A stretch of 64,000 bases of DNA from contig NZ_CP155618.1 of the NCBI RefSeq assembly GCF_031128465.2, positions 2,656,501 through 2,720,500 of the forward strand. The letters run 5' to 3'. Source of the DNA: Mariniflexile litorale. Lineage in GTDB: Bacteria > Bacteroidota > Bacteroidia > Flavobacteriales > Flavobacteriaceae. This document shows, piece after piece, positions 1 through 64,000 of the stretch (position 1 is the stretch's first letter; the number at the start of each line of letters is the position of its first letter). Position numbers and translations under genes: made by a program. The notes under the pieces were generated by a model that saw nothing but the letters and a program-made list of their open reading frames with translations, did no database searches and had not been told where the DNA came from.

Positions 1-137
1 TTCTTTATTTCTGATAACTATAAAGAAATCTTCTTAATTAATCTTTAATTGGTCTAAAAAGTACAATAAAACGTATCTATTATTAGTTAAGCTAAAATAT
101 CACTTAAATTGCAAAAGAAAAAACAGTTCTGTTTTTA

Positions 138-145
138 TATATTTG
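138..145 (+). promoter_or_regulatory. Candidate -7 box of the PASTA/rluD unit
   Basis: TATATTTG matches the Bacteroidota -7 consensus TAnnTTTG exactly. Transcription would start near 150, so the TTG at 151 is an unlikely start codon and the ATG at 166 is favoured. Confidence 0.5.
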
Positions 146-165
146 CCTAATTGAAAATTTTATAC

Positions 166-795
166 ATGAGCGTTATTAAATTTCTAACCAGTAAAGTGTT
201 TTTTAAACAATTATTATTAGCAATCGGGGCCGTAGTGGTTCTAAGCTTTATTGTCTTGAGGTGGTTAAGCTATACAACAAACCATGGCGAATTTGAAACG
301 GTGCCCAATTTAACAGGGAAATCTTTAAGCGTTGCGTCCATAGAATTGAACGAAAATAAATTAGAAATGCAAGTTCAAGATTCGGCCAATTACAATCCCG
401 ATTACCCGAAGTTTTCGGTTATAGACCAATCACCAGCTGCTGGTGCCAAAGTAAAAGAAGACCGTAAAATATATATTACTGTAAACCCTTCTGGATACCG
501 AAAAATCACTGTTCCAGATTTAAAAGAACGTACTTTTAGACAAGCAAAACCAACCTTAGAAGCAGTCGGTTTTAAAGTAGGTAAGCTTACCTATGTTAAT
601 AATATTGCGAAAGATTTGGTTTTAGAAATGACCTATAAAGGTAAAAATATAAAAACAGGTGATAAGTTACCAAAAACAACTGCTATAGATTTAGTACTTG
701 GAAATGGAAACAGACCTTCTTCGGGAGTGTCTGATAATGTGGGGGTGACTTCGAATGAATCTGATGATAGTAATTTATCTGAAGATTTAAACTAA
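166..795 (+). CDS. PASTA domain-containing membrane protein
   Basis: About 209 residues from the ATG at 166. An in-frame TTG at 151 would add five residues but lies almost on the predicted transcription start. One membrane segment follows a short cytoplasmic end (LLLAIGAVVVLSFIVL), so the rest should be periplasmic. Two or three PASTA-like repeats follow: VPNLTGKSLSVASIELNE, then VPDLKERTFRQAKPTLEA. PASTA domains bind muropeptides in penicillin-binding proteins and Ser/Thr kinases, but no kinase or transpeptidase domain is present here. The C-terminus is Ser/Asp-rich and probably disordered. It is followed after 47 bp by the RluD gene and may share its transcript. The family call is firm; the role in cell-wall sensing is inference. 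Confidence 0.85.
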   Translation: MSVIKFLTSKVFFKQLLLAIGAVVVLSFIVLRWLSYTTNHGEFETVPNLTGKSLSVASIELNENKLEMQVQDSANYNPDYPKFSVIDQSPAAGAKVKEDRKIYITVNPSGYRKITVPDLKERTFRQAKPTLEAVGFKVGKLTYVNNIAKDLVLEMTYKGKNIKTGDKLPKTTAIDLVLGNGNRPSSGVSDNVGVTSNESDDSNLSEDLN

Positions 796-842
796 ATACT
801 TAAAAGAAAAATTGCTGTGGTGTATCGCAGTTAACATATAAC

Positions 843-1886
843 ATGGAAAATACTACCCCAGAGTTTTTTGAAGATGAAAGTGACCTTTATGAACATCATG
901 CTTTTGATGTAGATAAAGGACAGAGTCCACTTCGAATTGATAAATATTTAATGAATTTTGTTGAAAATGCGACACGTAACAAAATTCAATCTGCTGCTAA
1001 AAATGGGAGTATTTTTGTAAACGGAGTCCCTGTAAAATCAAACTATAAAGTAAAACCCTTTGATAAAATTAGGGTGCTATTTACACATCCGCCACACGAA
1101 AATTTGTTGGTAGGAGAAAATATACCGCTTGATATTGTTTATGAAGACGACACATTATTGGTTGTAAACAAACCAGCGGGGATGGTCGTGCATCCTGGAC
1201 ATGGAAATTACTCTGGTACGCTTATAAATGCATTGATTTATAGGTTTGATAACTTGCCAAATAATTCTAGTGAACGCCCTGGTTTAGTGCATAGAATAGA
1301 TAAGGATACTAGCGGGCTTTTAGTTATTGCAAAAACGGAACAAGCTATGGCACATTTGTCTTTACAATTTGCCGAAAAAACCAGTGAACGTGAATATGTA
1401 GCCATTGTTTGGGGAAATATAGAAGAAGAAGAGGGGACTGTTGAAGGTAGTATTGGGCGTCATCCTAAAAACCGATTACAAAACACAGTGTTTCTTGGAG
1501 ATGAAGCAGATAAAGGAAAACCCGCAGTAACACACTATAAAGTTTTAGAGCGTTTGGGCTATGTCACTTTGGTATCTTGTAAGCTCGAAACAGGTCGTAC
1601 ACATCAAATTCGTGTTCATATGAAACATATTGGACATACCTTGTTTAATGATGAACGCTATGGTGGGGAAAAAGTATTAAAAGGAACAACGTTTACTAAG
1701 TACAAACAGTTTGTTGATAATTGTTTTAAAGTATTACCCAGACAAGCATTACATGCAAAAACATTGGGGTTTGTACATCCAAAGACTGATAAGTTTATGA
1801 GTTTTGATACGCCAATTCCAAATGATATGGAACAATGTATTGAAAAATGGCGTGCCTATTCCAAACATCAAGGCGCAGAAGAATAA
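843..1886 (+). CDS. rluD: RluA/RluD-family 23S rRNA pseudouridine synthase
   Basis: A 347-residue protein with an N-terminal S4 RNA-binding domain (about residues 28-90, RIDKYL...NGSIFVNG...KPFDKI) and a catalytic pseudouridine synthase domain from about 100. The catalytic motif HRIDKDTSGLL is present, with the active Asp at residue 153. The family-typical VNKPAGMVVHPG and GRTHQIRVHMKHIGH stretches are also present. It converts uridines in the helix 69 region of 23S rRNA to pseudouridine in the RluD case. Which exact uridine is modified cannot be read from sequence, and RluC or RluA paralogues look similar. An acidic extension of about 25 residues precedes the S4 domain. Confidence 0.92.
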   Translation: MENTTPEFFEDESDLYEHHAFDVDKGQSPLRIDKYLMNFVENATRNKIQSAAKNGSIFVNGVPVKSNYKVKPFDKIRVLFTHPPHENLLVGENIPLDIVYEDDTLLVVNKPAGMVVHPGHGNYSGTLINALIYRFDNLPNNSSERPGLVHRIDKDTSGLLVIAKTEQAMAHLSLQFAEKTSEREYVAIVWGNIEEEEGTVEGSIGRHPKNRLQNTVFLGDEADKGKPAVTHYKVLERLGYVTLVSCKLETGRTHQIRVHMKHIGHTLFNDERYGGEKVLKGTTFTKYKQFVDNCFKVLPRQALHAKTLGFVHPKTDKFMSFDTPIPNDMEQCIEKWRAYSKHQGAEE

Positions 1887-1950
1887 AAATTTTCTTCTTA
1901 TAGTCGTAATTAGTTTATTCTATAGTTTTTAGAAAGTAATAAATTATAAA

Positions 1951-2087
1951 TATGAGGCTGTCTGTAAAGTGTATTTTATTTACTTTGTCAGGCTGAGCTT
2001 GTCGAAACGGATATTGATTATCAATAAGTTTGAATATTTCGACAGGCTCAATATGACTCAGAATAACACTTTTCAGACAGCCTCATA
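1951..2087. repeat. Large palindromic intergenic repeat (137 bp)
   Basis: The outer arms TATGAGGCTGTCTG (1951-1964) and CAGACAGCCTCATA (2074-2087) are exact reverse complements. A second nested pair at 1987-2007 and 2037-2057 is nearly complementary (GGCTGAGCTTGTCGAAA against TTTCGACAGGCTCA). The whole can fold into one long, interrupted hairpin between the convergent rluD and sodC genes. It has no coding capacity. It resembles the dispersed palindromic repeats of flavobacterial genomes and could also stop transcription from both sides. Confidence 0.75.
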
Positions 2088-2108
2088 AGTTTGTTTTGTG
2101 TGTTTATT

Positions 2109-2678
2109 TTATTCAATAATCCCACCGCAGCTCACACGTCCACCAGCATCACCTGTTGGTTGGGTCGTGAAATCGTCTACACCAGCATGTACAATAATTC
2201 CTCTTCCAATAATGTCTTTTGTATCATCACCACATTCAATACACCATTCATCTGTTGAAATAGAAATACTAGCATTACCATTTTCATCTGCAGTAAGATT
2301 TCCAATATCTCCTTTATGATACCCTGCTTCAGAACCCCATTTTCCATGTGGTTGATTTGTTGGATTCCAGTGTCCGCCAGCAGATTTTCCATCAGGAGAA
2401 GAACAATCAGATGATTCGTGTATGTGAATAGCATGTTCACCTGGTTCTAATCCGCTTATAGTTGCGGTCATACTTACTTTGCCATCTTCTTCAATAAAAA
2501 TGACATTACCGCTCACATTGCTATCACTTTTAGGTACTAGTTCAACAGTTAGTTCTTTTTTAGTTACCATGTCATTTTCAACTAGGTCGTTATCTGTGGT
2601 TTCAGTGTCTTTTTTAACATTTTTACAAGAGGTTAAACTCATTATAAAAACCATTACGAGAAAACTTATTTTTTTCAT
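2109..2678 (-). CDS. sodC: Lipoprotein Cu/Zn superoxide dismutase
   Basis: A 189-residue protein that dismutates superoxide outside the cytoplasm. A signal peptide ends in a lipobox (LTSC, Cys18), so it is probably anchored to the outer or inner membrane. Metal ligands are in place: His85 and His87 in HIHE, bridging His103 in GGHWNP, His111, His121, Asp124, and His164 in IIVHAG. Cys92 and Cys184 fit the conserved disulfide. The GDAGGRVSCGGI C-terminal signature is intact. It stands alone, convergent with rluD and divergent from hemN. Confidence 0.95.
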   Translation of the reverse strand: MKKISFLVMVFIMSLTSCKNVKKDTETTDNDLVENDMVTKKELTVELVPKSDSNVSGNVIFIEEDGKVSMTATISGLEPGEHAIHIHESSDCSSPDGKSAGGHWNPTNQPHGKWGSEAGYHKGDIGNLTADENGNASISISTDEWCIECGDDTKDIIGRGIIVHAGVDDFTTQPTGDAGGRVSCGGIIE

Positions 2679-2739
2679 TTTATTGTATTTTTTTATTTAT
2701 CGAAAGTTAATGCTTTAATGAAACAATTACAAATTTGAG

Positions 2740-2784
2740 TATGACTTATATCATATAATTTTGAACTCATTTAAATTAATTTTG
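2740..2784 (+). promoter_or_regulatory. Crp/Fnr-type operator and -7 box of hemN
   Basis: The palindrome TATGA-N6-TCATA occupies 2740-2755 (core ATGA-N6-TCAT, centre 2747.5). A perfect -7 box, TAATTTTG, lies at 2777-2784, so the operator centre is 36.5 bp from the box's final G. That places it at about -41 from the transcription start, the classic activator position for Crp/Fnr proteins. Three other promoters in the window have the same spacing. A second TAATTTTG at 2756-2763 abuts the operator and is less likely to be used. Confidence 0.72.
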
Positions 2785-2792
2785 GATCATAA

Positions 2793-4166
2793 ATGTTAGG
2801 TATGTTACATTCATTAGTTAATAAATATAATATTGCGGGTCCGCGTTATACAAGTTATCCAACGGTTCCATATTGGGATGAAGCGACGTTTTCATTAAAA
2901 AAATGGAAATCTTCGTTAATACAATCCTATAAAGAAAGTAATTCGAAAGAAGGCATGAGTCTCTATATTCATTTGCCTTTTTGTGAAAGCTTATGTACAT
3001 TTTGTGGCTGTAATAAACGTATAACGAAGCAGCATGCTGTAGAGTCTCCTTATATAAATGCTGTTTTAAAAGAATGGAATTTGTATTTAGAACTATTGGA
3101 AGAAAAACCTATTATTAAAGAATTGCATCTAGGAGGGGGAACACCCACATTTTTTAGTCCAGAGAATTTAAAGCGATTGATTAATGGTATTTTCATGCAC
3201 GCCACCCGTGCAGAAAACTATGAGTTCAGTTTTGAGGGGCATCCTAATAATACAACACGTGAACATTTACAGGCTCTTTATGATGTAGGGTTTAGACGCG
3301 TGAGTTACGGTGTGCAAGACTATAACGAAACCGTTCAAAAAGCTATTCATAGAATACAGCCTTTTGAAAATGTAAAAAAAGCGACAAATTTAGCCAGAGA
3401 AATAGGGTATACATCTGTTGGTCACGATATCATTTTTGGTTTACCATTTCAAACTAGAGAACATATAAAAGAAACCATTTTAAAAACTAAGGCATTATTG
3501 CCAGATAGATTGGCCTTTTACAGTTATGCCCACGTACCATGGATTAAAGGAAATGGACAACGTGGCTTTAATGATTCCGATTTGCCATCGGCAGCATCAA
3601 AAAGACAACAATACGAATTGGGTAAACAATTACTTGCGGAGGTTGGTTACCATGAAATAGGTATGGATCATTTTGCTCTTACAAACGATTCACTTTATCA
3701 ATCGATGAATAATGGCAATTTACATCGAAATTTTATGGGTTACACCGCATCAAAAACTCAAACTATGATTGGCTTAGGTGTATCGGCTATTAGCGATAGT
3801 TGGTACGGGTTTGCTCAAAATGTAAAGGGTATTGAAAGTTATTATAATTTGTTAAAAGATAATATATTACCAATTTATCGCGGGCATATTTTAAATGAAG
3901 AAGATTTGGTTATAAGAAAGCATATTCTTAATTTAATGTGTCGTTTCAAAACAAGTTGGACTAAAGATAAATTATGTTTTGAAGCGTTGCCCGATGTTTT
4001 GATTAGATTGCAAGAAATGAAAAAAGACGGATTACTAAATACACACTCAAATACTATTGAAGTAACAGAAAAAGGACGCCCATTTGTTAGAAATATTTGC
4101 ATGGCGTTTGATGTTTTGTTACAGCGAAAACAACCTAATACACCATTGTTTTCGATGACTATTTAA
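2793..4166 (+). CDS. hemN: Oxygen-independent coproporphyrinogen III dehydrogenase (radical SAM)
   Basis: A 457-residue radical-SAM enzyme that makes protoporphyrinogen IX from coproporphyrinogen III without oxygen. The CxxxCxxC cluster motif is at residues 64-71 (CESLCTFC), followed by a further Cys as is usual for HemN. The N-terminal NIAGPRYTSYPTVPYW and the LGGGTPTFF motif are family hallmarks. The start could be the ATG at 2793 or the one at 2802; the first lies almost at the predicted transcription start, so 2802 may be the real one. The universal stress gene follows after 11 bp. The upstream Fnr-type site fits a gene needed when oxygen is low. Confidence 0.94.
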   Translation: MLGMLHSLVNKYNIAGPRYTSYPTVPYWDEATFSLKKWKSSLIQSYKESNSKEGMSLYIHLPFCESLCTFCGCNKRITKQHAVESPYINAVLKEWNLYLELLEEKPIIKELHLGGGTPTFFSPENLKRLINGIFMHATRAENYEFSFEGHPNNTTREHLQALYDVGFRRVSYGVQDYNETVQKAIHRIQPFENVKKATNLAREIGYTSVGHDIIFGLPFQTREHIKETILKTKALLPDRLAFYSYAHVPWIKGNGQRGFNDSDLPSAASKRQQYELGKQLLAEVGYHEIGMDHFALTNDSLYQSMNNGNLHRNFMGYTASKTQTMIGLGVSAISDSWYGFAQNVKGIESYYNLLKDNILPIYRGHILNEEDLVIRKHILNLMCRFKTSWTKDKLCFEALPDVLIRLQEMKKDGLLNTHSNTIEVTEKGRPFVRNICMAFDVLLQRKQPNTPLFSMTI

Positions 4167-4177
4167 ACCTAAAAATT

Positions 4178-5011
4178 ATGAAAAAAATTATTGTACCGAT
4201 TGATTTTTCTGAACATTCAGAATATGCTTTAAAAACGGCTGTAAAATTAGCTAAAAAACACGATGCAGAAATACTGGCCTTACACATGCTAGAAATGTCT
4301 GATATTATGTTAACTGCTTCAGATGGACTTCAAACTCAAAAAGCCATGTTCTTTCTCCAATTGGCCGAGAAAAAGTTTAAAGATTTTTTGAAAAAGGACT
4401 ATTTACAAGATGTGAAAGTAACACCAATCATCAAGCATTTTAAAGTGTTTAGTGAGGTTAATGATGTGGCTTTGAAAAATGAAGCAGATCTTATTATTAT
4501 GGGATCTCATGGCGCAAGTGGTGTTAAAGAGTTTTTTGTTGGTTCTAATACAGAACGTGTTGTGCGTAATTCAGACATTCCTGTTTTGGTAGTGAAAAAT
4601 AATGTGTCTAACATTAATTTTGAAGCAGTGGTGTTTGCCTGTGATTTTTCAGAAGAATCCATTAAGCCTTATTTAAATGCTGTTAAACTGTTTGATAAAT
4701 TAGGCTCTAAAGTTTATTTTGTAAATGTTAATTTACCAAATGAGAGATTCAAAAGCTCTTTGGAAATTGAAAAGCAAGTAGTTAATTTTTTCACCAAAGC
4801 CGAAAGTAATTTGGATAGAATGAACGATGTCCATTACATATCAGATTATACAGTAGAGGAGGGAATTTTAAATTTTGCTAATAAGTTAGGTGCCGATATG
4901 ATTGCCATCCCAACACATGGACGTAAAGGTTTATCTCATTTCTTTGAAGGAAGTGTTGGTGAAGATGTTGCAAATCATGCTACATTACCTGTTATAACTT
5001 TTAAAATTTAG
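4178..5011 (+). CDS. Tandem-domain universal stress protein (UspA family)
   Basis: A 277-residue protein with two Usp folds, about residues 1-145 and 146-277. The first starts MKKIIVPIDFSEHSEYALKTA and carries the nucleotide-binding stretch MGSHGASGVKEFFVGSNTERV. The second ends with a similar THGRKGLSHFFEGSVGEDV. Such proteins bind ATP or related nucleotides and support survival under low oxygen or stress. It follows hemN by 11 bp with no promoter between, so it should share the Fnr-type promoter. Confidence 0.9.
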   Translation: MKKIIVPIDFSEHSEYALKTAVKLAKKHDAEILALHMLEMSDIMLTASDGLQTQKAMFFLQLAEKKFKDFLKKDYLQDVKVTPIIKHFKVFSEVNDVALKNEADLIIMGSHGASGVKEFFVGSNTERVVRNSDIPVLVVKNNVSNINFEAVVFACDFSEESIKPYLNAVKLFDKLGSKVYFVNVNLPNERFKSSLEIEKQVVNFFTKAESNLDRMNDVHYISDYTVEEGILNFANKLGADMIAIPTHGRKGLSHFFEGSVGEDVANHATLPVITFKI

Positions 5012-5041
5012 TAAATTAATTAACAGAGGTGATTAATATTT

Positions 5042-5080
5042 AAAAAAGGAATAGTTAATAATTTAGCTGTTCCTTTTTTT
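5042..5080. terminator. Bidirectional rho-independent terminator
   Basis: The arm AAAAAAGGAATAG (5042-5054) pairs with CTGTTCCTTTTTTT (5067-5080). A T-run follows the stem on both strands, so it can stop both the hemN-usp transcript and the opposing oxidase operon. Confidence 0.75.
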
Positions 5081-5085
5081 ATGGA

Positions 5086-5787
5086 TTAACGACAATTTAT
5101 ATCACCAGAAATCACATCAAAAACGGGTGCAGGAGAGAGGTAAGGAATTCCCAGTCCTAAACCACGAAGTATGAAGAGTAAACCCATAAAAATGATGAAA
5201 ACAGGAATCACTTTTTGTATTTTTTGCCTAGCCGAACCTTTCAAGAGTTGGCTAAAATATATAGCAGTGGTCATTAAAGGAATCGTTCCCAGGCCAAAAA
5301 CAGCCATATACATGCTGCCGCTCAAGGTGTTTCCACTAGCAATAGCGGCAAAAAGAGCCATATAAACTAAACCACAGGGTAAAAAACCATTTAAAAATCC
5401 AATGGTTAAAAAAGTGTCGGTAGTTTTCTTTTTCAAAGCATTACCTAGAGCAGCTTTTATCTTCGAAATAATTTTGTAAATAGGTTTGGAAGCATTGTAT
5501 CTATTAAATGTTTTCTGCGGAATCAATACCACCAAAATCATTAAAACTCCAATAACTATTGAGAGTTGCTGTTGGTATCCAAAAATAAAAAGGGTTTTGC
5601 CAATAAGTCCGAAAATCAAACCAATAATACTATAAGCCAGCAACCTGCCCACGTGGTAAATGGCAATTTGAGTTACTTTTTTCACACTATTCGTTCGGTC
5701 AACAGGAAGCATGAATGCTATAGGGCCACACATGCCCACACAGTGAAAACTGCCTAATAAACCCAATATAAATGCTGAAATAAGCAT
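5086..5787 (-). CDS. SafE/DsbD_2-type membrane protein of the cbb3 operon
   Basis: A 233-residue integral membrane protein with about six hydrophobic segments. It starts with the SFHCVGMCGPIAF motif and has a matching NGFLPCGLVYMAL motif. These paired Cys/Pro motifs are typical of the UreH/TauE-SafE-like, DsbD_2 family. Members found in cbb3 operons are thought to help copper delivery or cytochrome c maturation; neither is proven for this one. It is the last gene of the oxidase operon, one base after ccoH, so translation is probably coupled. Confidence 0.8.
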   Translation of the reverse strand: MLISAFILGLLGSFHCVGMCGPIAFMLPVDRTNSVKKVTQIAIYHVGRLLAYSIIGLIFGLIGKTLFIFGYQQQLSIVIGVLMILVVLIPQKTFNRYNASKPIYKIISKIKAALGNALKKKTTDTFLTIGFLNGFLPCGLVYMALFAAIASGNTLSGSMYMAVFGLGTIPLMTTAIYFSQLLKGSARQKIQKVIPVFIIFMGLLFILRGLGLGIPYLSPAPVFDVISGDINCR

Positions 5788-5788
5788 G

Positions 5789-6235
5789 TTAATAATTTAT
5801 AGATTCTTTAAATAAATAAGAATTTCCGTTATATTGCCAGTCTATTTTAATGTTCCAACGACCATCTACCAAACGTTTGTCAGGTATGAGCAAATAAGAT
5901 TCAGACAATGAAACCGTAGTTTCAAAGTCCAATTGTTTGTTAGATGGTCTATATAGGAACACGTTTCCTGTAATTTTTTTTATGTCCATAGCCTTAGGGA
6001 ATTTAATCATTAATCCTTCTGCTGTTTTTTCATAACGAATATTCTCTTCCAATTTGCTGGCATTATTCAATTTGTCAATAGCATGCTGATAATCCAATTC
6101 CTCGGCATAATAATCTTCAGTAACCAGTTCGTGTTCAAACCTGTCATCCACATTCATGGTAATAACAAAGTACATGATAAACGAAATAAATCCAATAAAC
6201 GCCAATACAATTCCGGTACCCCAATTAAACTTCAT
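5789..6235 (-). CDS. ccoH: FixH/CcoH cbb3 oxidase assembly protein
   Basis: A 148-residue membrane-anchored protein. One hydrophobic segment (GIVLAFIGFISFIMYFVIT) is followed by an exported domain. The VTEDYYAEELDYQHAIDKL stretch is the recognisable FixH feature. In other bacteria CcoH is needed to assemble or stabilise the cbb3 oxidase. It lies between ccoG and the SafE-like gene, separated from ccoG by 186 bp that contain a REP-like repeat. Confidence 0.88.
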   Translation of the reverse strand: MKFNWGTGIVLAFIGFISFIMYFVITMNVDDRFEHELVTEDYYAEELDYQHAIDKLNNASKLEENIRYEKTAEGLMIKFPKAMDIKKITGNVFLYRPSNKQLDFETTVSLSESYLLIPDKRLVDGRWNIKIDWQYNGNSYLFKESINY

Positions 6236-6291
6236 AATATCTATTTTTTGTTATCCTAAATGTATTTCAGGATTTTGTTTTTCATTTTTAT

Positions 6292-6382
6292 GGCATTCCC
6301 CTTCGTGCCTCGGGTCGGGCTTTCCGCTATATCTTTTTTGCTTTTAATGGCAAAAAAGGATGCCGCTTCAATCCCTAATGCA
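6292..6382. repeat. REP-like dispersed repeat, copy A
   Basis: A 91-bp element between ccoG and ccoH. It has the family core GGGTCGGGCTTTCCGC, an internal inverted pair (ATCTTTTTTG with CAAAAAAGGAT) and a CTTCAATCCCTAATGC end. Its termini are GCATT and AATGC, where copies B-D have GCGTT and AACGC. Both ends changed together, so their pairing is kept. Confidence 0.8.
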
Positions 6383-6421
6383 CCCATCCGCGAAGATCAC
6401 TTCCAAATTGGTGTTCTAACT

Positions 6422-7846
6422 TTACTTATAACTCCTAGGACCTAAAAAATTAGCCGTAGTAGTTTCAATCAATTTATCACCAGCATATACACCAATCCGT
6501 ATCTTATTTCTATCACCCGATAAAGCTGAATTATTAATCTCAACAAACAAAGTGCCTTTTGCTATTCCTTGACTTGGCACCACAAACCTATCGTGAGTTG
6601 CCACCAATTTCAAGGTTCCTTTTTGCGACATCAATTTAAAATGCACATCATTAATGTCTTTGCTTGTTTTGTTTACAAGCTTATATGTAAATACATTGCT
6701 TATTATGTTATTTTCTTTATGTTCATATAGCTGTCCAGGCAACCTTAAAATATTAGCTTCTACATCATTTCTTAAAAATAACATTCCTGTTAGTAATCCC
6801 GTTAAAATAACTAAAACCGCTATGTAACCTTTCATTCTGGCAGTCACTCTAAAAGGTGTCTTCTTTTCTATGTTTTCTTCGCTAGCGTAACGTATCAAGC
6901 CTTTTGGTAAATCAATACTTTCCATAATATGGTCGCATTCATCAATACAAGCCGTACAATTTACGCACTCCAATTGTGTGCCATTTCTAATATCAATCCC
7001 TGTTGGGCAAACGTTCACGCATTGGAAACAATCAATACAATCGCCATGTCCGAGTTCTTGACGGTCTTCGTTTTTTCTAAATTTCTTTCTGCCATTTTCA
7101 GCCTCACCACGTTTATGGTCGTAAGCTACTACTACCGATTTGGTGTCTAGTAACACTCCCTGCAATCTGCCATAAGGGCAAGCAATAATGCATACTTGCT
7201 CTCTAAACCATGCAAAAACGAAATAGAACACAGCAGTAAAAATTAATAAAGAAATTAAGGTGCTTAAGTGATTAAAAGGGCCACCTGTAATATAATTGAT
7301 AAGTTCCTCGCTACCTATTAAATAGGCTAAAAACACATTGGCAATTACAAAAGAAATAAATAAGAAGATGATCAATTTTAAACCTTTTTTTCTTATTTTT
7401 TCAGCATTCCAAGGTTGTTTGGAAAGTCGAATTTGTTTTCCTCTATCGCCTTCAATCCAATACTCAATGCGACGAAATACCATTTCCATAAAAATGGTTT
7501 GCGGACAAATCCATCCACAAAAAATTCTACCAAAGGCTACAGTAAAGAGCGCAATGAAAATAACGCCAATAATCATCGAAATAACAAACAGATGAAAATC
7601 TTGTGGCCAAAACGGGAATCCGAAAATATTAAAGCGGCGTTCCAATACATTAAACATTAAAAACTGATTGCCGTTTATTTTTATAAATGGTGCTAGCACT
7701 AAAAAGGCTATCAAAAAATAACTGACTAGTTTTCTATATTTATAAAATTTTCCACTAGGTTTTTTTGGAAATACCCAAGCCCGTTTACCATCTTCGGTAA
7801 TCGTACCAATGGAATCTCTGAATATGTCGTTATCTTGGGTTTCCAA
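6422..7846 (-). CDS. ccoG: Cytochrome cbb3 oxidase accessory protein CcoG (polyferredoxin)
   Basis: A 474-residue membrane protein with about five transmembrane segments and a bacterial-ferredoxin-like domain. The FCGWICPQTIFMEMVFRRIEYW motif sits near residue 110. Two 4Fe-4S binding sets are visible: CIDCFQCVNVCP and CVNCTACIDECDHIM. CcoG (also FixG or RdxA) takes part in copper reduction and cbb3 maturation. The C-terminal 130 residues form the exported Ig-like domain usual in the family. It is the fifth gene of the oxidase operon, 35 bp after ccoP. Confidence 0.93.
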   Translation of the reverse strand: METQDNDIFRDSIGTITEDGKRAWVFPKKPSGKFYKYRKLVSYFLIAFLVLAPFIKINGNQFLMFNVLERRFNIFGFPFWPQDFHLFVISMIIGVIFIALFTVAFGRIFCGWICPQTIFMEMVFRRIEYWIEGDRGKQIRLSKQPWNAEKIRKKGLKLIIFLFISFVIANVFLAYLIGSEELINYITGGPFNHLSTLISLLIFTAVFYFVFAWFREQVCIIACPYGRLQGVLLDTKSVVVAYDHKRGEAENGRKKFRKNEDRQELGHGDCIDCFQCVNVCPTGIDIRNGTQLECVNCTACIDECDHIMESIDLPKGLIRYASEENIEKKTPFRVTARMKGYIAVLVILTGLLTGMLFLRNDVEANILRLPGQLYEHKENNIISNVFTYKLVNKTSKDINDVHFKLMSQKGTLKLVATHDRFVVPSQGIAKGTLFVEINNSALSGDRNKIRIGVYAGDKLIETTTANFLGPRSYK

Positions 7847-7881
7847 AGTTTGTGTTTTGTTTTAAGTTTGCAATAAATATT

Positions 7882-8781
7882 CTACTCTGCAATGGGTGCT
7901 TCACTACCTTCGTCAACCCAAACATCACCTTCTGGTGCTTTGGGGTTTGCAGGCGTAGTGCCTTGTAAGCTCAATACGTAGCTCGCCACTTGTGCTATTT
8001 GCAAGGGTTTTAATTGTGTTTTCCAAGCAATCATCCCTTTTCCAGAACGTCCGCCTTCCGATACAGTTTTAAATACATGTTTGATGTCTCCACCTAATAT
8101 CCAATGGGTATCGGTTAAGTTGGGACCAATACCACCGCCGCCATCTGCCATATGGCAAGCCACGCAGGTGCTTTCGAAAATAGTTTTACCTGCATTTAAA
8201 TCTCCAGCATCAGTTAATAAAGTAACCGTATTAATATCTACTAAATCTTTGGCTGTTTTTTTATAAGCTTCAATGGCTATTTTGGCTTCAGCTAATTCTG
8301 TTTCAAATTCATCTATTTGGTTGTCTCCATTAAAAACATGAAATTTTAATAAATACACAAACGCAAAAATAATTGAGATGTAAAAGCCATACAGCCACCA
8401 TGGTGGTAAATTATTGTCTAGCTCTCTAATGCCATCGTAGTTGTGGTCTAAAACAATTTCGCCTTCTTCTTCAATGGGTTTAGAACCTAAAAGTTTAATG
8501 TAAGTTTTTTTTAACCAAGTGAATTTATAGGTCTTCTCTTTTTCTGCTAAAAATCGTGCTTGGGCTGCTGCATCCAATTTTTGAAGCATTACATTTTCTA
8601 AAGCACCAATAACAGCTTCAATAGCTATAATAATTAATAGCACCAATAAAAGAAAAAGCAATACGGCTGGATATTTTATAAATGCAGGTTGGTTGCCAGA
8701 ATCTATGAAAAATTCTGTGGCACCGAGAATGAGAAAGAACGCAATGGGTACTCGTACCCAAGATGGGATTAAATTTCGCAT
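7882..8781 (-). CDS. ccoP: cbb3 oxidase c-type cytochrome subunit CcoP
   Basis: A 299-residue subunit with an N-terminal hydrophobic region (about 35-60), a second membrane segment (130-148, the WLYGFYISIIFAFVYLL region) and a C-terminal cytochrome c domain. It carries a single haem-binding motif, CVACH, at 206-210, with a downstream GKGMIAWK Met as likely axial ligand. Proteobacterial CcoP has two haems; the one-haem form appears normal for flavobacteria. The gene overlaps the end of ccoQ by 13 bp. It carries electrons toward the CcoNO core. Confidence 0.92.
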   Translation of the reverse strand: MRNLIPSWVRVPIAFFLILGATEFFIDSGNQPAFIKYPAVLLFLLLVLLIIIAIEAVIGALENVMLQKLDAAAQARFLAEKEKTYKFTWLKKTYIKLLGSKPIEEEGEIVLDHNYDGIRELDNNLPPWWLYGFYISIIFAFVYLLKFHVFNGDNQIDEFETELAEAKIAIEAYKKTAKDLVDINTVTLLTDAGDLNAGKTIFESTCVACHMADGGGGIGPNLTDTHWILGGDIKHVFKTVSEGGRSGKGMIAWKTQLKPLQIAQVASYVLSLQGTTPANPKAPEGDVWVDEGSEAPIAE

Positions 8782-8963
8782 GATGAATCGTCTTTTTGGT
8801 TGTCAAATGGAATGTTACTAACGGTTTTGATATAGTCTTTTTTAGCGGTAAATACCCATAAAAAGAGCAGTGCAAAAAAAGTAAAGAATATTAATAAGGA
8901 AATGATGGGGTAAATCTCAATTCCTGCAATACTATCCATATGACCTTTTATATATTTTAACAT
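8769..8963 (-). CDS. ccoQ: Small cbb3 oxidase subunit CcoQ/FixQ-like
   Basis: A 64-residue protein with one membrane segment (IYPIISLLIFFTFFALLFLWVF) followed by a charged tail starting TAKKDYIKTV. Size, topology and position between ccoNO and ccoP match CcoQ, which stabilises the complex. The sequence itself is poorly conserved, so the call rests mainly on context. It overlaps ccoP by 13 bp. Confidence 0.82.
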   Translation of the reverse strand: MLKYIKGHMDSIAGIEIYPIISLLIFFTFFALLFLWVFTAKKDYIKTVSNIPFDNQKDDSSCEI

Positions 8964-8981
8964 AATTAAATTTTTTGATAG

Positions 8982-11174
8982 TTAGTTTTGTAAGGCTTCT
9001 ACCTTGATGTCTGTTCCTAATCGTTGCAAATAGGCAATAAGGGCTACAATCTCTCTGTTTTTCATTTCAATAAAATCTTCGCCATTTTCAGCGGCATATT
9101 TTTTATCGGCTTCATAAGTCTTTGCAAAATCGGGATCGGTATACAAGTTTTTCTCAATTTGAGCACCTTGTTCAAGCATGCTTTGTTGAGCGTTCGCTAT
9201 TTCCTCATCAGAATATGGAACCCCTAAGGTTACCATAGCTTCCATTTTAGTTTCGGTGTTAGATTTGTCTAACTTGCTACTACTACCAGTAATTAACCAA
9301 GGGTAACGTGGCATAATGGAACCTGAAGAGGTGCTTTGAGGGTCGTACATGTGGTTAAAGTGCCAGTTGTCAGAATATTTAGCGCCAATTCGGTGTAAAT
9401 CGGGACCTGTACGTTTGCTTCCCCATAAAAAAGGATGGTCGTAAACAAATTCCCCAGCTTTAGAATATTCCCCATAACGCTCTACTTCGTGTCTAAACGG
9501 ACGAATCATTTGTGAGTGACAGCCCACGCAGCCTTCACGAATGTATATATCTCGACCCTCTAATTCCAAAGGTGTATATGGTTTTACGCTAGCTATTGTT
9601 GGAATATTTGATTTTACCATAATGGTTGGTACAATTTGAATAACACCACCAATTAAAATAGCTACAGTAGCTAAAAGGGTTAATTGGACAGGTCTTCTTT
9701 CTAACCATGAGTGCCATCCTTCGCCAGAAGTTCGTTTTTTGGTAACACGTTCCAAGGCTGGAGCTTCCGCTAATTCATCAGTCACTTTATTGCCTTGTCT
9801 TATGGTTGCAATAACATTGTAAACCAAAATAAACATTCCTATAATGTATAAGGTTCCTCCAATGGCACGCATCCAGTACATTGGCATAATTTCAGTAACC
9901 GTTTCTAAAAAGTTACCATATACCAAAGTACCATCGGGATTGAATTGTTGCCACATAGAATATTGTGTAAAACCAGCAACATATAATGGTAATGCATACA
10001 TAATAATTCCTAAAGTACCGAGCCAGAAATGTAAATTTGCCAATCCAGTCGAGTACATTTTAGTTTTAAATAATTTGGGGATTAAGTAATAAATAATACC
10101 AAAAGCCATAAAACCATTCCAAGCTAATGCGCCTACGTGTACGTGAGCAATAATCCAATCGGTAAAATGTGCTACGGCATTAACGCTTTTAAGCGATAGC
10201 ATAGGGCCTTCAAAAGTGGCCATACCATAACCAGTAATAGCGACAACCATGAATTTTAAAACAGGGTCAGTTCGTACTTTATCCCAAGCACCACGTAATG
10301 TTAATAAGCCGTTTATCATACCACCCCAAGAAGGCATTAAAAGCATGATGGAAAATGCAACACCTAAATTTTGAGCCCACTCAGGTAAAGCTGTGTATAA
10401 TAAGTGATGAGGGCCTGCCCAAATATATATGAATATTAACGACCAGAAATGTACGATGGATAATCGGTAAGAATACACCGGTCTGTTAGCCGCTTTCGGA
10501 ACAAAATAGTACATCAACCCTAGAAACGGTGTGGTTAAAAAGAATGCTACTGCATTGTGTCCGTACCACCATTGTACCAAAGCATCTTGAACACCAGCAT
10601 AAACCGAGTAACTTTTCATGGCACTTACTGGCAATTCTAAACTATTAAAAATATGAAGGACAGCCACAGTAACAAACGTGGCGATGTAAAACCAAATAGC
10701 AACATATAAATGACGCTGTCTTCTTTTGAGTATTGTCCATATCATATTAACACCAAAAACCACCCAAATTAAAGCAATGGCAATATCTATGGGCCATTCT
10801 AATTCGGCATACTCTTTTGAAGTTGAATACCCTAATGGCAAGCTAATTGCTGCTGCAACAATGATAAGTTGCCAACCCCAAAAGTTGATGTTACTTAATA
10901 GGTCGCTCGCCATTCGTGCTTTTAATAAACGCTGAAGCGAATAATAAATACCAGCAAACATGGCGTTCCCAACAAAGGCAAAAATAACGGCGTTGGTATG
11001 TAAGGGTCTTAAGCGACCAAAACTTAACCAAGAAATACCGTCAGTAAGGTTGGGGAATAAAAACATAAAAGCAAGTAATAAACCTACTGACATTCCAACA
11101 ACACCAAAAATTATTGTGGCATAGATGAATTTTGTAACGATTTTATTATCGTAGTGAAACTGTTGCATTTCCAT
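8982..11174 (-). CDS. ccoNO: Fused cbb3 oxidase catalytic subunits CcoN-CcoO
   Basis: A 730-residue fusion. Residues 1 to about 460 are the haem-copper oxidase core with twelve or so membrane spans. Candidate metal ligands are His59, His206 in WYGHNAV, His256 and His257 in GPHH, and His344 and His346 in AHVHVG. After a linker and one more membrane segment (about 497-517), a CcoO-like cytochrome c domain carries CVGCH at 549-553, then SQMIRPFRHEVERYGEYSKAGEF. The enzyme is a high-affinity terminal oxidase that reduces oxygen to water. CcoN and CcoO are separate proteins in Proteobacteria; the fusion is common in Bacteroidota. It starts 9 bp after ccoS. Confidence 0.95.
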   Translation of the reverse strand: MEMQQFHYDNKIVTKFIYATIIFGVVGMSVGLLLAFMFLFPNLTDGISWLSFGRLRPLHTNAVIFAFVGNAMFAGIYYSLQRLLKARMASDLLSNINFWGWQLIIVAAAISLPLGYSTSKEYAELEWPIDIAIALIWVVFGVNMIWTILKRRQRHLYVAIWFYIATFVTVAVLHIFNSLELPVSAMKSYSVYAGVQDALVQWWYGHNAVAFFLTTPFLGLMYYFVPKAANRPVYSYRLSIVHFWSLIFIYIWAGPHHLLYTALPEWAQNLGVAFSIMLLMPSWGGMINGLLTLRGAWDKVRTDPVLKFMVVAITGYGMATFEGPMLSLKSVNAVAHFTDWIIAHVHVGALAWNGFMAFGIIYYLIPKLFKTKMYSTGLANLHFWLGTLGIIMYALPLYVAGFTQYSMWQQFNPDGTLVYGNFLETVTEIMPMYWMRAIGGTLYIIGMFILVYNVIATIRQGNKVTDELAEAPALERVTKKRTSGEGWHSWLERRPVQLTLLATVAILIGGVIQIVPTIMVKSNIPTIASVKPYTPLELEGRDIYIREGCVGCHSQMIRPFRHEVERYGEYSKAGEFVYDHPFLWGSKRTGPDLHRIGAKYSDNWHFNHMYDPQSTSSGSIMPRYPWLITGSSSKLDKSNTETKMEAMVTLGVPYSDEEIANAQQSMLEQGAQIEKNLYTDPDFAKTYEADKKYAAENGEDFIEMKNREIVALIAYLQRLGTDIKVEALQN

Positions 11175-11183
11175 AGTAATGTG

Positions 11184-11369
11184 TTAATCTTTTTTGGTTA
11201 GTATCGTTTTTTTTGGTTTTTCTTTTATGAGTTCATCTTCAAAAAGCATACGAACGGAAGGGGTATAGCTATCATCAAATTGCCCGTTTCTAACGGCTAC
11301 AATAAAGGCCACGAAAAAAACAATAGCCACAAGAATGCTTATAGTAAGTAATATATATATAACGCTCAT
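11184..11369 (-). CDS. ccoS: cbb3 oxidase maturation protein CcoS
   Basis: A 61-residue protein: MSVIYILLTISILVAIVFFVAF membrane segment, then GQFDDSYTPSVRMLFED, which is the conserved CcoS motif (FDD, then P and RML). CcoS is needed for cofactor insertion into cbb3 oxidase. It is the first gene of the operon, directly downstream of the Fnr-type promoter. Confidence 0.92.
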   Translation of the reverse strand: MSVIYILLTISILVAIVFFVAFIVAVRNGQFDDSYTPSVRMLFEDELIKEKPKKTILTKKD

Positions 11370-11389
11370 ACCTATTTGAAGTTATGGTT

Positions 11390-11433
11390 CAAAAGTACCT
11401 TCATACCTGTTTTAAAAAAATGACATTTGTCAT
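11390..11433 (-). promoter_or_regulatory. Crp/Fnr-type operator and -7 box of the cbb3 operon
   Basis: Read on the minus strand, the -7 box is TACTTTTG (11397 down to 11390). The palindrome ATGA-N6-TCAT covers 11420-11433, centre 11426.5. The distance from centre to the box's last G is 36.5 bp, identical to hemN. It lies 50-65 bp upstream of the ccoS start. Confidence 0.75.
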
Positions 11434-11458
11434 ATTTCATTATTTAGTTTCCTTTTTT

Positions 11459-11538
11459 GGCGTTACCACAAGGGTCGGGCTTTCCACTGTATCTTTTTTG
11501 AGAAAAACAAAAAAGGATGCCGTTTCAATCCCTAACGC
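11459..11538. repeat. REP-like dispersed repeat, copy B
   Basis: An 80-bp element with GGCGTTACCACAAGGGTCGG at the left and CAATCCCTAACGC at the right. An internal inverted pair, ATCTTTTTTG and CAAAAAAGGAT, is present. It lies between the end of ccoI and the cbb3 promoter. Confidence 0.85.
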
Positions 11539-11620
11539 ATGTATATGCCAAATTCAGTTTTTATTCTCTACTTCGTTTAACTCTCTAAACCGTCATTTTA
11601 TAGTTATTTTTTGAATGTAT

Positions 11621-13999
11621 TTAGGATGGGATTTTTCGGCCTAAAACATTCGTTGCAACAGTTGTAAATACCACGATACTTATAGAACTTAATGGCATTA
11701 AAATAGCCGCAACCACTGGTTCTAATTGTCCTGTAACAGCAAAATATAACCCGATGATGTTGTATATAAATGATAGCCCAAAACTCCATTTGATGATTTT
11801 AATAGCCGATTTTGAAACCTTTATATAATTATAGAGTTGATTGAATTTTGAAGCATCCAAAATAGCATCGCAAGCTGGAGAAAATACATTTACATTTTCT
11901 GATATGGCTATACCAACATTACTTTGCGCCAACGCGCCAGCATCATTTAATCCATCCCCGATCATTAAAACTTTTGCGCCTTCACTTTGATGGTATTTAA
12001 TGTATTCCAACTTGTCTTCAGGTTTCTGATTGAAAAGTAGTTTTGTTTTTGTGGGTAATAATTTGGTTAAATTCTCAAGTTCACCCGCATTATCACCAGA
12101 AAGAATCACCAAATCATATTCTTTTTTTAAAGTGTTAAATAATTGCGATAACCCTTTTCTGTATTTATTGTAAAAGGTGAATTTTCCTTTGTATTGGTTG
12201 TTTGTACTTACGTGGACTGCGGTGTTTAAAGTGGCTGTGTTATTGTTGTGTCCCACAAATGATGCTGAACCAATTTTTATATGTTGGTCTTTGTATTTAG
12301 CTTCGATACCTTGTCCTAAAAACTCTTCATAGGTATCTAAAGTTACAATGTTGTTTTGGTCTAAGAGTGCATATAATGACCGGCTTAAGGGGTGGTTAGA
12401 ACCACGTAAAGTACTTTTCAATAAGGCTTCTTCAGCGTTAGATAATGTCAAGCCTTCATAACCAATGGTGGTTTCTTTGTTGGCTGTAATGGTTCCTGTT
12501 TTATCAAAAATAATAGTATCTATTTTTGCTAATTGCTCTATAACACTGGCGTTTTTTAAGTAGAATTTTTTCTTTCCCAAAATGCGTAAAACATTCCCAA
12601 AAGTAAAAGGGGCTGCTAATGCAATCGCACATGGACAAGCTATAATTAATACAGATGTAAAAACATTAAGCGCTTTACTCGAATCGGTAAATAGCCAAAA
12701 TGAAGTTGCTACTAAGGCAATTAATAAAATAGTAATAGTGAATTGCTTGCTTATACTATTGGTAATGTTGGTAAACGATAATTCTTTGTCCTTTTTAAAA
12801 ACATCATTACTCCAAAGTTGGGTTAAATAACTTTGTTCTACAGATTTTAAAACATCTACTTCAATACTGCCATCCATTTGTTTACCACCAGCAAACAATT
12901 TATCGCCCGATTGTTTTGAAACTATTTTAGATTCACCAGTAACAAAACTATAGTCAATCCGCGCTTGTCCTTTTATAAGAATACAATCTACAGGAATGAG
13001 TTCTTCATTTCTAATTAAAAGACGATCGCCCTTTTCAATATCATAAACTTGAATGGATGCTTCGGAATTATCAGAACTAATTTTAGTAATCCCAATAGGG
13101 AAATACGATTTGTAGTCACGTTCAAAAGATAAAAAGCTGTATGTTTTTTGTTGAAATAATTTCCCCAGTAATAAAAAGAAAATGAGTCCTGTTAAACTAT
13201 CAAAAAAACCAGAACCCGTATTGGAAATAATTTCAAATGTACTTCTAGAGAATAAAACAGCAGCACCTAAAGCAATAGGAACATCAATATTTAAAATTTT
13301 AGAACGAAGCCCTTTAAAAGCAGAAATGAAATAATCTTGAGCCGAATAGAACACTACGGGAACCGAAAAGGCAAACATCAACCACCTAAACATAGGTTTG
13401 AATTGTTCTAACCAAAACTCACCTACTTGAAAATATTCCGGAAAGGATAAAAACATCACGTTGCCAAAGGCAAACCCGGCAACACCTAGTTTATAAATTA
13501 AAGACCGATCAACATGCTTTTTTCCAACACTATAATCATCTAAACTTATAAACGGTTCATAGCCAATACTACTTAATAAAGCTACTAAGTTTTTCAAAGA
13601 AAGCGATTCCTGATTATAAGTAATTCGAACCGTTTTCTTTCCGAAGTTAACAATAGAAGCACTTATAAATGGATTTAATTTGTTGAGGTTTTCAAGAATC
13701 CAAATACAAGAACTACAATGAATATGAGGAATGTATAAAGTGATTATTTGAGTATCACCATCATCAAACTCTAATAATTGCTCAATAATTTTAGTATTCT
13801 CTAAAAAGTTGTATTTGCCTTCAATATCTTTAGGAGTAGCCCCAGGTGCCGTTTGTAAATCGTAATAACATGTTAAATCGTTTAATGAAAAAATTTCGTA
13901 AACAGTTTTACAACCATTACAACAAAATTCTTTATCATCAAACGTGATTTTAGAAGAATTAGCATCTAAGCCACAATGAAAACATGTGCTTTTACTCAT
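11621..13999 (-). CDS. ccoI: Copper-exporting P-type ATPase for cbb3 assembly (CcoI/FixI type)
   Basis: A 792-residue P1B ATPase. A Cys-rich N-terminal domain (CFHCG, CCNGC, residues 6-30) precedes an HMA metal-binding fold with CSSC at 95-98. Then come the membrane spans, the actuator motif TGES (about 354), the copper-site CPC at 455-457, the phosphorylation motif DKTGT at 499, and the hinge GDGLND. The family delivers copper toward the cbb3 oxidase rather than conferring resistance. Here it has its own Fnr-type promoter, next to the oxidase operon and in the same direction. A CopA-like role is possible but less likely in this setting. Confidence 0.92.
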   Translation of the reverse strand: MSKSTCFHCGLDANSSKITFDDKEFCCNGCKTVYEIFSLNDLTCYYDLQTAPGATPKDIEGKYNFLENTKIIEQLLEFDDGDTQIITLYIPHIHCSSCIWILENLNKLNPFISASIVNFGKKTVRITYNQESLSLKNLVALLSSIGYEPFISLDDYSVGKKHVDRSLIYKLGVAGFAFGNVMFLSFPEYFQVGEFWLEQFKPMFRWLMFAFSVPVVFYSAQDYFISAFKGLRSKILNIDVPIALGAAVLFSRSTFEIISNTGSGFFDSLTGLIFFLLLGKLFQQKTYSFLSFERDYKSYFPIGITKISSDNSEASIQVYDIEKGDRLLIRNEELIPVDCILIKGQARIDYSFVTGESKIVSKQSGDKLFAGGKQMDGSIEVDVLKSVEQSYLTQLWSNDVFKKDKELSFTNITNSISKQFTITILLIALVATSFWLFTDSSKALNVFTSVLIIACPCAIALAAPFTFGNVLRILGKKKFYLKNASVIEQLAKIDTIIFDKTGTITANKETTIGYEGLTLSNAEEALLKSTLRGSNHPLSRSLYALLDQNNIVTLDTYEEFLGQGIEAKYKDQHIKIGSASFVGHNNNTATLNTAVHVSTNNQYKGKFTFYNKYRKGLSQLFNTLKKEYDLVILSGDNAGELENLTKLLPTKTKLLFNQKPEDKLEYIKYHQSEGAKVLMIGDGLNDAGALAQSNVGIAISENVNVFSPACDAILDASKFNQLYNYIKVSKSAIKIIKWSFGLSFIYNIIGLYFAVTGQLEPVVAAILMPLSSISIVVFTTVATNVLGRKIPS

Positions 14000-14026
14000 T
14001 TTTTATTTACTCAATTATACCTAACA

Positions 14027-14074
14027 CAAAGGTTGAGATAGATGTGCTTTATAAATATGATATTCGTCATATTT
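14027..14074 (-). promoter_or_regulatory. Crp/Fnr-type operator and -7 box of ccoI
   Basis: This is the most complete palindrome in the window: AAATATGA (14053-14060), six bases, then TCATATTT (14067-14074), centre 14063.5. On the minus strand the matching -7 box is AACCTTTG ending at 14027, one mismatch from TAnnTTTG and again 36.5 bp from the operator centre. The same site also lies upstream of the divergent kinase, but no -7 box fits on that side. Confidence 0.72.
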
Positions 14075-14105
14075 TATTTATTTTTACCAAACTTCAATTT
14101 TAAGC

Positions 14106-14210
14106 ATGTATCATTGTATGAATTCATTTAGTGCCATTAAATTTTTTACTCAAGAAGAGTTGCAATCAGGATTGTTAACTTTTAAGAATTTTCAAAAGCT
14201 TTTATTTTAA
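14106..14210 (+). CDS. Possible 34-codon upstream ORF coupled to the kinase
   Basis: An ORF starts at ATG 14106 (a second in-frame ATG is at 14118) and ends in TAA at 14208-14210. The last A of the stop is the first base of the kinase ATG. The predicted peptide includes FSAIKFFTQEELQ and has no recognised family. The stop-start overlap suggests translational coupling, but an ORF this short can arise by chance in AT-rich DNA. No ribosome-binding site was seen. Confidence 0.3.
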   Translation: MYHCMNSFSAIKFFTQEELQSGLLTFKNFQKLLF

Positions 14211-15454
14211 TGTTTCAGAACGATAAAGATGTTTTTAAGGTGCTTTTTGAAGCTGTTTCAGAAGGTGTTATTGTGGTAGATAGTCAGCAAAAAATTGTAG
14301 CTACCAATGCTTCAGCAGAACACATGTTTGGCTATACAAAATCAGAACTTGTAAACCGAGAACTTGATATTTTAATTCCGCAAAAATACCATGCTACACA
14401 TGGGGCGCATGTGGATGGCTTTATGAAACAAAAAGAAAGTAGGCAAATGGGGCGAGGTCGTGATTTGTACGGTGCCCGAAAAGATGGTGCTTCGTTTCCT
14501 GTTGAAGCAGGCTTAAATCCGTTAGAAATTAATGGGGGATCTTATGTTATGGCTTTGGTTATAGATATTTCCATACGGAAACAACAAGAGCTTCAATTAC
14601 AGGAACTCAACATGCAATTAGAAAAGAAAGTAAAGGAGCGAACCAAGGAGTTGAGTAGTACTGTTGAAGCATTGAGAACAGTAAACATAGAGCGAGATGC
14701 CGAGATTAAAAAACGTATTGAAGCTCAAAATAAAACAAAAAACGCTTTAAAAAAGGAAAAAGAACTTAACGAATTAAAAACAAAATTTCTATCGTTAGTA
14801 TCTCATGAATTTAAAACACCTTTAAGTGGTATTTTAACTTCCGCCATGTTATTGGGCAAATATAAGTTAGCCGAGCAACAGGAAAAGCGTGATAAACATG
14901 TGAAAACGATTTCGGATAAAGTGCATTACCTTAATAATATTTTAAACGATTTTTTATCTATCGAAAAATTAGAAACAGGTAAAATTAATTATAAATTTAG
15001 CATTTTTAAAATAAGTAAAGTGGTAAATGAAGTGGTTTATAATACCAATATGCTTTTAAAAGAAGGACAAAAAATAAACTATCCCGAAAATATTGATGAT
15101 TATTCTATGTTTCAAGATGAAAAAACTGTAGAATTAGCACTGTCTAACTTGGTACACAATGCTATTAAATATTCACCTGAAAACACTTTGGTGGATATTC
15201 AAATAATACAAGATAAAAAACAGACCACTTTCAAAATAAAGGATAATGGTATGGGGATTCCTTTGAAAGATCAGAAAATGATATTTAATCGTTATTTCAG
15301 AGCAGAAAACGCGCTTCTAACACAAGGCACGGGTATTGGTTTGAATATCGTGAAAAGCCATTTAGAAAATTTAGGAGGCGTTATAAGTTTTGAAAGTGAA
15401 GAAAATAAAGGAAGTGAGTTTATATTTATATTACCAAATAAAGCTAACCAATGA
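14210..15454 (+). CDS. PAS-domain sensor histidine kinase, FixL-like
   Basis: A 414-residue kinase without membrane segments. A PAS domain spans about 8-125, a coiled coil about 126-190, and HisKA starts near 190 with SHEFKTP (phosphoacceptor His199). The ATPase domain shows the N-box LVHNAIKYSP, DNGMGIP and GTGIGLNIV. In the PAS domain, IPQKYHATHGAH and MGRGRDLYGARKDG line up by eye with the haem-binding region of FixL. His64 falls at the proximal haem ligand and Arg84 at the distal Arg. The same residues occur in PAS domains not shown to bind haem. Its stop overlaps the next gene by 4 bp (ATGA), so both are made together. Confidence 0.85.
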   Translation: MFQNDKDVFKVLFEAVSEGVIVVDSQQKIVATNASAEHMFGYTKSELVNRELDILIPQKYHATHGAHVDGFMKQKESRQMGRGRDLYGARKDGASFPVEAGLNPLEINGGSYVMALVIDISIRKQQELQLQELNMQLEKKVKERTKELSSTVEALRTVNIERDAEIKKRIEAQNKTKNALKKEKELNELKTKFLSLVSHEFKTPLSGILTSAMLLGKYKLAEQQEKRDKHVKTISDKVHYLNNILNDFLSIEKLETGKINYKFSIFKISKVVNEVVYNTNMLLKEGQKINYPENIDDYSMFQDEKTVELALSNLVHNAIKYSPENTLVDIQIIQDKKQTTFKIKDNGMGIPLKDQKMIFNRYFRAENALLTQGTGIGLNIVKSHLENLGGVISFESEENKGSEFIFILPNKANQ

Positions 15455-16503
15455 AAAAAATATTACTGATAGAAGACGATGTAGTTTTAAGAGAAAATAC
15501 CGCTGAATTATTAGAACTTGCGGATTACGATGTTACAACAGCACCCAATGGGAAAATAGGATTGGGTATAGCCAAAAGCAGTTTGCCAGATATTATTGTT
15601 TGCGATATCATGATGCCCGAACTAGATGGTTACGGAGTTTTAGAAGCATTAGCTAAAAATGATACGACCAAACAGATTCCTTTTATATTTTTATCTGCAA
15701 AAACTGAACGTAAAGATGTTAGAAGGGGCATGGACTTAGGAGCAGACGATTATATAACCAAACCTTTTGAAGAAGATGAGCTTATAAGTGCCATTGAAAG
15801 CCGTTTAGCTAAGGCCGCTATTTTAAAAGAAAAAAATGATGCACAAACAAATTTAGATTCAGTTAATGAAGAAGAACTTAGAACACTTAATGATTTAAAG
15901 AATTTTTTTGATGATAATGGTAATGAGGTAAGTTATGTTAAAGGGGATGTAATATATGAAGAAGGACAAAACTCTAATAACATCTATTTAATTTCTAAAG
16001 GCTTAATAAAGTGTCATAAATTAGATGAGCAAGGTAAAGATTTAACGACAGCTTTGTATAAAGATGATGATTTGTTTGGCTATACCTCCTTTACACAAAA
16101 CATGCCTTATCAAGAAACAGCAACAGCTATAGATGATTCAAAACTAGTGGCGCTTTCTAAAAACGAACTTAAAAATGTACTTAATAGCAATCATAAAGTA
16201 ACTTTAGAACTTATACAATTATTAACCGACGATCTTACAGTTGTAAAAGACCAATTATTACAAATGGCATACAGTTCGGTTAAAAGAAAAACAGCAACCA
16301 CTATTTTAAAATTTGCTGAAAAATTGAACCGTAAACCCGAAGATCCTATTAGGATTTCCAGAAACGATTTAGCTAATGTAGCTGGTATAGCCTTAGAAAG
16401 CTTGATTAGAACACTGTCAAGTTTTAAAGATTTAGGACTTATTGAAATAGAAGGTAGGAATATTAGAATTTTAGATATTAATAAACTTCAGCAAATAAGT
16501 TGA
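15451..16503 (+). CDS. Receiver domain fused to a Crp/Fnr-type transcription factor
   Basis: A 350-residue regulator with an unusual domain order. A receiver (1-120) carries Asp52 in VCDIMMPELDG as phosphoacceptor and ends with the conserved Lys in ITKPFEED. A cyclic-nucleotide-binding-like beta-roll spans about 150-260 (VKGDVIYEEGQNSNNIYLISKG). A Crp-type winged helix covers about 280-350, with recognition helix NVAGIALESLIRTLSSF. The Glu and Arg that contact the TGA half-site in Crp/Fnr are kept. It is translationally coupled to the PAS kinase, so it should receive phosphate from it. It is a prime candidate to bind the ATGA-N6-TCAT sites nearby. Confidence 0.88.
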   Translation: MKKILLIEDDVVLRENTAELLELADYDVTTAPNGKIGLGIAKSSLPDIIVCDIMMPELDGYGVLEALAKNDTTKQIPFIFLSAKTERKDVRRGMDLGADDYITKPFEEDELISAIESRLAKAAILKEKNDAQTNLDSVNEEELRTLNDLKNFFDDNGNEVSYVKGDVIYEEGQNSNNIYLISKGLIKCHKLDEQGKDLTTALYKDDDLFGYTSFTQNMPYQETATAIDDSKLVALSKNELKNVLNSNHKVTLELIQLLTDDLTVVKDQLLQMAYSSVKRKTATTILKFAEKLNRKPEDPIRISRNDLANVAGIALESLIRTLSSFKDLGLIEIEGRNIRILDINKLQQIS

Positions 16504-16523
16504 TTTTATTGAAATAAGGTCGA

Positions 16524-16570
16524 ATTATGATTTTGGTCATATTTAGTTAAGTGTCATGCTTTTATTTTTG
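16524..16570 (+). promoter_or_regulatory. Crp/Fnr-type operator and -7 box of the second usp gene
   Basis: The palindrome has core ATGA-N6-TCAT at 16527-16540, centre 16533.5, with flanks TT and AT. A perfect -7 box TATTTTTG lies at 16563-16570, again 36.5 bp from the centre. Transcription would begin near 16575, which rules out the GTG at 16551 as start and supports the ATG at 16590. Confidence 0.75.
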
Positions 16571-16589
16571 TTGTTTGAAGCAAAGAGGC

Positions 16590-17423
16590 ATGAAGAATAT
16601 TTTAATACCCACAGATTTTTCTGAAAATTCATGGAATGCCATAGAATATGCGCTCCATTTTTTCAGTACATCGTCGTGTAACTTCTATTTATTACATGTT
16701 AATACAAAGGATGCCGTAGTAAACGATGGTGATACCTATGATAAATATATTGGTACTGAAACAATAACAAAACCTTCAAAAAAATTATTGCATGAAACTT
16801 TAAAACGGATTCATGACAATTTTCCAAAAAATCCAAACCATAAATTTTTTACAATTTCAGATAGTAATTATATAACCGATTCTATTAGAGAACAAGTCAT
16901 ACAAAATAGAATTAATCTAATAGTAATGGGCACAAAAGGAGCTACAGGGTTAAAAAAAATAGCTATTGGTACGAATGCAGGCAATGTTATTACAAAAGTA
17001 AAGTGCACTACCATGGTGGTGCCAGAGAATGCCAAATACGTAGTACCAAAAGAGATTGCATTTCTAACCGATTTTTCCATCTTTTACCGTCCAGAAACTT
17101 TACAGCCAATATTAGATATCATTGAAGCGAATAAAGCAATGGTAAACGTGTTGCATATCAATAAATATGATTTAGCCCTTAATGAAGATCAGAAAAAAAA
17201 CAAAGAATATTTAGAAGATTACTTTACTAATTACAAGCACAGTTTTTGTTTTTTAACTAATAAGCACATAGAAAATGCCGTGCAGCAGTTTGTAGACGAT
17301 AAAGGAATAAATTTAATAACCATGTTGGCTAAAAATCTAAATTATTTTCAGCAAATATTATTTCATCCTGCAGTTAATGAAATTAGTTACTATAAAGAGG
17401 TGCCTTTTTTGGTATTACATTAA
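16590..17423 (+). CDS. Universal stress protein (UspA family), tandem
   Basis: A 277-residue protein starting MKNILIPTDFSENSWNAIEYAL. The first Usp fold carries MGTKGATGLKKIAIGTNAGNVI, matching the G-2x-G-9x-G nucleotide motif. The second half (about 150-277) is a diverged Usp fold lacking a clear nucleotide motif. A longer reading frame from GTG 16551 is rejected because it starts upstream of the predicted transcription start. Like the other usp gene it is driven by an Fnr-type promoter, which links both to oxygen limitation. Confidence 0.88.
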   Translation: MKNILIPTDFSENSWNAIEYALHFFSTSSCNFYLLHVNTKDAVVNDGDTYDKYIGTETITKPSKKLLHETLKRIHDNFPKNPNHKFFTISDSNYITDSIREQVIQNRINLIVMGTKGATGLKKIAIGTNAGNVITKVKCTTMVVPENAKYVVPKEIAFLTDFSIFYRPETLQPILDIIEANKAMVNVLHINKYDLALNEDQKKNKEYLEDYFTNYKHSFCFLTNKHIENAVQQFVDDKGINLITMLAKNLNYFQQILFHPAVNEISYYKEVPFLVLH

Positions 17424-17470
17424 CAATGTTTTGAAAAAATTTAATTTTTAAAACTTTACAATGATTAAGA

Positions 17471-18148
17471 ATGGGAAAGTGTGAACAATGCATAATTAAA
17501 CAATTTAATGCGCTTAAATCGTTGACTAGTCAAGAGCTTGTTCGAATTTCCAATTGTAAAACTTCAAGGTTTATTAAAAAAGGCGAAGTTATTTTCGATG
17601 AGGGAGAAGCTATTAATGGTATTTATTGTATTAAAGATGGTATTTGTAAACTTTCTAAGCTTAGCGAAAATGGCAAAGATCAAATTGTAAAAATGGTTGT
17701 GAAAGGCCAATTACTCGGTCAGCGCTCTCTTATTACTGATGAAACTTCAAACTTGCAGGCAGTTGCTTTAAACGATATGGAAGTTTGTTTTATTCCAAAA
17801 AACGAAATAATTAACGACTTACAAAGTAACTCGAAATTTTCATTTGATGTTTTAAAAGAGATGGCGCACGATTTAAAAGAAGCTGATGATATTATAGTAA
17901 ATATGGCTCAAAAATCGGTAAGACAACGATTAGGAGAAACATTAGTTTATATTCATGATAGTTTTGGAACCAATTCAGATGGTACATTAAGTGTATTGTT
18001 GTCTCGGGAAGATTTTGCCAATATTGTGGGTGCTGCAACAGAGTCTGCTATTAGAATACTTTCTCAGTTTAAAAAGGAAGGCTTAATAATGGCTATTGGT
18101 AAACAAATAAAAATAAATGATTTAGAAGGACTCAAGCGTGTGGAATAG
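17471..18148 (+). CDS. Crp/Fnr-family transcriptional regulator
   Basis: A 225-residue regulator with a beta-roll sensor domain (about 20-140) and a C-terminal Crp-type winged helix (about 150-225; IVGAATESAIRILSQFKKEG). The N-terminus carries a CxxC pair (Cys4, Cys7), with further Cys at 29, 53, 59 and 106. Cys106 in MEVCFIP aligns with Cys122 of E. coli FNR (MVCEIP), and the CxxC resembles Cys20/Cys23. The third FNR ligand is not at its usual place, though Cys29 might serve. It may thus sense oxygen through an iron-sulfur cluster; this is inference. It sits 47 bp after the usp gene. Confidence 0.87.
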   Translation: MGKCEQCIIKQFNALKSLTSQELVRISNCKTSRFIKKGEVIFDEGEAINGIYCIKDGICKLSKLSENGKDQIVKMVVKGQLLGQRSLITDETSNLQAVALNDMEVCFIPKNEIINDLQSNSKFSFDVLKEMAHDLKEADDIIVNMAQKSVRQRLGETLVYIHDSFGTNSDGTLSVLLSREDFANIVGAATESAIRILSQFKKEGLIMAIGKQIKINDLEGLKRVE

Positions 18149-18155
18149 CTATTAA

Positions 18156-18710
18156 CTAAGTGCTTTTTTTTAACTTCTTTATTTTTTTTGGTTTTAGCCA
18201 AAGCCAAAACCCACTAAAAGCGAGAAAAATTAGGGCTAATGAGGTTGTTGTGGCATACACTAGTTTAAAGTTTTTAGATTCACTTTTAAAAATGAAATCG
18301 ATAATAGATCCATCATGAATCATTTCAATAATAGTATCTGTGCGTTGTTTAATAGAGGTAATTTTTCCACTAGCACAATCAATTTGTAATTCTGTAAAAT
18401 GCGACTTAAAACGAACTTTTGCAATACCTTTTGATGGTCTGTAATCTATTCTATCTATTTCTGGTGATAGTTTTAAGGAATCACATATTTCAGTAGCTTT
18501 ATTTTGAATGAAGTTAAGCGAAACAAGTTTTTTGTTAATAAACCTACTTTTTTCAGTTGAAGGTTTTAGCTGTAATTCATTTTTCCAAGTTAATAAAACA
18601 CCTGTAATGCCTAATATGAGCATAAAAATTACCATGGGTATGGCAATAAGTTTATGAAATTTTCTGTAGAGTCTGGTTTCTTTCGAGAGTGTTTTAATTT
18701 TTGAAATCAA
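18156..18710 (-). CDS. PepSY-associated membrane protein
   Basis: A 184-residue protein with an N-terminal amphipathic start (ETRLYRKFHKLIAIP), a first membrane segment (VIFMLILGITGVLLTW), an exported middle part and a second segment near the end (LVYATTTSLALIFLAFSGFWLW). The RKFHK...GVLLTWK pattern and the WLWLKPKK end are typical of PepSY_TM proteins. Some relatives reduce ferric siderophores, others have no known role. It is convergent with the Crp/Fnr gene and divergent from the VWA gene; nothing nearby fixes its substrate. Confidence 0.75.
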   Translation of the reverse strand: MISKIKTLSKETRLYRKFHKLIAIPMVIFMLILGITGVLLTWKNELQLKPSTEKSRFINKKLVSLNFIQNKATEICDSLKLSPEIDRIDYRPSKGIAKVRFKSHFTELQIDCASGKITSIKQRTDTIIEMIHDGSIIDFIFKSESKNFKLVYATTTSLALIFLAFSGFWLWLKPKKIKKLKKST

Positions 18711-18818
18711 TATTTATCAAATATAAGCACCGAAAATATGAAATAAACATAAAATACTTTCTTAAAGGTGTGTTAATGAATTGTACTAACTGTATAAATA
18801 CATTATTTTTATAATGCT

Positions 18819-19949
18819 ATGATGAGAACGAATGTAAATAAAAAAGGTTTTGTATTTAAAAAATATGAGGCACCTAATATATCTCCTTTTGATAAACTTT
18901 TTGAAATTTTTAAAGAGTTGATAACCCATACTTCTGGCGATTTTGATGAAGCCATAGATTGGTTGCGGGAATTAGATAAGGAATATAAACTTACCACTTC
19001 AGAATATACTATCGATGATTTTATAGAAGATCTTAAAAAGAAAGGCTATATACGCGAAGAAATTGACCCAGATAGCAATGAAGGAGGTATGGCTATTACA
19101 GCTAAAACGGAACGTGCCATACGTCAACAAGCATTAGATCAAGTTTTCGGACAAATAAAGCGTAGTGGTCAAGGCAACCATAAAAGTAAAAACCAAGGCG
19201 TTGGCGATGAGCATACAGGCGATTTTAAAAATTATCAATTTGGTGATGCTTTAGATAAAGTTTCCATGACCGAAAGTTTAAAGAATGCACAGATAAATCA
19301 CGGTATTGCAGATTTTACATTATCTGAAGACGATTTGGTAGTTGAAGAAACACTTCACAAATCGCAAATGAGTACGGTGCTCATGATAGATATAAGCCAT
19401 AGTATGATTCTGTATGGTGAAGATAGAATAACACCAGCCAAAAAAGTAGCCATGGCTCTGGCGGAATTAATTACGACACGTTATCCAAAAGACACTTTGG
19501 ATATTTTGGTTTTTGGTAATGATGCATGGCAAATTGAAATTAAAGATTTACCTTATCTAAAAGTAGGTCCGTATCACACAAATACCGTAGCAGGATTGCA
19601 ATTAGCAATGGATTTATTGCGACGAAAACGCAATACAAACAAACAAATTTTTATGATTACCGATGGTAAACCAAGTTGTTTACGTTTACCAGATGGTGAA
19701 TATTACAAAAACAGTAATGGCTTAGACACTCATATTGTGAACAAATGTTATATGATGGCTCAGCAGGCAAGACGTCTGCATATTCCCATCACAACATTTA
19801 TGATTGCCCAAGACCCCTATTTAATGCAATTTGTTAGAGAGTTTACTTACGCCAACCAAGGGAAAGCATTTTATACAGGACTTAAAGGTTTGGGTGAAAT
19901 GATTTTTGAAGATTATGAAACCAATAGAACAAAGAGAATTAGAGGGTAA
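18819..19949 (+). CDS. VWA domain protein paired with an AAA ATPase
   Basis: A 376-residue protein. The N-terminal 170 residues are charged and helical, and the C-terminal half is a von Willebrand factor A domain. The metal-ion-dependent adhesion site is intact: DISHS at 191-195, a Thr in HTNTVAGL, and the later MITDGKP Asp. VWA proteins of this kind work with MoxR- or BchI-like ATPases, as in Mg-chelatase, to load metals or remodel complexes. The ATPase gene follows immediately. A second Met one codon on (18822) is an equal start candidate. The client of the pair is unknown. Confidence 0.82.
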   Translation: MMRTNVNKKGFVFKKYEAPNISPFDKLFEIFKELITHTSGDFDEAIDWLRELDKEYKLTTSEYTIDDFIEDLKKKGYIREEIDPDSNEGGMAITAKTERAIRQQALDQVFGQIKRSGQGNHKSKNQGVGDEHTGDFKNYQFGDALDKVSMTESLKNAQINHGIADFTLSEDDLVVEETLHKSQMSTVLMIDISHSMILYGEDRITPAKKVAMALAELITTRYPKDTLDILVFGNDAWQIEIKDLPYLKVGPYHTNTVAGLQLAMDLLRRKRNTNKQIFMITDGKPSCLRLPDGEYYKNSNGLDTHIVNKCYMMAQQARRLHIPITTFMIAQDPYLMQFVREFTYANQGKAFYTGLKGLGEMIFEDYETNRTKRIRG

Positions 19950-19950
19950 T

Positions 19951-20047
19951 CCCCACCTAACCTCCCCAAAGGAGAAAAATAAAAAAAATCAATAAAAAAA
20001 TACCCTACAACAGTTCCCTCTCCTTTGGAGAGGGTTAGGGAGAGGAG
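19951..20047 (+). repeat. CTCCTTTGGA-type palindromic repeat, copy 1
   Basis: The arms CCTAACCTCCCCAAAGGAGA (from 19956) and TCTCCTTTGGAGAGGGTTAG (from about 20018) pair with few mismatches and can form a long hairpin between the VWA and AAA genes. The right end, GGGAGAGGAG, is 3 nt from the ATG at 20051 and resembles a Shine-Dalgarno sequence. A related copy in opposite orientation lies at 31083-31206. Confidence 0.75.
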
Positions 20048-20050
20048 AAT

Positions 20051-21511
20051 ATGAAAAACATAAATACATTAGGCGAATTAAAAAAATCAGGTTATCAATC
20101 AAAATCTATTAAAGATGAATTAAGAGATAACTTGATTGAGAAATTAAAAAATAAAGAAACTACTTTTGAAGGGGTACATGGTTATCAAAATACCGTAATC
20201 CCTGAATTGGAACGGGCTATTTTATCTAGACATAATATTAATTTGTTAGGATTGAGAGGGCAAGCTAAAACACGTCTGGCTCGTTTAATGCTCAATTTAT
20301 TGGATGAGTATATTCCGTATGTTGAAGGTTCTGAAATTAATGACGACCCATTAAAACCCATATCCAGATTTGCCATGGAGTTAATCAAAGAAAAAGGCGA
20401 AAATACTCCAATTTCTTGGTTGCATCGAAGCGAACGTTTTGCAGAGAAACTGGCAACACCTGACGTAACAGTTGCTGATATTATTGGAGATGTAGATCCT
20501 ATAAAAGCAGCTAATTTAAAGTTGAGTTATGCTGATGATCGTGTGATTCATTATGGCATGATTCCTAGAGCGAATCGTTGCATTTTTGTTATTAATGAAT
20601 TGCCCGATCTCCAAGCCCGCATTCAAGTAGCCCTCTTCAATATTTTACAAGAAGGCGATATTCAAATTAGAGGATTTAAATTGAGATTGCCCTTGGATAT
20701 TCAATTTTTGTTTACCGCAAACCCCGAAGATTATACGAATAGAGGAAGCATTGTAACGCCTTTAAAAGATAGAATTGGTTCGCAGATTTTAACCCATTAC
20801 CCCACAGATATTGAAACTGCAAGGTTGATTACAGAACAAGAAGCTAAATTGGTAGAGGTTCAAAAAGCGACTGTTTTGGTGCCTGATTTAGCAAGAGATT
20901 TATTAGAACAAATTGTTTTTGAAGCAAGGGAGAGTGAATTTATCGATGCGAAAAGTGGTGTGAGCGCCAGACTGAGTATTACCGCTTTAGAGAATTTATT
21001 AAGTACTGCAGAACGTCGTTCATTAATAGCGGGTGATAAAACAACTACGGTTCGATTAAGTGATTTTGTGGGTATTATTCCCTCTATTATAGGTAAAGTA
21101 GAGTTGGTTTATGAAGGTGAACAGGAAGGTGCCGCCATGGTTGCTTACAACTTAATAGGTGAAGCTGTTAAAAGTTTATTTGAAGAATTTTTTCCGAAGA
21201 TAGAAAAATTAAAAAAGCAAGAAGAAGAAACTCCTTATGACGACATTGTATCATGGTTTTTTAACCAGAAAGAAGGCTTTGAATTGTTAGATGATTTAGG
21301 TGATAAAGAATACAAAAAACTACTAGATGCCATTTCACCTTTAAATGATTTGTTAACAGAGCATCAACCCAAATTATTAAAAGAAGATAGTTATTTTGTA
21401 AAAGAGTTTGTGCTTTGGGCTTTGGTTGAATTCAAGCAATTAAGTAAACATCGCTTCACAGAGGGTATTCAGTTTAAAGATCCTTACGGCAATTTTATTA
21501 GCGGTATTTGA
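20051..21511 (+). CDS. MoxR/BchI-like AAA ATPase
   Basis: A 486-residue AAA+ protein. Walker A is GLRGQAKT at 67-74. The Walker B region reads CIFVINELPDL, with Asn182 where the usual Asp stands and Glu183 kept. The insert-rich AAA fold (LADIIGDVDP-like segment, FTANPEDYTNRG sensor 1, ISPLKDRIGSQI-like arginine region) resembles the magnesium-chelatase ChlI family. It should act with the VWA protein encoded just upstream. The Asp-to-Asn change could weaken ATP hydrolysis or simply be tolerated in this subfamily. The start is favoured by AGGAG 3-4 nt upstream, supplied by the repeat element. Confidence 0.85.
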   Translation: MKNINTLGELKKSGYQSKSIKDELRDNLIEKLKNKETTFEGVHGYQNTVIPELERAILSRHNINLLGLRGQAKTRLARLMLNLLDEYIPYVEGSEINDDPLKPISRFAMELIKEKGENTPISWLHRSERFAEKLATPDVTVADIIGDVDPIKAANLKLSYADDRVIHYGMIPRANRCIFVINELPDLQARIQVALFNILQEGDIQIRGFKLRLPLDIQFLFTANPEDYTNRGSIVTPLKDRIGSQILTHYPTDIETARLITEQEAKLVEVQKATVLVPDLARDLLEQIVFEARESEFIDAKSGVSARLSITALENLLSTAERRSLIAGDKTTTVRLSDFVGIIPSIIGKVELVYEGEQEGAAMVAYNLIGEAVKSLFEEFFPKIEKLKKQEEETPYDDIVSWFFNQKEGFELLDDLGDKEYKKLLDAISPLNDLLTEHQPKLLKEDSYFVKEFVLWALVEFKQLSKHRFTEGIQFKDPYGNFISGI

Positions 21512-21555
21512 GTTTTTTTAGTTTCCATATTATAAATTTAAGTTTATATAATTTC

Positions 21556-21585
21556 GGAATTATAAATATTCGCGAGGATAATTCC
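21556..21585. promoter_or_regulatory. Inverted repeat upstream of the phosphatase-glycosidase gene
   Basis: GGAATTAT (21556-21563) and ATAATTCC (21578-21585) are exact inverted repeats with a 14-base spacer, 140-170 bp upstream of the gene start. The 217-bp gap otherwise shows only AT-rich sequence. It may be an operator or a short hairpin; chance is not excluded. Confidence 0.35.
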
Positions 21586-21728
21586 TATTATATCAATAAT
21601 ATTTTTACAGTTCATTTCTAAACGGATTGAGTCAACTTACGTCTTTATTTTTCATTATATTAAACTCGGAAGTAGTTTTTTAACTATTTGAATTTGAAAG
21701 TTTAATATAAAACCATTGCATTTAAAAT

Positions 21729-23804
21729 ATGGATATAAGTAAAGAGAATACTATCAGACTTCTGTCTTTTGATATAGACAATACACTCATAAATTTCAAC
21801 ACATTAAAAGGAGGTTTTACAAAAACATGGAATAAGTATAAAACGGATTCTCAAGTATTGCTTACTTATAATACAGGTAGGCTAATAGATGATGTTTTAA
21901 ATTTAATAAAGAAAGGGATTATACCAGAACCTAATTATATTATTTCTGGCGTTGGTACCCATATATACGATTTCAACAAGAAATGTGTCGTTAAAGAGTT
22001 TAATGATGTGCTTGATGATGGCTGGGATATTCAGTCTGTTGAAAATGTGATACAAAACATCAATCATCCTATAAGTGATCAACCTTTAAAATATCAGCAT
22101 TCCTATAAAAGAAGTTATTTTTTTCATAATGCAACCCAAGAACATATAACCAGTATCGAGCAGGATTTTACAAATGCGAATATGCATATTAATGTGGTGT
22201 ATTCTGGTGATAAATTTTTAGATATTCTTCCTAAGTGGGCTAATAAAGGCAATGCGTTGCAGTGGTTATTGAGAAAATTGGAGATTGAGGTCTGTAATAC
22301 TTTGGTTGCTGGAGATAGTGGAAATGATTCAGCTATGTTTAATATGAAAGATGTTAAAGGGATTGTGGTTGCAAATGCTCATGAGGAACTTTATAAATTT
22401 ACGAAACACAAACAAGTGTATCATGCTGAATGTGCTTATGATAATGGAATTGTAGAAGGATTAGTTCATTACAAAGTTCTACCCGAAGAAGCAAAAATAA
22501 CCAATCAAGAAGACCACTCTGAAGATTATTATATTAAGCAAGAGTTGAATAATATAGCAGAAGAAGATGAAAATGAAAAAATAGCTTTAATACGGAAAGG
22601 TTATGATAAAGCCGTTGAAGCTATTAGAAAGAATATCACGCCGCTTGGCTTCTCAGCCTGTTCTATAGATGATAATATACCAAATGGAACGGATGAAAAC
22701 TACCATAGTGTATGGGCTAGAGATGGTGCTATAACTGTTATAGGTTCGCTTCCGCTTATTTATGATGAAGAAATTCACAAATGCCAACGTCAAACACTCT
22801 TAACGTTATTTGAGCATATTTCACGTAATGGCCAAATTCCATCCAATGTACGAATTAAGGATAATGCGCCAGATTACTCTGGAGTAGGAGGTATCTGTTC
22901 CATAGATAGCGGTATTTGGGTAGTTATTGCTTTTTATGAATATGTTAATGTCACTAAAGATATCGAGTTTCTTAGAGATCATATTAGCGATATTAAAGAA
23001 ACCATGCGATGGTTAGGAGCTCATGATAGTAATAATGATGCCTTATTAGAAATACCCGAAGCAGGGGATTGGACCGATTTATTTGGTAGAAGTTATAATA
23101 TTCTTTACGATGAAATTCTTTGGTATCGTGCTAATGTATGTTTTGGACGTATGTTAGAAATGTTGGGAGATTATGAACAGGCAGGAGAAAACATCAGATG
23201 GTCTCAAGTAATAAAAAAAGAAATTATTGAGAATTTCTGGCCTTCTACAAAACAAAAACCATACTCATCGGTTGCATTTGCAGAACGTCAATTTGCTTTG
23301 GGAGATACCACTTATTTAATAGCACAAACAACACCATTCGATTTTAGTTGGCGCTGTGATGTCTTTGGAAATATTTTAGCTTTTTTACATGGTACTATAG
23401 ATGCCGAAAAAGCGCATCAAACCTTTCGTTTTATGTTAGGTGTGGGAGTTAATGATCCCTTTCCTGTATCAAATGTATACCCTGTAGTATCACCAGGAGA
23501 TCCAGATTGGCGTCCATATTATACTGTAAATCTTCTAAACTTACCCAACCATTACCATAATGGTGGCATATGGCCGTTTGTGGGAGGATTTTGGGTAAAG
23601 TTTGTAAATAAGCTTGGGTTCAAAGATATGGCAATTTCAGAATTGCATAAACTCGCTCTAATTAACAAAGAAGGTGTTAATGAAGAATGGGAGTTTACAG
23701 AATGGGCACATGGAGTTACAGGTAAACCCATGGGAAAAGCATATCAAGCATGGTCGGCAGCGCAGTATATTTCTGCTTGCCATGATTTAAAAATAATTAA
23801 ATAA
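21729..23804 (+). CDS. Sucrose-phosphate-phosphatase-like HAD domain fused to an invertase-like glycosidase
   Basis: A 691-residue fusion. Residues 8-255 are an HAD phosphatase of the sucrose-6-phosphate phosphatase type: DIDNT (15-19), TYNTGR, IISGVGTHIY, LPKWANKGNAL with Lys173, and AGDSGND (195-200). Residues from about 285 form an all-helical (alpha/alpha)6 glycosidase with NYHSVWARDGA (324-334), HYHNGGIWPF (608-617) and GKPMGKAYQAWS (665-676). These resemble GH100 neutral invertases, though amylo-1,6-glucosidase-like families share parts. The glycosyltransferase next door is of the sucrose-phosphate synthase type. One chain may thus both make and break the same disaccharide. The exact sugar is unknown. 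Confidence 0.8.
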   Translation: MDISKENTIRLLSFDIDNTLINFNTLKGGFTKTWNKYKTDSQVLLTYNTGRLIDDVLNLIKKGIIPEPNYIISGVGTHIYDFNKKCVVKEFNDVLDDGWDIQSVENVIQNINHPISDQPLKYQHSYKRSYFFHNATQEHITSIEQDFTNANMHINVVYSGDKFLDILPKWANKGNALQWLLRKLEIEVCNTLVAGDSGNDSAMFNMKDVKGIVVANAHEELYKFTKHKQVYHAECAYDNGIVEGLVHYKVLPEEAKITNQEDHSEDYYIKQELNNIAEEDENEKIALIRKGYDKAVEAIRKNITPLGFSACSIDDNIPNGTDENYHSVWARDGAITVIGSLPLIYDEEIHKCQRQTLLTLFEHISRNGQIPSNVRIKDNAPDYSGVGGICSIDSGIWVVIAFYEYVNVTKDIEFLRDHISDIKETMRWLGAHDSNNDALLEIPEAGDWTDLFGRSYNILYDEILWYRANVCFGRMLEMLGDYEQAGENIRWSQVIKKEIIENFWPSTKQKPYSSVAFAERQFALGDTTYLIAQTTPFDFSWRCDVFGNILAFLHGTIDAEKAHQTFRFMLGVGVNDPFPVSNVYPVVSPGDPDWRPYYTVNLLNLPNHYHNGGIWPFVGGFWVKFVNKLGFKDMAISELHKLALINKEGVNEEWEFTEWAHGVTGKPMGKAYQAWSAAQYISACHDLKIIK

Positions 23805-23825
23805 TAATATTAAAAACAGAAAACT

Positions 23826-25106
23826 ATGAAATCAATATTGATGATCTCTTTGCACGGTTATGTCGGTGCAAATGCGGAATTAGGAAAACCAGATACAGGA
23901 GGACAAGTTGTTTATGTTTTAGAATTAGCAGAACGTTTTAGCAGACTTGGTAAAAAAGTAGATTTGGTAACTCGCCAATTTGAAGACCAACCAGAATATG
24001 ATATTGTAGACGAAAATTATAGTGTATGGCGTATCCCTTTTGGTGGTAAAAAGTTTATCAGAAAAGAGGATATGCACGATCATTTAAAAAAGTTTGTAAC
24101 CAATTGTTTAGCAGCTATTAAAAAGGAAGGTAAAAAATACGATATTGTTTATACCCATTATTGGGATGCGGGTTGGGCAGGACAAAAAATAGCTGAAGAA
24201 TTAGGTATTTCACATGTACACACACCGCATTCACTTGGTTGGTGGAAACGCCATACTATGGGAAGCGATATGGATGAAGTTGAAATGGAAAAAACGTACC
24301 GCTTTAAAGAACGTATTCGTAAAGAATATTTTGTATATCAGATGTGTAACTTCGTTATTGCAACTACTTTACCGCAGGTAGATTTGCTTACAAAACAATA
24401 TGATGTATTGTCTCGAAATTGTGGCATGATTCCTCCAGGAATTGATGAAAATCGTTTTTTTCCGGTGCCTTCTAAAGAAAATGACAAGGTTCGGTCTAAA
24501 TATGATATTCACCCTAATGATATTTTGGCTCTAGGCCGTATGGCACATAACAAAGGTTATGATTTGCTCTTGCAAGCATTACCTACGGTGCTTGAACTTT
24601 GCCCCGAAGCACGTTTAGTGGCAGCAATAGGAGGTGATTCTGATCAAGATAAAGAAGGTATAGAGAAACTAAAAATATTAGCAGGTGAGTTAGGTGTGAT
24701 GGATAAAATAAAATGGAAAAACTATATTGCAGATGAGGATTTGGCGAACGTATATCGATCGGCTAATATTTTCGCAATGCCATCAAGATATGAGCCTTTC
24801 GGCATGGTAGCTATTGAAGCTATGGCTTGCGGAACTCCCAGTGTGGTAACTGTTCATGGTGGCTTGTATGATTTAATAGACTTTGGAAATCAAGCATTAT
24901 TTGCCGATCCACACCGTCCTGTAGAATTTGGAGCGATGATGTCTATGCCGCTTTTATACCCGAAATTACGTAATGAATTATCGGTTGAAGGGGCTCGTTT
25001 TTCACGTCGAAACTTCGGATGGACAGGTATTGCTAAACGCATACTCAAAATATTTGATAACTCTATCAACCTACAATCTATGGAGTCAAATATCTATACA
25101 CACTAA
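23826..25106 (+). CDS. GT4 glycosyltransferase, sucrose-phosphate-synthase-like
   Basis: A 426-residue GT-B enzyme. The N-terminal HGYVGANAELGKPDTGGQVV is the hallmark of sucrose-phosphate synthase, sucrose synthase and mannosylfructose-phosphate synthase. THYWDAGWAG and HVHTPHSLGWWKR also belong to this family. The donor site shows the E-x7-E pattern in YEPFGMVAIEAMACGTPSVV. It should transfer a hexose from a nucleotide sugar to a sugar phosphate, probably fructose 6-phosphate, with the HAD domain of the preceding gene removing the phosphate. The genes are 21 bp apart and probably cotranscribed. Sucrose versus a related compatible solute cannot be decided here. Confidence 0.85.
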   Translation: MKSILMISLHGYVGANAELGKPDTGGQVVYVLELAERFSRLGKKVDLVTRQFEDQPEYDIVDENYSVWRIPFGGKKFIRKEDMHDHLKKFVTNCLAAIKKEGKKYDIVYTHYWDAGWAGQKIAEELGISHVHTPHSLGWWKRHTMGSDMDEVEMEKTYRFKERIRKEYFVYQMCNFVIATTLPQVDLLTKQYDVLSRNCGMIPPGIDENRFFPVPSKENDKVRSKYDIHPNDILALGRMAHNKGYDLLLQALPTVLELCPEARLVAAIGGDSDQDKEGIEKLKILAGELGVMDKIKWKNYIADEDLANVYRSANIFAMPSRYEPFGMVAIEAMACGTPSVVTVHGGLYDLIDFGNQALFADPHRPVEFGAMMSMPLLYPKLRNELSVEGARFSRRNFGWTGIAKRILKIFDNSINLQSMESNIYTH

Positions 25107-25124
25107 AAAAAATAGAGATTAAGA

Positions 25125-25697
25125 TTACCTAGTGTCTCTAGTTTTGATATTATTAGCGCATTGTTGAATTATTTCATGGATGCGCTTTTTTCTAGTGTCT
25201 TCTCGCTTTGCCTGATTTAACCAATATAAATAGCTCTTTCTGTAGGAAGGGGCAAAGTTTTTATAGTTATTAAAAGCTATTGCGTTCTTATCAAACGCTA
25301 TTTGTAAATCATCAGGAATGATGCCTTTTTCAACGGTATCAAGAGCTGTCCAACTACCGTTTTGTTTAGCAATTTTAATAATTTCTAAACCACTATCATG
25401 CATTAAATTTTCAAAAATTAAAGTTTCAATATATTTTTTGTTTAAAGCGCTCCAAACACTTTTAGGGTTTCTTGGTGTAAAGTATTGGCGTCGTTTACCT
25501 TCACCTAAACTTTTTACAGTAGAATCTATCCAACCATAACATAAGGCTACTTTAACTGCTTCTTCCCAACGCATAGAATCCCTTTCATGTTCTACTTTAT
25601 AAAAGATGAGGTAAACACCTTTGTGGAATTTATGATTGTTGTGCAACCACTCACGCCATTCTGTGTCTGTTTTAAAATATAATTCGGGTAGTTCCAA
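25125..25697 (-). CDS. YdeI/OmpD-associated family protein
   Basis: A 190-residue protein matching the YdeI/OmdA type: LYFKTDTEWREWLHNNH at the start, VKVALCYGWIDSTVKSL, YFTPRNPKSVWSALNKKYIE, and the C-terminal helical region with FAPSYRKSYLYWLNQAKREDTRKKRI. Some relatives are linked to bacteriocin tolerance, but the molecular role is not known. It ends 18 bp from the convergent glycosyltransferase and starts just after the M1 peptidase gene's end, in the same direction. Confidence 0.82.
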   Translation of the reverse strand: MELPELYFKTDTEWREWLHNNHKFHKGVYLIFYKVEHERDSMRWEEAVKVALCYGWIDSTVKSLGEGKRRQYFTPRNPKSVWSALNKKYIETLIFENLMHDSGLEIIKIAKQNGSWTALDTVEKGIIPDDLQIAFDKNAIAFNNYKNFAPSYRKSYLYWLNQAKREDTRKKRIHEIIQQCANNIKTRDTR

Positions 25698-25702
25698 AAG
25701 AA

Positions 25703-27346
25703 TTAAAGTTTTTTGGTGTTAACATAGAAGTCTGGATCTATTTCAAATGAAGCATTTTTATCATCTAAAACTTTTATTTTCCATTCGGCTGTTGGAAATA
25801 TCCATGCTTCTTTCTCATTAATACTAACTTGAATAGGCATATCAAACTTATCTATAATATTTGTCCATCTGTATTTTAATTCCTTGTTTTTTATAGAATA
25901 TTCTAAAGTTGGTATTTTGGTGGTCCTTAAATATTGGTTAAAAAAATGGCTTAAATCAATACCGGTTTCTTTAGCTAAATAGGCTTCGATTTGCTGTGTG
26001 GTAACAGTCTGATGGTAAAATGTTCTGTTTAGTCCCCGTAAAATTTGACGCCATTTTTCATCATCTGTAACTAATTGGCGCAAGGTGTGAAGCATATTTC
26101 CACCTTTTGGATACATATCTCCAGAGCCTTCTTTATTTACATTATAGTAGCCAATAATAGGAGTGTTGTTATGAATATCTTTACGAGTACCAATAACATA
26201 TTCGGCAGCAGCCTTTTTGCCATAATAATACTCTACAAATAAGCTTTCAGAATAGTTTGTGAAACTTTCATGAATCCACATGTCAGCAATATCAATGTAG
26301 GTGATGTTATTAGCAAACCATTCATGTCCAGATTCATGAATAATAATGAAATCAAATTTTAAACCCCAACCAGTTCCCGATAAATCCCTGCCTAAATAGC
26401 CTTTCATGTATTTATTTCCGTAAGTTACAGAACTTTGATGTTCCATGCCTAAATATGGGACTTCTACAAGTTTAAAACCATCAACATAAAATGGATATTG
26501 TCCAAACCAATGTTCGAAAGCTTTCATCATTTTAGGGGCATCTTTAAAGTGTTCTTTTGCTTTTTCAAGGTTATCTCTTAAAACGTAATAACTCATATCT
26601 AAATTGCCACCTTCTCCATCGTAAACTTCAGAGAAATTAACATAATTACCAATATTAATATTAACACCATAATTGTTTATAGGGTTTTTTACAATCCAAC
26701 TATAGGTTTTGGTATCATCAATTTGCTCGACACTTTTTAATCTACCATTAGATACATTCATTAAATTGTCTGGAACGTTTACACTAATAAGCATACTGTC
26801 CACTTCATCATACATATGGTCTTTACAAGGCCACCAAACACTGGCGCCTAAACCTTGACACGAAGAGGCTATAAAATGATTCCCATTGTTGTCTTTTTTC
26901 CAGGAGATACCACCGTCCCATGGGGCGTTTACGGCTTCTTTTGGATGCCCTTCATAATAGACGTCAATACTATTTATATCGTTTATGTTTTGTGGGTCTT
27001 TTAAAGTTATGAAATGTGCATTGCCATCATGTTTGATGTCTAATTCTTTATTATTCTGAATGGCTTTTGTGATTTTTAATGGTGGTTGCAAATCAATTTG
27101 CATAACCAATTTATTTTCAAGCACTTTATACTTAATGGTGTTTTTACCAGAAATATATTTTTTATCAGGATTCACTTTAATGTCTAAATGGTAATAGGTT
27201 AAATCCCACCAAGCGCGCTCTGGAGTGATTGAGCCTCTCAAAGTGTCTTGTCTTGTGAAGTTATTTTTTTCTGAAAGCAATTGAGCTTGTACAGAGATGA
27301 ATGATAAACAAAAAAGAAGAGAGGTTATTAAAAAACGATGTGTCAT
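25703..27346 (-). CDS. M1-family metallopeptidase (aminopeptidase N-like)
   Basis: A 547-residue exported protein; residues 1-22 form a signal peptide ending at VQAQ. The zinc site is intact: HESGH at 337-341 and Glu360 in WIHESF. The substrate-binding exopeptidase motif reads GMEHQ (300-304) where the classic form is GAMEN. It is shorter than full M1 enzymes, lacking the large C-terminal HEAT-like domain, and ends with a small beta domain. It likely removes N-terminal residues from peptides in the periplasm. It lies last in an operon-like series with the M28 peptidase (20-bp gap) and a DUF6265 gene. Confidence 0.9.
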   Translation of the reverse strand: MTHRFLITSLLFCLSFISVQAQLLSEKNNFTRQDTLRGSITPERAWWDLTYYHLDIKVNPDKKYISGKNTIKYKVLENKLVMQIDLQPPLKITKAIQNNKELDIKHDGNAHFITLKDPQNINDINSIDVYYEGHPKEAVNAPWDGGISWKKDNNGNHFIASSCQGLGASVWWPCKDHMYDEVDSMLISVNVPDNLMNVSNGRLKSVEQIDDTKTYSWIVKNPINNYGVNINIGNYVNFSEVYDGEGGNLDMSYYVLRDNLEKAKEHFKDAPKMMKAFEHWFGQYPFYVDGFKLVEVPYLGMEHQSSVTYGNKYMKGYLGRDLSGTGWGLKFDFIIIHESGHEWFANNITYIDIADMWIHESFTNYSESLFVEYYYGKKAAAEYVIGTRKDIHNNTPIIGYYNVNKEGSGDMYPKGGNMLHTLRQLVTDDEKWRQILRGLNRTFYHQTVTTQQIEAYLAKETGIDLSHFFNQYLRTTKIPTLEYSIKNKELKYRWTNIIDKFDMPIQVSINEKEAWIFPTAEWKIKVLDDKNASFEIDPDFYVNTKKL

Positions 27347-27366
27347 AATGTTAAATTGTAATTGTT

Positions 27367-28698
27367 TTATTTCAGAATATTATTAGGAAAGGTTATTACA
27401 CTTTCAATATTATTATGTCCAACGGAAGCAATTCCGAAGAAAAAGTTATCGATAACGATTCCCTCTAAAGTGAATTCCAATACATTACCAACATATCTAC
27501 TGTAGTCCCAGGTTGGCGAAGTGGTGTCTCTCCAATAAATTTTATAGCCTTTGGCTCCTTCAACTTTATCCCATTTAAATTTAGCGGAGGGTTCTACGAC
27601 TCCTCCAATCGAAACGCTTTTAGGAGGTGGAGGCGCCCAGGCTAAACTCGCTAAATTGATGGCATTTACAGCGGTTAATTTTTTAGCATAATCAAAATTA
27701 ACGTGCTCTATCACATCTCCATACTTTATGCCATTTTCTTCACGAATATCTTGATGCTGTTGGTTGTAATTTTCATGGGCTTCCATAATTCTTATACCTG
27801 CAAAGCCTAAATCGTTAAATGGACGGTGATGACCACCTCGACCGAATCTATCCAGTCTGTATATCATCATGGGATTCATTTCTGGCATATAAGTTTTAGT
27901 GGTTTTGTGTATATATCGTGCTAATTGTCTAGAAATACCATCTACTTCACCACCATAAAATCGTCTCAATTCTCTTTCTTTTTCGGTTTCGTTCGCAGGA
28001 ACAGGTTCAGAAAATATTCTAAATGTTCTGTTGTCAATCACACCATCAACCCCTTTAATATTGCCAATCATGTCATTATTAAAAACACCGATAATATTCC
28101 AACCTTGTTTTTTAGCATAAGCAGCTAGTCCAGCACCTCCAAACAACCCTTGTTCTTCACCCGATAAGCCAACATATATAATGCTATTCTCAAATTGATA
28201 GTTGGATAAAACTCTAGAAGCTTCAATAGTTCCTGCCATCCCAGAAGCATTGTCGTTGGCACCAGGGGCATCGGTGGAGAAATCCATAGTATTGCTAGCG
28301 CGAGAATCAATATCGCCACTCATAATAATGTAATTATTCGGGTATTTTGTCCCTTTTTGAATCGCTATTACGTTTACAATCCAAGCGTCATGAGGCACAC
28401 GGTTATTCTCTTTTTTAGTCACAAAATCTTTTTGGTAAAAAACGTTTAAACAGTTGTTGCAATCATTTGATATGGTTTCAAATTCGGTTTTAATCCAACG
28501 TCTTGCAGCACCTATGCCTCTGGTATTTGAAAGGGTGTCGCTAAAGGTGTTTCGAGTTCCGAAATTAATAAGTTTTTGTATGTTTTTTTCAATACGCTCT
28601 TCCGAAATAGCGTCTATAATGCGGTAGAAATCTTCAGGTGTTTGAGCATATGAAATTATAGGTAATAAAGATAGAACTATCAGTTTTTGAAGTTTCAT
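27367..28698 (-). CDS. M28-family metallopeptidase, exported
   Basis: A 443-residue protein with a signal peptide ending near ISYAQ. The M28 core is recognisable: PGANDNASG (Asp149 bridging ligand), SGEEQGLFGG (Glu181/Glu182) and NNDMIGN. The first ligand motif, normally GHxDS, reads GDIDS here, with Asp129 in place of His. The C-terminal region after about 355 looks like a fibronectin III domain (KFKWDKVEGAKGYKIYWRD). Zinc peptidases of this clan trim N- or C-terminal residues. Whether the Asp variant binds two zincs normally is open. It sits 4 bp after the DUF6265 gene. Confidence 0.88.
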   Translation of the reverse strand: MKLQKLIVLSLLPIISYAQTPEDFYRIIDAISEERIEKNIQKLINFGTRNTFSDTLSNTRGIGAARRWIKTEFETISNDCNNCLNVFYQKDFVTKKENNRVPHDAWIVNVIAIQKGTKYPNNYIIMSGDIDSRASNTMDFSTDAPGANDNASGMAGTIEASRVLSNYQFENSIIYVGLSGEEQGLFGGAGLAAYAKKQGWNIIGVFNNDMIGNIKGVDGVIDNRTFRIFSEPVPANETEKERELRRFYGGEVDGISRQLARYIHKTTKTYMPEMNPMMIYRLDRFGRGGHHRPFNDLGFAGIRIMEAHENYNQQHQDIREENGIKYGDVIEHVNFDYAKKLTAVNAINLASLAWAPPPPKSVSIGGVVEPSAKFKWDKVEGAKGYKIYWRDTTSPTWDYSRYVGNVLEFTLEGIVIDNFFFGIASVGHNNIESVITFPNNILK

Positions 28699-28702
28699 GT
28701 TT

Positions 28703-29173
28703 TTATTTTTTGTAATTGAATTTTACAGTTTCAAGAGCGCCTTGTTCATCATGAATATCAACGTAAATATTCATTTCGTTTGCATTCACTTTTTCAAAAA
28801 TCATGCCTTCAAAAACGACTTTGTTTGCTGTTATTTGTTTTAACGGAAAATCAATCGTTTCATCTTTAGTTTCCCAACCTTTTAAATCGTTGTTAAAATG
28901 TTTTAATTGAAGAATTAATGTGTTATTTACTTCTCTAATTATTTCTATTTCGTAAAAGGCAACTTTATTATTTACTATTAATTTGAAAGTTGCCATCATA
29001 GAGTCGCCCGATGGAGTGCTCCAATTCTCTTCGGTTAATCCTCCAAAAGCTTCTCCTTTCCAATTTCCTGAAATCCAAGCAATATTTTTTAATTTAGGAT
29101 CAAGTACTTTTTCTTGTTGAGCATACATTGAAGTGGCTATAAAAAACACAACAATAAGACTTACTTTTTTCAT
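28703..29173 (-). CDS. DUF6265-like exported protein
   Basis: A 156-residue protein with a signal peptide (MKKVSLIVVFFIATSMYAQ). The mature part begins with LKNIAWISGNWKGE, then EENWSTPSGDSMMATFKL, a lipocalin-like beta-barrel signature typical of DUF6265. Its function is unknown; the barrel suggests binding of a small hydrophobic ligand. It is the first gene of the unit with the M28 and M1 peptidases. Confidence 0.78.
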   Translation of the reverse strand: MKKVSLIVVFFIATSMYAQQEKVLDPKLKNIAWISGNWKGEAFGGLTEENWSTPSGDSMMATFKLIVNNKVAFYEIEIIREVNNTLILQLKHFNNDLKGWETKDETIDFPLKQITANKVVFEGMIFEKVNANEMNIYVDIHDEQGALETVKFNYKK

Positions 29174-29203
29174 TTCTTATTTTTTACTAAAATACTTAAA
29201 ATT

Positions 29204-29238
29204 AAAAAGCGTTTCAAAAATATATTTTGAAACGCTTT
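29204..29238 (-). terminator. Rho-independent terminator of the beta-oxidation operon
   Basis: AAAGCGTTTCAAAA (29206-29219) and TTTTGAAACGCTTT (29225-29238) form a perfect 14-bp stem with a five-base loop. On the minus strand a T-run follows, so it ends transcripts coming from the acyl-CoA dehydrogenase gene. Confidence 0.85.
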
Positions 29239-29270
29239 AAAAATAGAGTTAGTCACTATAGGTAATTGCT

Positions 29271-31082
29271 TTAAAAGCAATATTTATTTTCTTTAATAAC
29301 TTCTGAAGCTATAATATTTCTTAATTCGATAATATTAGGCATGTTAACATACTTGATATAGCGTTTTAAACCCATAAGCATCATGCGTTGTTCATCGCCA
29401 GTGGAGAATGAAATAATAGAGTGTTTTCCAGCAGTTTCAATAACATCAATGGCATGGAATAAATTTAATTTAGCCATCGCTATTTGCTCTTTAGAATTAT
29501 CTTCTCCTTCTTTTTTAGCAATTTTTTCGGCACGTAATATGGCAGATTCTGCTATATATATTTGAATTAAAATATCTGAAGCCGCTAACATTAATTGTTG
29601 ATGCTTTTCAATTTCTTCGCCATATTTCTGTAATGCAGCACCTGCAACCATTAAAAATAATTTTTTAAGATTGGCAATAATGCTTTTTTCTTCTGAAAAT
29701 AATTCTGAAAAATCAGGCGTATCAAAAGATGGAATGCCAGTCAGTTCATTAGCTACTGCCGTAGCAGGACCTAATAAATCTACGTGGCCTTTCATGGCTT
29801 TTTTAATAAGCATACCAATACTTAACATGCGGTTAATTTCATTAGTACCTTCATAAATTCTAGCAATACGGGCGTCTCTCCAAGCCGATTCAATAGGGGT
29901 TTCTTCCGAGAATCCCATTCCTCCAAAAATTTGAATGCCTTCGTCTGTACATCTTTGGGTGTATTCTGAAACAGCTACTTTTAAGATGGAACATTCAATA
30001 GCATATTCTTCAACACCTTTTAGTTCAGCTTCTTGATGGGTGTCTTTTCCGTTATTTTGACGAAGAATAATACGATCTTCAATATTTTTTGCTGCACGAT
30101 AACTTGCCGCTTCACCAACCCAACAGTTGGTTGCCATCTCTGCTATTTTTTGACGTATGGCACCAAAACTAGAAATAGGTGTATTAAATTGAACGCGTTC
30201 ATTCGCATATTTTACAGATTCTGTAATAACACGTCTTTGTGCATCTAAACAGGCTGCGGCTAGTTTTATTCTACCAACGTTTAGAGCATTCATAGCTATT
30301 TTAAAACCATTACCTCTAGTTGATAACATATTTTCAACAGGAACAACAGTATCGTTAAAAAATACTTGTCTAGTAGAAGACGCACGAATACCTAATTTGT
30401 GTTCTTCTTCACCCATAGTAATACCGTTGGGTTTTTTAGGATCGTATTCAACTATAAAGCCAGTAATATTTTTATCATCTTCAATACGAGCAAATACAAT
30501 CATTAAACTACAGAATCCGGCATTGGAAATCCACATTTTTTGCCCCGTAATACGATATGATTTCCCATCAGCAGACAAAACAGCTTTTGTTTTACCAGAA
30601 TTGGCGTCACTACCAGCACTTGGTTCTGTTAGGCAGTACGAACCAAACCATTCCCCAGTTGCTAATTTTGGCACATATTTTTGTTTTTGTTCTTCTGTTC
30701 CGTAAAGAGTTATTGGCATAGTACCAATACCTGTATGCGCACCGAATGCGGTACTAAAAGATCCTGTGGCACCAGAAATATAGTCGCATACCAACATCGT
30801 ATCTATAAACCCCATACCCATGCCACCATACTCGGTAGGAACAGATATGCTTAAGAACCCCATTTCGCCAGCTTTTCGCATACAAGACTCTGTTAAGGCA
30901 TAATCTTTTGCTTCGAAACGCGCTTTATTAGGCCAAATTTCTCTATCAACAAATTCGGTTACCGCCTCTTTCATCATCAATTGTTCTTCAGAGAAATCCT
31001 CAGGGGTGAATATATCTTCACAATTTGTTTCTTTAACCAAGAATTGGCCACCTCTTAAAATATCTTTTTCTGTTGCTTCCAT
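29271..31082 (-). CDS. Acyl-CoA dehydrogenase (fatty-acid beta-oxidation)
   Basis: A 603-residue flavoenzyme, longer than classic short- and medium-chain forms because of a C-terminal extension of about 180 residues, as in very-long-chain and many bacterial forms. Visible motifs are YCLTEPSAGSDANSG (FAD/substrate), WISNAGF, RIYEGTNEINR, and a likely catalytic Glu in the latter. It makes the first double bond of beta-oxidation. It is the last gene of the MarR-fadB-thiolase operon. An AGAGGAAA stretch from the upstream repeat lies directly before its ATG. Confidence 0.92.
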   Translation of the reverse strand: MEATEKDILRGGQFLVKETNCEDIFTPEDFSEEQLMMKEAVTEFVDREIWPNKARFEAKDYALTESCMRKAGEMGFLSISVPTEYGGMGMGFIDTMLVCDYISGATGSFSTAFGAHTGIGTMPITLYGTEEQKQKYVPKLATGEWFGSYCLTEPSAGSDANSGKTKAVLSADGKSYRITGQKMWISNAGFCSLMIVFARIEDDKNITGFIVEYDPKKPNGITMGEEEHKLGIRASSTRQVFFNDTVVPVENMLSTRGNGFKIAMNALNVGRIKLAAACLDAQRRVITESVKYANERVQFNTPISSFGAIRQKIAEMATNCWVGEAASYRAAKNIEDRIILRQNNGKDTHQEAELKGVEEYAIECSILKVAVSEYTQRCTDEGIQIFGGMGFSEETPIESAWRDARIARIYEGTNEINRMLSIGMLIKKAMKGHVDLLGPATAVANELTGIPSFDTPDFSELFSEEKSIIANLKKLFLMVAGAALQKYGEEIEKHQQLMLAASDILIQIYIAESAILRAEKIAKKEGEDNSKEQIAMAKLNLFHAIDVIETAGKHSIISFSTGDEQRMMLMGLKRYIKYVNMPNIIELRNIIASEVIKENKYCF

Positions 31083-31206
31083 TTTCCTCTCCCAAGCCTT
31101 TCCAAAGGAGAAGGCTTTTTTTGGGTATTTTTAATTAATAATATATTTTTGTTCTTTATTTCTTTTCAATTGCACCTTCCATCCAGAGAAGTTTAGGTGG
31201 GGGTTT
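31083..31206 (-). repeat. CTCCTTTGGA-type palindromic repeat, copy 2
   Basis: Read on the minus strand it starts CCCCCACCTAAA (from 31206) and ends CTCCTTTGGAAAGGCTTGGG then AGAGGAAA just before the ATG at 31082. The order of blocks matches copy 1 at 19951-20047. An internal hairpin AAGCCTT/AAGGCTT with a T-run is visible. It fills the gap between the thiolase and dehydrogenase genes. Confidence 0.72.
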
Positions 31207-32397
31207 TTAATTCAAAAATTCAAAAATGCCACAAGCACCTTGCCCTGTACCAACGCACATGGTAACGGCACCATATTTATTTTTCATATCTCGTTTGCGC
31301 ATTTCATCAAATAATTGCACAGAAAGTTTTGCACCAGTACAACCCAGTGGATGCCCTAAGGCAATCGCACCTCCATTTACATTCACTATATCAGGGTTGA
31401 GGTTTAATTCTCTTATTACAGCTAAAGATTGTGATGCAAAAGCTTCGTTTAATTCAATAAGATCTAAATCTTTTTGTCCTAATCCTGCTTGTTTTAATGC
31501 TTTCGGGATGGCTTTTACAGGGCCAATTCCCATGATACGAGGCTCAACACCAACAGCTGCATAACTTACTAAACGGGCAATAGGTTCGAGGTTTAATTCT
31601 TTAACCATGTCTTCACTCATAATCATTACAAAAGCAGCGCCATCACTCATTTGTGAGGAGTTTCCCGCGGTAACACTTCCATTAGCGGCAAACACGGGTC
31701 TTAATTTCGCTAAAGCTTCCAGACTTGTTCCAGCACGAGGGCCTTCATCCTTAGTTATTGTATAAGATTTTGTTGCTTTTTTTCCGTTAGCATCAATATA
31801 AATTTGCTCTACATTTATAGGAACAATTTGGTCTTGAAAGCGGTTTTCGGCTTGTGCTTTTAATGCTTTCATATGAGAATTAAAAGCAAACGCATCTTGA
31901 TCTTCTCGAGATACTTTAAATTGGTTGGCAACAGCTTCCGCAGTGTTTCCCATACCCCAATAGTAATCTTCATGACCAGCTTTTACCGTATCGTAATTTA
32001 ACTCTGGTTTAAATCCTGTCATAGGTACTGAACTCATACTTTCGGAACCTCCAGCAATAATACAATCGGCCATTCCTGTTTGAATTTTTGCTGTTGCAAT
32101 ACCAATAGTTTCAATTCCAGAAGAACAAAAACGGTTTACGGTAACACCAGGTACATCGACACTATTTAAACCAATTAGTGAGATAAATCGTGCCATATTA
32201 AGTCCTTGAGCTCCTTCGGGCATGGCATTACCTACAATAACATCGTCTATACGTTTTACATCTAGATTGGGTAATTCTTTCATCATGTATTGGATGGTTT
32301 CAGCACCCAATTCATCGGCTCTTTTAAAGCGAAAGACACCTTTTGGTGCTTTACCAACAGCAGTTCTGTATGCTTTTACTATATATGCTTGTTTCAT
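31207..32397 (-). CDS. fadA: Acetyl-CoA C-acyltransferase (3-ketoacyl-CoA thiolase)
   Basis: A 396-residue thiolase. The acyl-accepting Cys91 lies in VNRFCSSGIETI, the catalytic His in GGAIALGHPLGCTGA, and the second Cys in CVGTGQGACGIFE near the C-terminus. It cleaves 3-ketoacyl-CoA to acetyl-CoA and a shortened acyl-CoA. Its operon position with the fadB-like and dehydrogenase genes supports a degradative role over acetoacetyl-CoA synthesis. Confidence 0.94.
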   Translation of the reverse strand: MKQAYIVKAYRTAVGKAPKGVFRFKRADELGAETIQYMMKELPNLDVKRIDDVIVGNAMPEGAQGLNMARFISLIGLNSVDVPGVTVNRFCSSGIETIGIATAKIQTGMADCIIAGGSESMSSVPMTGFKPELNYDTVKAGHEDYYWGMGNTAEAVANQFKVSREDQDAFAFNSHMKALKAQAENRFQDQIVPINVEQIYIDANGKKATKSYTITKDEGPRAGTSLEALAKLRPVFAANGSVTAGNSSQMSDGAAFVMIMSEDMVKELNLEPIARLVSYAAVGVEPRIMGIGPVKAIPKALKQAGLGQKDLDLIELNEAFASQSLAVIRELNLNPDIVNVNGGAIALGHPLGCTGAKLSVQLFDEMRKRDMKNKYGAVTMCVGTGQGACGIFEFLN

Positions 32398-32494
32398 TTT
32401 TTATGCTTTAGGCTTCAAGCGGTATGCTTTAAGCTTATATATTTATAAATAATTTTAGCCTATTGCTTATAGCATAAGGCTTATAGCGTCACAA
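32398..32494. repeat. AAGC/GCTT-rich degenerate repeat between fadB and thiolase genes
   Basis: This 97-bp gap holds repeated blocks such as ATGCTTTAGGCTTCAAGC, ATGCTTTAAGCTTATA and GCTTATAGCATAAGGCTTAT, in direct and inverted order. It is not coding and has no clear terminator. It looks like low-complexity repeat DNA. Confidence 0.5.
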
Positions 32495-34888
32495 CTAGTT
32501 GCGAAGTGGTTTCCCGGTTTTCAACATATGCTGAATACGTTCTAAGGTTTTACGTTCTGTACATAAACTTAAAAAGGCTTCGCGTTCTAGGTCAAGTAAA
32601 TATTGTTCACTTACTAATGTTGGTTCAGATAAATCGCCACCTGCCATAACATAGGCTAATTTGTTTGCTATTTTTTGGTCATGTTCGCTTATATAATTAC
32701 TGTCTTGCATAGCATCTGTTCCAACTAAAAACATTCCTAAGGCTTGTTTTCCTAAAACTTTCACATCTGTACGTTTTACTGGTTGCGTATAGCCAATGTC
32801 AGCCATTAATTTAGCATGTGCTTTTGCAGTAGCCAGTTGCCTGTCTTTATTTACCACTACAATATCTTTACCTGTTTGAAGCACACCCATGTCAAATGCT
32901 TCATAAGCTGAAGTGGCCACTTTTGCCATTCCTATTGTTAAAAAATATTCTTGTAAAGTATTCAATTCTACATCACCTTTATTGAAAGTATCAGAAGCTC
33001 TTAAAGCCATTTCTTTTGATCCACCTCCACCAGGAATAACACCAACTCCAAACTCTACAAGACCAATATATGTTTCGGCCGCAGCCACTACTTTATCTGC
33101 GTGCATCGATAATTCACAACCGCCACCAAGGGTCATACCATGGGGCGCGGACACCGTTGGAATTGATGAGTAACGCATACGCATCATCGTATCTTGAAAA
33201 TATTTGATGGCTGCATTCAATTCGTCGTATTCTTGCTCCACTGCCATCATAAAAATCATGCCTATATTGGCGCCAACCGAGAAGTTTGCAGCTTGATTAC
33301 CAATAACCAAACCAGCAAAGTCTTTTTCAGCAATATCGATTGCTTTATTTAATCCGGCTAAAACATCGCCGCCAATGGTGTTCATTTTAGATTGAAATTC
33401 GCAGTTTAAGATACCATCACCCAAGTCTTCTACAACAACTCCTGTATTTTTAAATACTTCTTTAGATTTTCTAATGTTATCTAAAATGATAAAAGCATCT
33501 TGTCCCGGTATTTTTTCTTGTGATTTTTTAGGAATATCATAAAAGTGAGTCGCTCCATTTTTCACAGTATAAAATGAGGTGCTTCCAGAAGCTAACATGT
33601 CATTAACCCAAGTAGCTGTTTCTAGACCTTCCGCTTTCATTATTTCGATACCTTTTTCTACACCTACCGCATCCCAGATTTGGAAAGGACCATGTTCCCA
33701 ACCAAAACCAGCTTTCATGGCATCATCAATTTTATATAATTCATCTGTAATTTCTGGAATTCTATGTGAAACATACGCAAACATGGAAGCGAAATTTTTT
33801 CTATAAAAATCGCCTGCTTTATCTTTTCCTGAAACTAGAATTTTAAAACGATCAATAACTTTGTCGATAGTTTTAGTTAATTCAAGTGTTGCAAATTTTG
33901 CTTTTTTTGAAGGGTTATATTCTAAAGTATTTAAGTCTAAAGCTAAAATATCTTTACCTTCTTTTTTATAAAATCCTTGTCCCGACTTGCTTCCTAACCA
34001 TTTATTTTCCATCATGGTATGGATGAAATCCGGTAGTTTGAAAAGTGCGTGTGCTTCGTCGTTAGGGCAGTTTTCATAAATACCGTTGGCAACATGTACT
34101 AACGTATCTAATCCTACAACATCAACTGTTCTGAAGGTTGCTGATTTTGGACGCCCAATAACGGGACCTGTTAACTTATCTACTTCTTCAACCGTTAATC
34201 CTAATGATTTCACTTGATGAAATAAACTTTGTATTCCAAAAATACCAATACGATTTCCTATAAATGCAGGTGTATCTTTAGCAATTACTGATGTTTTTCC
34301 AAGGAATTGTTCACCATAACCGTTTAAGAATTCTAAAACTGAAGCATCTGTTTTAGGACCAGGTATAATTTCGAATAATTTTAAATAACGGGCTGGGTTA
34401 AAAAAATGCGTTCCGCAGAAATGTTTTTGAAAATCTTCTGATCTTCCTTCACTCATAAAGTGAATAGGGATGCCAGAAGTGTTCGAAGTAATTAAAGTTC
34501 CTGGTGTTCTATGTTTTTCTAACTTTTCAAAAACGCTTTTTTTAATATCGAGGCGTTCGACAACAACCTCCATAATCCAATCTACTTGTGAAACTTTAGA
34601 AATATCATCTTCTAAATTCCCTGTTGTAATTCTATTGGCAAAACTAGGATGATAAATAGGTGAGGGTTTCGATTTTAATGAGGCAGCTAATGCATCATTT
34701 ACCAATCGGTTTCTTACTACTTTATCTTCAAGGGTTAATCCTTTTGCTTTTTCTACATCCTTTAATTCTCTTGGAATAATATCAAGCAATAATACATCTA
34801 CGCCAATATTTGCGAAATGGCATGCAATACCACTTCCCATAATTCCAGAGCCTATGATGGCTATTTTTTTAATTCTTCGTTTGCTCAT
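32495..34888 (-). CDS. fadB: 3-hydroxyacyl-CoA dehydrogenase / enoyl-CoA hydratase, bifunctional
   Basis: A 797-residue protein with the dehydrogenase first and the hydratase last, opposite to E. coli FadB. The NAD-binding motif GSGIMGSGIACHFANIG is at about 13-29. The dehydrogenase helical domain follows with FFNPARYLKLFEII and TPAFIGNRIG. The crotonase-like region from about 480 has ANFSVGANIGM and PHGMTLGGGCELSMHADKVVAA, then VEFGVGVIPGGGGSKEM. It performs the hydration and second oxidation of beta-oxidation. It starts 6 bp after the MarR gene, so the two share a transcript. Confidence 0.93.
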   Translation of the reverse strand: MSKRRIKKIAIIGSGIMGSGIACHFANIGVDVLLLDIIPRELKDVEKAKGLTLEDKVVRNRLVNDALAASLKSKPSPIYHPSFANRITTGNLEDDISKVSQVDWIMEVVVERLDIKKSVFEKLEKHRTPGTLITSNTSGIPIHFMSEGRSEDFQKHFCGTHFFNPARYLKLFEIIPGPKTDASVLEFLNGYGEQFLGKTSVIAKDTPAFIGNRIGIFGIQSLFHQVKSLGLTVEEVDKLTGPVIGRPKSATFRTVDVVGLDTLVHVANGIYENCPNDEAHALFKLPDFIHTMMENKWLGSKSGQGFYKKEGKDILALDLNTLEYNPSKKAKFATLELTKTIDKVIDRFKILVSGKDKAGDFYRKNFASMFAYVSHRIPEITDELYKIDDAMKAGFGWEHGPFQIWDAVGVEKGIEIMKAEGLETATWVNDMLASGSTSFYTVKNGATHFYDIPKKSQEKIPGQDAFIILDNIRKSKEVFKNTGVVVEDLGDGILNCEFQSKMNTIGGDVLAGLNKAIDIAEKDFAGLVIGNQAANFSVGANIGMIFMMAVEQEYDELNAAIKYFQDTMMRMRYSSIPTVSAPHGMTLGGGCELSMHADKVVAAAETYIGLVEFGVGVIPGGGGSKEMALRASDTFNKGDVELNTLQEYFLTIGMAKVATSAYEAFDMGVLQTGKDIVVVNKDRQLATAKAHAKLMADIGYTQPVKRTDVKVLGKQALGMFLVGTDAMQDSNYISEHDQKIANKLAYVMAGGDLSEPTLVSEQYLLDLEREAFLSLCTERKTLERIQHMLKTGKPLRN

Positions 34889-34894
34889 TTTAAA

Positions 34895-35341
34895 TTAATT
34901 GTCGTTTTGATCGTATATTTTTTTATTACATATCATGTCGCTAATTACATCGGCAACTTCATAAAAGTTTTTTAACTTTTCTTCAGTAATATTTTTTTTA
35001 ATGGTTTCATTAAAGGTTAAAACTTTTTCTTTAGAATTGGTTCTTTTTTCACGTCCAAAATCGGTAAGACGGATGATAACCCCTCTACCATCTTCTGGGT
35101 TTGGATGACGTTCTATTAATCCTTTTGCTTGCATTGTTTTTAATATTCTAGATAAACTGGTCGCTTCCATTCCCATTTTAGGTCCTAATGCCGTTGAAGG
35201 TGTTCCTTTTTCGGGGTCTATACTTAATAATGTGAAACCAGTTGCCATAGTGCTTTCAAATTTAGCAGCTTCTTCATTATACATTTTTTGAACTGCAAGC
35301 CAAGTAGTTCGTAATATATAATCAATCGTTCTTTCCTTCAT
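34895..35341 (-). CDS. MarR-family regulator of the beta-oxidation operon
   Basis: A 148-residue winged-helix protein. The DNA-binding part includes GPKMGMEATSLSRILKTMQAKGLIERHPNPEDGRGVIIRLTDFG, the MarR helix-turn-helix and wing (DGR). It is the first gene of the operon with fadB, thiolase and dehydrogenase. A perfect palindrome sits at its own promoter, so it probably represses the whole operon and itself. The ligand is likely an acyl-CoA or fatty acid, by context only. Confidence 0.9.
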   Translation of the reverse strand: MKERTIDYILRTTWLAVQKMYNEEAAKFESTMATGFTLLSIDPEKGTPSTALGPKMGMEATSLSRILKTMQAKGLIERHPNPEDGRGVIIRLTDFGREKRTNSKEKVLTFNETIKKNITEEKLKNFYEVADVISDMICNKKIYDQNDN

Positions 35342-35361
35342 AGTTATTTGGTAGGTTACTC

Positions 35362-35400
35362 CAAATATATGAAATTATATTATGCGTGCATAATATAATT
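35362..35400 (-). promoter_or_regulatory. MarR operator and -7 box of the beta-oxidation operon
   Basis: AATTATATTATGC (35373-35385) and GCATAATATAATT (35388-35400) form a perfect 28-bp palindrome with a two-base centre. On the minus strand the -7 box TATATTTG (35369 down to 35362) follows three bases later. The operator therefore covers the upstream promoter element, a classic repressor position. No second copy was seen upstream of the acyl-CoA synthetase gene. Confidence 0.8.
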
Positions 35401-35447
35401 AAAGAAATTATAATGTTTTTATTTTTGAGAGTATTTAAAAATTGAAA

Positions 35448-37217
35448 CTAAGGTCGGTAAATTTTTTCAATAAGGTTTGCGTATTTTTCTTTAATAACTT
35501 TACGTTTTAATTTCATTGTGGGAGTTAGGTGTCCAGCTTCAACAGTCCAAGTATCTGGAGTTATTTCAAACTTTTTTATTTGCTCCCAATGGCCAAAGTT
35601 GATGTTGGCTTTATCTATTTCACTTTGAATACGTTCATGCAGTTGGGTGTTTATAATAAGGTCGTTGGTACTGGTAAAGATTATCTTGTGTATTTTAGCC
35701 CACTCTTTGACAAAATCAAAGTTGACTTGTATTAGAGCTGCTGGCATTTTTTCACCTTCACCAATAACCATGATTTGTTCTATAAAACGAGATTGTTTGA
35801 ATTGATTTTCAAGAAGTGCAGGAGCTACATATTTTCCGCCAGACGTTTTAAACATTTCCTTTTTCCGATCTGTGATTTTTAAAAAACCATCGGGATCAAA
35901 TTCGCCAATGTCTCCAGTATGAAAATAACCGTCTGTCATGACTTCATTTGTTTTTACAGGATCTTTAAAATAGCCTAACATAACATTGGGGCCTTTTACC
36001 AGAATTTCACCATCTTCAGCAATTTTAACTTCCACATGATCAATTATTTTCCCAACGGTTCCTACTCTAAAACCAGCATTTCGCATATCGTTCACAGAAA
36101 TAACGGGTGAGGTTTCGGTAAGACCATAACCTTCCATTATGGGTAATCCTGCCGCTGCGAAAACTCGGGTTAATCTTGTTTGTAATGCGGCACTACCCGA
36201 AACCATAATTTCTAAATTACCGCCTAAACCTTCCTGCCATTTGCTAAAGATAAGCTTTTTAGCTATTTTTAATTGAAACTCATACCACCAACCATTTTTG
36301 CCATAAGGTTCAAATTTCAGCCCTAAATTTAAAGCCCAAAAAAACAGCATTTTTTTGATACCTTTTAAATCGGTTCCTTTCGCTACAATTTTATCATATA
36401 CTTTTTCATATAAACGAGGGACAGCTGTCATAACATTAGGTTTGACTTCTTTTAAGTTATCGCTCATTTTTTCAATAGACTCTGCAAAATAAATTTCAAC
36501 ACCGCAGTACATGTATAAGTACAGAATCATACGTTCAAAAACATGACAAATAGGAAGAAAGCTTAAAGCTTTGGATTTTCCATAATGAAACGGCACACGT
36601 TTTTCGCTATCTAACACATTTGATACTAAATTGTTATGGGAAAGCATAACGCCTTTTGGCTTTCCTGTAGTGCCAGAGGTGTAAATTAATGTTGCCAAAT
36701 CGGAAGGTTTTACAACGTCTTTCCTTGCTTCAACTTCTGTTTGATTGCCTATGTCTTCACCTAGTTTGAATATATCGGACCAATGATTTTCACCTTCAAT
36801 AGTATCAAAAGTATATATGTTTTTTAGGTTGGTTTTATTCTTTATGGCATTTAATTTTTCAAGAACTTCCACATCAGAAACAAAACAATACATAGATTCT
36901 GAATGGTTTAAAATATATTCATAATCTTCAGAAGAAATGGTAGGATAAATAGGCACGTTTTGTGCCCCCGTTTGTAGTATTCCAATATCTAAAACATTCC
37001 ATTCTGTTCTGTTTGTAGAAGAAATAACCGCAATTTTATCGTTTGGTTTTATGCCTAAGCGAAGTAAGCCTCTGCTTATTGCATTTGCTTGATTGATAAA
37101 TTCTTGTGTAGATATTGATTTCCATGCACCATTGTATTTAGTAGTAAATGCTTTATCTAGATTGTAAGTTTCTAATTGATGATAAGGAAAATCAAAAATT
37201 CTAGTAATATTAGCCAT
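35448..37217 (-). CDS. fadD: Long-chain acyl-CoA synthetase (AMP-forming)
   Basis: A 589-residue ANL-family enzyme. The nucleotide-binding motif is LIYTSGTTGKPKGVMLSH; further motifs are MEGYGLTETSPVISVN, GYFHTGDIGEFDPDGFLKITDRKKEMFKTSGGKYVAP, typical of long-chain synthetases. It activates fatty acids to acyl-CoA for the beta-oxidation enzymes encoded just downstream in the same direction. It ends 48 bp before the MarR operator and is probably a separate unit. Confidence 0.93.
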   Translation of the reverse strand: MANITRIFDFPYHQLETYNLDKAFTTKYNGAWKSISTQEFINQANAISRGLLRLGIKPNDKIAVISSTNRTEWNVLDIGILQTGAQNVPIYPTISSEDYEYILNHSESMYCFVSDVEVLEKLNAIKNKTNLKNIYTFDTIEGENHWSDIFKLGEDIGNQTEVEARKDVVKPSDLATLIYTSGTTGKPKGVMLSHNNLVSNVLDSEKRVPFHYGKSKALSFLPICHVFERMILYLYMYCGVEIYFAESIEKMSDNLKEVKPNVMTAVPRLYEKVYDKIVAKGTDLKGIKKMLFFWALNLGLKFEPYGKNGWWYEFQLKIAKKLIFSKWQEGLGGNLEIMVSGSAALQTRLTRVFAAAGLPIMEGYGLTETSPVISVNDMRNAGFRVGTVGKIIDHVEVKIAEDGEILVKGPNVMLGYFKDPVKTNEVMTDGYFHTGDIGEFDPDGFLKITDRKKEMFKTSGGKYVAPALLENQFKQSRFIEQIMVIGEGEKMPAALIQVNFDFVKEWAKIHKIIFTSTNDLIINTQLHERIQSEIDKANINFGHWEQIKKFEITPDTWTVEAGHLTPTMKLKRKVIKEKYANLIEKIYRP

Positions 37218-37327
37218 TTGTTCTTTAGATATTTCTTGTTATGCAAAGTATGAAAATAAATGAGATTTTCAAATTGATAAAAAAATGTTGTAAAAAGAAA
37301 ATAATTCTTATAACATGTGGATGAATA

Positions 37328-38731
37328 TTATTCTTTTATAATTCTAAAGGTTTCAACGGCGTTTTTATTATGTGCTTTTAAAATATAAACACCTGTTGGT
37401 AAATTAGACATGTTAATAGAATTGTTTGTATTGGAATTGCCTTGAGTTATTAGCTTACCTGCGTAATCGAATATTAAATAATTATAATTTTCAAAAGATA
37501 AATTTTTGATGTTGATAATGTCTTTTGTTGGATTTGGATATATGTAAGGCTTATTAATCAATCCACTATTTTTAACAGAAGGTGTTTCTGTTTGAATTAC
37601 TTCGGCGTTTTTACACGCAAATTCTAAATAGTTTTGCAAATCATATCGGTCATGAGTCTTTTCATAACCTAGTTGTTTCGCTTTTTGCAATAATTTGCAA
37701 GCTTTTGTATAATTTCCTAAATCATGATAAACAACACCAAGGTTTCTGTAAGCAAACGAATTGTTCTCGTTTAATTTGATAGCTTCTTTTAAATCTGTAA
37801 TCCCTTTATCAGATTGACCTAATTTATGATAAATAAAACCTCTTAGTGTCCTTATATCTCTTTCAACTCCTCCAGTGCCATATTTTATTAAGTTTGATTC
37901 CTGCATAAAAGCAAGATTAACATGGTCTAGTGCTTTTTTATAATCTTCAAAATCTGTATATAAACCAGCCAATGCTCGATGACTAAACTCATGATCTGGT
38001 CTTTTTTCTAAGGCTTTCTTAAGGTAATATTCTGCAAGTCTATAAGATTTAATACTATATAAATAGGAGCCCAAGTTATATATTAATCGTTTGTCTTCAG
38101 GGTTGCATTTAAGAGCTTTATATTTATATTGAGTGGCATAATTTTTCATTTCATATTCTCCATAAATACTTGCTTTTGAGTCATATATGTTTGCTAAAAG
38201 TTTATTTGGAACATTGATTTTTTTCTCTTTTGAAAGTTTTAAAAGTTTGGATTCTATTTTGCTGAAATCATGAAGTGCTAAGGTATTATTACCTAATAAT
38301 TGCCTTATATGTGCACGACGAAGTTGCAATTTAAAGTCGTTTGGATTTTCGCTTAATTTGTTATTTAGGTGTTTCAATTTTTCATGAATGGTTTTTATTT
38401 TTTCTTCATCCTTTTTGTTAAATTCCAAAATAGGGTCTTTGCGTTCTATGAGTTTGCCTTTTTCAAATCTCCAAATGGTAACTTTCTTTCCTGACTTGTT
38501 ATATTTATAAGATAAACCATTATAATATCCATTTTTGTAATGAAAATCTTCATTTAATTCTCCCGATTTATAGAATGTTTTAATACGTATTAATTTTTTA
38601 TCATTTCCATACAATCTTTCTATGGCAAGGATACTGTCTCTATAATAAATACGTTTTACGCTGTTTTCTTTACCTTGAGCAAACAGATAAAAAGGAATAA
38701 AAACAAGTGAAATTAAGAAGTAGTTTTTCAT
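37328..38731 (-). CDS. Exported TPR protein with T9SS sorting domain
   Basis: A 467-residue protein with a signal peptide (YFLISLVFIPFYLFAQ). Residues 25-110 resemble YwqK/MORN-type repeats (KSGELNEDFHYKNGYYNG). About 110-370 hold several tetratricopeptide repeats, for example NLGVVYHDLGNYTKACKLLQKA. The last 75 residues form a type A sorting domain: YIYPNPTKDIINIKN, then LPTGVYILKAHNKNAVETFRIIK. It should be exported by the type IX system to the surface. Its task is unknown; TPRs suggest protein binding. Confidence 0.85.
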   Translation of the reverse strand: MKNYFLISLVFIPFYLFAQGKENSVKRIYYRDSILAIERLYGNDKKLIRIKTFYKSGELNEDFHYKNGYYNGLSYKYNKSGKKVTIWRFEKGKLIERKDPILEFNKKDEEKIKTIHEKLKHLNNKLSENPNDFKLQLRRAHIRQLLGNNTLALHDFSKIESKLLKLSKEKKINVPNKLLANIYDSKASIYGEYEMKNYATQYKYKALKCNPEDKRLIYNLGSYLYSIKSYRLAEYYLKKALEKRPDHEFSHRALAGLYTDFEDYKKALDHVNLAFMQESNLIKYGTGGVERDIRTLRGFIYHKLGQSDKGITDLKEAIKLNENNSFAYRNLGVVYHDLGNYTKACKLLQKAKQLGYEKTHDRYDLQNYLEFACKNAEVIQTETPSVKNSGLINKPYIYPNPTKDIINIKNLSFENYNYLIFDYAGKLITQGNSNTNNSINMSNLPTGVYILKAHNKNAVETFRIIKE

Positions 38732-38752
38732 TAGGTAAATTCAAATAAGAAA

Positions 38753-38782
38753 AAAAAGCTTCTACTAAAGTAAAAGCTTTTT
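38753..38782 (-). terminator. Rho-independent terminator after purL
   Basis: AAAAAGCTTCTAC (38753-38765) pairs with GTAAAAGCTTTTT (38770-38782) with one mismatch. On the minus strand it lies just beyond the purL stop and is followed by a T-run. Confidence 0.75.
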
Positions 38783-38805
38783 ATTAATAATTTATAAAAA
38801 ATTTC

Positions 38806-41800
38806 TTATTTTTTTTCTAACCAAAGTCTAGCATTTACAAAAGCTTCCAACCATGGGGATACTTCATCTTTTCTGTTTTCTGGATAGTTAGCCCAATTCC
38901 ATTGGAAGGTAGAACGCTCCATATGTGGCATAGTTACTAAGTGGCGCCCCGTCTTATCGGTTAACATGGCTGTATTAAAGTCAGAGCCATTAGGGTTGTT
39001 AGGATAACCTTCATAACCATATTTTGCAACAATATTATAGTTTTCTTCGGAAAGAGGTAGGTTAAATTTACCTTCACCATGAGAAATCCAAACACCCAAC
39101 GTAGTGCCTTCAAGTGTTGAAAGCATCACAGAATTATTCTTTTGAATTTTTACAGAAGTAAATGAACTTTCGTGTTTATGCGAATCGTTGTGACCCATTT
39201 TACCATGAACCTCGTGTTCTGGATTGATAAGTTCTAATTCCATCCATAATTGGCAACCATTACAAATGCCAACAGATAAAGTATCTTCTCTTTTAAAGAA
39301 ATCCTTAATAACTTTATTTGCTTTTTCGTTGTATTTGATGGCACCTGCCCAACCTTTTGCAGAACCAAGTACATCTGAATTTGAGAAACCTCCAACAGCA
39401 CCCAAAAATTGAATATCTTCCAAAGTTTCACGACCAGAAATTAAATCGGTCATATGTACATCTTTTACATCAAAACCAGCTAAGTACATGGCGTTTGCCA
39501 TCTCACGTTCAGAATTACTTCCTTTTTCACGCAGAATTGCTGCCTTCGGGCGTTTGCCTTTAAAAGCTTCTAGTTTTCCAGTAAAATGTTTAGGAAATGT
39601 ATATTGAAGTGGTTGGTTTTTATAATTATTGAAACGATCTTCTGCTAAATTATTTGCCGTTTGCTTTTTATCTAACAGATAAGATGTTTTGTACCAAACA
39701 TCTCTTGTTTTAGCAACATCAAAAGAGAAACTATCGTCGTTATTTTTAATATTTACACTTCCAGAATTGTTTACGGAGCCAATATTGAAAAATTCGATAT
39801 TATTTTCTGATAAAATCGTTTCTACTGAAGCATCAGCTTGAAAAACAATGCCTGAATTTTCAGCAAATAATACTTTTATAGAATCTTCTTCATTTAATTG
39901 AGAAAGATCTAAATCGGCTCCTAAATTTACTTCAGCAAAACAAAGTTCTAAAAGGGTTGTGATTAAACCTCCAGAAGCCACATCGTGTCCCGCTTTAATT
40001 TTATCGGCTTTAATTAAGTCTTGTATGGTATTAAAAACAGTTTTAACAAATGCGGAATCTTTTACATTAGGGGCTTCGTTTCCAATAGCATTTAAAACTT
40101 GATTGAAAGAGCTTCCTCCTAATTTAAAATCATCTTGTGAGATGTTGATATAGTATATGGCTCCACCATTTTGTTTTAAAACAGGCTCAACAACTTTAGT
40201 GATGTCATTACAATTGGCACCTGCTGAAATAATAACGGTGCCTGGAGAAATAACTTCATCATCCTGATATTTTTGTTTCATGGAAAGCGAATCTTTTCCA
40301 GTTGGAACATTAATACCTAAATCGATAGCAAATTCTGAAACAGCTTTTACAGCTTCGTATAAACGGGCATCTTCACCTTCATTTTTACACGGCCACATCC
40401 AGTTTGCCGACAATGACACTGCTTGTAATCCATCTTTTAAAGGTGCCCAAACCAAGTTGGTGAGTGCTTCGGTAATGGCGTTTCTACTTCCTGCAACAGG
40501 GTTAATCAACCCTGAAATAGGCGAGTGGCCAATAGAGGTGGCAACACCTTCTTTTCCTTTAAAATCGAGAGCCATAACACCCACGTTGTTTAAGGGTATT
40601 TGTAAAGCACCAACACATTGTTGTTTGGCTACTTTACCACCAACACAACGGTCAACTTTATTTGTTAACCAATCTTTACAAGCCACCGCTTCAAGTTGTA
40701 AAACTTGTTCTAAATAGATTTGTAAATTTTTAGTTTTGTATCTCGGGTTTTTATAATTTCTAACAACCGTTTTATCGGTTAAAACTGTTTTTGGTGAACT
40801 ACCAAACATATCTTCCATGGCTAAATCCATCGGTTTGTGTCCGTTAGATTTAGACTCAAATGTAAATCGATCATCACCAGTTACATCACCAACTGTATAT
40901 ATTGGAGAACGCTCACGCTCGGCAATACGTTGTAACGTATCGATATGTTTTTCTGCAATAACCAACCCCATACGTTCTTGAGATTCGTTACCTATAATTT
41001 CTTTGTCAGAAAGTGTTGGGTCTCCCACAGGTAAGGCGTCCAAATCTATTTTTCCGCCCGTATCTTCTACCAATTCAGACAAACAATTTAAATGCCCACC
41101 AGCACCATGATCGTGAATAGAAACAATGAAATTTTCATCACTTTCTACCATCCCACGAACCGCATTGGCAGCACGTTTTTGCATTTCAGGGTTGGAACGT
41201 TGTACAGCATTTAACTCAATGCCAGAAGCGAAGGCGCCAGTATCTGCCGAAGACACTGCAGCACCACCCATGCCTATTCTGTAATTTTCACCACCAAGAA
41301 TCACAATTTTATCCCCTTTTTTAGGCGTGTCTTTAAGCGCTTGGTCTGCTTTACCATAACCAATACCTCCAGCTTGCATGATGACTTTGTCGAATCCTAA
41401 TTTTCTAGCTTTTGAATCGCTTGAAGATCCGTTTTCGTTGTGTTCAAACGTTAATACAGAACCTGTAATTAAGGGTTGTCCGAATTTGTTTCCAAAATCG
41501 GAAGCACCGTTTGAGGCTTTTATTAAAATATCCATAGGCGTTTGGTACAACCATTCTCTGGCTTCAAACTTTTGTTCCCATGGGCGATTTTCTTCTAATC
41601 GAGAATAAGAGGTCATGTAAACTGCTGTTCCTGCTAATGGTAATGAACCTTTTCCTCCTGCGAGTCTATCTCTAATTTCTCCACCAGCACCTGTTGCAGC
41701 ACCATTAAAAGGCTCTACGGTTGTTGGGAAATTATGTGTTTCCGCTTTAAGGGAAATAACAGATTCAAACTCTTTTATTTCATAGTAATCAGGCTTATCG

Positions 41801-42480
41801 GCGGTTTTTGGTGCAAACTGCTCAACTACCGGGCCTTTTACAAAAGCCACATTATCTTTATATGCAGAAACAATATCGTTTGGATGTGTTTCAGATGTTT
41901 TTCTAATTAATTTAAAAAGAGAGGTTGGTTTTTCTTCACCATCAATTACAAATGTTCCGTTGAAAATTTTATGACGACAATGTTCTGAATTCACTTGAGA
42001 AAATCCAAATACTTCAGAATCAGTTAATGGACGACCAATTTTTTTAGCAACACCGTCTAAATAGCTAACTTCTTCATCACTTAAAGACAAGCCTTCTTTT
42101 TGGTTGTAGGCGGCAATATCTTCAATGTTTAGGATAGGTTCTGGCTTAATATTTATAGTGAATGAATTTTGATTCAAACCTTTGAACTTTTCAGAAATCA
42201 TCGGGTCGAAATCTTTATAATCTTCAGTAACTGCTTGAAATTCTTCAATACGAATAATGTCAGAAACGCCCATGTTTTGGGTGATTTCAACCGCATTTGT
42301 ACTCCAAGGTGTTATCATGGCAGCACGTGGGCCAACAAAAAAAGCATCGAGTGATGCTTGTTCTATTTTAGGCTGGTTGCCAAACAACCACGTTAATTTA
42401 GCGGTGGTTTCGGTTGATAATTCTTTTGTTGTTTGAACAGCAAATATGTTGCTGGTTACGTTTCCAAAGAAATGAATCAT
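38806..42480 (-). CDS. purL: Phosphoribosylformylglycinamidine synthase, single-chain
   Basis: A 1224-residue enzyme of purine synthesis that turns FGAR into FGAM using glutamine and ATP. It is the large single-chain form combining the synthetase with a C-terminal glutaminase. Markers are QVNSEHCRHKIFNG and AETHNFPTTVEPFNGAATG in the synthetase part, DHGAGGHLNCLSELVED, and in the glutaminase GICNGCQLW (nucleophile Cys) with a final MPHMERS His/Glu pair. No purine genes flank it; purM lies about 16 kb away. Confidence 0.96.
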   Translation of the reverse strand: MIHFFGNVTSNIFAVQTTKELSTETTAKLTWLFGNQPKIEQASLDAFFVGPRAAMITPWSTNAVEITQNMGVSDIIRIEEFQAVTEDYKDFDPMISEKFKGLNQNSFTINIKPEPILNIEDIAAYNQKEGLSLSDEEVSYLDGVAKKIGRPLTDSEVFGFSQVNSEHCRHKIFNGTFVIDGEEKPTSLFKLIRKTSETHPNDIVSAYKDNVAFVKGPVVEQFAPKTADKPDYYEIKEFESVISLKAETHNFPTTVEPFNGAATGAGGEIRDRLAGGKGSLPLAGTAVYMTSYSRLEENRPWEQKFEAREWLYQTPMDILIKASNGASDFGNKFGQPLITGSVLTFEHNENGSSSDSKARKLGFDKVIMQAGGIGYGKADQALKDTPKKGDKIVILGGENYRIGMGGAAVSSADTGAFASGIELNAVQRSNPEMQKRAANAVRGMVESDENFIVSIHDHGAGGHLNCLSELVEDTGGKIDLDALPVGDPTLSDKEIIGNESQERMGLVIAEKHIDTLQRIAERERSPIYTVGDVTGDDRFTFESKSNGHKPMDLAMEDMFGSSPKTVLTDKTVVRNYKNPRYKTKNLQIYLEQVLQLEAVACKDWLTNKVDRCVGGKVAKQQCVGALQIPLNNVGVMALDFKGKEGVATSIGHSPISGLINPVAGSRNAITEALTNLVWAPLKDGLQAVSLSANWMWPCKNEGEDARLYEAVKAVSEFAIDLGINVPTGKDSLSMKQKYQDDEVISPGTVIISAGANCNDITKVVEPVLKQNGGAIYYINISQDDFKLGGSSFNQVLNAIGNEAPNVKDSAFVKTVFNTIQDLIKADKIKAGHDVASGGLITTLLELCFAEVNLGADLDLSQLNEEDSIKVLFAENSGIVFQADASVETILSENNIEFFNIGSVNNSGSVNIKNNDDSFSFDVAKTRDVWYKTSYLLDKKQTANNLAEDRFNNYKNQPLQYTFPKHFTGKLEAFKGKRPKAAILREKGSNSEREMANAMYLAGFDVKDVHMTDLISGRETLEDIQFLGAVGGFSNSDVLGSAKGWAGAIKYNEKANKVIKDFFKREDTLSVGICNGCQLWMELELINPEHEVHGKMGHNDSHKHESSFTSVKIQKNNSVMLSTLEGTTLGVWISHGEGKFNLPLSEENYNIVAKYGYEGYPNNPNGSDFNTAMLTDKTGRHLVTMPHMERSTFQWNWANYPENRKDEVSPWLEAFVNARLWLEKK

Positions 42481-42591
42481 TATCTATTGATTTGTATATG
42501 TTTAAAGAAAGTGCAAATTTACTTTTTTTCGGCGTAATACCATATAAATATTTCCATGAAAATTTGGAGTTATTCACGGGGTTTTGAACAT

Positions 42592-42619
42592 AAAAAAAGC
42601 GACTCGTTAAAGTCGCTTT
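42592..42619 (-). terminator. Rho-independent terminator after the RsmB-type gene
   Basis: AAAGCGACT (42596-42604) and AGTCGCTTT (42611-42619) form a perfect 9-bp stem. On the minus strand a T-run to 42592 follows. Confidence 0.82.
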
Positions 42620-42625
42620 AGTGTG

Positions 42626-43840
42626 TTATGATTTTCTTTCTAAAAGCGCCATATAAAATCCGTCATAACCAGATTTATGTGAGAGCACTTTGTTGTCTTT
42701 TTTAAGTGTGAAATTTGCCCCAACTTCGGAAGCTAAAAATTTTTCAACTTGCTCTTGGTTTTCAGAAGGTAATACCGAACAAGTAGCATAAACTAGTTGC
42801 CCGCCCACTTTTACCATTCTAGAATATTGTTGTAAAATTTCTTGTTGCGTTTTCTTTATTTTATCAATAAATTCGGGTTGTAGTTTCCATTTAGCATCAG
42901 GGTTTCTACGTAGAACCCCTAGGCCAGAACAAGGTGCGTCAATTAAAACGCGGTCTGCCTTATCATATAGTTTTTTAATAACTTTTGTGGAATCGATAAC
43001 GCGAGGTTCAATATTATGAGCGCCGTTTCGTTTGGCACGACGCTTTAACTCATGAAGTTTGTTGTCATAAATATCCATCGCAATAATTTGCCCTTTATTT
43101 TCCATAAGAGAGGCAATGTGAAGTGTTTTGCCACCTGCACCTGCACAAGCATCTACAACGCGCATGCCTGGTTCTACATTTAAAAATTCAGCAACTAATT
43201 GTGAGGAAGCATCCTGCACCTCAAAGAAACCATTTTTAAATGCTTCGGTAGAAAATACATTAGCACGTTCTTTTAGTTTTAAAGCATTTGGATAGTCTGG
43301 TAAAAAATCACACTCTATATCTAAATCAAACAGTTCAGTTTGAAGTTTTTCTTTGGTAGTTTTTAGTGTGTTTACTCTTAGCACAACATCGGCTTGTTGG
43401 TTTAGAGCAGCTATTTCTTTACTCCATACAGCATCGCCTAATTCTTTTCTTCCTATCTCATCCATCCAGTCGGGGATAGATTCTTTAAATTTTCTTATTT
43501 TAGATAATTCATCAAAGCGTCCTTTTATTTTGCGTAAAGGAGTCCCTTCAAAATATTTCCAATCTGGTAATTTTATGCCCTTTAAGGTTGCCCAAACAGC
43601 AAACATTCTCCATAAATTATCTCTATCAAAAGGTTCTTTAACTTCAGCAATTTCGGCATAAAGGCGTTTCCAGCGTACAATATCATAGGTGGTTTCTGCA
43701 ACAAATGCACGGTCGCGAGCGCCCCAACGTTTATCACGTTTTAATAATTGTTGAATAACTTTATCGGCATACTTTCCTTCATTAAAAATCAAGGTTAATC
43801 CATCAATAACCGAAAAGCATAAATTTCTGTGTAATCGCAT
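42626..43840 (-). CDS. RsmB/NOP-type RNA m5C methyltransferase
   Basis: A 404-residue S-adenosylmethionine-dependent enzyme that methylates cytosine C5 in rRNA or tRNA. An N-terminal NusB-like helical part precedes the methyltransferase. The SAM-binding motif is VVDACAGAGGKTLHIA, followed by DAPCSGLGVLRRNPDAKW and YATCSVLPSENQEQVE, which supply the two catalytic cysteines (PCSG and TCS). The exact cytosine is not readable from sequence. Standing alone and convergent to nothing, it is followed by a clear terminator. Confidence 0.92.
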   Translation of the reverse strand: MRLHRNLCFSVIDGLTLIFNEGKYADKVIQQLLKRDKRWGARDRAFVAETTYDIVRWKRLYAEIAEVKEPFDRDNLWRMFAVWATLKGIKLPDWKYFEGTPLRKIKGRFDELSKIRKFKESIPDWMDEIGRKELGDAVWSKEIAALNQQADVVLRVNTLKTTKEKLQTELFDLDIECDFLPDYPNALKLKERANVFSTEAFKNGFFEVQDASSQLVAEFLNVEPGMRVVDACAGAGGKTLHIASLMENKGQIIAMDIYDNKLHELKRRAKRNGAHNIEPRVIDSTKVIKKLYDKADRVLIDAPCSGLGVLRRNPDAKWKLQPEFIDKIKKTQQEILQQYSRMVKVGGQLVYATCSVLPSENQEQVEKFLASEVGANFTLKKDNKVLSHKSGYDGFYMALLERKS

Positions 43841-43957
43841 CGTTTATAAATAAGGGTGCAAAGGTACGTTTTTAAATGTGTATTAAATAAGTGGTTAATA
43901 ACTTATTTCGTTACATAACACCATTTTATATACATTTGAAAAACTTCAAGAATCTAG

Positions 43958-43987
43958 CGCAAGTTTTTATTTTTAACGGCATCTAAA
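43958..43987 (+). promoter_or_regulatory. ECF-type promoter of the sigma factor gene (site 1)
   Basis: CGCAAGTT (43958-43965), 14 bases, then CATCTAAA (43980-43987). The same two blocks at the same spacing occur before the next three transcription units. GGCATC at the second block (43978) also pairs with GATGCC at 43996. The sites suggest that the sigma factor drives its own gene. Confidence 0.75.
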
Positions 43988-43999
43988 TTAAAAAGGATG

Positions 44000-44022
44000 C
44001 CATCAAAGCATCGCTTTGATGG
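44000..44022 (+). promoter_or_regulatory. Perfect hairpin in the sigma factor leader
   Basis: CCATCAAAGC and GCTTTGATGG form a perfect 10-bp stem with a three-base loop, inside the roughly 90-nt leader between the ECF promoter and the TTG start. No T-run follows, so it is not a simple terminator. It may affect mRNA stability or translation. Confidence 0.5.
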
Positions 44023-44079
44023 TTCGATTGAAATTGTTATTCTCGTTAATACGGGAATTTAAATCAGATTTATAATTTT

Positions 44080-44658
44080 TTGACTGAAAACGAATTTATA
44101 GAAGGCTTACAAAACCATAACGCGAATGCGTATGGCAAGTTAATAGACGATTTTCAGCAAAAGGTTTTTGCTACCTGCATTTCATTTGTACCCAATAAAG
44201 AAGATGCCGAAGATATTGCACAAGATGTTTTTATGGAAGTTTTTAATTCGATTCATAAATTTAAAGGGAATTCGAAACTATCTACTTGGATTTATAAAAT
44301 CACGACCAATAAATGTTTAGAATTTATTAGAAAGCGGAATACGAAAAAGCGTTTTGCTTTTATGCAATCGCTTTTTGGAAATGAGATTCCAATAGATAAG
44401 AGTCGCTATTTTACAGAAATGAATCATCCGGGGATTTTATTAGAAAACAAAGAGAAAAGCGAAATCCTTTTTAAGGCTATAAATCAATTGCCAGAAGCTC
44501 AGAAAGTCGTGTTTTCGTTAAGTAAGGTGGACGGTATGAGTTATCAGGAAATTTGTGATATTACCGAGAAAAGTTTATCGTCGGTAGAATCATTAATGTT
44601 TCGAGCAAAAAAGAATTTACAAGATTCTTTAGAGAATTTTTATAAAAATAATAAGTAG
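44080..44658 (+). CDS. ECF-type RNA polymerase sigma factor
   Basis: A 192-residue sigma-70-family protein with regions 2 and 4 only. Region 2 reads DAEDIAQDVFMEVFNSIHKFKGNSKLSTWIYKITTNKCLEFIRKR. Region 4 reads LPEAQKVVFSLSKVDGMSYQEICDITEKSLSSVESLMFRAKKNLQ. The start is TTG, with no in-frame ATG nearby. It lies first in a cluster of secreted-protein genes whose units share its upstream motif, so it very likely transcribes them. The next gene may encode its membrane-bound partner. Confidence 0.92.
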   Translation: MTENEFIEGLQNHNANAYGKLIDDFQQKVFATCISFVPNKEDAEDIAQDVFMEVFNSIHKFKGNSKLSTWIYKITTNKCLEFIRKRNTKKRFAFMQSLFGNEIPIDKSRYFTEMNHPGILLENKEKSEILFKAINQLPEAQKVVFSLSKVDGMSYQEICDITEKSLSSVESLMFRAKKNLQDSLENFYKNNK

Positions 44659-44688
44659 CGCAAGTTTTTTTAAAATATGGCATCTAAA
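44659..44688 (+). promoter_or_regulatory. ECF-type promoter (site 2)
   Basis: CGCAAGTT (44659-44666), 14 bases, CATCTAAA (44681-44688). It directly follows the sigma gene stop and is 19 bp upstream of the next start. Confidence 0.75.
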
Positions 44689-44706
44689 ATAGTATAGCAC
44701 AATAAA

Positions 44707-45018
44707 ATGGAAACAAATAAAGACATACAAAACAAAATAGATAGCACTTTAAATGTTATAGATGCTATTGAAACCGCAAACGTGTCTCCTTTTTTTAAGG
44801 ATAAAACCATGCAACGTTTATTTACAGAAAAGGAAGAAATAGTAACAACTAGAAATTGGTTTTCACCAAAATTACAATTGGCTACTTTGTCCTGTGTTGT
44901 TATTTTGAATGTGATAGCATTTACTCAAATAAAAGCATCGTCTTATGATGAAAATATTAATGAATTTGCTGATACTTATGGGTTTTCTACAAGTACTGAA
45001 ACCTCATTTTTAAACTAA
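44707..45018 (+). CDS. Small single-span membrane protein, possible anti-sigma partner
   Basis: A 103-residue protein with no recognised family. The first 55 residues are charged and probably cytoplasmic (DIQNKIDSTLNVIDAIETANVSPFFKDKTMQRL). One hydrophobic segment follows (LATLSCVVILNVIAFTQI), then about 27 exported residues. The layout, and a position right after the sigma gene, fit a membrane-bound regulator, but no ZAS or other anti-sigma motif is visible. It is 17 bp upstream of the Spy-like gene. Confidence 0.7.
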   Translation: METNKDIQNKIDSTLNVIDAIETANVSPFFKDKTMQRLFTEKEEIVTTRNWFSPKLQLATLSCVVILNVIAFTQIKASSYDENINEFADTYGFSTSTETSFLN

Positions 45019-45035
45019 AAAATAAATCTAAACAG

Positions 45036-45572
45036 ATGAAAAAAAATATACTTTTATATGTTTTACTATTCTTTTTAATAATTGTTAATGGTTTTTTCTT
45101 GTATAATTATTTAGGAAAACCAGACGTGAAAAAAGAAGGTAAAGACCCCATGAGCTTTGTTATTAAGCAACTCAATTTTGATGATGAGCAGTTACAAGAA
45201 ATGCAGTTTTTAAATAAAAAGCATCATAAAAAAATGATGCGTATTAATGATGGTGTAAAAGAATTAAAAGACGCCTTATTTAATAGGTTGTCTGATATTG
45301 ATGTCGATGAAAAAGTTGTAGATTCTATTACAGCCTTAATAGGATTAAAAGAAAAAGAATTAGATAAAGAAGCATTTTATCATTTTAGAAGTATTCAAGA
45401 ATTGTGTAACGATAAACAAAAGGAAAAATTTAAAAGCATTATAAAGGATGCCCTTCATAAAGGTAGAGAACAAGGGGATAGACCAGCACCGCGGGAAGGT
45501 GGCCCTGATGGGCAAAGACTTCCGCATCTTGGAGGACCAGAAGGTAACAGATTGCCACCGCCGAATCATTAA
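45036..45572 (+). CDS. Spy/CpxP/CnrX-like periplasmic protein
   Basis: A 178-residue protein anchored by an N-terminal hydrophobic segment (NILLYVLLFFLIIVNGFFLYNYL). The mature part is mostly helical: QLNFDDEQLQEMQFLNKKHHKKMMRINDGVKELKDALF, then a second helical hairpin ending CNDKQKEKFKSIIKDAL. This matches the periplasmic metal-sensor or Spy-like chaperone fold, with the LTxxQ motif degenerate. The Pro/Gly-rich tail (GGPDGQRLPHLGGPEGN) is unusual. Such proteins often sense metal or misfolded protein for an ECF sigma system, as CnrX does, which fits this place. Confidence 0.75.
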   Translation: MKKNILLYVLLFFLIIVNGFFLYNYLGKPDVKKEGKDPMSFVIKQLNFDDEQLQEMQFLNKKHHKKMMRINDGVKELKDALFNRLSDIDVDEKVVDSITALIGLKEKELDKEAFYHFRSIQELCNDKQKEKFKSIIKDALHKGREQGDRPAPREGGPDGQRLPHLGGPEGNRLPPPNH

Positions 45573-45596
45573 AAAACTTAGAAACAAAGCTTTAAG

Positions 45597-45625
45597 GCCC
45601 TCAAGATATTGAGGGTCTTTTTTTT
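45597..45625 (+). terminator. Rho-independent terminator after the Spy-like gene
   Basis: CCCTCAA and TTGAGGG form a stem with loop GATA, followed by TCTTTTTTTT. It separates the second and third ECF-driven units. Confidence 0.88.
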
Positions 45626-45648
45626 GTGATTTTTTTAACAAATCTAAC

Positions 45649-45678
45649 CACAAGTTAAATCATAGAAGGGCATCTAAA
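45649..45678 (+). promoter_or_regulatory. ECF-type promoter (site 3)
   Basis: CACAAGTT (45649-45656), 14 bases, CATCTAAA (45671-45678). It lies just after a terminator and 25 bp before the EF-hand gene, as expected for a true promoter. Confidence 0.78.
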
Positions 45679-45703
45679 AGAACATAACAATAAAATATTA
45701 AAG

Positions 45704-45982
45704 ATGAAAAGTAACAGATTAAGAACAGCAGTATTAGTTTTTGGAATTGCATTATTTATGACGAATAACACCTTTGGGCAATCGGAGAAAAGAGACGATA
45801 GAAAAGAACCACCAACTTTTAAGGAGTTATTAAAAAAGATGGATGCCAATGATGATGGTAAACTTTCTAAAGAAGAAATAGAGGGACCTCTAAAAGATCA
45901 TTTTGAAAAAGTTGATGCCGATAAAGATGGTTTTATTACTGAAGAGGAATTAAAGAAAGCGCCGAAGCCAAAAAGAAGATAG
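45704..45982 (+). CDS. Exported EF-hand protein
   Basis: A 92-residue protein with a signal peptide (LRTAVLVFGIALFMTNNTFGQ). Two EF-hand loops follow: DANDDGKLSKEE (about 47-58) and DADKDGFITEEE (about 71-82), both with good calcium ligands. Small exported EF-hand proteins of this kind are common in the family but little understood. It begins the unit that continues into the CotH gene after 35 bp, which suggests a calcium link for that protein. Confidence 0.85.
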   Translation: MKSNRLRTAVLVFGIALFMTNNTFGQSEKRDDRKEPPTFKELLKKMDANDDGKLSKEEIEGPLKDHFEKVDADKDGFITEEELKKAPKPKRR

Positions 45983-46017
45983 ACCGTAGCATATAAATAA
46001 CCCTAAACACTAGAAAT

Positions 46018-47475
46018 ATGAAAAGAATAAATTCAATTAAAATAGTGATAAAAACAACGGTTTTTGTTATGCTTATTGCTTGTTTTACTGCTTGTAGTAA
46101 TGACGATTCTGCTGTGGTAGAAGCGATGGAAGACGAAGAAATAGCAGTCATTATAGATGATACCGATTTTGAAGCCACAGATTGGACTTCGGAAACACAC
46201 AGTAAAGATGCAGATCCAAATTTTGATGAAGTTTTTGATGATAATGCCGTGAAAAGATTAGATATCGTTGTTACAGAAGCACGTTGGCAAGCGATGCTAG
46301 ATGATATGACAAGCCTTTACGGAACATTTGGGGGGAATTCAGTTGGGCCAGGTGGCGTTGGATCAGCCAGTGGCGGATTAACAGAAATTGACGAAGATCC
46401 TATTTTTGTGCCAGCTGAAGTTTTTTATAATGGAAAAGAATGGTACCGTGTGGGCGTTCGTTTTAAAGGGAACTCAAGTTTGCAATCGAGTTGGCAAGCG
46501 GGTATTTTAAAATTATCATTCAAACTTGATTTTGATGAATTTGAAGATGATTATCCACAAATAAAGAATCAACGTTTTTATGGCTTTAAAAAATTAAGTC
46601 TTAAAAATAATTACGACGACACATCGATGCTTCGAGAAAAAGTGGCGATGGACGTGTTTAGAAATTCAGGTTTAGTAGGGTCGCATACAGCATTTTACAC
46701 GGTTTATGTAGATCATGGTGATGGTTCTCAATATTTTGGAGTGTATACGTTGGTAGAAGAAGTTGATGATACGGTTGTCGATACTCAATTTTCTAGTGAT
46801 GATGGAAACTTATACAAACCAGATGGCGATGCTGCAAGTTTTGCTAACGGTACCTATGATGAAGATGAATATGTAAAGAAGAATAATGAAGATGAAGCAG
46901 ATTTTTCAGATGTTGAAAGCTTATTATCAATATTACATGATGACTCAAGAACTACCGATGCAGCTACATGGCGAACTAATTTAGAAGCCGTTTTTGATAC
47001 CGATGTGTTCTTAAAATATTTAGCCGTAAATACCGTCATTCAAAATTGGGATACTTATGGTAGAATGACTCATAACTATTATTTATATAATAATCCAGAT
47101 ACTAATAAATTAACTTGGATTCCATGGGATAATAATGAAGCGCTTCAAGAAGGTAAACAAGGAGGATCGCCTGCACTCGATTTTTCAGATATATCAGCAA
47201 GTCAATGGCCGTTAATTGGTTACTTATACAACGATAGCGTTTATAAAGCTAAATATGATAGTTATGTTCAAGAAGCTGTCGATGGTTCCTTCAACACCAA
47301 CAGTATGCAATCGCTTTACACTTCATATTCAACTTTAATTGAGCCCTATGCAACTACCGAAGTTTCTGGTTATACTTTTTTAAATTCTAGTTCAGATTTT
47401 TATACGGCTATAAATCAATTAAAAAGTCATGTGTCATCTAGAGCAACAGCAGTAAATAATTACTTAAATAATTAG
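46018..47475 (+). CDS. CotH-family lipoprotein (secreted kinase-like)
   Basis: A 485-residue protein with a lipoprotein signal (lipobox-like FTAC). The CotH fold is recognisable: AEVFYNGKEWYRVGVRFKGNSS, KKLSLKNNYDDTSMLREKVAMDVFRNSGL, YFGVYTLVEEVDD, and NWDTYGRMTHNYYLYN followed by TWIPWDNNEAL. CotH proteins of spore-formers are atypical protein kinases that phosphorylate other surface proteins. The corresponding Arg, Glu and Asp residues seem present here but were not aligned. Its target could be a neighbour in the cluster; this is inference. It is cotranscribed with the EF-hand gene. Confidence 0.85.
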   Translation: MKRINSIKIVIKTTVFVMLIACFTACSNDDSAVVEAMEDEEIAVIIDDTDFEATDWTSETHSKDADPNFDEVFDDNAVKRLDIVVTEARWQAMLDDMTSLYGTFGGNSVGPGGVGSASGGLTEIDEDPIFVPAEVFYNGKEWYRVGVRFKGNSSLQSSWQAGILKLSFKLDFDEFEDDYPQIKNQRFYGFKKLSLKNNYDDTSMLREKVAMDVFRNSGLVGSHTAFYTVYVDHGDGSQYFGVYTLVEEVDDTVVDTQFSSDDGNLYKPDGDAASFANGTYDEDEYVKKNNEDEADFSDVESLLSILHDDSRTTDAATWRTNLEAVFDTDVFLKYLAVNTVIQNWDTYGRMTHNYYLYNNPDTNKLTWIPWDNNEALQEGKQGGSPALDFSDISASQWPLIGYLYNDSVYKAKYDSYVQEAVDGSFNTNSMQSLYTSYSTLIEPYATTEVSGYTFLNSSSDFYTAINQLKSHVSSRATAVNNYLNN

Positions 47476-47525
47476 ATAGAAAAACGTTGAATTGGTTAGT
47501 CTTTTTTAAAGAAAAACAGATTAAC

Positions 47526-47555
47526 CACAAGTTTTTTAATAATAACACATCTAAA
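47526..47555 (+). promoter_or_regulatory. ECF-type promoter (site 4)
   Basis: CACAAGTT (47526-47533), 14 bases, CATCTAAA (47548-47555), 22 bp before the YHYH gene. A longer reading frame from TTG 47487 would begin upstream of this promoter and is rejected. Confidence 0.75.
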
Positions 47556-47576
47556 TTAAAAACAAAAAAAAATCAA

Positions 47577-48320
47577 ATGAAAAACGTATTGAAATTATCA
47601 ATGTTGATTAGTTTAATGGTATTGGCTTTTGTTGCTTGTTCAAGTGATGGTAGCCCTAATGATGAAATGGAAGAAGAAGTTATAACAGAATTACATGCTG
47701 CTTTTGAAGCATTTAATAAAGATGCTGTAACTATTTATCTAAGCGGTTCAAACGTTGTTATTGAAACAACTGGTTTGCCTAATCATAAAACTGTTTATTG
47801 GGGTGAAGGGCATAGTCTATATATGCAAGAGTCCACAGTACAAGCAACACCAAGCATCATGTCAAGTAATAATAACGCGACGACCATGACCGTGGATGCG
47901 ACTCCAAACTTAACTGGAAATTCCGTTTCTACACAGTTAAATACTATTGGTATCGCCGTAAGTGGTGCGTCAATATTTAATGACCAAGAAGGGAATGGCG
48001 CTTTAAACCAAGCAGCAGCTAGTTTAGATTGGACGGGTGCTCATATTGGTCCTGGGGTTTATCATTATCATTTAGAACCAAAAGCATTTACTGATGATGA
48101 CTCAAGTTTAGTAGGAATACTAAAAGATGGTGTGTTTCTTTATGGTAGGAAGTGTAGTTCTACAGGAACATATCCAACCAATTTAGATGCTTCAGGAGGT
48201 CACACAGCTTCTACGCAGTATACAGATGGAGAAGAAGAATATCATTATCACATCATTAACGAAATATATTCTACAACAGGATCTTACATTGCATTTGCGG
48301 GTCCTTACAGAGGTTACTAA
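47577..48320 (+). CDS. YHYH-domain lipoprotein
   Basis: A 247-residue protein starting MKNVLKLSMLI with a lipobox (FVACSS). The YHYH motif appears as GVYHYHLEP, with HYHI in a second place near the end (EEEYHYHII). Histidines clustered in this way could bind copper or another metal, but the family has no settled function. The sequence between is Ser/Thr/Asn-rich. Its TAA overlaps the next gene's ATG by one base. Confidence 0.83.
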   Translation: MKNVLKLSMLISLMVLAFVACSSDGSPNDEMEEEVITELHAAFEAFNKDAVTIYLSGSNVVIETTGLPNHKTVYWGEGHSLYMQESTVQATPSIMSSNNNATTMTVDATPNLTGNSVSTQLNTIGIAVSGASIFNDQEGNGALNQAAASLDWTGAHIGPGVYHYHLEPKAFTDDDSSLVGILKDGVFLYGRKCSSTGTYPTNLDASGGHTASTQYTDGEEEYHYHIINEIYSTTGSYIAFAGPYRGY

Positions 48321-48949
48321 TGAAAACAATAATCAAGTCTTTTTTTATGCTATTATTTTTAGTTTCATTTACCAATTGTAAAAGAACTTCAAATAATACA
48401 GCTACTAACGGTTCAGTTACATTCGATGTTAACACTCGTGTTGTAATAGATTCTATGGAAGTTGCCAAAAGCCAATTGGTTTTAAATCAATTGGAAGGTA
48501 CTTGGTATTTAAATAACAAACCTTATAATGGGTATTCGTTGAAATTTCACGCCAATGGTGGCTTAGAGGAAAGATTGGGTTTTTATCAAGGTAAAAGACA
48601 AGGTGTCGCTAAACGGTGGTCTGAAAATGGCATACTTAGAGTTGAATCATTTTATCATCAAAATAAATTGGTAGGCGCTTATAAAGTTTGGTGGGAAAAT
48701 GGCGAACTAGCAGAAGCATCTTTTTATGAAAACGGATTAAAGCAAGGTGAAGAAAAGCAATGGCATGCGAACGGTCAATTATCTAAATTACGTCGTTTGG
48801 TAGATGGAAATGAAAATGGAATGCAACAAGCGTGGTTAAAAAACGGTACCCTGTATATTAATTATGAAGCCAAAAATGGTCGTGTTTTTGGTTTACTAAG
48901 GTCTAACTTATGTTATCAATTAGAAAATGAAGTGGTTATTAAAAATTAA
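48320..48949 (+). CDS. YwqK/MORN-repeat lipoprotein
   Basis: A 209-residue protein with a lipoprotein signal (FLVSFTNC). The body consists of repeated wENGxL units: KFHANGGLEERLGFYQGKRQG, RWSENGILRVESFYHQNKLVG, WWENGELAEASFYENGLKQG, WHANGQLSKLRRLVDG. This is the YwqK or MORN-type repeat. Family names include 'antitoxin', but here the lipoprotein signal and neighbours point to an envelope role. It starts within the stop of the YHYH gene and overlaps the SCO gene by 23 bp. Confidence 0.82.
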   Translation: MKTIIKSFFMLLFLVSFTNCKRTSNNTATNGSVTFDVNTRVVIDSMEVAKSQLVLNQLEGTWYLNNKPYNGYSLKFHANGGLEERLGFYQGKRQGVAKRWSENGILRVESFYHQNKLVGAYKVWWENGELAEASFYENGLKQGEEKQWHANGQLSKLRRLVDGNENGMQQAWLKNGTLYINYEAKNGRVFGLLRSNLCYQLENEVVIKN

Positions 48950-49622
48950 AATAAATTATTGGATTTTAACTTTATTATTAATACTCGTTGTTGGGTGTAA
49001 AAATGAAGTAAAAAAAGAACCAGTTATAGAAGTAAAAACGAGTAGAGTGGATTTTCTGCCATTCTATAATGATGAGTCTTTTACGCCACATTGGTTAACT
49101 CCAAATAGCAAAGAGGAAAAAGAGTTTCATAAAATCCCTGATTTTAAATTAACAAATCAGTTAGGAAAAATTGTAACTCAAAAAACGTTTGAGAATAAAA
49201 TATATATTACCGACTTCTTTTTTGCGAGTTGTCCAGGTATTTGTCCGCAAATGACGAGTAATATGTTTAAGCTGCAAGAAGAATTTATAAATGATAGTGA
49301 CATATTATTTTTATCCCATTCTGTAACACCAACATTAGACTCTGTTCCTGTGCTTAAACAATACGCAAAAATGCATGGTGTTGTTGATAATAAATGGCAC
49401 TTAGTAACGGGTGATAAAATACAAATTTACAATTTAGGAAGAAACCAGTATTTTGTAGAAAACGATTTAGGTACTCCAAAAGATATTAACGACTTTTTAC
49501 ACTCCGAAAACTTCTTGTTAATTGACAAAAAGAAACACATTCGAGGGATTTACAATGGTTTGAATAGAGCGTCTATGGCACAGTTAGTTACAGATGTAAA
49601 AACGCTAAATAAAGAAATTTAA
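48927..49622 (+). CDS. SCO1/SenC-family copper chaperone
   Basis: A 231-residue protein, lipobox at Cys24 (LLILVVGC). The thioredoxin-like domain contains the copper motif CPGICP (Cys102 and Cys106) and a late His (His192, DFLHSENFLLID), the third ligand in SCO proteins. SCO proteins deliver copper or reduce cysteines for oxidases and other copper enzymes. In this cluster it may metallate a YHYH or other partner; a role for the cbb3 oxidase is also possible but the locus is far away. It overlaps the previous gene by 23 bp. Confidence 0.9.
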   Translation: MKWLLKIKINYWILTLLLILVVGCKNEVKKEPVIEVKTSRVDFLPFYNDESFTPHWLTPNSKEEKEFHKIPDFKLTNQLGKIVTQKTFENKIYITDFFFASCPGICPQMTSNMFKLQEEFINDSDILFLSHSVTPTLDSVPVLKQYAKMHGVVDNKWHLVTGDKIQIYNLGRNQYFVENDLGTPKDINDFLHSENFLLIDKKKHIRGIYNGLNRASMAQLVTDVKTLNKEI

Positions 49623-49646
49623 TTTTGTTGAATTGATTTTTAGTTG

Positions 49647-49685
49647 GAAAGGTTTCATGTTTTTACATGGAGCTTTTCTATTTTT
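49647..49685 (+). terminator. Hairpin after the SCO gene, probable terminator
   Basis: GAAAGGTTTCATGT and ACATGGAGCTTTTC pair through a TTTT loop with some G-T pairs, then TATTTTTA follows. The ATG at 49667 lies inside this hairpin, so the next gene more likely starts at 49703. Confidence 0.6.
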
Positions 49686-49702
49686 ATAAGAAATTAAAAT
49701 TT

Positions 49703-50755
49703 ATGAAACAGCTTTGTGCTTCTATTGTATATATAATTTTGTTGTTTTCTTGTGCAAAAAAGGAACCCATCAAACCAAGAAATTTTGTAAACGTTGAAAT
49801 AGAAACACTTTTACAAGATTCATTATTAAGTATCCGAGCCATTGAAATATTAAATGATGGTAGTTTAGCCTTTGCAGCCAATAATGGAGCCTTTGGTCTT
49901 TATAACCCTTTAAAAAATAGTTGGGTTACTTCTAAACAAGAGTTAGATAGTTTCAATTTAGAATTTAGAGCAGTGGCACACACAGCAACTGATTTTTTTA
50001 TGCTCAGCATTGAAAGCCCTACTTTATTGTATAAAACCAGCGATACTGGTAGTATGAAATTAGTCTATTATGAAAACCATACCAAAGCCTTTTATAATGC
50101 TATAAATTTTTGGAACAACCAAGAAGGTATAGCCATAGGCGATCCGATTGATGGATGTATGAGCATTATTATCACCAGAGATGGTGGTGAAAGCTGGAAG
50201 AAACTTTCTTGTGATGTGCTTCCTAAAACGAATGAAGGTGAAGCCGCTTTTGCTGCTAGTAACACAAATATAGCTATAGTTGGTAATCATACTTGGGTTG
50301 CAACAGGAGGAAAAACAAGTAGAGTTTTATATTCGGCTGATAAAGGAAAAACATGGAATGCTTTTGAAACACCAATAGTACAAGGTTTAGAAACTACAGG
50401 TTTGTATTCTATAGATTTTTATGATGAATTAAACGGGTTTGCTATAGGTGGCGATTACACCAAACCAGACAATAATGCAGCAAACAAAATACGCACAACC
50501 AATGGCGGCAAAACATGGGAATTGGTGGGGCAAAACCAAAACCCTGGTTATACAAGTTGTGTGCAATACATTCCTAACAGAGAAGGAAAGGAGCTGGTTG
50601 CTATGGGGTTTATAGGAATAGATTATAGTGCCGATTCAGGAAATACATGGAAACACTTAAGCGATGAAGGATTTTATACTATAAGATTTTTAAATGATAG
50701 TACGGCCTATGCAGCAGGAGCAGGACGAATTTCTATACTTACTTTTAAAGAATAA
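49703..50755 (+). CDS. BNR/YCF48-like beta-propeller lipoprotein
   Basis: A 350-residue protein from ATG 49703, with a lipobox (LLFSCAKK). The body has repeats of the Asp-box type: ITRDGGESWKKL, YSADKGKTWNAF, TTNGGKTWELVG and YSADSGNTWKHLS, as in photosystem II assembly factor YCF48-like and sialidase-like propellers. No sialidase active-site set is obvious. Annotated relatives are often called 'oxidoreductase' without evidence. It may belong to the ECF cluster by position, but no shared promoter motif precedes it. Confidence 0.8.
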   Translation: MKQLCASIVYIILLFSCAKKEPIKPRNFVNVEIETLLQDSLLSIRAIEILNDGSLAFAANNGAFGLYNPLKNSWVTSKQELDSFNLEFRAVAHTATDFFMLSIESPTLLYKTSDTGSMKLVYYENHTKAFYNAINFWNNQEGIAIGDPIDGCMSIIITRDGGESWKKLSCDVLPKTNEGEAAFAASNTNIAIVGNHTWVATGGKTSRVLYSADKGKTWNAFETPIVQGLETTGLYSIDFYDELNGFAIGGDYTKPDNNAANKIRTTNGGKTWELVGQNQNPGYTSCVQYIPNREGKELVAMGFIGIDYSADSGNTWKHLSDEGFYTIRFLNDSTAYAAGAGRISILTFKE

Positions 50756-50772
50756 TGTTTTTTTAAACTACC

Positions 50773-50892
50773 TTATTTTTTTTTGGTTGTTATTTCAACA
50801 ACTCCATTTTTACCTTTCTTTCCGTATTTTTCTGTGGATTTTTTGTCTTTTAAAACGTAAATTGATTTTATATTTTTTTTGTCAATGTCTTC
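50773..50892 (-). pseudogene. In-frame remnant of the M56 protein's last repeat
   Basis: After the stop at 50895-50893 the same frame continues for 39 codons to a second TAA (50775-50773). It encodes NIKSIYVLKDKKSTEKYG and KGKNGVVEITTKK, the missing half of the protein's third plug-like repeat. Aligned with the second repeat, the stop replaces a Leu, and TTA to TAA is one base change. The tail is intact, so the loss looks recent or the stop may be read through. Confidence 0.75.
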
Positions 50893-52707
50893 TTATTTTT
50901 TGTTAGATATTTTTTTACCGTCAACAATAATTAAAGGAGACTCCCCTTTTGTGGTAGATGTAGCTTTTATTCTTATATAATCATGATTGATTGAATCTAA
51001 TTTCTTTTCATATCCACTCACTACTACATCGGCCATAGGTTTATGTACTATAAATTCTGTTTGCCATTTATTATTTTCAGTAGTAATTTCAATCACGCCA
51101 TTTATTCCTTTAACACCATTTTTTTCTATAGCTTTTTCGTCTTTTATAACGTTCATTGATTTAATGTTGTTATGTTTTATGTTTTTTAGTTTTTCATAAG
51201 GTAGCTCCTTACTATCAACAATAATCAAAGGTTGTTTGTAACTATCAATTTCAATTTTATGACCAATTTTTATATTTTTATTTGAATCCGATGCATTGCT
51301 ATACTCAATTACTTTTATATCAGATGCTTTTCCTTTTGTAGTAATTATAATAACACCATTTTTACCTTTATCACCGTAAGCCTTATTTGCTGCTTCTCCT
51401 TTAAGAATATCTATTTTTTTAATATTTTCAGAATTTAATTTATCAAATTCACTTTTTTTAGACTCTTTACCATTTATAATAAAGAGAAGATTATCACTTA
51501 TTGAGTTAGGATTATTTTTGTTTCTTAGTTTAATTGTATCTGTATCCCTTTCACTAATTCTTGTTTGAGTTTTTGTGTTTTCTGGTTGTAACTGAATATT
51601 AAGTAGAGTTATAGTATCTACTGTAATTTTTTGAGTCAACATTCCTTTAAAACTAATAATAAGTATGTCTTCTTTTTCTGCCTCTATTATGTAATCTCCA
51701 TCAAAATTAGTTACAGTGCTTTTATTTTTTCCTTCAATAATTATATTTACTCCAGGTAATCCTAAACCTTCTTTATTAGTAACTATACCAGAAATTTTTT
51801 GACTAGTTCTTTTTAATAATGTTGTATCGTTTTCTAACTTTTCAAAAGGAGTGTCTACTTTAACATAAATTTTTTTAGTATTGCAACTCATTAAAAACAG
51901 AGCTAATAGAGGGATTACCAAGGCATATTTTAGTTGATTTATTTTCTTTGATTTTGATTTGTGCAACATAACGATTCGTTTTTTGATTAATGAGTTATAA
52001 AAATTATTTGTAATTGCCAATTGATGTTTTGGCATACTTGTTTTTAATAAGGTGTATTGGTAACTTTTTTTACAGTTAGTTTCTTTTTGTGCATTTTGGT
52101 CGGCAATAAATTCTAAATTTTGTTTTAAATCTTTATTGTAGAGCCAAATAAAAGGATTAAACCAAAGTACAATACAAGCAAGTTGTGTTAATATATTATC
52201 TATAGAATGATATTGTTTAACATGAACAATTTCATGCGCTATAATTTGCTTTAGTTCTTCTTTGTTAAATAGAGCAGGGTTTAAAACAATCCATTTAAAA
52301 TAAGAGAAAGGCAAAATGTTATTAGTAGTTGTAATAATTGTAAAATGACTTTGTTTTTCACGCTTATTTTTTATGATTACACGAGACAAGGATATTAATT
52401 GAACCACAAAACGGATGGAAAATACAATAACTCCCAATACATATATAATAGAAATGAGGTCTAGTAATTTAAAAGATTCTTCAATGGTTTCTGACGCTAT
52501 ATAAGCATCAGTAGTAAAATTAGATAGGTCTATAGGTGTATACTCGATATAAATAGGAATAACAACAAAAGGAATAAGAAATCCTGTTAGAATGCCTAGT
52601 AAAAGAAAAACTCTATTAAATTCAAAAAACGTATCACGCTGTAAAAACAGTTTGTAGCACAGATAAAAAATAGTAATAACGGCACTCGTTTTTAAAAGAT
52701 ATTCCAT
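50893..52707 (-). CDS. M56-family metallopeptidase (BlaR1-like) with plug-like repeats
   Basis: About 604 residues from ATG 52707, one base after the blaI-like stop; a TTG at 52725 is a weaker start. Four membrane segments surround the zinc site HEIVH (IIAHEIVHVKQYHS, about residue 164) and EFIADQNA. After about 300 comes a carboxypeptidase-regulatory-like domain (GIVTNKEGLGLPGVNIIIEG), then repeats ending IDILKGEAANKAYG/KGKNGVIIITT and MNVIKDEKAIEKNG/KGINGVIEITT, like TonB-receptor plug domains. A third repeat is cut by the stop. BlaR1-like proteases sense a signal and cleave the paired repressor. Confidence 0.85.
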   Translation of the reverse strand: MEYLLKTSAVITIFYLCYKLFLQRDTFFEFNRVFLLLGILTGFLIPFVVIPIYIEYTPIDLSNFTTDAYIASETIEESFKLLDLISIIYVLGVIVFSIRFVVQLISLSRVIIKNKREKQSHFTIITTTNNILPFSYFKWIVLNPALFNKEELKQIIAHEIVHVKQYHSIDNILTQLACIVLWFNPFIWLYNKDLKQNLEFIADQNAQKETNCKKSYQYTLLKTSMPKHQLAITNNFYNSLIKKRIVMLHKSKSKKINQLKYALVIPLLALFLMSCNTKKIYVKVDTPFEKLENDTTLLKRTSQKISGIVTNKEGLGLPGVNIIIEGKNKSTVTNFDGDYIIEAEKEDILIISFKGMLTQKITVDTITLLNIQLQPENTKTQTRISERDTDTIKLRNKNNPNSISDNLLFIINGKESKKSEFDKLNSENIKKIDILKGEAANKAYGDKGKNGVIIITTKGKASDIKVIEYSNASDSNKNIKIGHKIEIDSYKQPLIIVDSKELPYEKLKNIKHNNIKSMNVIKDEKAIEKNGVKGINGVIEITTENNKWQTEFIVHKPMADVVVSGYEKKLDSINHDYIRIKATSTTKGESPLIIVDGKKISNKK

Positions 52708-52708
52708 G

Positions 52709-53068
52709 TTATTTGTCTTTTTCAATTAAAGCAATAATCTCTTTAAGATCTTCAACACTTATTTTTTCTTCTTTTGCAAAAAACGATACCATGTTTTTAT
52801 AGGAATTATTAAAGTAGTTGTTAATAGCTACATTCATAAAACCTTTTCTATAGTCTTCTTTTGTTACAATAGGGTAGTATTGGTGTGTTTTTCCATAGGC
52901 GTTATAGCTAACATAACCCTTCTCTTCTAAATTTCTAATAATGGTAGAAAGCGTGTTGTAGTGAGGCTGTTCTTCTTTTATTTCTGCCAACACATCTTTT
53001 ACAAAAGCTTTTTCAAGTTTCCATAAAATATGCATAATCTCTTCTTCTTTGTTTGTTAATTTTTCCAT
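52709..53068 (-). CDS. BlaI/MecI/CopY-family repressor
   Basis: A 119-residue winged-helix protein: LTNKEEEIMHILWKLEKAFVKDVLAEI, then HYNTLSTIIRNLEEKGYVSYNAYGKTHQYYPIV, a textbook BlaI DNA-binding domain, and a short dimerisation tail. It is paired with the M56 protease gene one base downstream, as in bla and mec systems. Two operator-like palindromes sit at its promoter. No beta-lactamase is nearby, so the regulated target may be the pair itself or a distant gene. Confidence 0.92.
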   Translation of the reverse strand: MEKLTNKEEEIMHILWKLEKAFVKDVLAEIKEEQPHYNTLSTIIRNLEEKGYVSYNAYGKTHQYYPIVTKEDYRKGFMNVAINNYFNNSYKNMVSFFAKEEKISVEDLKEIIALIEKDK

Positions 53069-53086
53069 TGTATTTATAATATTTTG

Positions 53087-53170
53087 GGCGTTACCACAAG
53101 GGTCGGGCTATACGTTACAATCTTTTTGCTCGTGCCTTACAAAAAGGATTTTCACTACTATCCCTAACGC
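53087..53170. repeat. REP-like dispersed repeat, copy C
   Basis: An 84-bp element with GGCGTTACCACAAGGGTCGG and TATCCCTAACGC ends and an internal ATCTTTTTG/CAAAAAGGAT pair. It lies between the blaI-like start and its -7 box, so it would form most of that gene's mRNA leader. Confidence 0.83.
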
Positions 53171-53173
53171 AAA

Positions 53174-53230
53174 CAAATATATAACTGTTTTTATAGTTGA
53201 ACAACTAAATTTATAGTTATTTAACTATAA
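53174..53230 (-). promoter_or_regulatory. BlaI-type double operator and -7 box
   Basis: On the minus strand the -7 box is TATATTTG (53181 down to 53174). Upstream lie two palindromes with the same AGTT/AACT core: TAGTTG-AA-CAACTA (53194-53207) and TTATAGTTA-TT-TAACTATAA (53211-53230). Their centres are 20 bp apart, two helical turns, so two dimers could sit on the same DNA face. The first covers the region upstream of the -7 box. Confidence 0.75.
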
Positions 53231-53245
53231 TTGAAGTTTTCAAAA

Positions 53246-53280
53246 AACTTTTAACTTCTAACTTCTAACTTTTAACTTTC
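53246..53280. repeat. Five tandem heptads AACTTYT
   Basis: AACTTTT, AACTTCT, AACTTCT, AACTTTT and AACTTTC follow without gaps, directly upstream of the antiporter gene. A TATCTTCG box just after (53284-53291) may be the antiporter's -7 element. Confidence 0.75.
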
Positions 53281-53306
53281 ATTTATCTTCGCAAAAAAAA
53301 AATAAT

Positions 53307-54254
53307 ATGAGTATAGTTTGGGTCGTTTTAGGATTTACATTATTAGTAATAGGAGGTGAGTTTCTAGTAAGGTCGTCGGTGGCTTTATCATTTAAGTTCA
53401 ATATCTCTAAAATGGTAATAGGGATGACGGTAGTTTCATTCGCCACGTCGGCACCCGAATTATTAGTGAGTTTGCAAGCAGCCTTATCGGGGTCTCCTGC
53501 TATAGCTATTACCAATGTCGTGGGGTCTAATATTGCCAACATAGGCTTGGTGTTAGGTATTACTGCCATGGTGAGTGCTATTGCGGTAGATAAATCATTT
53601 TACAAACTAAATTGGCCTGTTATGATGGTGTTTTCCATTGTATTGTACTATTTTCTAAAAAATGATAATATACTTTCATCTTTCGAAGGGGTGATACTAT
53701 TTTTAGGTTTGATTATATTTTTAATAATCTTGATTAGAAATACAAAAAACGATGCTATAGTTGAGGAAGTGGATGATACCTTGGCTGTTGTTTCTAATTT
53801 TAAAATAGGAACATGGTTGTTTATTGGTGCTCTAGCGTTGTATTTTGGGAGTGAGTGGTTGGTTGATGGTGCTAAAACTATTGCCTTATCCATAGGTGTT
53901 AGTGAAGCGGTGATCGGGGTTTCTTTAATAGCGATAGGTACCAGTGTTCCAGAATTGGCTGCATCTATAATTGCAGCAGCTAAACAAGAAAAAGCCATTT
54001 CTTTAGGTAATTTAATTGGATCAAATATTTTTAATATTGCTTCAGTTTTAGGATTAACAGCAATTATAAAACCAATACCTGTAACTGAGCCTTTAATATT
54101 ATCAAACGATATTTTCTGGATGTTAGGTTTTGCCTTTGTGTTATTTCCTTTAGTTTTTCTTGGTAAAAAGTTTGAGATAAATAAAGTTAAAGGTTTCTTT
54201 TTGGTTTTATGTTATGGAATTTTTATGACGTTATTGTTTACTAATGGAAAGTAA
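53307..54254 (+). CDS. Sodium/calcium exchanger family antiporter (YrbG-like)
   Basis: A 315-residue membrane protein with about ten segments in two inverted halves. Each half holds the alpha-repeat: FATSAPELLVSLQAALSGSPAIAITNVVGSNIANIGLVLG and AIGTSVPELAASIIAAAKQEKAISLGNLIGSNIFNIASVLG. These are the cation-binding motifs of the CaCA family. A charged loop between (KNDAIVEEVDD) is cytoplasmic. It should expel calcium in exchange for sodium or protons. It is monocistronic and ends at a bidirectional terminator. Confidence 0.93.
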   Translation: MSIVWVVLGFTLLVIGGEFLVRSSVALSFKFNISKMVIGMTVVSFATSAPELLVSLQAALSGSPAIAITNVVGSNIANIGLVLGITAMVSAIAVDKSFYKLNWPVMMVFSIVLYYFLKNDNILSSFEGVILFLGLIIFLIILIRNTKNDAIVEEVDDTLAVVSNFKIGTWLFIGALALYFGSEWLVDGAKTIALSIGVSEAVIGVSLIAIGTSVPELAASIIAAAKQEKAISLGNLIGSNIFNIASVLGLTAIIKPIPVTEPLILSNDIFWMLGFAFVLFPLVFLGKKFEINKVKGFFLVLCYGIFMTLLFTNGK

Positions 54255-54272
54255 TATAAAAGTAAAGTGAAT

Positions 54273-54305
54273 AAAAAAGGGTTTGCAATTTGCAAACCCT
54301 TTTTT
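54273..54305. terminator. Bidirectional terminator between antiporter and glnA
   Basis: AAAAAAGGGTTTGCA pairs with TGCAAACCCTTTTTT around a three-base loop. T-runs on both strands serve the convergent antiporter and glutamine synthetase genes. Confidence 0.88.
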
Positions 54306-54329
54306 ATTATGAACAAATGTATTTTAATA

Positions 54330-55352
54330 TTAAATCTTTGCAGATTTAACAGTTTTAACAATTCTTGCAGCAATTTTGTATGGATCAGCATTAGAAGCAG
54401 GACGTCTGTCTTCTAGCCAACCTTTCCAACCTTTGTTAACGGCGATTAATGGAATACGAATTGAAGCACCTCTATCTGAAACTCCCCAAGAGAAATCGTG
54501 GATTGAAGCAGTTTCATGTTTACCCGTTAAACGTTGGTCGTTAAACTCACCGTATACAGCTATATGCTCTTTTACAACAGGGCGGAACGCTTCACAAATT
54601 TTAGCATAAACATCTTTATCTCCACAAGTTCTTAAAGTTGTATTAGAGAAGTTGGCGTGCATACCAGAACCATTCCAATCCATGTCTTTTCCAAGAGGTT
54701 TTGGGTGGTACTCAATATAGAAACCATGTTTTTCAGTAAGTCTATCTAATAAATATCTAGCAATCCATAATTCATCACCAGCTAATTTTGCGCCTTTAGC
54801 GAATAATTGGAATTCCCATTGCCCACAAGCAACTTCTTGGTTGATTCCTTCAAAATTCAAACCAGCTTCAATACATAAATCAGCATGTTCTTCAACTAAA
54901 TCTCTACCATGTGTATTTTTTCCACCAACAGAACAGTAGTACATACCTTGTGGTGCAGGATATCCACCAACAGGGAAACCTAGAGGTAATTGAGTTGCTG
55001 TATCCATTATAAAATATTCTTGCTCAAAACCAAACCAGAAATCATCATCGGCATCATCAATAGTAGCTCTACCATTAGATACGTGAGGTGTTCCATCTGC
55101 ATTCATAACTTCAGTCATTACTAGATATCCATTGATACGTTCTGGATCTGGATAAATAGCTACAGGCACCAATAAACAGTCTGAAGATCCACCTTCTGCT
55201 TGTCTTGTAGAAGATCCGTCAAAAGACCAATTTCCTATTTCATCAAGAGTTCCTTTAAAGTTTTCGTGTTCTTCTACTTTGGTTTTACTTCTCATGTTTT
55301 GAGTTGGGTAATAACCATCTAACCAAATGTATTCTAATTTAATTTTTGCCAT
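54330..55352 (-). CDS. glnA: Glutamine synthetase, eukaryotic-type (GSII)
   Basis: A 340-residue enzyme making glutamine from glutamate, ammonia and ATP. Length and motifs fit type II: NWSFDGSSTRQAEGGSSDCLLVP, FGFEQEYFI, NGSGMHANFSN, and the C-terminal DRGASIRIPL with DRRPASNADPY. Type II lacks the adenylylation loop of bacterial GSI. It is divergent from the type III enzyme, sharing a 260-bp upstream region. A -7 box TATATTTG lies 35-42 bp upstream on the minus strand. Confidence 0.95.
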   Translation of the reverse strand: MAKIKLEYIWLDGYYPTQNMRSKTKVEEHENFKGTLDEIGNWSFDGSSTRQAEGGSSDCLLVPVAIYPDPERINGYLVMTEVMNADGTPHVSNGRATIDDADDDFWFGFEQEYFIMDTATQLPLGFPVGGYPAPQGMYYCSVGGKNTHGRDLVEEHADLCIEAGLNFEGINQEVACGQWEFQLFAKGAKLAGDELWIARYLLDRLTEKHGFYIEYHPKPLGKDMDWNGSGMHANFSNTTLRTCGDKDVYAKICEAFRPVVKEHIAVYGEFNDQRLTGKHETASIHDFSWGVSDRGASIRIPLIAVNKGWKGWLEDRRPASNADPYKIAARIVKTVKSAKI

Positions 55353-55386
55353 AATATTTTAAAATGAGAAATTAATAATGTTTCAA

Positions 55387-55394
55387 CAAATATA
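55387..55394 (-). promoter_or_regulatory. Candidate -7 box of the GSII gene
   Basis: Minus-strand TATATTTG matches TAnnTTTG exactly, with a likely leader of about 30 nt. Confidence 0.5.
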
Positions 55395-55538
55395 TATTTT
55401 TATTAAGACACTTCATATCTGCAGGGGTGTTAATCTGAAAACCTAAGTTATTTTTATTTATACCCTATTTTTTTAAGGCTTCTATTATAAAAAGTATATT
55501 TTTTTATATAAATAATGAAAAATTCTTAACACAAAGAA

Positions 55539-55579
55539 AACATATTGTATATGTTATATTTACGATATTATTACTTTTG
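55539..55579 (+). promoter_or_regulatory. Palindrome and -7 box of the GSIII gene
   Basis: AACATAT-TGT-ATATGTT (55539-55555) is a perfect palindrome apart from its three-base centre. A perfect -7 box TACTTTTG follows at 55572-55579, about 33 bp before the start codon. The palindrome sits near the -33 region and may be a nitrogen-responsive operator; the regulator is unknown. Confidence 0.5.
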
Positions 55580-55612
55580 TAAAAAAATCAATAATTTAAT
55601 TAAATACCGCTA

Positions 55613-57799
55613 ATGTCTACTTTAAGATTTCATGCTATTAAAGAATCGCTTGCAAATAAGCCTATTTTGGTTGAAGAGAAAGAGCGTAGGTCCGATTTGT
55701 TTGGTAAAAACGTTTTTAACGAAAACACCATGCGCCAATACTTAACTAAAGATGCCTTTGTGGGTGTAATGAATGCCGTTCAATTTGGAAAAAAAATTGA
55801 CAGAAATATTGCAGACCAAGTATCGTCTTCTATGAAAGATTGGGCATTGTCTAAAGGTGTTACGCATTATACACATTGGTTTCAGCCATTAACAGGAACT
55901 ACAGCCGAAAAGCACGATGCTTTTTTTGAAACTATAGGTAATGGTATGGCTATTGAAAAATTTGGAGGTAGTCAGTTAGTGCAGCAAGAACCTGATGCTT
56001 CCAGCTTCCCAAGTGGTGGCATTCGAAATACTTTTGAAGCAAGAGGTTATACTGCTTGGGATCCTACGTCGCCCGCATTTATTTATGGGACAACACTTTG
56101 TATACCAACCATATTTGTGGCCTATACTGGTGAAGCTTTAGATTATAAAACACCTTTATTAAGAGCTTTAAATGCCGTTGATAATGCAGCAACCGATGTG
56201 TGTAAATATTTTGATAAGAACGTAAAAAAAGTAACATCTTCATTAGGTTGGGAACAAGAATACTTTTTAATTGATAAAATGTTAGCTGCCAGTAGGCCAG
56301 ACATTACGCTAACAGGAAGAACCTTGTTAGGACATTCATCAGCAAAAGGGCAACAGTTAGATGATCATTATTTTGGATCTATACCAAATAGAGCCTTAAA
56401 TTTTATGCGCGAATTAGAAACTGAATGTATGTTTTTGGGCATCCCTGTTAAAACGCGTCATAATGAAGTAGCTCCAAATCAATTTGAGTTGGCTCCAATT
56501 TTCGAAGAAGCTAATTTAGCAGTAGATCATAATTCATTATTAATGGACATTATGGGGCGTGTGGCTTCTCGACATAATTTCAAGGTATTGTTTCATGAAA
56601 AGCCATTTGCAGGTATAAATGGTTCTGGTAAGCATAATAACTGGTCACTTTCAACCGATACTGGGGTTAATTTGTTAGCGCCAGGAAAAACGCCTATGAG
56701 TAATTTGCAATTTTTAGCCTTTTTCATCAACACCATAAAAGCGGTTCATGAAAATGAAGAATTGTTAAGAGCTTCAATAGCATCAGCGAGCAATGATCAT
56801 AGGTTAGGTGCAAACGAAGCGCCTCCTGCTATTATGTCGGTATTTATTGGGCAGCAATTAACTAAGGTTTTGGAAGAGTTAGAAGGGGTTACAAAAGGCA
56901 AGTTGTCACCAGAAGAAAAAACAGAGCTTAAACTCAATGTTGTTGGTAAAATACCGGATGTTTTATTAGATAATACTGATAGAAATAGAACATCGCCATT
57001 TGCTTTCACAGGTAATAAGTTTGAGTTTAGAGCAGTTGGGTCTTTGGCAAATTGTGGAAACCCTATGACGGTTTTAAATACTATTGTGGCCAAACAGTTA
57101 ATAGAATTTAAGAAGGAAGTAGATCTCTTAATTGAGAAAAAAGGGCTAAAAAAAGACGAAGCTGTTTTTAATGTGTTAAGGGAATATATAAAGTCTACGA
57201 AAGCTATTTTGTTTGAAGGTAATGGGTATGGAAAAGAATGGGAAGATGAGGCGAAGAAAAGAGGGTTAAGCAATAATAAAAGCACGCCAGAAGCTTTAAA
57301 AGCTAAAATTTCAAAGAAATCAATAGCATTATTTGAGGAGATGAATGTCATGACTAAAATAGAATCGCAGGCACGTTATGAAATAGAAATGGAAGCCTAC
57401 ATCATGCATATTCAAATCGAAGGTCGTGTGTTAGGTGATATAGCCCGTAATCATATTGTGCCAACGGCGGTAAAATATCAAAACATTTTAATTGAAAACG
57501 TTAAAGGCTTAAAAGAAATTTTTGAAGATAGTTTCAAAACGGTATCGCAAGAGCAAATTAATTTAATTAAAATTATTTCAAGTCATATTGAAGGTATTAA
57601 TACAAATGTTACAAAAATGACTGACGAACGTAGAAAAGCAAATACAATAGAAAACATAGAAGAAAAAGCTTTAGCCTATTGTTACCAAGTAAAACCTTTG
57701 TTCGATGATATTCGTAAACACTGCGATAAATTAGAATTGTTAGTGGACGATGAGATTTGGCCATTAACTAAATATAGAGAGCTGTTGTTTACAAGATAA
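55613..57799 (+). CDS. glnN: Glutamine synthetase type III
   Basis: A 728-residue enzyme of the GSIII class, typical of Bacteroidota and cyanobacteria. Markers are FPSGGIRNTFEARGYTAWDP near residue 135, GWEQEYFLID, RHNEVAPNQFELAPIFEEANLAVDHN, and NGSGKHNNWS, followed by NRTSPFAFTGNKFEFRAVGS. It has no close size match to GSI or GSII, being about twice as long. Paired with a divergent GSII gene, it gives the cell two independent ammonia-assimilating enzymes. A terminator follows at 57912, with a REP-like element in between. Confidence 0.95.
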   Translation: MSTLRFHAIKESLANKPILVEEKERRSDLFGKNVFNENTMRQYLTKDAFVGVMNAVQFGKKIDRNIADQVSSSMKDWALSKGVTHYTHWFQPLTGTTAEKHDAFFETIGNGMAIEKFGGSQLVQQEPDASSFPSGGIRNTFEARGYTAWDPTSPAFIYGTTLCIPTIFVAYTGEALDYKTPLLRALNAVDNAATDVCKYFDKNVKKVTSSLGWEQEYFLIDKMLAASRPDITLTGRTLLGHSSAKGQQLDDHYFGSIPNRALNFMRELETECMFLGIPVKTRHNEVAPNQFELAPIFEEANLAVDHNSLLMDIMGRVASRHNFKVLFHEKPFAGINGSGKHNNWSLSTDTGVNLLAPGKTPMSNLQFLAFFINTIKAVHENEELLRASIASASNDHRLGANEAPPAIMSVFIGQQLTKVLEELEGVTKGKLSPEEKTELKLNVVGKIPDVLLDNTDRNRTSPFAFTGNKFEFRAVGSLANCGNPMTVLNTIVAKQLIEFKKEVDLLIEKKGLKKDEAVFNVLREYIKSTKAILFEGNGYGKEWEDEAKKRGLSNNKSTPEALKAKISKKSIALFEEMNVMTKIESQARYEIEMEAYIMHIQIEGRVLGDIARNHIVPTAVKYQNILIENVKGLKEIFEDSFKTVSQEQINLIKIISSHIEGINTNVTKMTDERRKANTIENIEEKALAYCYQVKPLFDDIRKHCDKLELLVDDEIWPLTKYRELLFTR

Positions 57800-57804
57800 A
57801 TTTG

Positions 57805-57881
57805 GGCGTTACCACACGGGCTTTTCGTTGCAAGTCCTCGCTCGTTCCTCGCTGTGGGCTTTCCACTTCAATCCCTAACGC
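57805..57881. repeat. REP-like dispersed repeat, copy D
   Basis: A 77-bp element with GGCGTTACCACACGGG and CAATCCCTAACGC ends. Its interior differs from copies A-C (CCTCGCTCGTTCCTCGC). It begins five bases after the GSIII stop codon. Confidence 0.8.
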
Positions 57882-57911
57882 AACTTTAAATACCATACAA
57901 GTACAATTAAT

Positions 57912-57942
57912 AAAATCCCGTTGTAAAAAGCGGGGTTTTTTA
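57912..57942 (+). terminator. Terminator after GSIII
   Basis: AAAATCCCG (57912-57920) pairs with CGGGGTTTTT (57931-57940), followed by further T. It ends the GSIII transcript before the purM promoter. Confidence 0.8.
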
Positions 57943-57953
57943 ATTCAAAAAAT

Positions 57954-57961
57954 TAACTTTG
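57954..57961 (+). promoter_or_regulatory. -7 box of purM
   Basis: TAACTTTG fits TAnnTTTG exactly and lies 18 bp before the ATG at 57979. It follows a terminator and rules out a longer N-terminus starting at 57802 inside the repeat. Confidence 0.65.
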
Positions 57962-57978
57962 CAGCTCAATACAATACT

Positions 57979-59157
57979 ATGGGTCAAGAAGTTTCTAAAC
58001 GCTATGCACAACGCGGCGTCTCTGCATCAAAAGAAGATGTTCACAATGCTATTAAAAATATCGATAAAGGGTTATTCCCAAAAGCATTCTGTAAAATAGT
58101 TCCAGATTATTTAACAAATGACGATGATTATTGTTTGATTATGCATGCTGATGGTGCGGGTACAAAATCCTCACTTGCATATATGTATTGGAAAGAAACA
58201 GGTGATATTTCTGTTTGGAAAGGGATTGCTCAAGATGCCTTGATCATGAATATTGACGATTTGTTATGTGTTGGTGCTACTGATAATATTATGTTATCAT
58301 CAACCATCGGTAGAAATAAAAACTTAATTCCTGGCGAAGTGCTTTCTGCAATTATTAATGGTACAGAAGAGTTGATTTCTGAATTAAAAAATTTCGGAAT
58401 AACCATTCATTCAACAGGAGGTGAAACAGCCGATGTGGGTGATTTGGTACGTACCATTATTGTTGATTCTACTGTAACTGCACGTATGAAGCGTAGCGAT
58501 ATAATTAATAATGCCAACATTCAAGCTGGGGATGTTATTGTAGGTTTAGAAAGTTACGGGCAAGCAACTTATGAAAAAGCCTATAACGGTGGTATGGGTA
58601 GTAATGGACTAACCTCTGCGCGTCACGATGTTTTTAATACGTATTTAGCTTATAAATACCCAGAAAGTTTTGATGCGTCTGTTCCAGAAGACTTGGTGTA
58701 CTCTGGAAATATAAAATTAACAGATGCTGTTGAAGGTTCTCCAATAGATGCCGGGAAACTGGTGTTATCTCCAACACGAACCTATGGACCCATCATCAAA
58801 AAAATATTATCGGTATATAATAGTGATAATATTCACGGCATGGTACATTGTTCAGGGGGTGCACAAACCAAAATTCTTCATTTTGTTGATGAATTTCATA
58901 TTATTAAAGATAATATGTTCCCCATTCCGCCATTATTTAAATTAATACAAGAACAGTCTAAAACCGATTGGAAAGAAATGTATCAAGTATTTAACTGTGG
59001 ACACCGAATGGAGTTGTATGTGTCACCAGAAATTGCAGAAAATATTGTTAGTATTTCAAAATCCTTTAATGTTAATGCGAAAATAATAGGTCGTGTTGAA
59101 GCATCAAAAACTAAAAAGCTTACAATAAAAAGTGAGTTTGGGGAGTTTAATTATTAA
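57979..59157 (+). CDS. purM: Phosphoribosylformylglycinamidine cyclo-ligase (PurM)
   Basis: A 392-residue AIR synthetase that makes aminoimidazole ribotide from FGAM in purine synthesis. It starts MGQEVSKRYAQRGVSASKED. Visible family parts are HADGAGTKSSLAY, NIDDLLCVGATD, STGGETADVGDLV, and the C-terminal PIIKKILS and HMVHCSGGAQTKILHF-like segment. It is somewhat longer than E. coli PurM, as in other Bacteroidota. Its partner purL lies on the other strand about 16 kb back, so the two are not an operon. Confidence 0.92.
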   Translation: MGQEVSKRYAQRGVSASKEDVHNAIKNIDKGLFPKAFCKIVPDYLTNDDDYCLIMHADGAGTKSSLAYMYWKETGDISVWKGIAQDALIMNIDDLLCVGATDNIMLSSTIGRNKNLIPGEVLSAIINGTEELISELKNFGITIHSTGGETADVGDLVRTIIVDSTVTARMKRSDIINNANIQAGDVIVGLESYGQATYEKAYNGGMGSNGLTSARHDVFNTYLAYKYPESFDASVPEDLVYSGNIKLTDAVEGSPIDAGKLVLSPTRTYGPIIKKILSVYNSDNIHGMVHCSGGAQTKILHFVDEFHIIKDNMFPIPPLFKLIQEQSKTDWKEMYQVFNCGHRMELYVSPEIAENIVSISKSFNVNAKIIGRVEASKTKKLTIKSEFGEFNY

Positions 59158-59230
59158 ATTTCGTCTTTTTCATTAAAACGGAATGATTATTGATAAAAAC
59201 GTAATTTATTAAAAGCCAACCTTACATATT

Positions 59231-60190
59231 ATGAAGCATGTTTTATTAATAGCTGTTTGTTTCTTTTTTCAGCTTGCACAATCTCAACCAGACACTTTAT
59301 TTTTAAGAACAAAAGCACCCAAATATAGCGGTCCTGAATGGATTCAAAAAAACAAAGCTTCGGTAAATTTAAGTGAAGTTACTTTTGTTAATTGGAATTC
59401 AGGGGGTAGTAATTCTATTTCTGGTCTTTTAGGAGTGGAATCTTCAGCTAATTATACTGATACCTATTTTTCATGGAGAAACAATGCGGTAATTAAATAT
59501 GGGGTTAATAAGCAAGAGGCTAGAGAGTTAAGGAAAACAGACGATTTGTTTGAGTTAAATTCAGATATTGGCTTTAAGCCTGATAGTGTTTCAAATTGGT
59601 TTTATTCGGCCAAACTTAATTTTAGAACCCAGCTAGCAAACGGTTATAAATATCCAGATAAAGATATTCCTATTTCTAGGTTTTTAGCACCTGGATACTT
59701 GTTCTTTGGTGGTGGTATGGAGTATGGAAAAAATATAGATAAAATGTCTTTTTATTTTTCACCTTTAACATTAAAAGCGACATTCGTACTGGATGAAGAT
59801 TTGGCAAATGCAGGTAAATTTGGAGTTATACCTGCGGTTTATGATGATGAAGGAAATGTGCTTATTCCAGGAGAGCGTGTTAAAAAAGAGCTAGGTATTT
59901 TAATAAACAATAGCTATGAAATGGAAGTTGCTACAAATATTAAAGTGAAGCAGCAAGTAAGTCTTTATTCTGATTATGTGAATAATTTTGGAAATGTTGA
60001 TGTAGACTGGAAGCTTGACTTCGATTTTAAAGTGAACAATTTTGTAAAAGCAACACTTGGTTCTCATTTAAGATATGACGATGATGTAAAAACAACTAAA
60101 CCAACCGATGTTGAGGGTGTTAACGACGAAGCTGGTGCTAAAGTGCAATGGAAACAGTTTTTAGGTATTGGTTTTGCGGTAGATTTTTAA
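59231..60190 (+). CDS. DUF3078 outer-membrane protein
   Basis: A 319-residue protein with a signal peptide ending at AQSQ. The mature part contains the family motif NLSEVTFVNWNSGGSNSISGLLG and alternating beta-strands (YSAKLNFRTQL, FYFSPLTLKATFVLD) ending in phenylalanine (FAVDF), as outer-membrane barrels do. DUF3078 is common in flavobacteria and its function is unknown. It stands alone after purM, with an upstream gap of 73 bp. Confidence 0.88.
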   Translation: MKHVLLIAVCFFFQLAQSQPDTLFLRTKAPKYSGPEWIQKNKASVNLSEVTFVNWNSGGSNSISGLLGVESSANYTDTYFSWRNNAVIKYGVNKQEARELRKTDDLFELNSDIGFKPDSVSNWFYSAKLNFRTQLANGYKYPDKDIPISRFLAPGYLFFGGGMEYGKNIDKMSFYFSPLTLKATFVLDEDLANAGKFGVIPAVYDDEGNVLIPGERVKKELGILINNSYEMEVATNIKVKQQVSLYSDYVNNFGNVDVDWKLDFDFKVNNFVKATLGSHLRYDDDVKTTKPTDVEGVNDEAGAKVQWKQFLGIGFAVDF

Positions 60191-60293
60191 AGTTGATTTA
60201 TTGTTAGTTTAAAATAATTGTTAACTTTTCAATGTTAATAAATAATTAAGTATCTAAAAAACAGATATTTAACATAAAGGCTCTGTAAACTTT

Positions 60294-60307
60294 ATGATCA
60301 TTATCAT
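60294..60307 (+). promoter_or_regulatory. Possible fifth Crp/Fnr-type site, upstream of nrdJ
   Basis: ATGA-N6-TCAT with centre 60300.5, flanked by TT and GT. Unlike the other four sites, no perfect -7 box lies at 36.5 bp: 60330-60337 reads TTACTTTA, matching only four of the six fixed positions. One such core is expected a few times in a window this size by chance. Its place before an oxygen-independent reductase makes it worth noting. Confidence 0.4.
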
Positions 60308-60336
60308 GTTTTAAGTTTTATTTATTTTGTTACTTT

Positions 60337-62925
60337 ATGGCATTAATTAGTAATGCCATAAATAAAATAAAAATGAATCACAAAATTGCCAAAACCCTCC
60401 CAAAAACTTACTCACAAGATGAAGCGTTCAATGCTTCTTTAAACTATTTCAATCAAGATGATCTGGCTGCACGTGTATGGTTGAACAAATATGCCCTAAA
60501 AGATTCTGAAGGGAATATTTATGAATTAACACCAAACGACATGCACCAACGTATTGCTAAAGAATTGGCAAGAGTGGAGAAAAAATATCCAAACCCGTTA
60601 TCTGAAAGTGAAATATTTGATTTAATCAAAAACTTTAAATATATAGTTCCACAAGGAAGCCCCATGGCAGGTATTGGAAATCCATATCAAATTGCCTCAC
60701 TTTCAAATTGCTTTGTTATTGGAAGCTCAGGTGATTCGGATTCGTATGGTGGCATTATGAAAGTGGATCAAGAACAGGTGCAATTAATGAAACGTCGAGG
60801 AGGTGTTGGTCATGATTTATCACACATTCGGCCTAAAGGTTCTGCGGTAAAAAATTCAGCATTAACCTCTACAGGTATAGTGCCTTTTATGGAGCGTTAT
60901 TCAAACTCAACTAGAGAAGTGGCTCAAGATGGTAGGCGAGGAGCGCTTATGTTGTCGGTGTCTATTAATCATCCCGATTCAGAGGATTTTATAAATGCCA
61001 AGTTAGAACAGGGCAAAGTTACAGGTGCTAATGTATCGGTTAGAATTGACGATACTTTTATGCAAGCTGTTAAAAGTGGAGCTGAGTACACTCAAAAATA
61101 TCCTATATTTAGTAATGAACCCAAAGTTTTAAAAACCATTGATGCAAATTCATTATGGAAAAAAATTGTGTACAATGCATGGAAATCTGCTGAACCAGGT
61201 ATCTTATTTTGGGACACTATCATAAATGAATCAGTACCCGATTGTTATGCCGACTTAGGTTATAAAACGGTTTCTACAAACCCATGTGGTGAAATACCTC
61301 TTTGTCCTTACGATTCTTGTAGGCTGTTGGCTATTAATCTATTTTCATATGTAGAAAACCCGTTTACAGTCGAAGCGTATTTTAATTTTGATTTATTTAA
61401 AAAACACGTCGCTATAGCACAGCGTATCATGGATGATGTTATTGATTTAGAATTAGAGAAAATCGATAATATTCTTCTTAAAATAGATGAGGATCCAGAA
61501 TTGGATGAGGTAAAAGCAACCGAGCGGAATTTATGGATTAATATAAAAAAGAAAGCTGAAGAAGGGAGAAGAACAGGTGTTGGTATTACTGCGGAAGGCG
61601 ATATGCTAGCCGCTTTAGGTATTCAATATGGGAGTGAAGCGGGTAATGCTTTTTCGTTAGAAGTTCACAAAACTATTGCTATTGAGGCATACAGAGGCTC
61701 GGTTTATTTAGCAAAAGAGCGTGGTGCGTTTTCAATTTTTGATGCTGAACGTGAAAAAAACAATCCCTTTATTCAACGTTTGAAAGATGCTGATAGTAAA
61801 TTGTATTATGAAATGCTGGAGTATGGTAGACGTAACATTGCTTTATTAACCATAGCTCCAACAGGAACCACGAGTTTAATGACGCAAACCACTTCTGGAA
61901 TAGAACCAGTATTTTTACCAGTTTATAAACGTAGAAGAAAAGTAAATCCCAATGATAAAGAAGCTCGTGTAGATTTTGTTGATGAGTTAGGTGATTCTTG
62001 GGAAGAATACGTGGTTTTTCACCACCGTTTCAAGCAATGGATGCAAGTGAATGGTATTGATACTTCTAAAAATTATACTCAAAAAGAGATTGATAAGCTT
62101 ATTAAAAAATCGCCTTACCATAAAGCAACGTCTAATGATGTGGATTGGTTAAGCAAAGTAAGTATGCAAGGTGCTATCCAAAAATGGGTAGATCATTCTA
62201 TAAGTGTTACGATTAATTTGCCTAACGATGCTACCGAAGAGTTGGTTGGTGCTTTGTATTTAAAAGCATGGGAAGTGGGTTGTAAAGGAGTGACAGTTTA
62301 TAGAGATGGTTCGCGTTCAGGTGTGTTAATTGCTAATGAAGAGAAAGAAGATAAGCAGCAGGAATCGTTGACATCATTTCCTATCAAGCGTCCACAAAGT
62401 TTGGAGGCTGATGTCGTTCGTTTTCAGAATAGCAAAGAAAAATGGATTGCCTTTATAGGGTTAATTGATGGTAGACCATATGAAATTTTTACAGGTTTGG
62501 CCGATGATGAGGATGGTATTCTACTACCGCGTTGGGTGAATGAAGGTGTTATCATCAAAAACAGAAATGAAGATGGAACCTCGCGTTACGATTTTCAATA
62601 TAAAAATATTAGAGGTTATAAAACCACTATAGAAGGCTTGTCTCATAAGTTCGACCCAGAGTTTTGGAATTATGCCAAATTAATCTCAAGTACGCTTCGT
62701 CATGGGATGCCAATCGATAAAATAGTTGATTTAATTAATAGTCTGCAGCTAGATACAGCATCTATAAACACTTGGAAAAATGGTGTGGGGCGTGCGTTGA
62801 AGCGCTATGTGGAAGATGGAACACAGGCCAAAGGACATGTGTGCGATAGTTGTAAGTCTGAAAACTTAATATACCAAGAAGGCTGCTTAACCTGTAAAGA
62901 TTGTGGGTCTTCTAAGTGTGGATAG
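60337..62925 (+). CDS. nrdJ: Class II (adenosylcobalamin-dependent) ribonucleotide reductase
   Basis: An 862-residue enzyme that makes deoxyribonucleotides using B12, with or without oxygen. The active-site pattern shows LSNCFVIGS (Cys125), then STNPCGEIPLCPYDSCRLLAINLF, typical of class II. The C-terminal tail CDSCKSENLIYQEGCLTCKDCGSSKC holds a zinc-ribbon-like Cys set and redox cysteines. The start may be 60337 or ATG 60373 (MNHKIAK); the first falls almost at any promoter linked to the upstream Fnr-type site. The need for cobalamin is established for the class. Confidence 0.94.
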   Translation: MALISNAINKIKMNHKIAKTLPKTYSQDEAFNASLNYFNQDDLAARVWLNKYALKDSEGNIYELTPNDMHQRIAKELARVEKKYPNPLSESEIFDLIKNFKYIVPQGSPMAGIGNPYQIASLSNCFVIGSSGDSDSYGGIMKVDQEQVQLMKRRGGVGHDLSHIRPKGSAVKNSALTSTGIVPFMERYSNSTREVAQDGRRGALMLSVSINHPDSEDFINAKLEQGKVTGANVSVRIDDTFMQAVKSGAEYTQKYPIFSNEPKVLKTIDANSLWKKIVYNAWKSAEPGILFWDTIINESVPDCYADLGYKTVSTNPCGEIPLCPYDSCRLLAINLFSYVENPFTVEAYFNFDLFKKHVAIAQRIMDDVIDLELEKIDNILLKIDEDPELDEVKATERNLWINIKKKAEEGRRTGVGITAEGDMLAALGIQYGSEAGNAFSLEVHKTIAIEAYRGSVYLAKERGAFSIFDAEREKNNPFIQRLKDADSKLYYEMLEYGRRNIALLTIAPTGTTSLMTQTTSGIEPVFLPVYKRRRKVNPNDKEARVDFVDELGDSWEEYVVFHHRFKQWMQVNGIDTSKNYTQKEIDKLIKKSPYHKATSNDVDWLSKVSMQGAIQKWVDHSISVTINLPNDATEELVGALYLKAWEVGCKGVTVYRDGSRSGVLIANEEKEDKQQESLTSFPIKRPQSLEADVVRFQNSKEKWIAFIGLIDGRPYEIFTGLADDEDGILLPRWVNEGVIIKNRNEDGTSRYDFQYKNIRGYKTTIEGLSHKFDPEFWNYAKLISSTLRHGMPIDKIVDLINSLQLDTASINTWKNGVGRALKRYVEDGTQAKGHVCDSCKSENLIYQEGCLTCKDCGSSKCG

Positions 62926-62942
62926 TAAGTTTTGGAATTAGT

Positions 62943-62983
62943 AAAAATAGGAAGTTGATTTTAGAATTGACTTCCTATTTTTT
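62943..62983. terminator. Bidirectional terminator between nrdJ and the ABC gene
   Basis: AAAAATAGGAAGT (62943-62955) pairs with ACTTCCTATTTTTT (62970-62983). The T-runs serve both convergent genes. Confidence 0.85.
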
Positions 62984-62985
62984 AT

Positions 62986-63648
62986 TTAATTCAAAGTGCC
63001 AGCGGATAAGTATTTGTAATCTTCTAATTCTTTTAAATCATTAATTAGTTTTGTACAGCCGTTTTTTATTAAGTAAATAGAGTCTGAAATATCAACGATA
63101 TGGTTATACATATGGTCGGTAATTATTATAGCTTTTTTATTTTTTTCTTCTTCAATAAGTGTTTTTATTTTTTCAATATGTAATGGTGATAAATGTGAAA
63201 AAGGCTCATCCAATAAAATGATTTTCTTATTGCTTTTTAAGACTATATAAGTTTCTATTAATCTGCGTTCTCCTCCAGATAGTCTATTGAAATGAATGTT
63301 TTTGTTTAGATGAAACATTTCAAAAGCGTTAACAAATCCTGCCCAAGGAATATTAAATAATTTGAAAGCAGTCTTCAATTTAACATTGTTTGGTATAAAA
63401 TGATGCTGAGGTAAATAGGTAACTTGATTTGTTAGGTATAATGGTTTTAATATGGGTTTATTGTCTATTCTAACTAGTTTGTATTTTGATTTTAACGAAC
63501 CAAAAATAATTTTTAAAAAACAGCTTTTGCCACTGCCATTGCTTCCTAAAATACCAGTGATTTTTCCTGTTTCAGATTTCAAATAAACACCACTTAAAAT
63601 ACATTTATCTTTAAAATAAAGTTCAATGTTGTCTATTTCTATTATCAT
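62986..63648 (-). CDS. ABC transporter ATP-binding protein
   Basis: A 220-residue ATPase. Walker A is GSNGSGKS (about 35-42), the Q-loop is in NQVTYLPQHHF, the signature is LSGGERRL, Walker B is KIILLDEP and the H-loop is IITDH. All catalytic elements are intact. It resembles LptB or bacteriocin-type export ATPases only in general shape, and the substrate is unknown. Its start overlaps by four bases the end of the small membrane protein upstream, so the two are made together. Confidence 0.9.
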   Translation of the reverse strand: MIIEIDNIELYFKDKCILSGVYLKSETGKITGILGSNGSGKSCFLKIIFGSLKSKYKLVRIDNKPILKPLYLTNQVTYLPQHHFIPNNVKLKTAFKLFNIPWAGFVNAFEMFHLNKNIHFNRLSGGERRLIETYIVLKSNKKIILLDEPFSHLSPLHIEKIKTLIEEEKNKKAIIITDHMYNHIVDISDSIYLIKNGCTKLINDLKELEDYKYLSAGTLN

Positions 63649-63932
63649 ACAAACTCCTTAAAGATTAGCAAAAATGGAATGCTTAGTATGGCATCAATAC
63701 AAAATAATAATGCGAATAATTTAATTGATGAAATTCCCATGTTATGGTAGAAAACTAATTTTCGTTTTATAGTATTTTCATTAGTTAAATACCAAATTAA
63801 AATAAGCATCAATAATTTAACAAAAAGCACTGGAATAATGTCATAATCCATAAAAGAAAGGAGGGTGTTAATCCCAAATGACCATATAATAAAGGGTCTG
63901 TAAAAAATGAATAATGAAAATAATTGCTGCAT
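63645..63932 (-). CDS. Small membrane protein, partner of the ABC ATPase
   Basis: A 95-residue hydrophobic protein with about three membrane segments (IIWSFGINTLL, VLFVKLLMLILIWYL and LFALLFCIDAILSIPFLLIF). No family recognised. It is too small for a complete permease, although a short ABC membrane subunit or accessory protein is possible. It is translationally coupled to the ATPase. The 68 bp upstream show nothing else. Confidence 0.6.
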   Translation of the reverse strand: MQQLFSLFIFYRPFIIWSFGINTLLSFMDYDIIPVLFVKLLMLILIWYLTNENTIKRKLVFYHNMGISSIKLFALLFCIDAILSIPFLLIFKEFV

Positions 63933-64000
63933 GATATTAGTAGTAACGTTAAAAGTTATAAATTATTCTGAAATTATATTGAATTGAAATAAACCTGGCT

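Follow-up and report, generated by a model that had tools for sequence, protein, structure and literature searches.

Four copies of one promoter motif appear to mark an ECF sigma factor control system with a likely inhibitor and a likely sensor in Mariniflexile litorale

The stretch of DNA analyzed here (the window) comprises 64,000 nucleotides of Mariniflexile litorale (contig NZ_CP155618.1, positions 2,656,501 to 2,720,500). It contains four copies of a two-box motif, C(G/A)CAAGTT-N14-CATCTAAA, in which 14 bases separate CRCAAGTT from CATCTAAA (longer form, CRCAAGTTTTT-N11-CATCTAAA; Table 1). An earlier note had reported the positions of these copies, their identity at 15 of the 16 box positions and their placement directly upstream of genes, and all of this was reproduced: the copies match with zero mismatches, and by coordinates the gap from box end to start codon is 92 nt for the sigma gene (TTG) and, for the three genes with an ATG, 18 nt (small membrane protein), 25 nt (EF-hand protein) and 21 nt (YHYH lipoprotein). 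Chance as their origin, which the same note had excluded, is also contradicted by 100 dinucleotide shuffles of the window, which gave 0 matches at ≤1 mismatch. At ≤3 mismatches the window held 7 matches, and the three looser ones were rejected as noise, given the 2.26 expected.

Table 1. Features of the sigma factor locus in the window
Feature	Position	Strand	Remarks
Promoter site 1	43958..43987	+	Exact match; precedes sigma gene
Palindrome	44000..44022	none	In 92-nt leader between site 1 and sigma start; no other such match genome-wide
ECF sigma factor, 192 aa, TTG start	44080..44658	+	Pfam Sigma70_r2 3.4e-16, Sigma70_r4_2 4.9e-16
Promoter site 2	44659..44688	+	Exact match; precedes likely anti-sigma and sensor genes; first base directly 3' of sigma stop
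103-aa protein, likely anti-sigma factor	44707..45018	+	One predicted membrane helix, residues about 57-75 (hydropathy)
Membrane-anchored periplasmic Spy/CnrX-fold protein, likely sensor	45036..45572	+	AF2 model, Foldseek, family profile
Intrinsic-terminator-like stem	45594..45619	+	11-pair stem, then T run; between sensor and EF-hand units
Promoter site 3	45649..45678	+	Exact match; precedes EF-hand and CotH genes
EF-hand protein, apparent signal peptide (by eye)	45704..45982	+	Pfam EF-hand_5 1.1e-12
CotH-kinase-family protein, lipoprotein-like N-terminus (by eye)	46018..47475	+	Pfam CotH 1.3e-71
Promoter site 4	47526..47555	+	Exact match; precedes YHYH unit
YHYH-family protein, lipoprotein-like N-terminus (by eye)	47577..48320	+	Pfam YHYH 8.9e-08
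MORN-repeat (YwqK-like) protein, lipoprotein-like N-terminus (by eye)	48320..48949	+	Pfam MORN_2 1.7e-09
SCO1/SenC protein, lipoprotein-like N-terminus (by eye)	48927..49622	+	Pfam SCO1-SenC 4.7e-22
Terminator-like stem 3' of SCO	49645..49680	+	
BNR/Ycf48-like protein, putative true start 49703	49667..50755	+	Conserved neighbor; regulon membership not implied

The sigma factor consists of regions 2 and 4 only (Pfam). Its start is the TTG at 44080, a small correction to the earlier reading. The terminator said to precede site 3 is present, and single sites of this kind are no proof (6 terminator-like stems in the region versus 3.4 in shuffled sequence); the stem that follows the SCO gene may be the end of the fourth unit. 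A structure model of the YHYH protein (mean pLDDT 43.7) was too poor for a fold search.

A motif scattered over the genome without relation to the sigma factor would have spoken against a regulon. Instead, no exact match exists in the 4.52-Mb genome (4,521,428 b) outside the four sites of the window. Allowing one mismatch adds 0 sites and allowing two adds 4; of these four, two are confined to ORFs, a third is within an ORF and immediately precedes a second ORF, and the fourth is intergenic. Looser genome searches, at ≤3 mismatches (122 matches versus 124 for the reversed control) or with CAAGTT-N14-CATCTAA at ≤1 mismatch (12 versus 14), gave no further convincing regulon member. Matches to an E. 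coli-type promoter (25 versus 32.6 expected) carry no evidential weight.

Related genomes were searched as the earlier note had proposed, using 299 genomes of the same family (own genome included), 35 with a sigma orthologue and 264 without. The exact motif was present in 30/35 of the former and 0/264 of the latter (Fisher p 2e-36, kinship among genomes ignored), and a reversed-motif control matched 1 genome. The loci of the other five sigma-bearing genomes hold sites with 1-2 mismatches, and the 35 sigma factors form one clade (support 100/99). Thus, among the related genomes examined, the motif was found only alongside the same sigma factor. This bears on the possibility that a different ECF sigma factor of the cell reads the promoters and that the linked sigma gene is merely a target. 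Elsewhere in the genome, one similar site whose -35 differs (CGCAACCT-N14-CATCTAAA) lies upstream of a lipoprotein-like gene and a further sigma gene, which may mean that the -10 type is shared. However, the CAACCT variant (with CRTCTAA) is a single occurrence in the genome, and the 264 genomes that lack the linked sigma factor also lack the exact motif despite, on a first look, other sigma-like candidates. We therefore consider reading by another sigma factor improbable.

The arrangement of the sites was compared in 34 loci and in 80 named loci, two sets that overlap in strains (13/34 contigs are equal in length to one of the 80). In the 80 loci, 216 exact copies have a spacer of 14, 3 have a spacer of 15 and 0 have spacers of 10-13 or 16-18; in the 34 loci, all 73 exact copies have a spacer of 14, with 0 at 8-13 or 15-20. 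All 216 exact spacer-14 copies, and all 286 sites with this spacer at ≤1 mismatch, lie on the strand of the sigma gene, and 280 of these 286 have an assigned gene within 400 nt. Where starts were aligned, the box ends 23-32 nt 5' of the sigma gene in 32/35 cases and 22-34 nt 5' of the EF-hand gene in 45/47. The nearly fixed spacer, the single orientation and the short gap to start codons support a promoter role. A shared upstream motif would by itself be compatible with an operator, that is, with a separate DNA-binding regulator controlling the sigma gene and its neighbors, but the boxes are non-palindromic and arranged as just described, the motif accompanies the sigma orthologue across family genomes, and none of the nine locus proteins scanned against Pfam matched another regulator family. 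A separate regulator is accordingly, in our estimate, slightly less probable still than a second sigma factor. Recent duplication or a mobile repeat could account for four near-identical two-box sites within 3.6 kb, but the comparative data are strongly against it, since spacer bases vary while the boxes stay fixed across sigma factors 60-86% identical to that of the window and nearly every site is followed by a gene, and we give it next to no credence. We rejected all three as the main explanation; our preferred reading of the four sites is a regulon governed by the ECF sigma factor through a specific -35/-10 pair.

Six exact sites at distal positions, found in six genomes, lie upstream of sulfatase (2), CCP/MauG, VTC-DUF4956, YHYH and CotH genes, families that are also present in sigma-linked units. 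A YHYH-type gene occurs in 77/80 loci and a BNR/Ycf48-like gene in 46/80. Across the phylum, a CGTCAAA variant was found in 13/345 genomes versus 8 for the reversed control; in 6 of the 13 it lies just behind a sigma homologue, starting 22-31 b past the end of the homologue match, which is only suggestive of a shift in the -10 box.

The motif stands before the sigma factor's own operon and its putative targets and is inherited together with the sigma gene, the sequence pattern of an autoregulated ECF promoter. The earlier note had proposed a self-activating ECF regulon. Co-inheritance, spacer, strand and start distance support a regulon with a specific promoter, yet the self-activation part holds less generally: the sigma gene has its own site here, whereas this site is occupied in at least about 35/80 named loci (spacer 14) versus 77/80 for the site before the anti-sigma/sensor pair (≤2 mismatches). 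The loss of the sigma-proximal site in about half of the loci speaks against autoactivation as the essential feature; rather than forming the core of the circuit, positive self-activation seems to be a trait of certain lineages, this genome included.

Homologues of the sigma factor, the 103-aa protein and the sensor were found in 34/34 and 80/80 loci, with identical order in 72/72 loci for which both starts were alignable, and a sensor homologue was present in 18/19 distant loci where the scan detected the sigma factor. The sigma start codon is TTG in 80/80 orthologues. Motif, motif-sigma linkage, three-gene set and start codon are read directly from these genomes, and we infer that the sigma factor binds the motif. 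The 103-aa one-helix membrane protein is likely the anti-sigma factor. Profile searches of Pfam and the PDB detected no relation to any known anti-sigma factor and no relative of weight (best Pfam E 0.0023, in 2/31 members; best PDB chain unrelated, E 0.06, with CnrY absent at E 5). The anchored protein is likely the sensor, as judged from its predicted fold: its AF2 model (mean pLDDT 83.9) gave CnrX in Foldseek rows 1-7 (probability 1.00, target TM 0.75-0.80), but with E 0.021-0.051 and none <0.001. By sequence the resemblance is to Spy (family profile match to 3oeo, E 1.8e-5); CnrX is absent from the family's profile matches, and the window's own sensor matched no Pfam family at E 0.01. The protein carries a Pro/Arg-rich tail, and its conserved residues H63, M67, H116 and C124 are a lead only for metal sensing.

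Several known systems resemble this arrangement in part. CnrYXH and NccYXH of Cupriavidus metallidurans likewise combine an ECF sigma factor, a short one-helix membrane protein and an anchored periplasmic four-helix protein; CnrYXH comprises an ECF sigma factor, the short class II anti-sigma factor CnrY and the periplasmic sensor CnrX, whose metal ligands are H42, H46, E63, H119 and M123. The predicted sensor fold may extend this likeness. In contrast, the sigma factor here matches RpoE/SigW (2e-28) much better than CnrH (9.8e-11), and CnrY is missing among the profile matches of the 103-aa family. No metal-efflux family was found among the nine window proteins scanned or, in relatives, among 19 further proteins of regulon regions and a single sensor. 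Spy, CpxP and ZraP resemble the sensor by sequence profile (Spy) and by fold, but the sensor here is membrane-anchored, has the Pro/Arg-rich tail and adjoins an ECF sigma gene.

RsrA of Streptomyces is a soluble zinc protein. The SigR-RsrA pair shares with the present locus a conserved non-ATG sigma start and a dedicated anti-sigma promoter (PMC5472188); there the SigR start is GTC and repressed by IF3, the rsrA promoter is of the principal-sigma type, and a TTG start, counted as canonical, gave sigma excess. The Bacteroidota ECF21-Dma systems also pair an ECF sigma factor with a membrane anti-sigma factor, Dma, which has a long tether and, at its C-terminus, a beta-barrel (PMC13088901). The protein here differs in having 103 aa and one hydrophobic helix, with no beta-barrel recognized.

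The four identical on-switches appear to belong to a single control system that comprises, besides the sigma factor and its likely inhibitor and sensor, a limited group of envelope genes. We propose that sigma holoenzyme would recognize CRCAAGTTTTT-N11-CATCTAAA and start four units: (i) sigma, (ii) anti-sigma and sensor, (iii) EF-hand and CotH, and (iv) YHYH-MORN-SCO. In the resting state, the cytoplasmic N-terminal part of the 103-aa protein would tether the sigma factor at the inner membrane, and the CnrX/Spy-fold protein would detect an envelope signal and release the sigma factor via the anti-sigma factor. Activation would probably yield more inhibitor than sigma factor, giving a damped response, because the anti-sigma and sensor genes have their own predicted sigma-dependent promoter and the sigma gene starts with TTG; the conserved loop looks inhibitory. 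This is the step of which we are least sure: the sigma excess obtained with TTG in SigR (PMC5472188) weakens the damping reading, and the TTG of the present locus may not act as a brake of equal strength.

We regard the model as a whole, a self-contained envelope-signaling ECF sigma system with anti-sigma factor, sensor and four units, as highly probable on the comparative sequence evidence. A wider reading is a tentative one, which we think could hold but rather doubt: that damping-type ECF circuits of this kind are Bacteroidota-wide, with a CnrX-fold sensor, a new anti-sigma family of ~100 residues, a nearly leaderless anti-sigma message (since its predicted promoter lies so close to the start codon), sigma translation held down by the invariant TTG, a new envelope ligand and CotH, EF-hand, YHYH and SCO targets.

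To our knowledge, there are few flavobacterial ECF regulons whose promoter has been linked to a single sigma factor. In F. psychrophilum, one ECF-like motif was not assignable among seven ECF sigma factors (PMC9723704), and a class I anti-sigma factor is reported nearby in only 6% of Bacteroidetes ECFs (PMC7406223). Searches of a PMC literature collection gave no account of YHYH, CotH and a sigma factor together. Among the matches listed, none on YHYH with CotH or copper was relevant, those on the YHYH protein or domain were only phage and diatom work, and none described the present system for Bacteroidetes ECF systems with Spy or CnrX, for flavobacterial ECF promoters or ECF classification, or for leaderless or TTG starts with anti-sigma factors and genus names with ECF or SCO1. 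Here, by co-inheritance, the motif can be assigned to one sigma factor, together with a candidate inhibitor and a candidate sensor. Direct tests thereby become possible for the regulon, for its signal and for what the YHYH, CotH and EF-hand proteins do, and the motif provides a sequence signature for detecting the system in further genomes.

The earlier note had placed a two-box promoter motif, C(G/A)CAAGTT followed after 14 bases by a second box, ahead of four consecutive transcription units, and all four sites lie exactly where it put them. The units consist of the sigma gene; genes for a 103-residue protein with one hydrophobic helix and an anchored Spy-like protein; an EF-hand and CotH pair; and YHYH, MORN and SCO1 genes. 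The claim that the motif is not due to chance also held, with no match at one mismatch or fewer in shuffles of the window. Nor is it scattered over the genome: the 4,521,428 bases contain four exact matches, all at this locus. Matches with up to three mismatches are noise, since their number across the genome (122) is no higher than for the reversed pattern (124). At L006:1501-1530 (G000:C1:1565736 in this genome), a lookalike promoter, CGCAACCT-N14-CATCTAAA, with the -10 of the motif and a different -35, stands 26 nt upstream of a lipoprotein-like gene followed by another ECF-type sigma gene (by eye).

Features at and beyond the sigma locus, in window positions
Feature	Position	Strand	Remark
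Site 1	43958	+	ahead of sigma gene
Palindrome	44000-44022		only such match in genome; within leader from site 1 to sigma start, which is unusually long (similar extra sequence upstream of sigma in some relatives: loci L159, L161, L164, L167); terminator-like stem when read on minus strand
ECF sigma gene, first codon	44080	+
Site 2	44659	+	ahead of 103-residue and Spy-like genes
Terminator-like stem	45594-45619		before site 3, as the earlier note had it
Site 3	45649	+	ahead of EF-hand and CotH genes
Site 4	47526	+	ahead of YHYH, MORN and SCO1 genes
Terminator-like stem and BNR/Ycf48-like gene	49645-50755		gene follows regulon, behind the stem; frequent neighbour, in 46 of the best 80 of 107 loci
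M56-peptidase-like protein with TonB-plug-like part, and BlaI/MecI-like repressor	50893-53068	-	by eye

When 299 family genomes (own included) were searched with the sigma protein, 35 strong orthologues were found (E 5.7e-78 or better; next best 1.3e-41), the other 34 being 60-86% identical to the window's. As anticipated, the motif accompanies homologous sigma genes in relatives: it occurs exactly in 30 of the 299 genomes, all within the 35, and in none of the 264 family genomes without a strong orthologue (Fisher p 2e-36, shared ancestry ignored), while the reversed control matched one genome. Five sigma-bearing genomes (G248, G207, G188, G211 and G086) have no exact motif; their loci carry sites with one or two mismatches. 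In a phylum set of 345 genomes (own included), 119 had a sigma homologue (E no higher than 1e-30), the exact motif was present only in the window's own genome, and the reversed control again matched one genome.

The sites have promoter-like properties. The loci surrounding the 34 other orthologues total 592,650 bases; 73 exact copies there have a 14-base spacer and none a spacer of 8-13 or 15-20. A separate scan gave 80 named loci (the best 80 of 107; 1,629,283 bases; genera including Algibacter, Hyunsoonleella, Flavivirga, Tamlana, Winogradskyella, Polaribacter, Kordia and Lacinutrix), with 216 spacers of 14, three of 15 and none of 10-13 or 16-18; the two collections overlap in strains, 13 of the 34 contigs being equal in length to one of the 80. 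All 286 spacer-14 sites with at most one mismatch in the best 80 of 107 loci lie on the sigma's strand, and two exact sites in opposite orientation in the 34 loci (L118, L123) stand upstream of divergent units. Across 109 sites, drawn from six distal loci as well as the family loci, the boxes are fixed and flanks and spacer bases variable (extended consensus CRCAAGTTTTT-N11-CATCTAAA, G preferred ahead of CAT). If the start is taken as the codon that aligns with the first residue of the window protein, the gap between the end of the second box and the start is 23-32 nt for sigma (32 of 35 loci, mode 24) and 22-34 nt for the EF-hand gene (45 of 47, mode 26), and it scatters for YHYH (11-53 nt in 29 of 43, 128-199 nt in 14). 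For the 103-residue gene it is 8-10 nt in 51 of 77 loci, with ATG in 47 of those, and 18 nt in the window. Transcription usually begins a few bases downstream of the second box; if it does so here, the distances suggest a nearly leaderless message for the 103-residue protein in those 51 loci, but not in the window.

By tblastn (E 1e-4), the sigma, 103-residue and Spy-like genes are present in 34/34 loci and in 80/80 of the best 80 of 107. In the latter set the numbers of loci with an output gene are 77 for a YHYH-type gene, 66 for EF-hand or CotH, 64 for MORN and 63 for SCO. Outputs thus vary across loci, and the trio is constant. Further genes downstream of sites include those for VTC with DUF4956 and DUF2490, CCP/MauG and sulfatases. 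Six exact sites, in six genomes, are distant from the sigma gene; they precede sulfatase genes in two cases and a CCP/MauG gene, a VTC-DUF4956 pair, a YHYH gene and a CotH gene in one case each (one sulfatase, CCP and CotH by Pfam, YHYH by BLAST, the others by eye), which looks like a trans-acting regulon. The distal sulfatase-like gene in L125 (G017:C5) is split across two ORFs (by eye).

The Spy-like family profile matched the chaperone Spy (3oeo) at 1.8e-5 with 29 sequences and 3.2e-4 with 64. At E 0.01, Pfam assigned LTXXQ to 32 and Metal_resist to 26 of 64 members, and neither to the window's own protein. AlphaFold gave a good model of it (mean pLDDT 83.9), for which Foldseek ranks seven CnrX entries of the PDB first (probability 1.00, target TM 0.75-0.80), ahead of CpxP, Spy and ZraP; the best E is 0.021, and no match falls below 0.001. 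Conserved residues include H63 (61/64), M67 (58/64), H116 (47/64) and C124 (53/64); 63, 67 and 116 would be near each other in an antiparallel hairpin, and a soft-metal site is therefore possible. Profile searches of Pfam and the PDB found no known relatives of the 103-residue protein, which recalls CnrY, a class II anti-sigma factor (PMC7406223), in place, size and topology. We infer that it is the anti-sigma factor and the Spy-like protein the sensor.

In its layout of sigma, short membrane protein and anchored periplasmic protein, the system resembles CnrYXH. We do not class it as a member, because the sigma is nearer RpoE/SigW, no efflux genes occur among the scanned proteins of the window and relatives, and the sensor's kinship to CnrX is a modest, structural one. 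The dependence of the sites on sigma, the signal and the output functions are likewise inferred. All 35 family sigmas group in a single clade (100/99, bootstrap unsettled). Among 20 loci around more distant homologues, the sigma gene was detected in 19, of which 18 have a homologue of the sensor and 13 one of the 103-residue protein; L150, from another family, has sigma, 103-residue-like, sensor, YHYH, MORN and SCO genes consecutively. In six genomes a variant with second box CGTCAAA, -35 and spacer unchanged, starts 22-31 bases past the end of the sigma homologue match.

In the best 80 of 107 loci, a site stands upstream of the 103-residue/sensor pair in 77 and upstream of sigma in at least 35, a lower bound given near-matches at other spacing in L173, L181, L210 and L217. 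Where no spacer-14 site (up to three mismatches) precedes sigma, TAnnTTGY, the SM5 box of F. psychrophilum (PMC9723704), lies 24-28 nt before the TTG start in 20 of 44 loci, versus 0 of 36 where one does. The sigma's first codon (at about position 10001 in the named loci) is TTG in 80/80 of the best 80 of 107, in two by extending an alignment that starts at residue 5 or 7; ATG begins the 103-residue gene in 71/78, the sensor in 69/80 and a neighbouring 404-residue gene in 69/69. A TTG start is not unique to sigma, being the aligned first codon of 9/26 MORN and 7/40 other-sigma matches, whose query starts are themselves unsure. As described in PMC5472188, SigR-RsrA likewise combines a non-ATG sigma start with a separate anti-sigma promoter, the inhibitor being kept in excess; the start there is GTC, whereas here it is TTG, and TTG substituted there led to sigma excess. 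The TTG start here may act as a brake on sigma. The self-activating sigma proposed earlier would thus hold for this lineage, which has a site before sigma, but not as the conserved loop. We read that loop as negative, because the pair carries a site in 77/80 loci and sigma in at least 35/80, and because of the TTG start and the SigR-RsrA parallel; positive self-activation would have been added in some lineages, the window's included.
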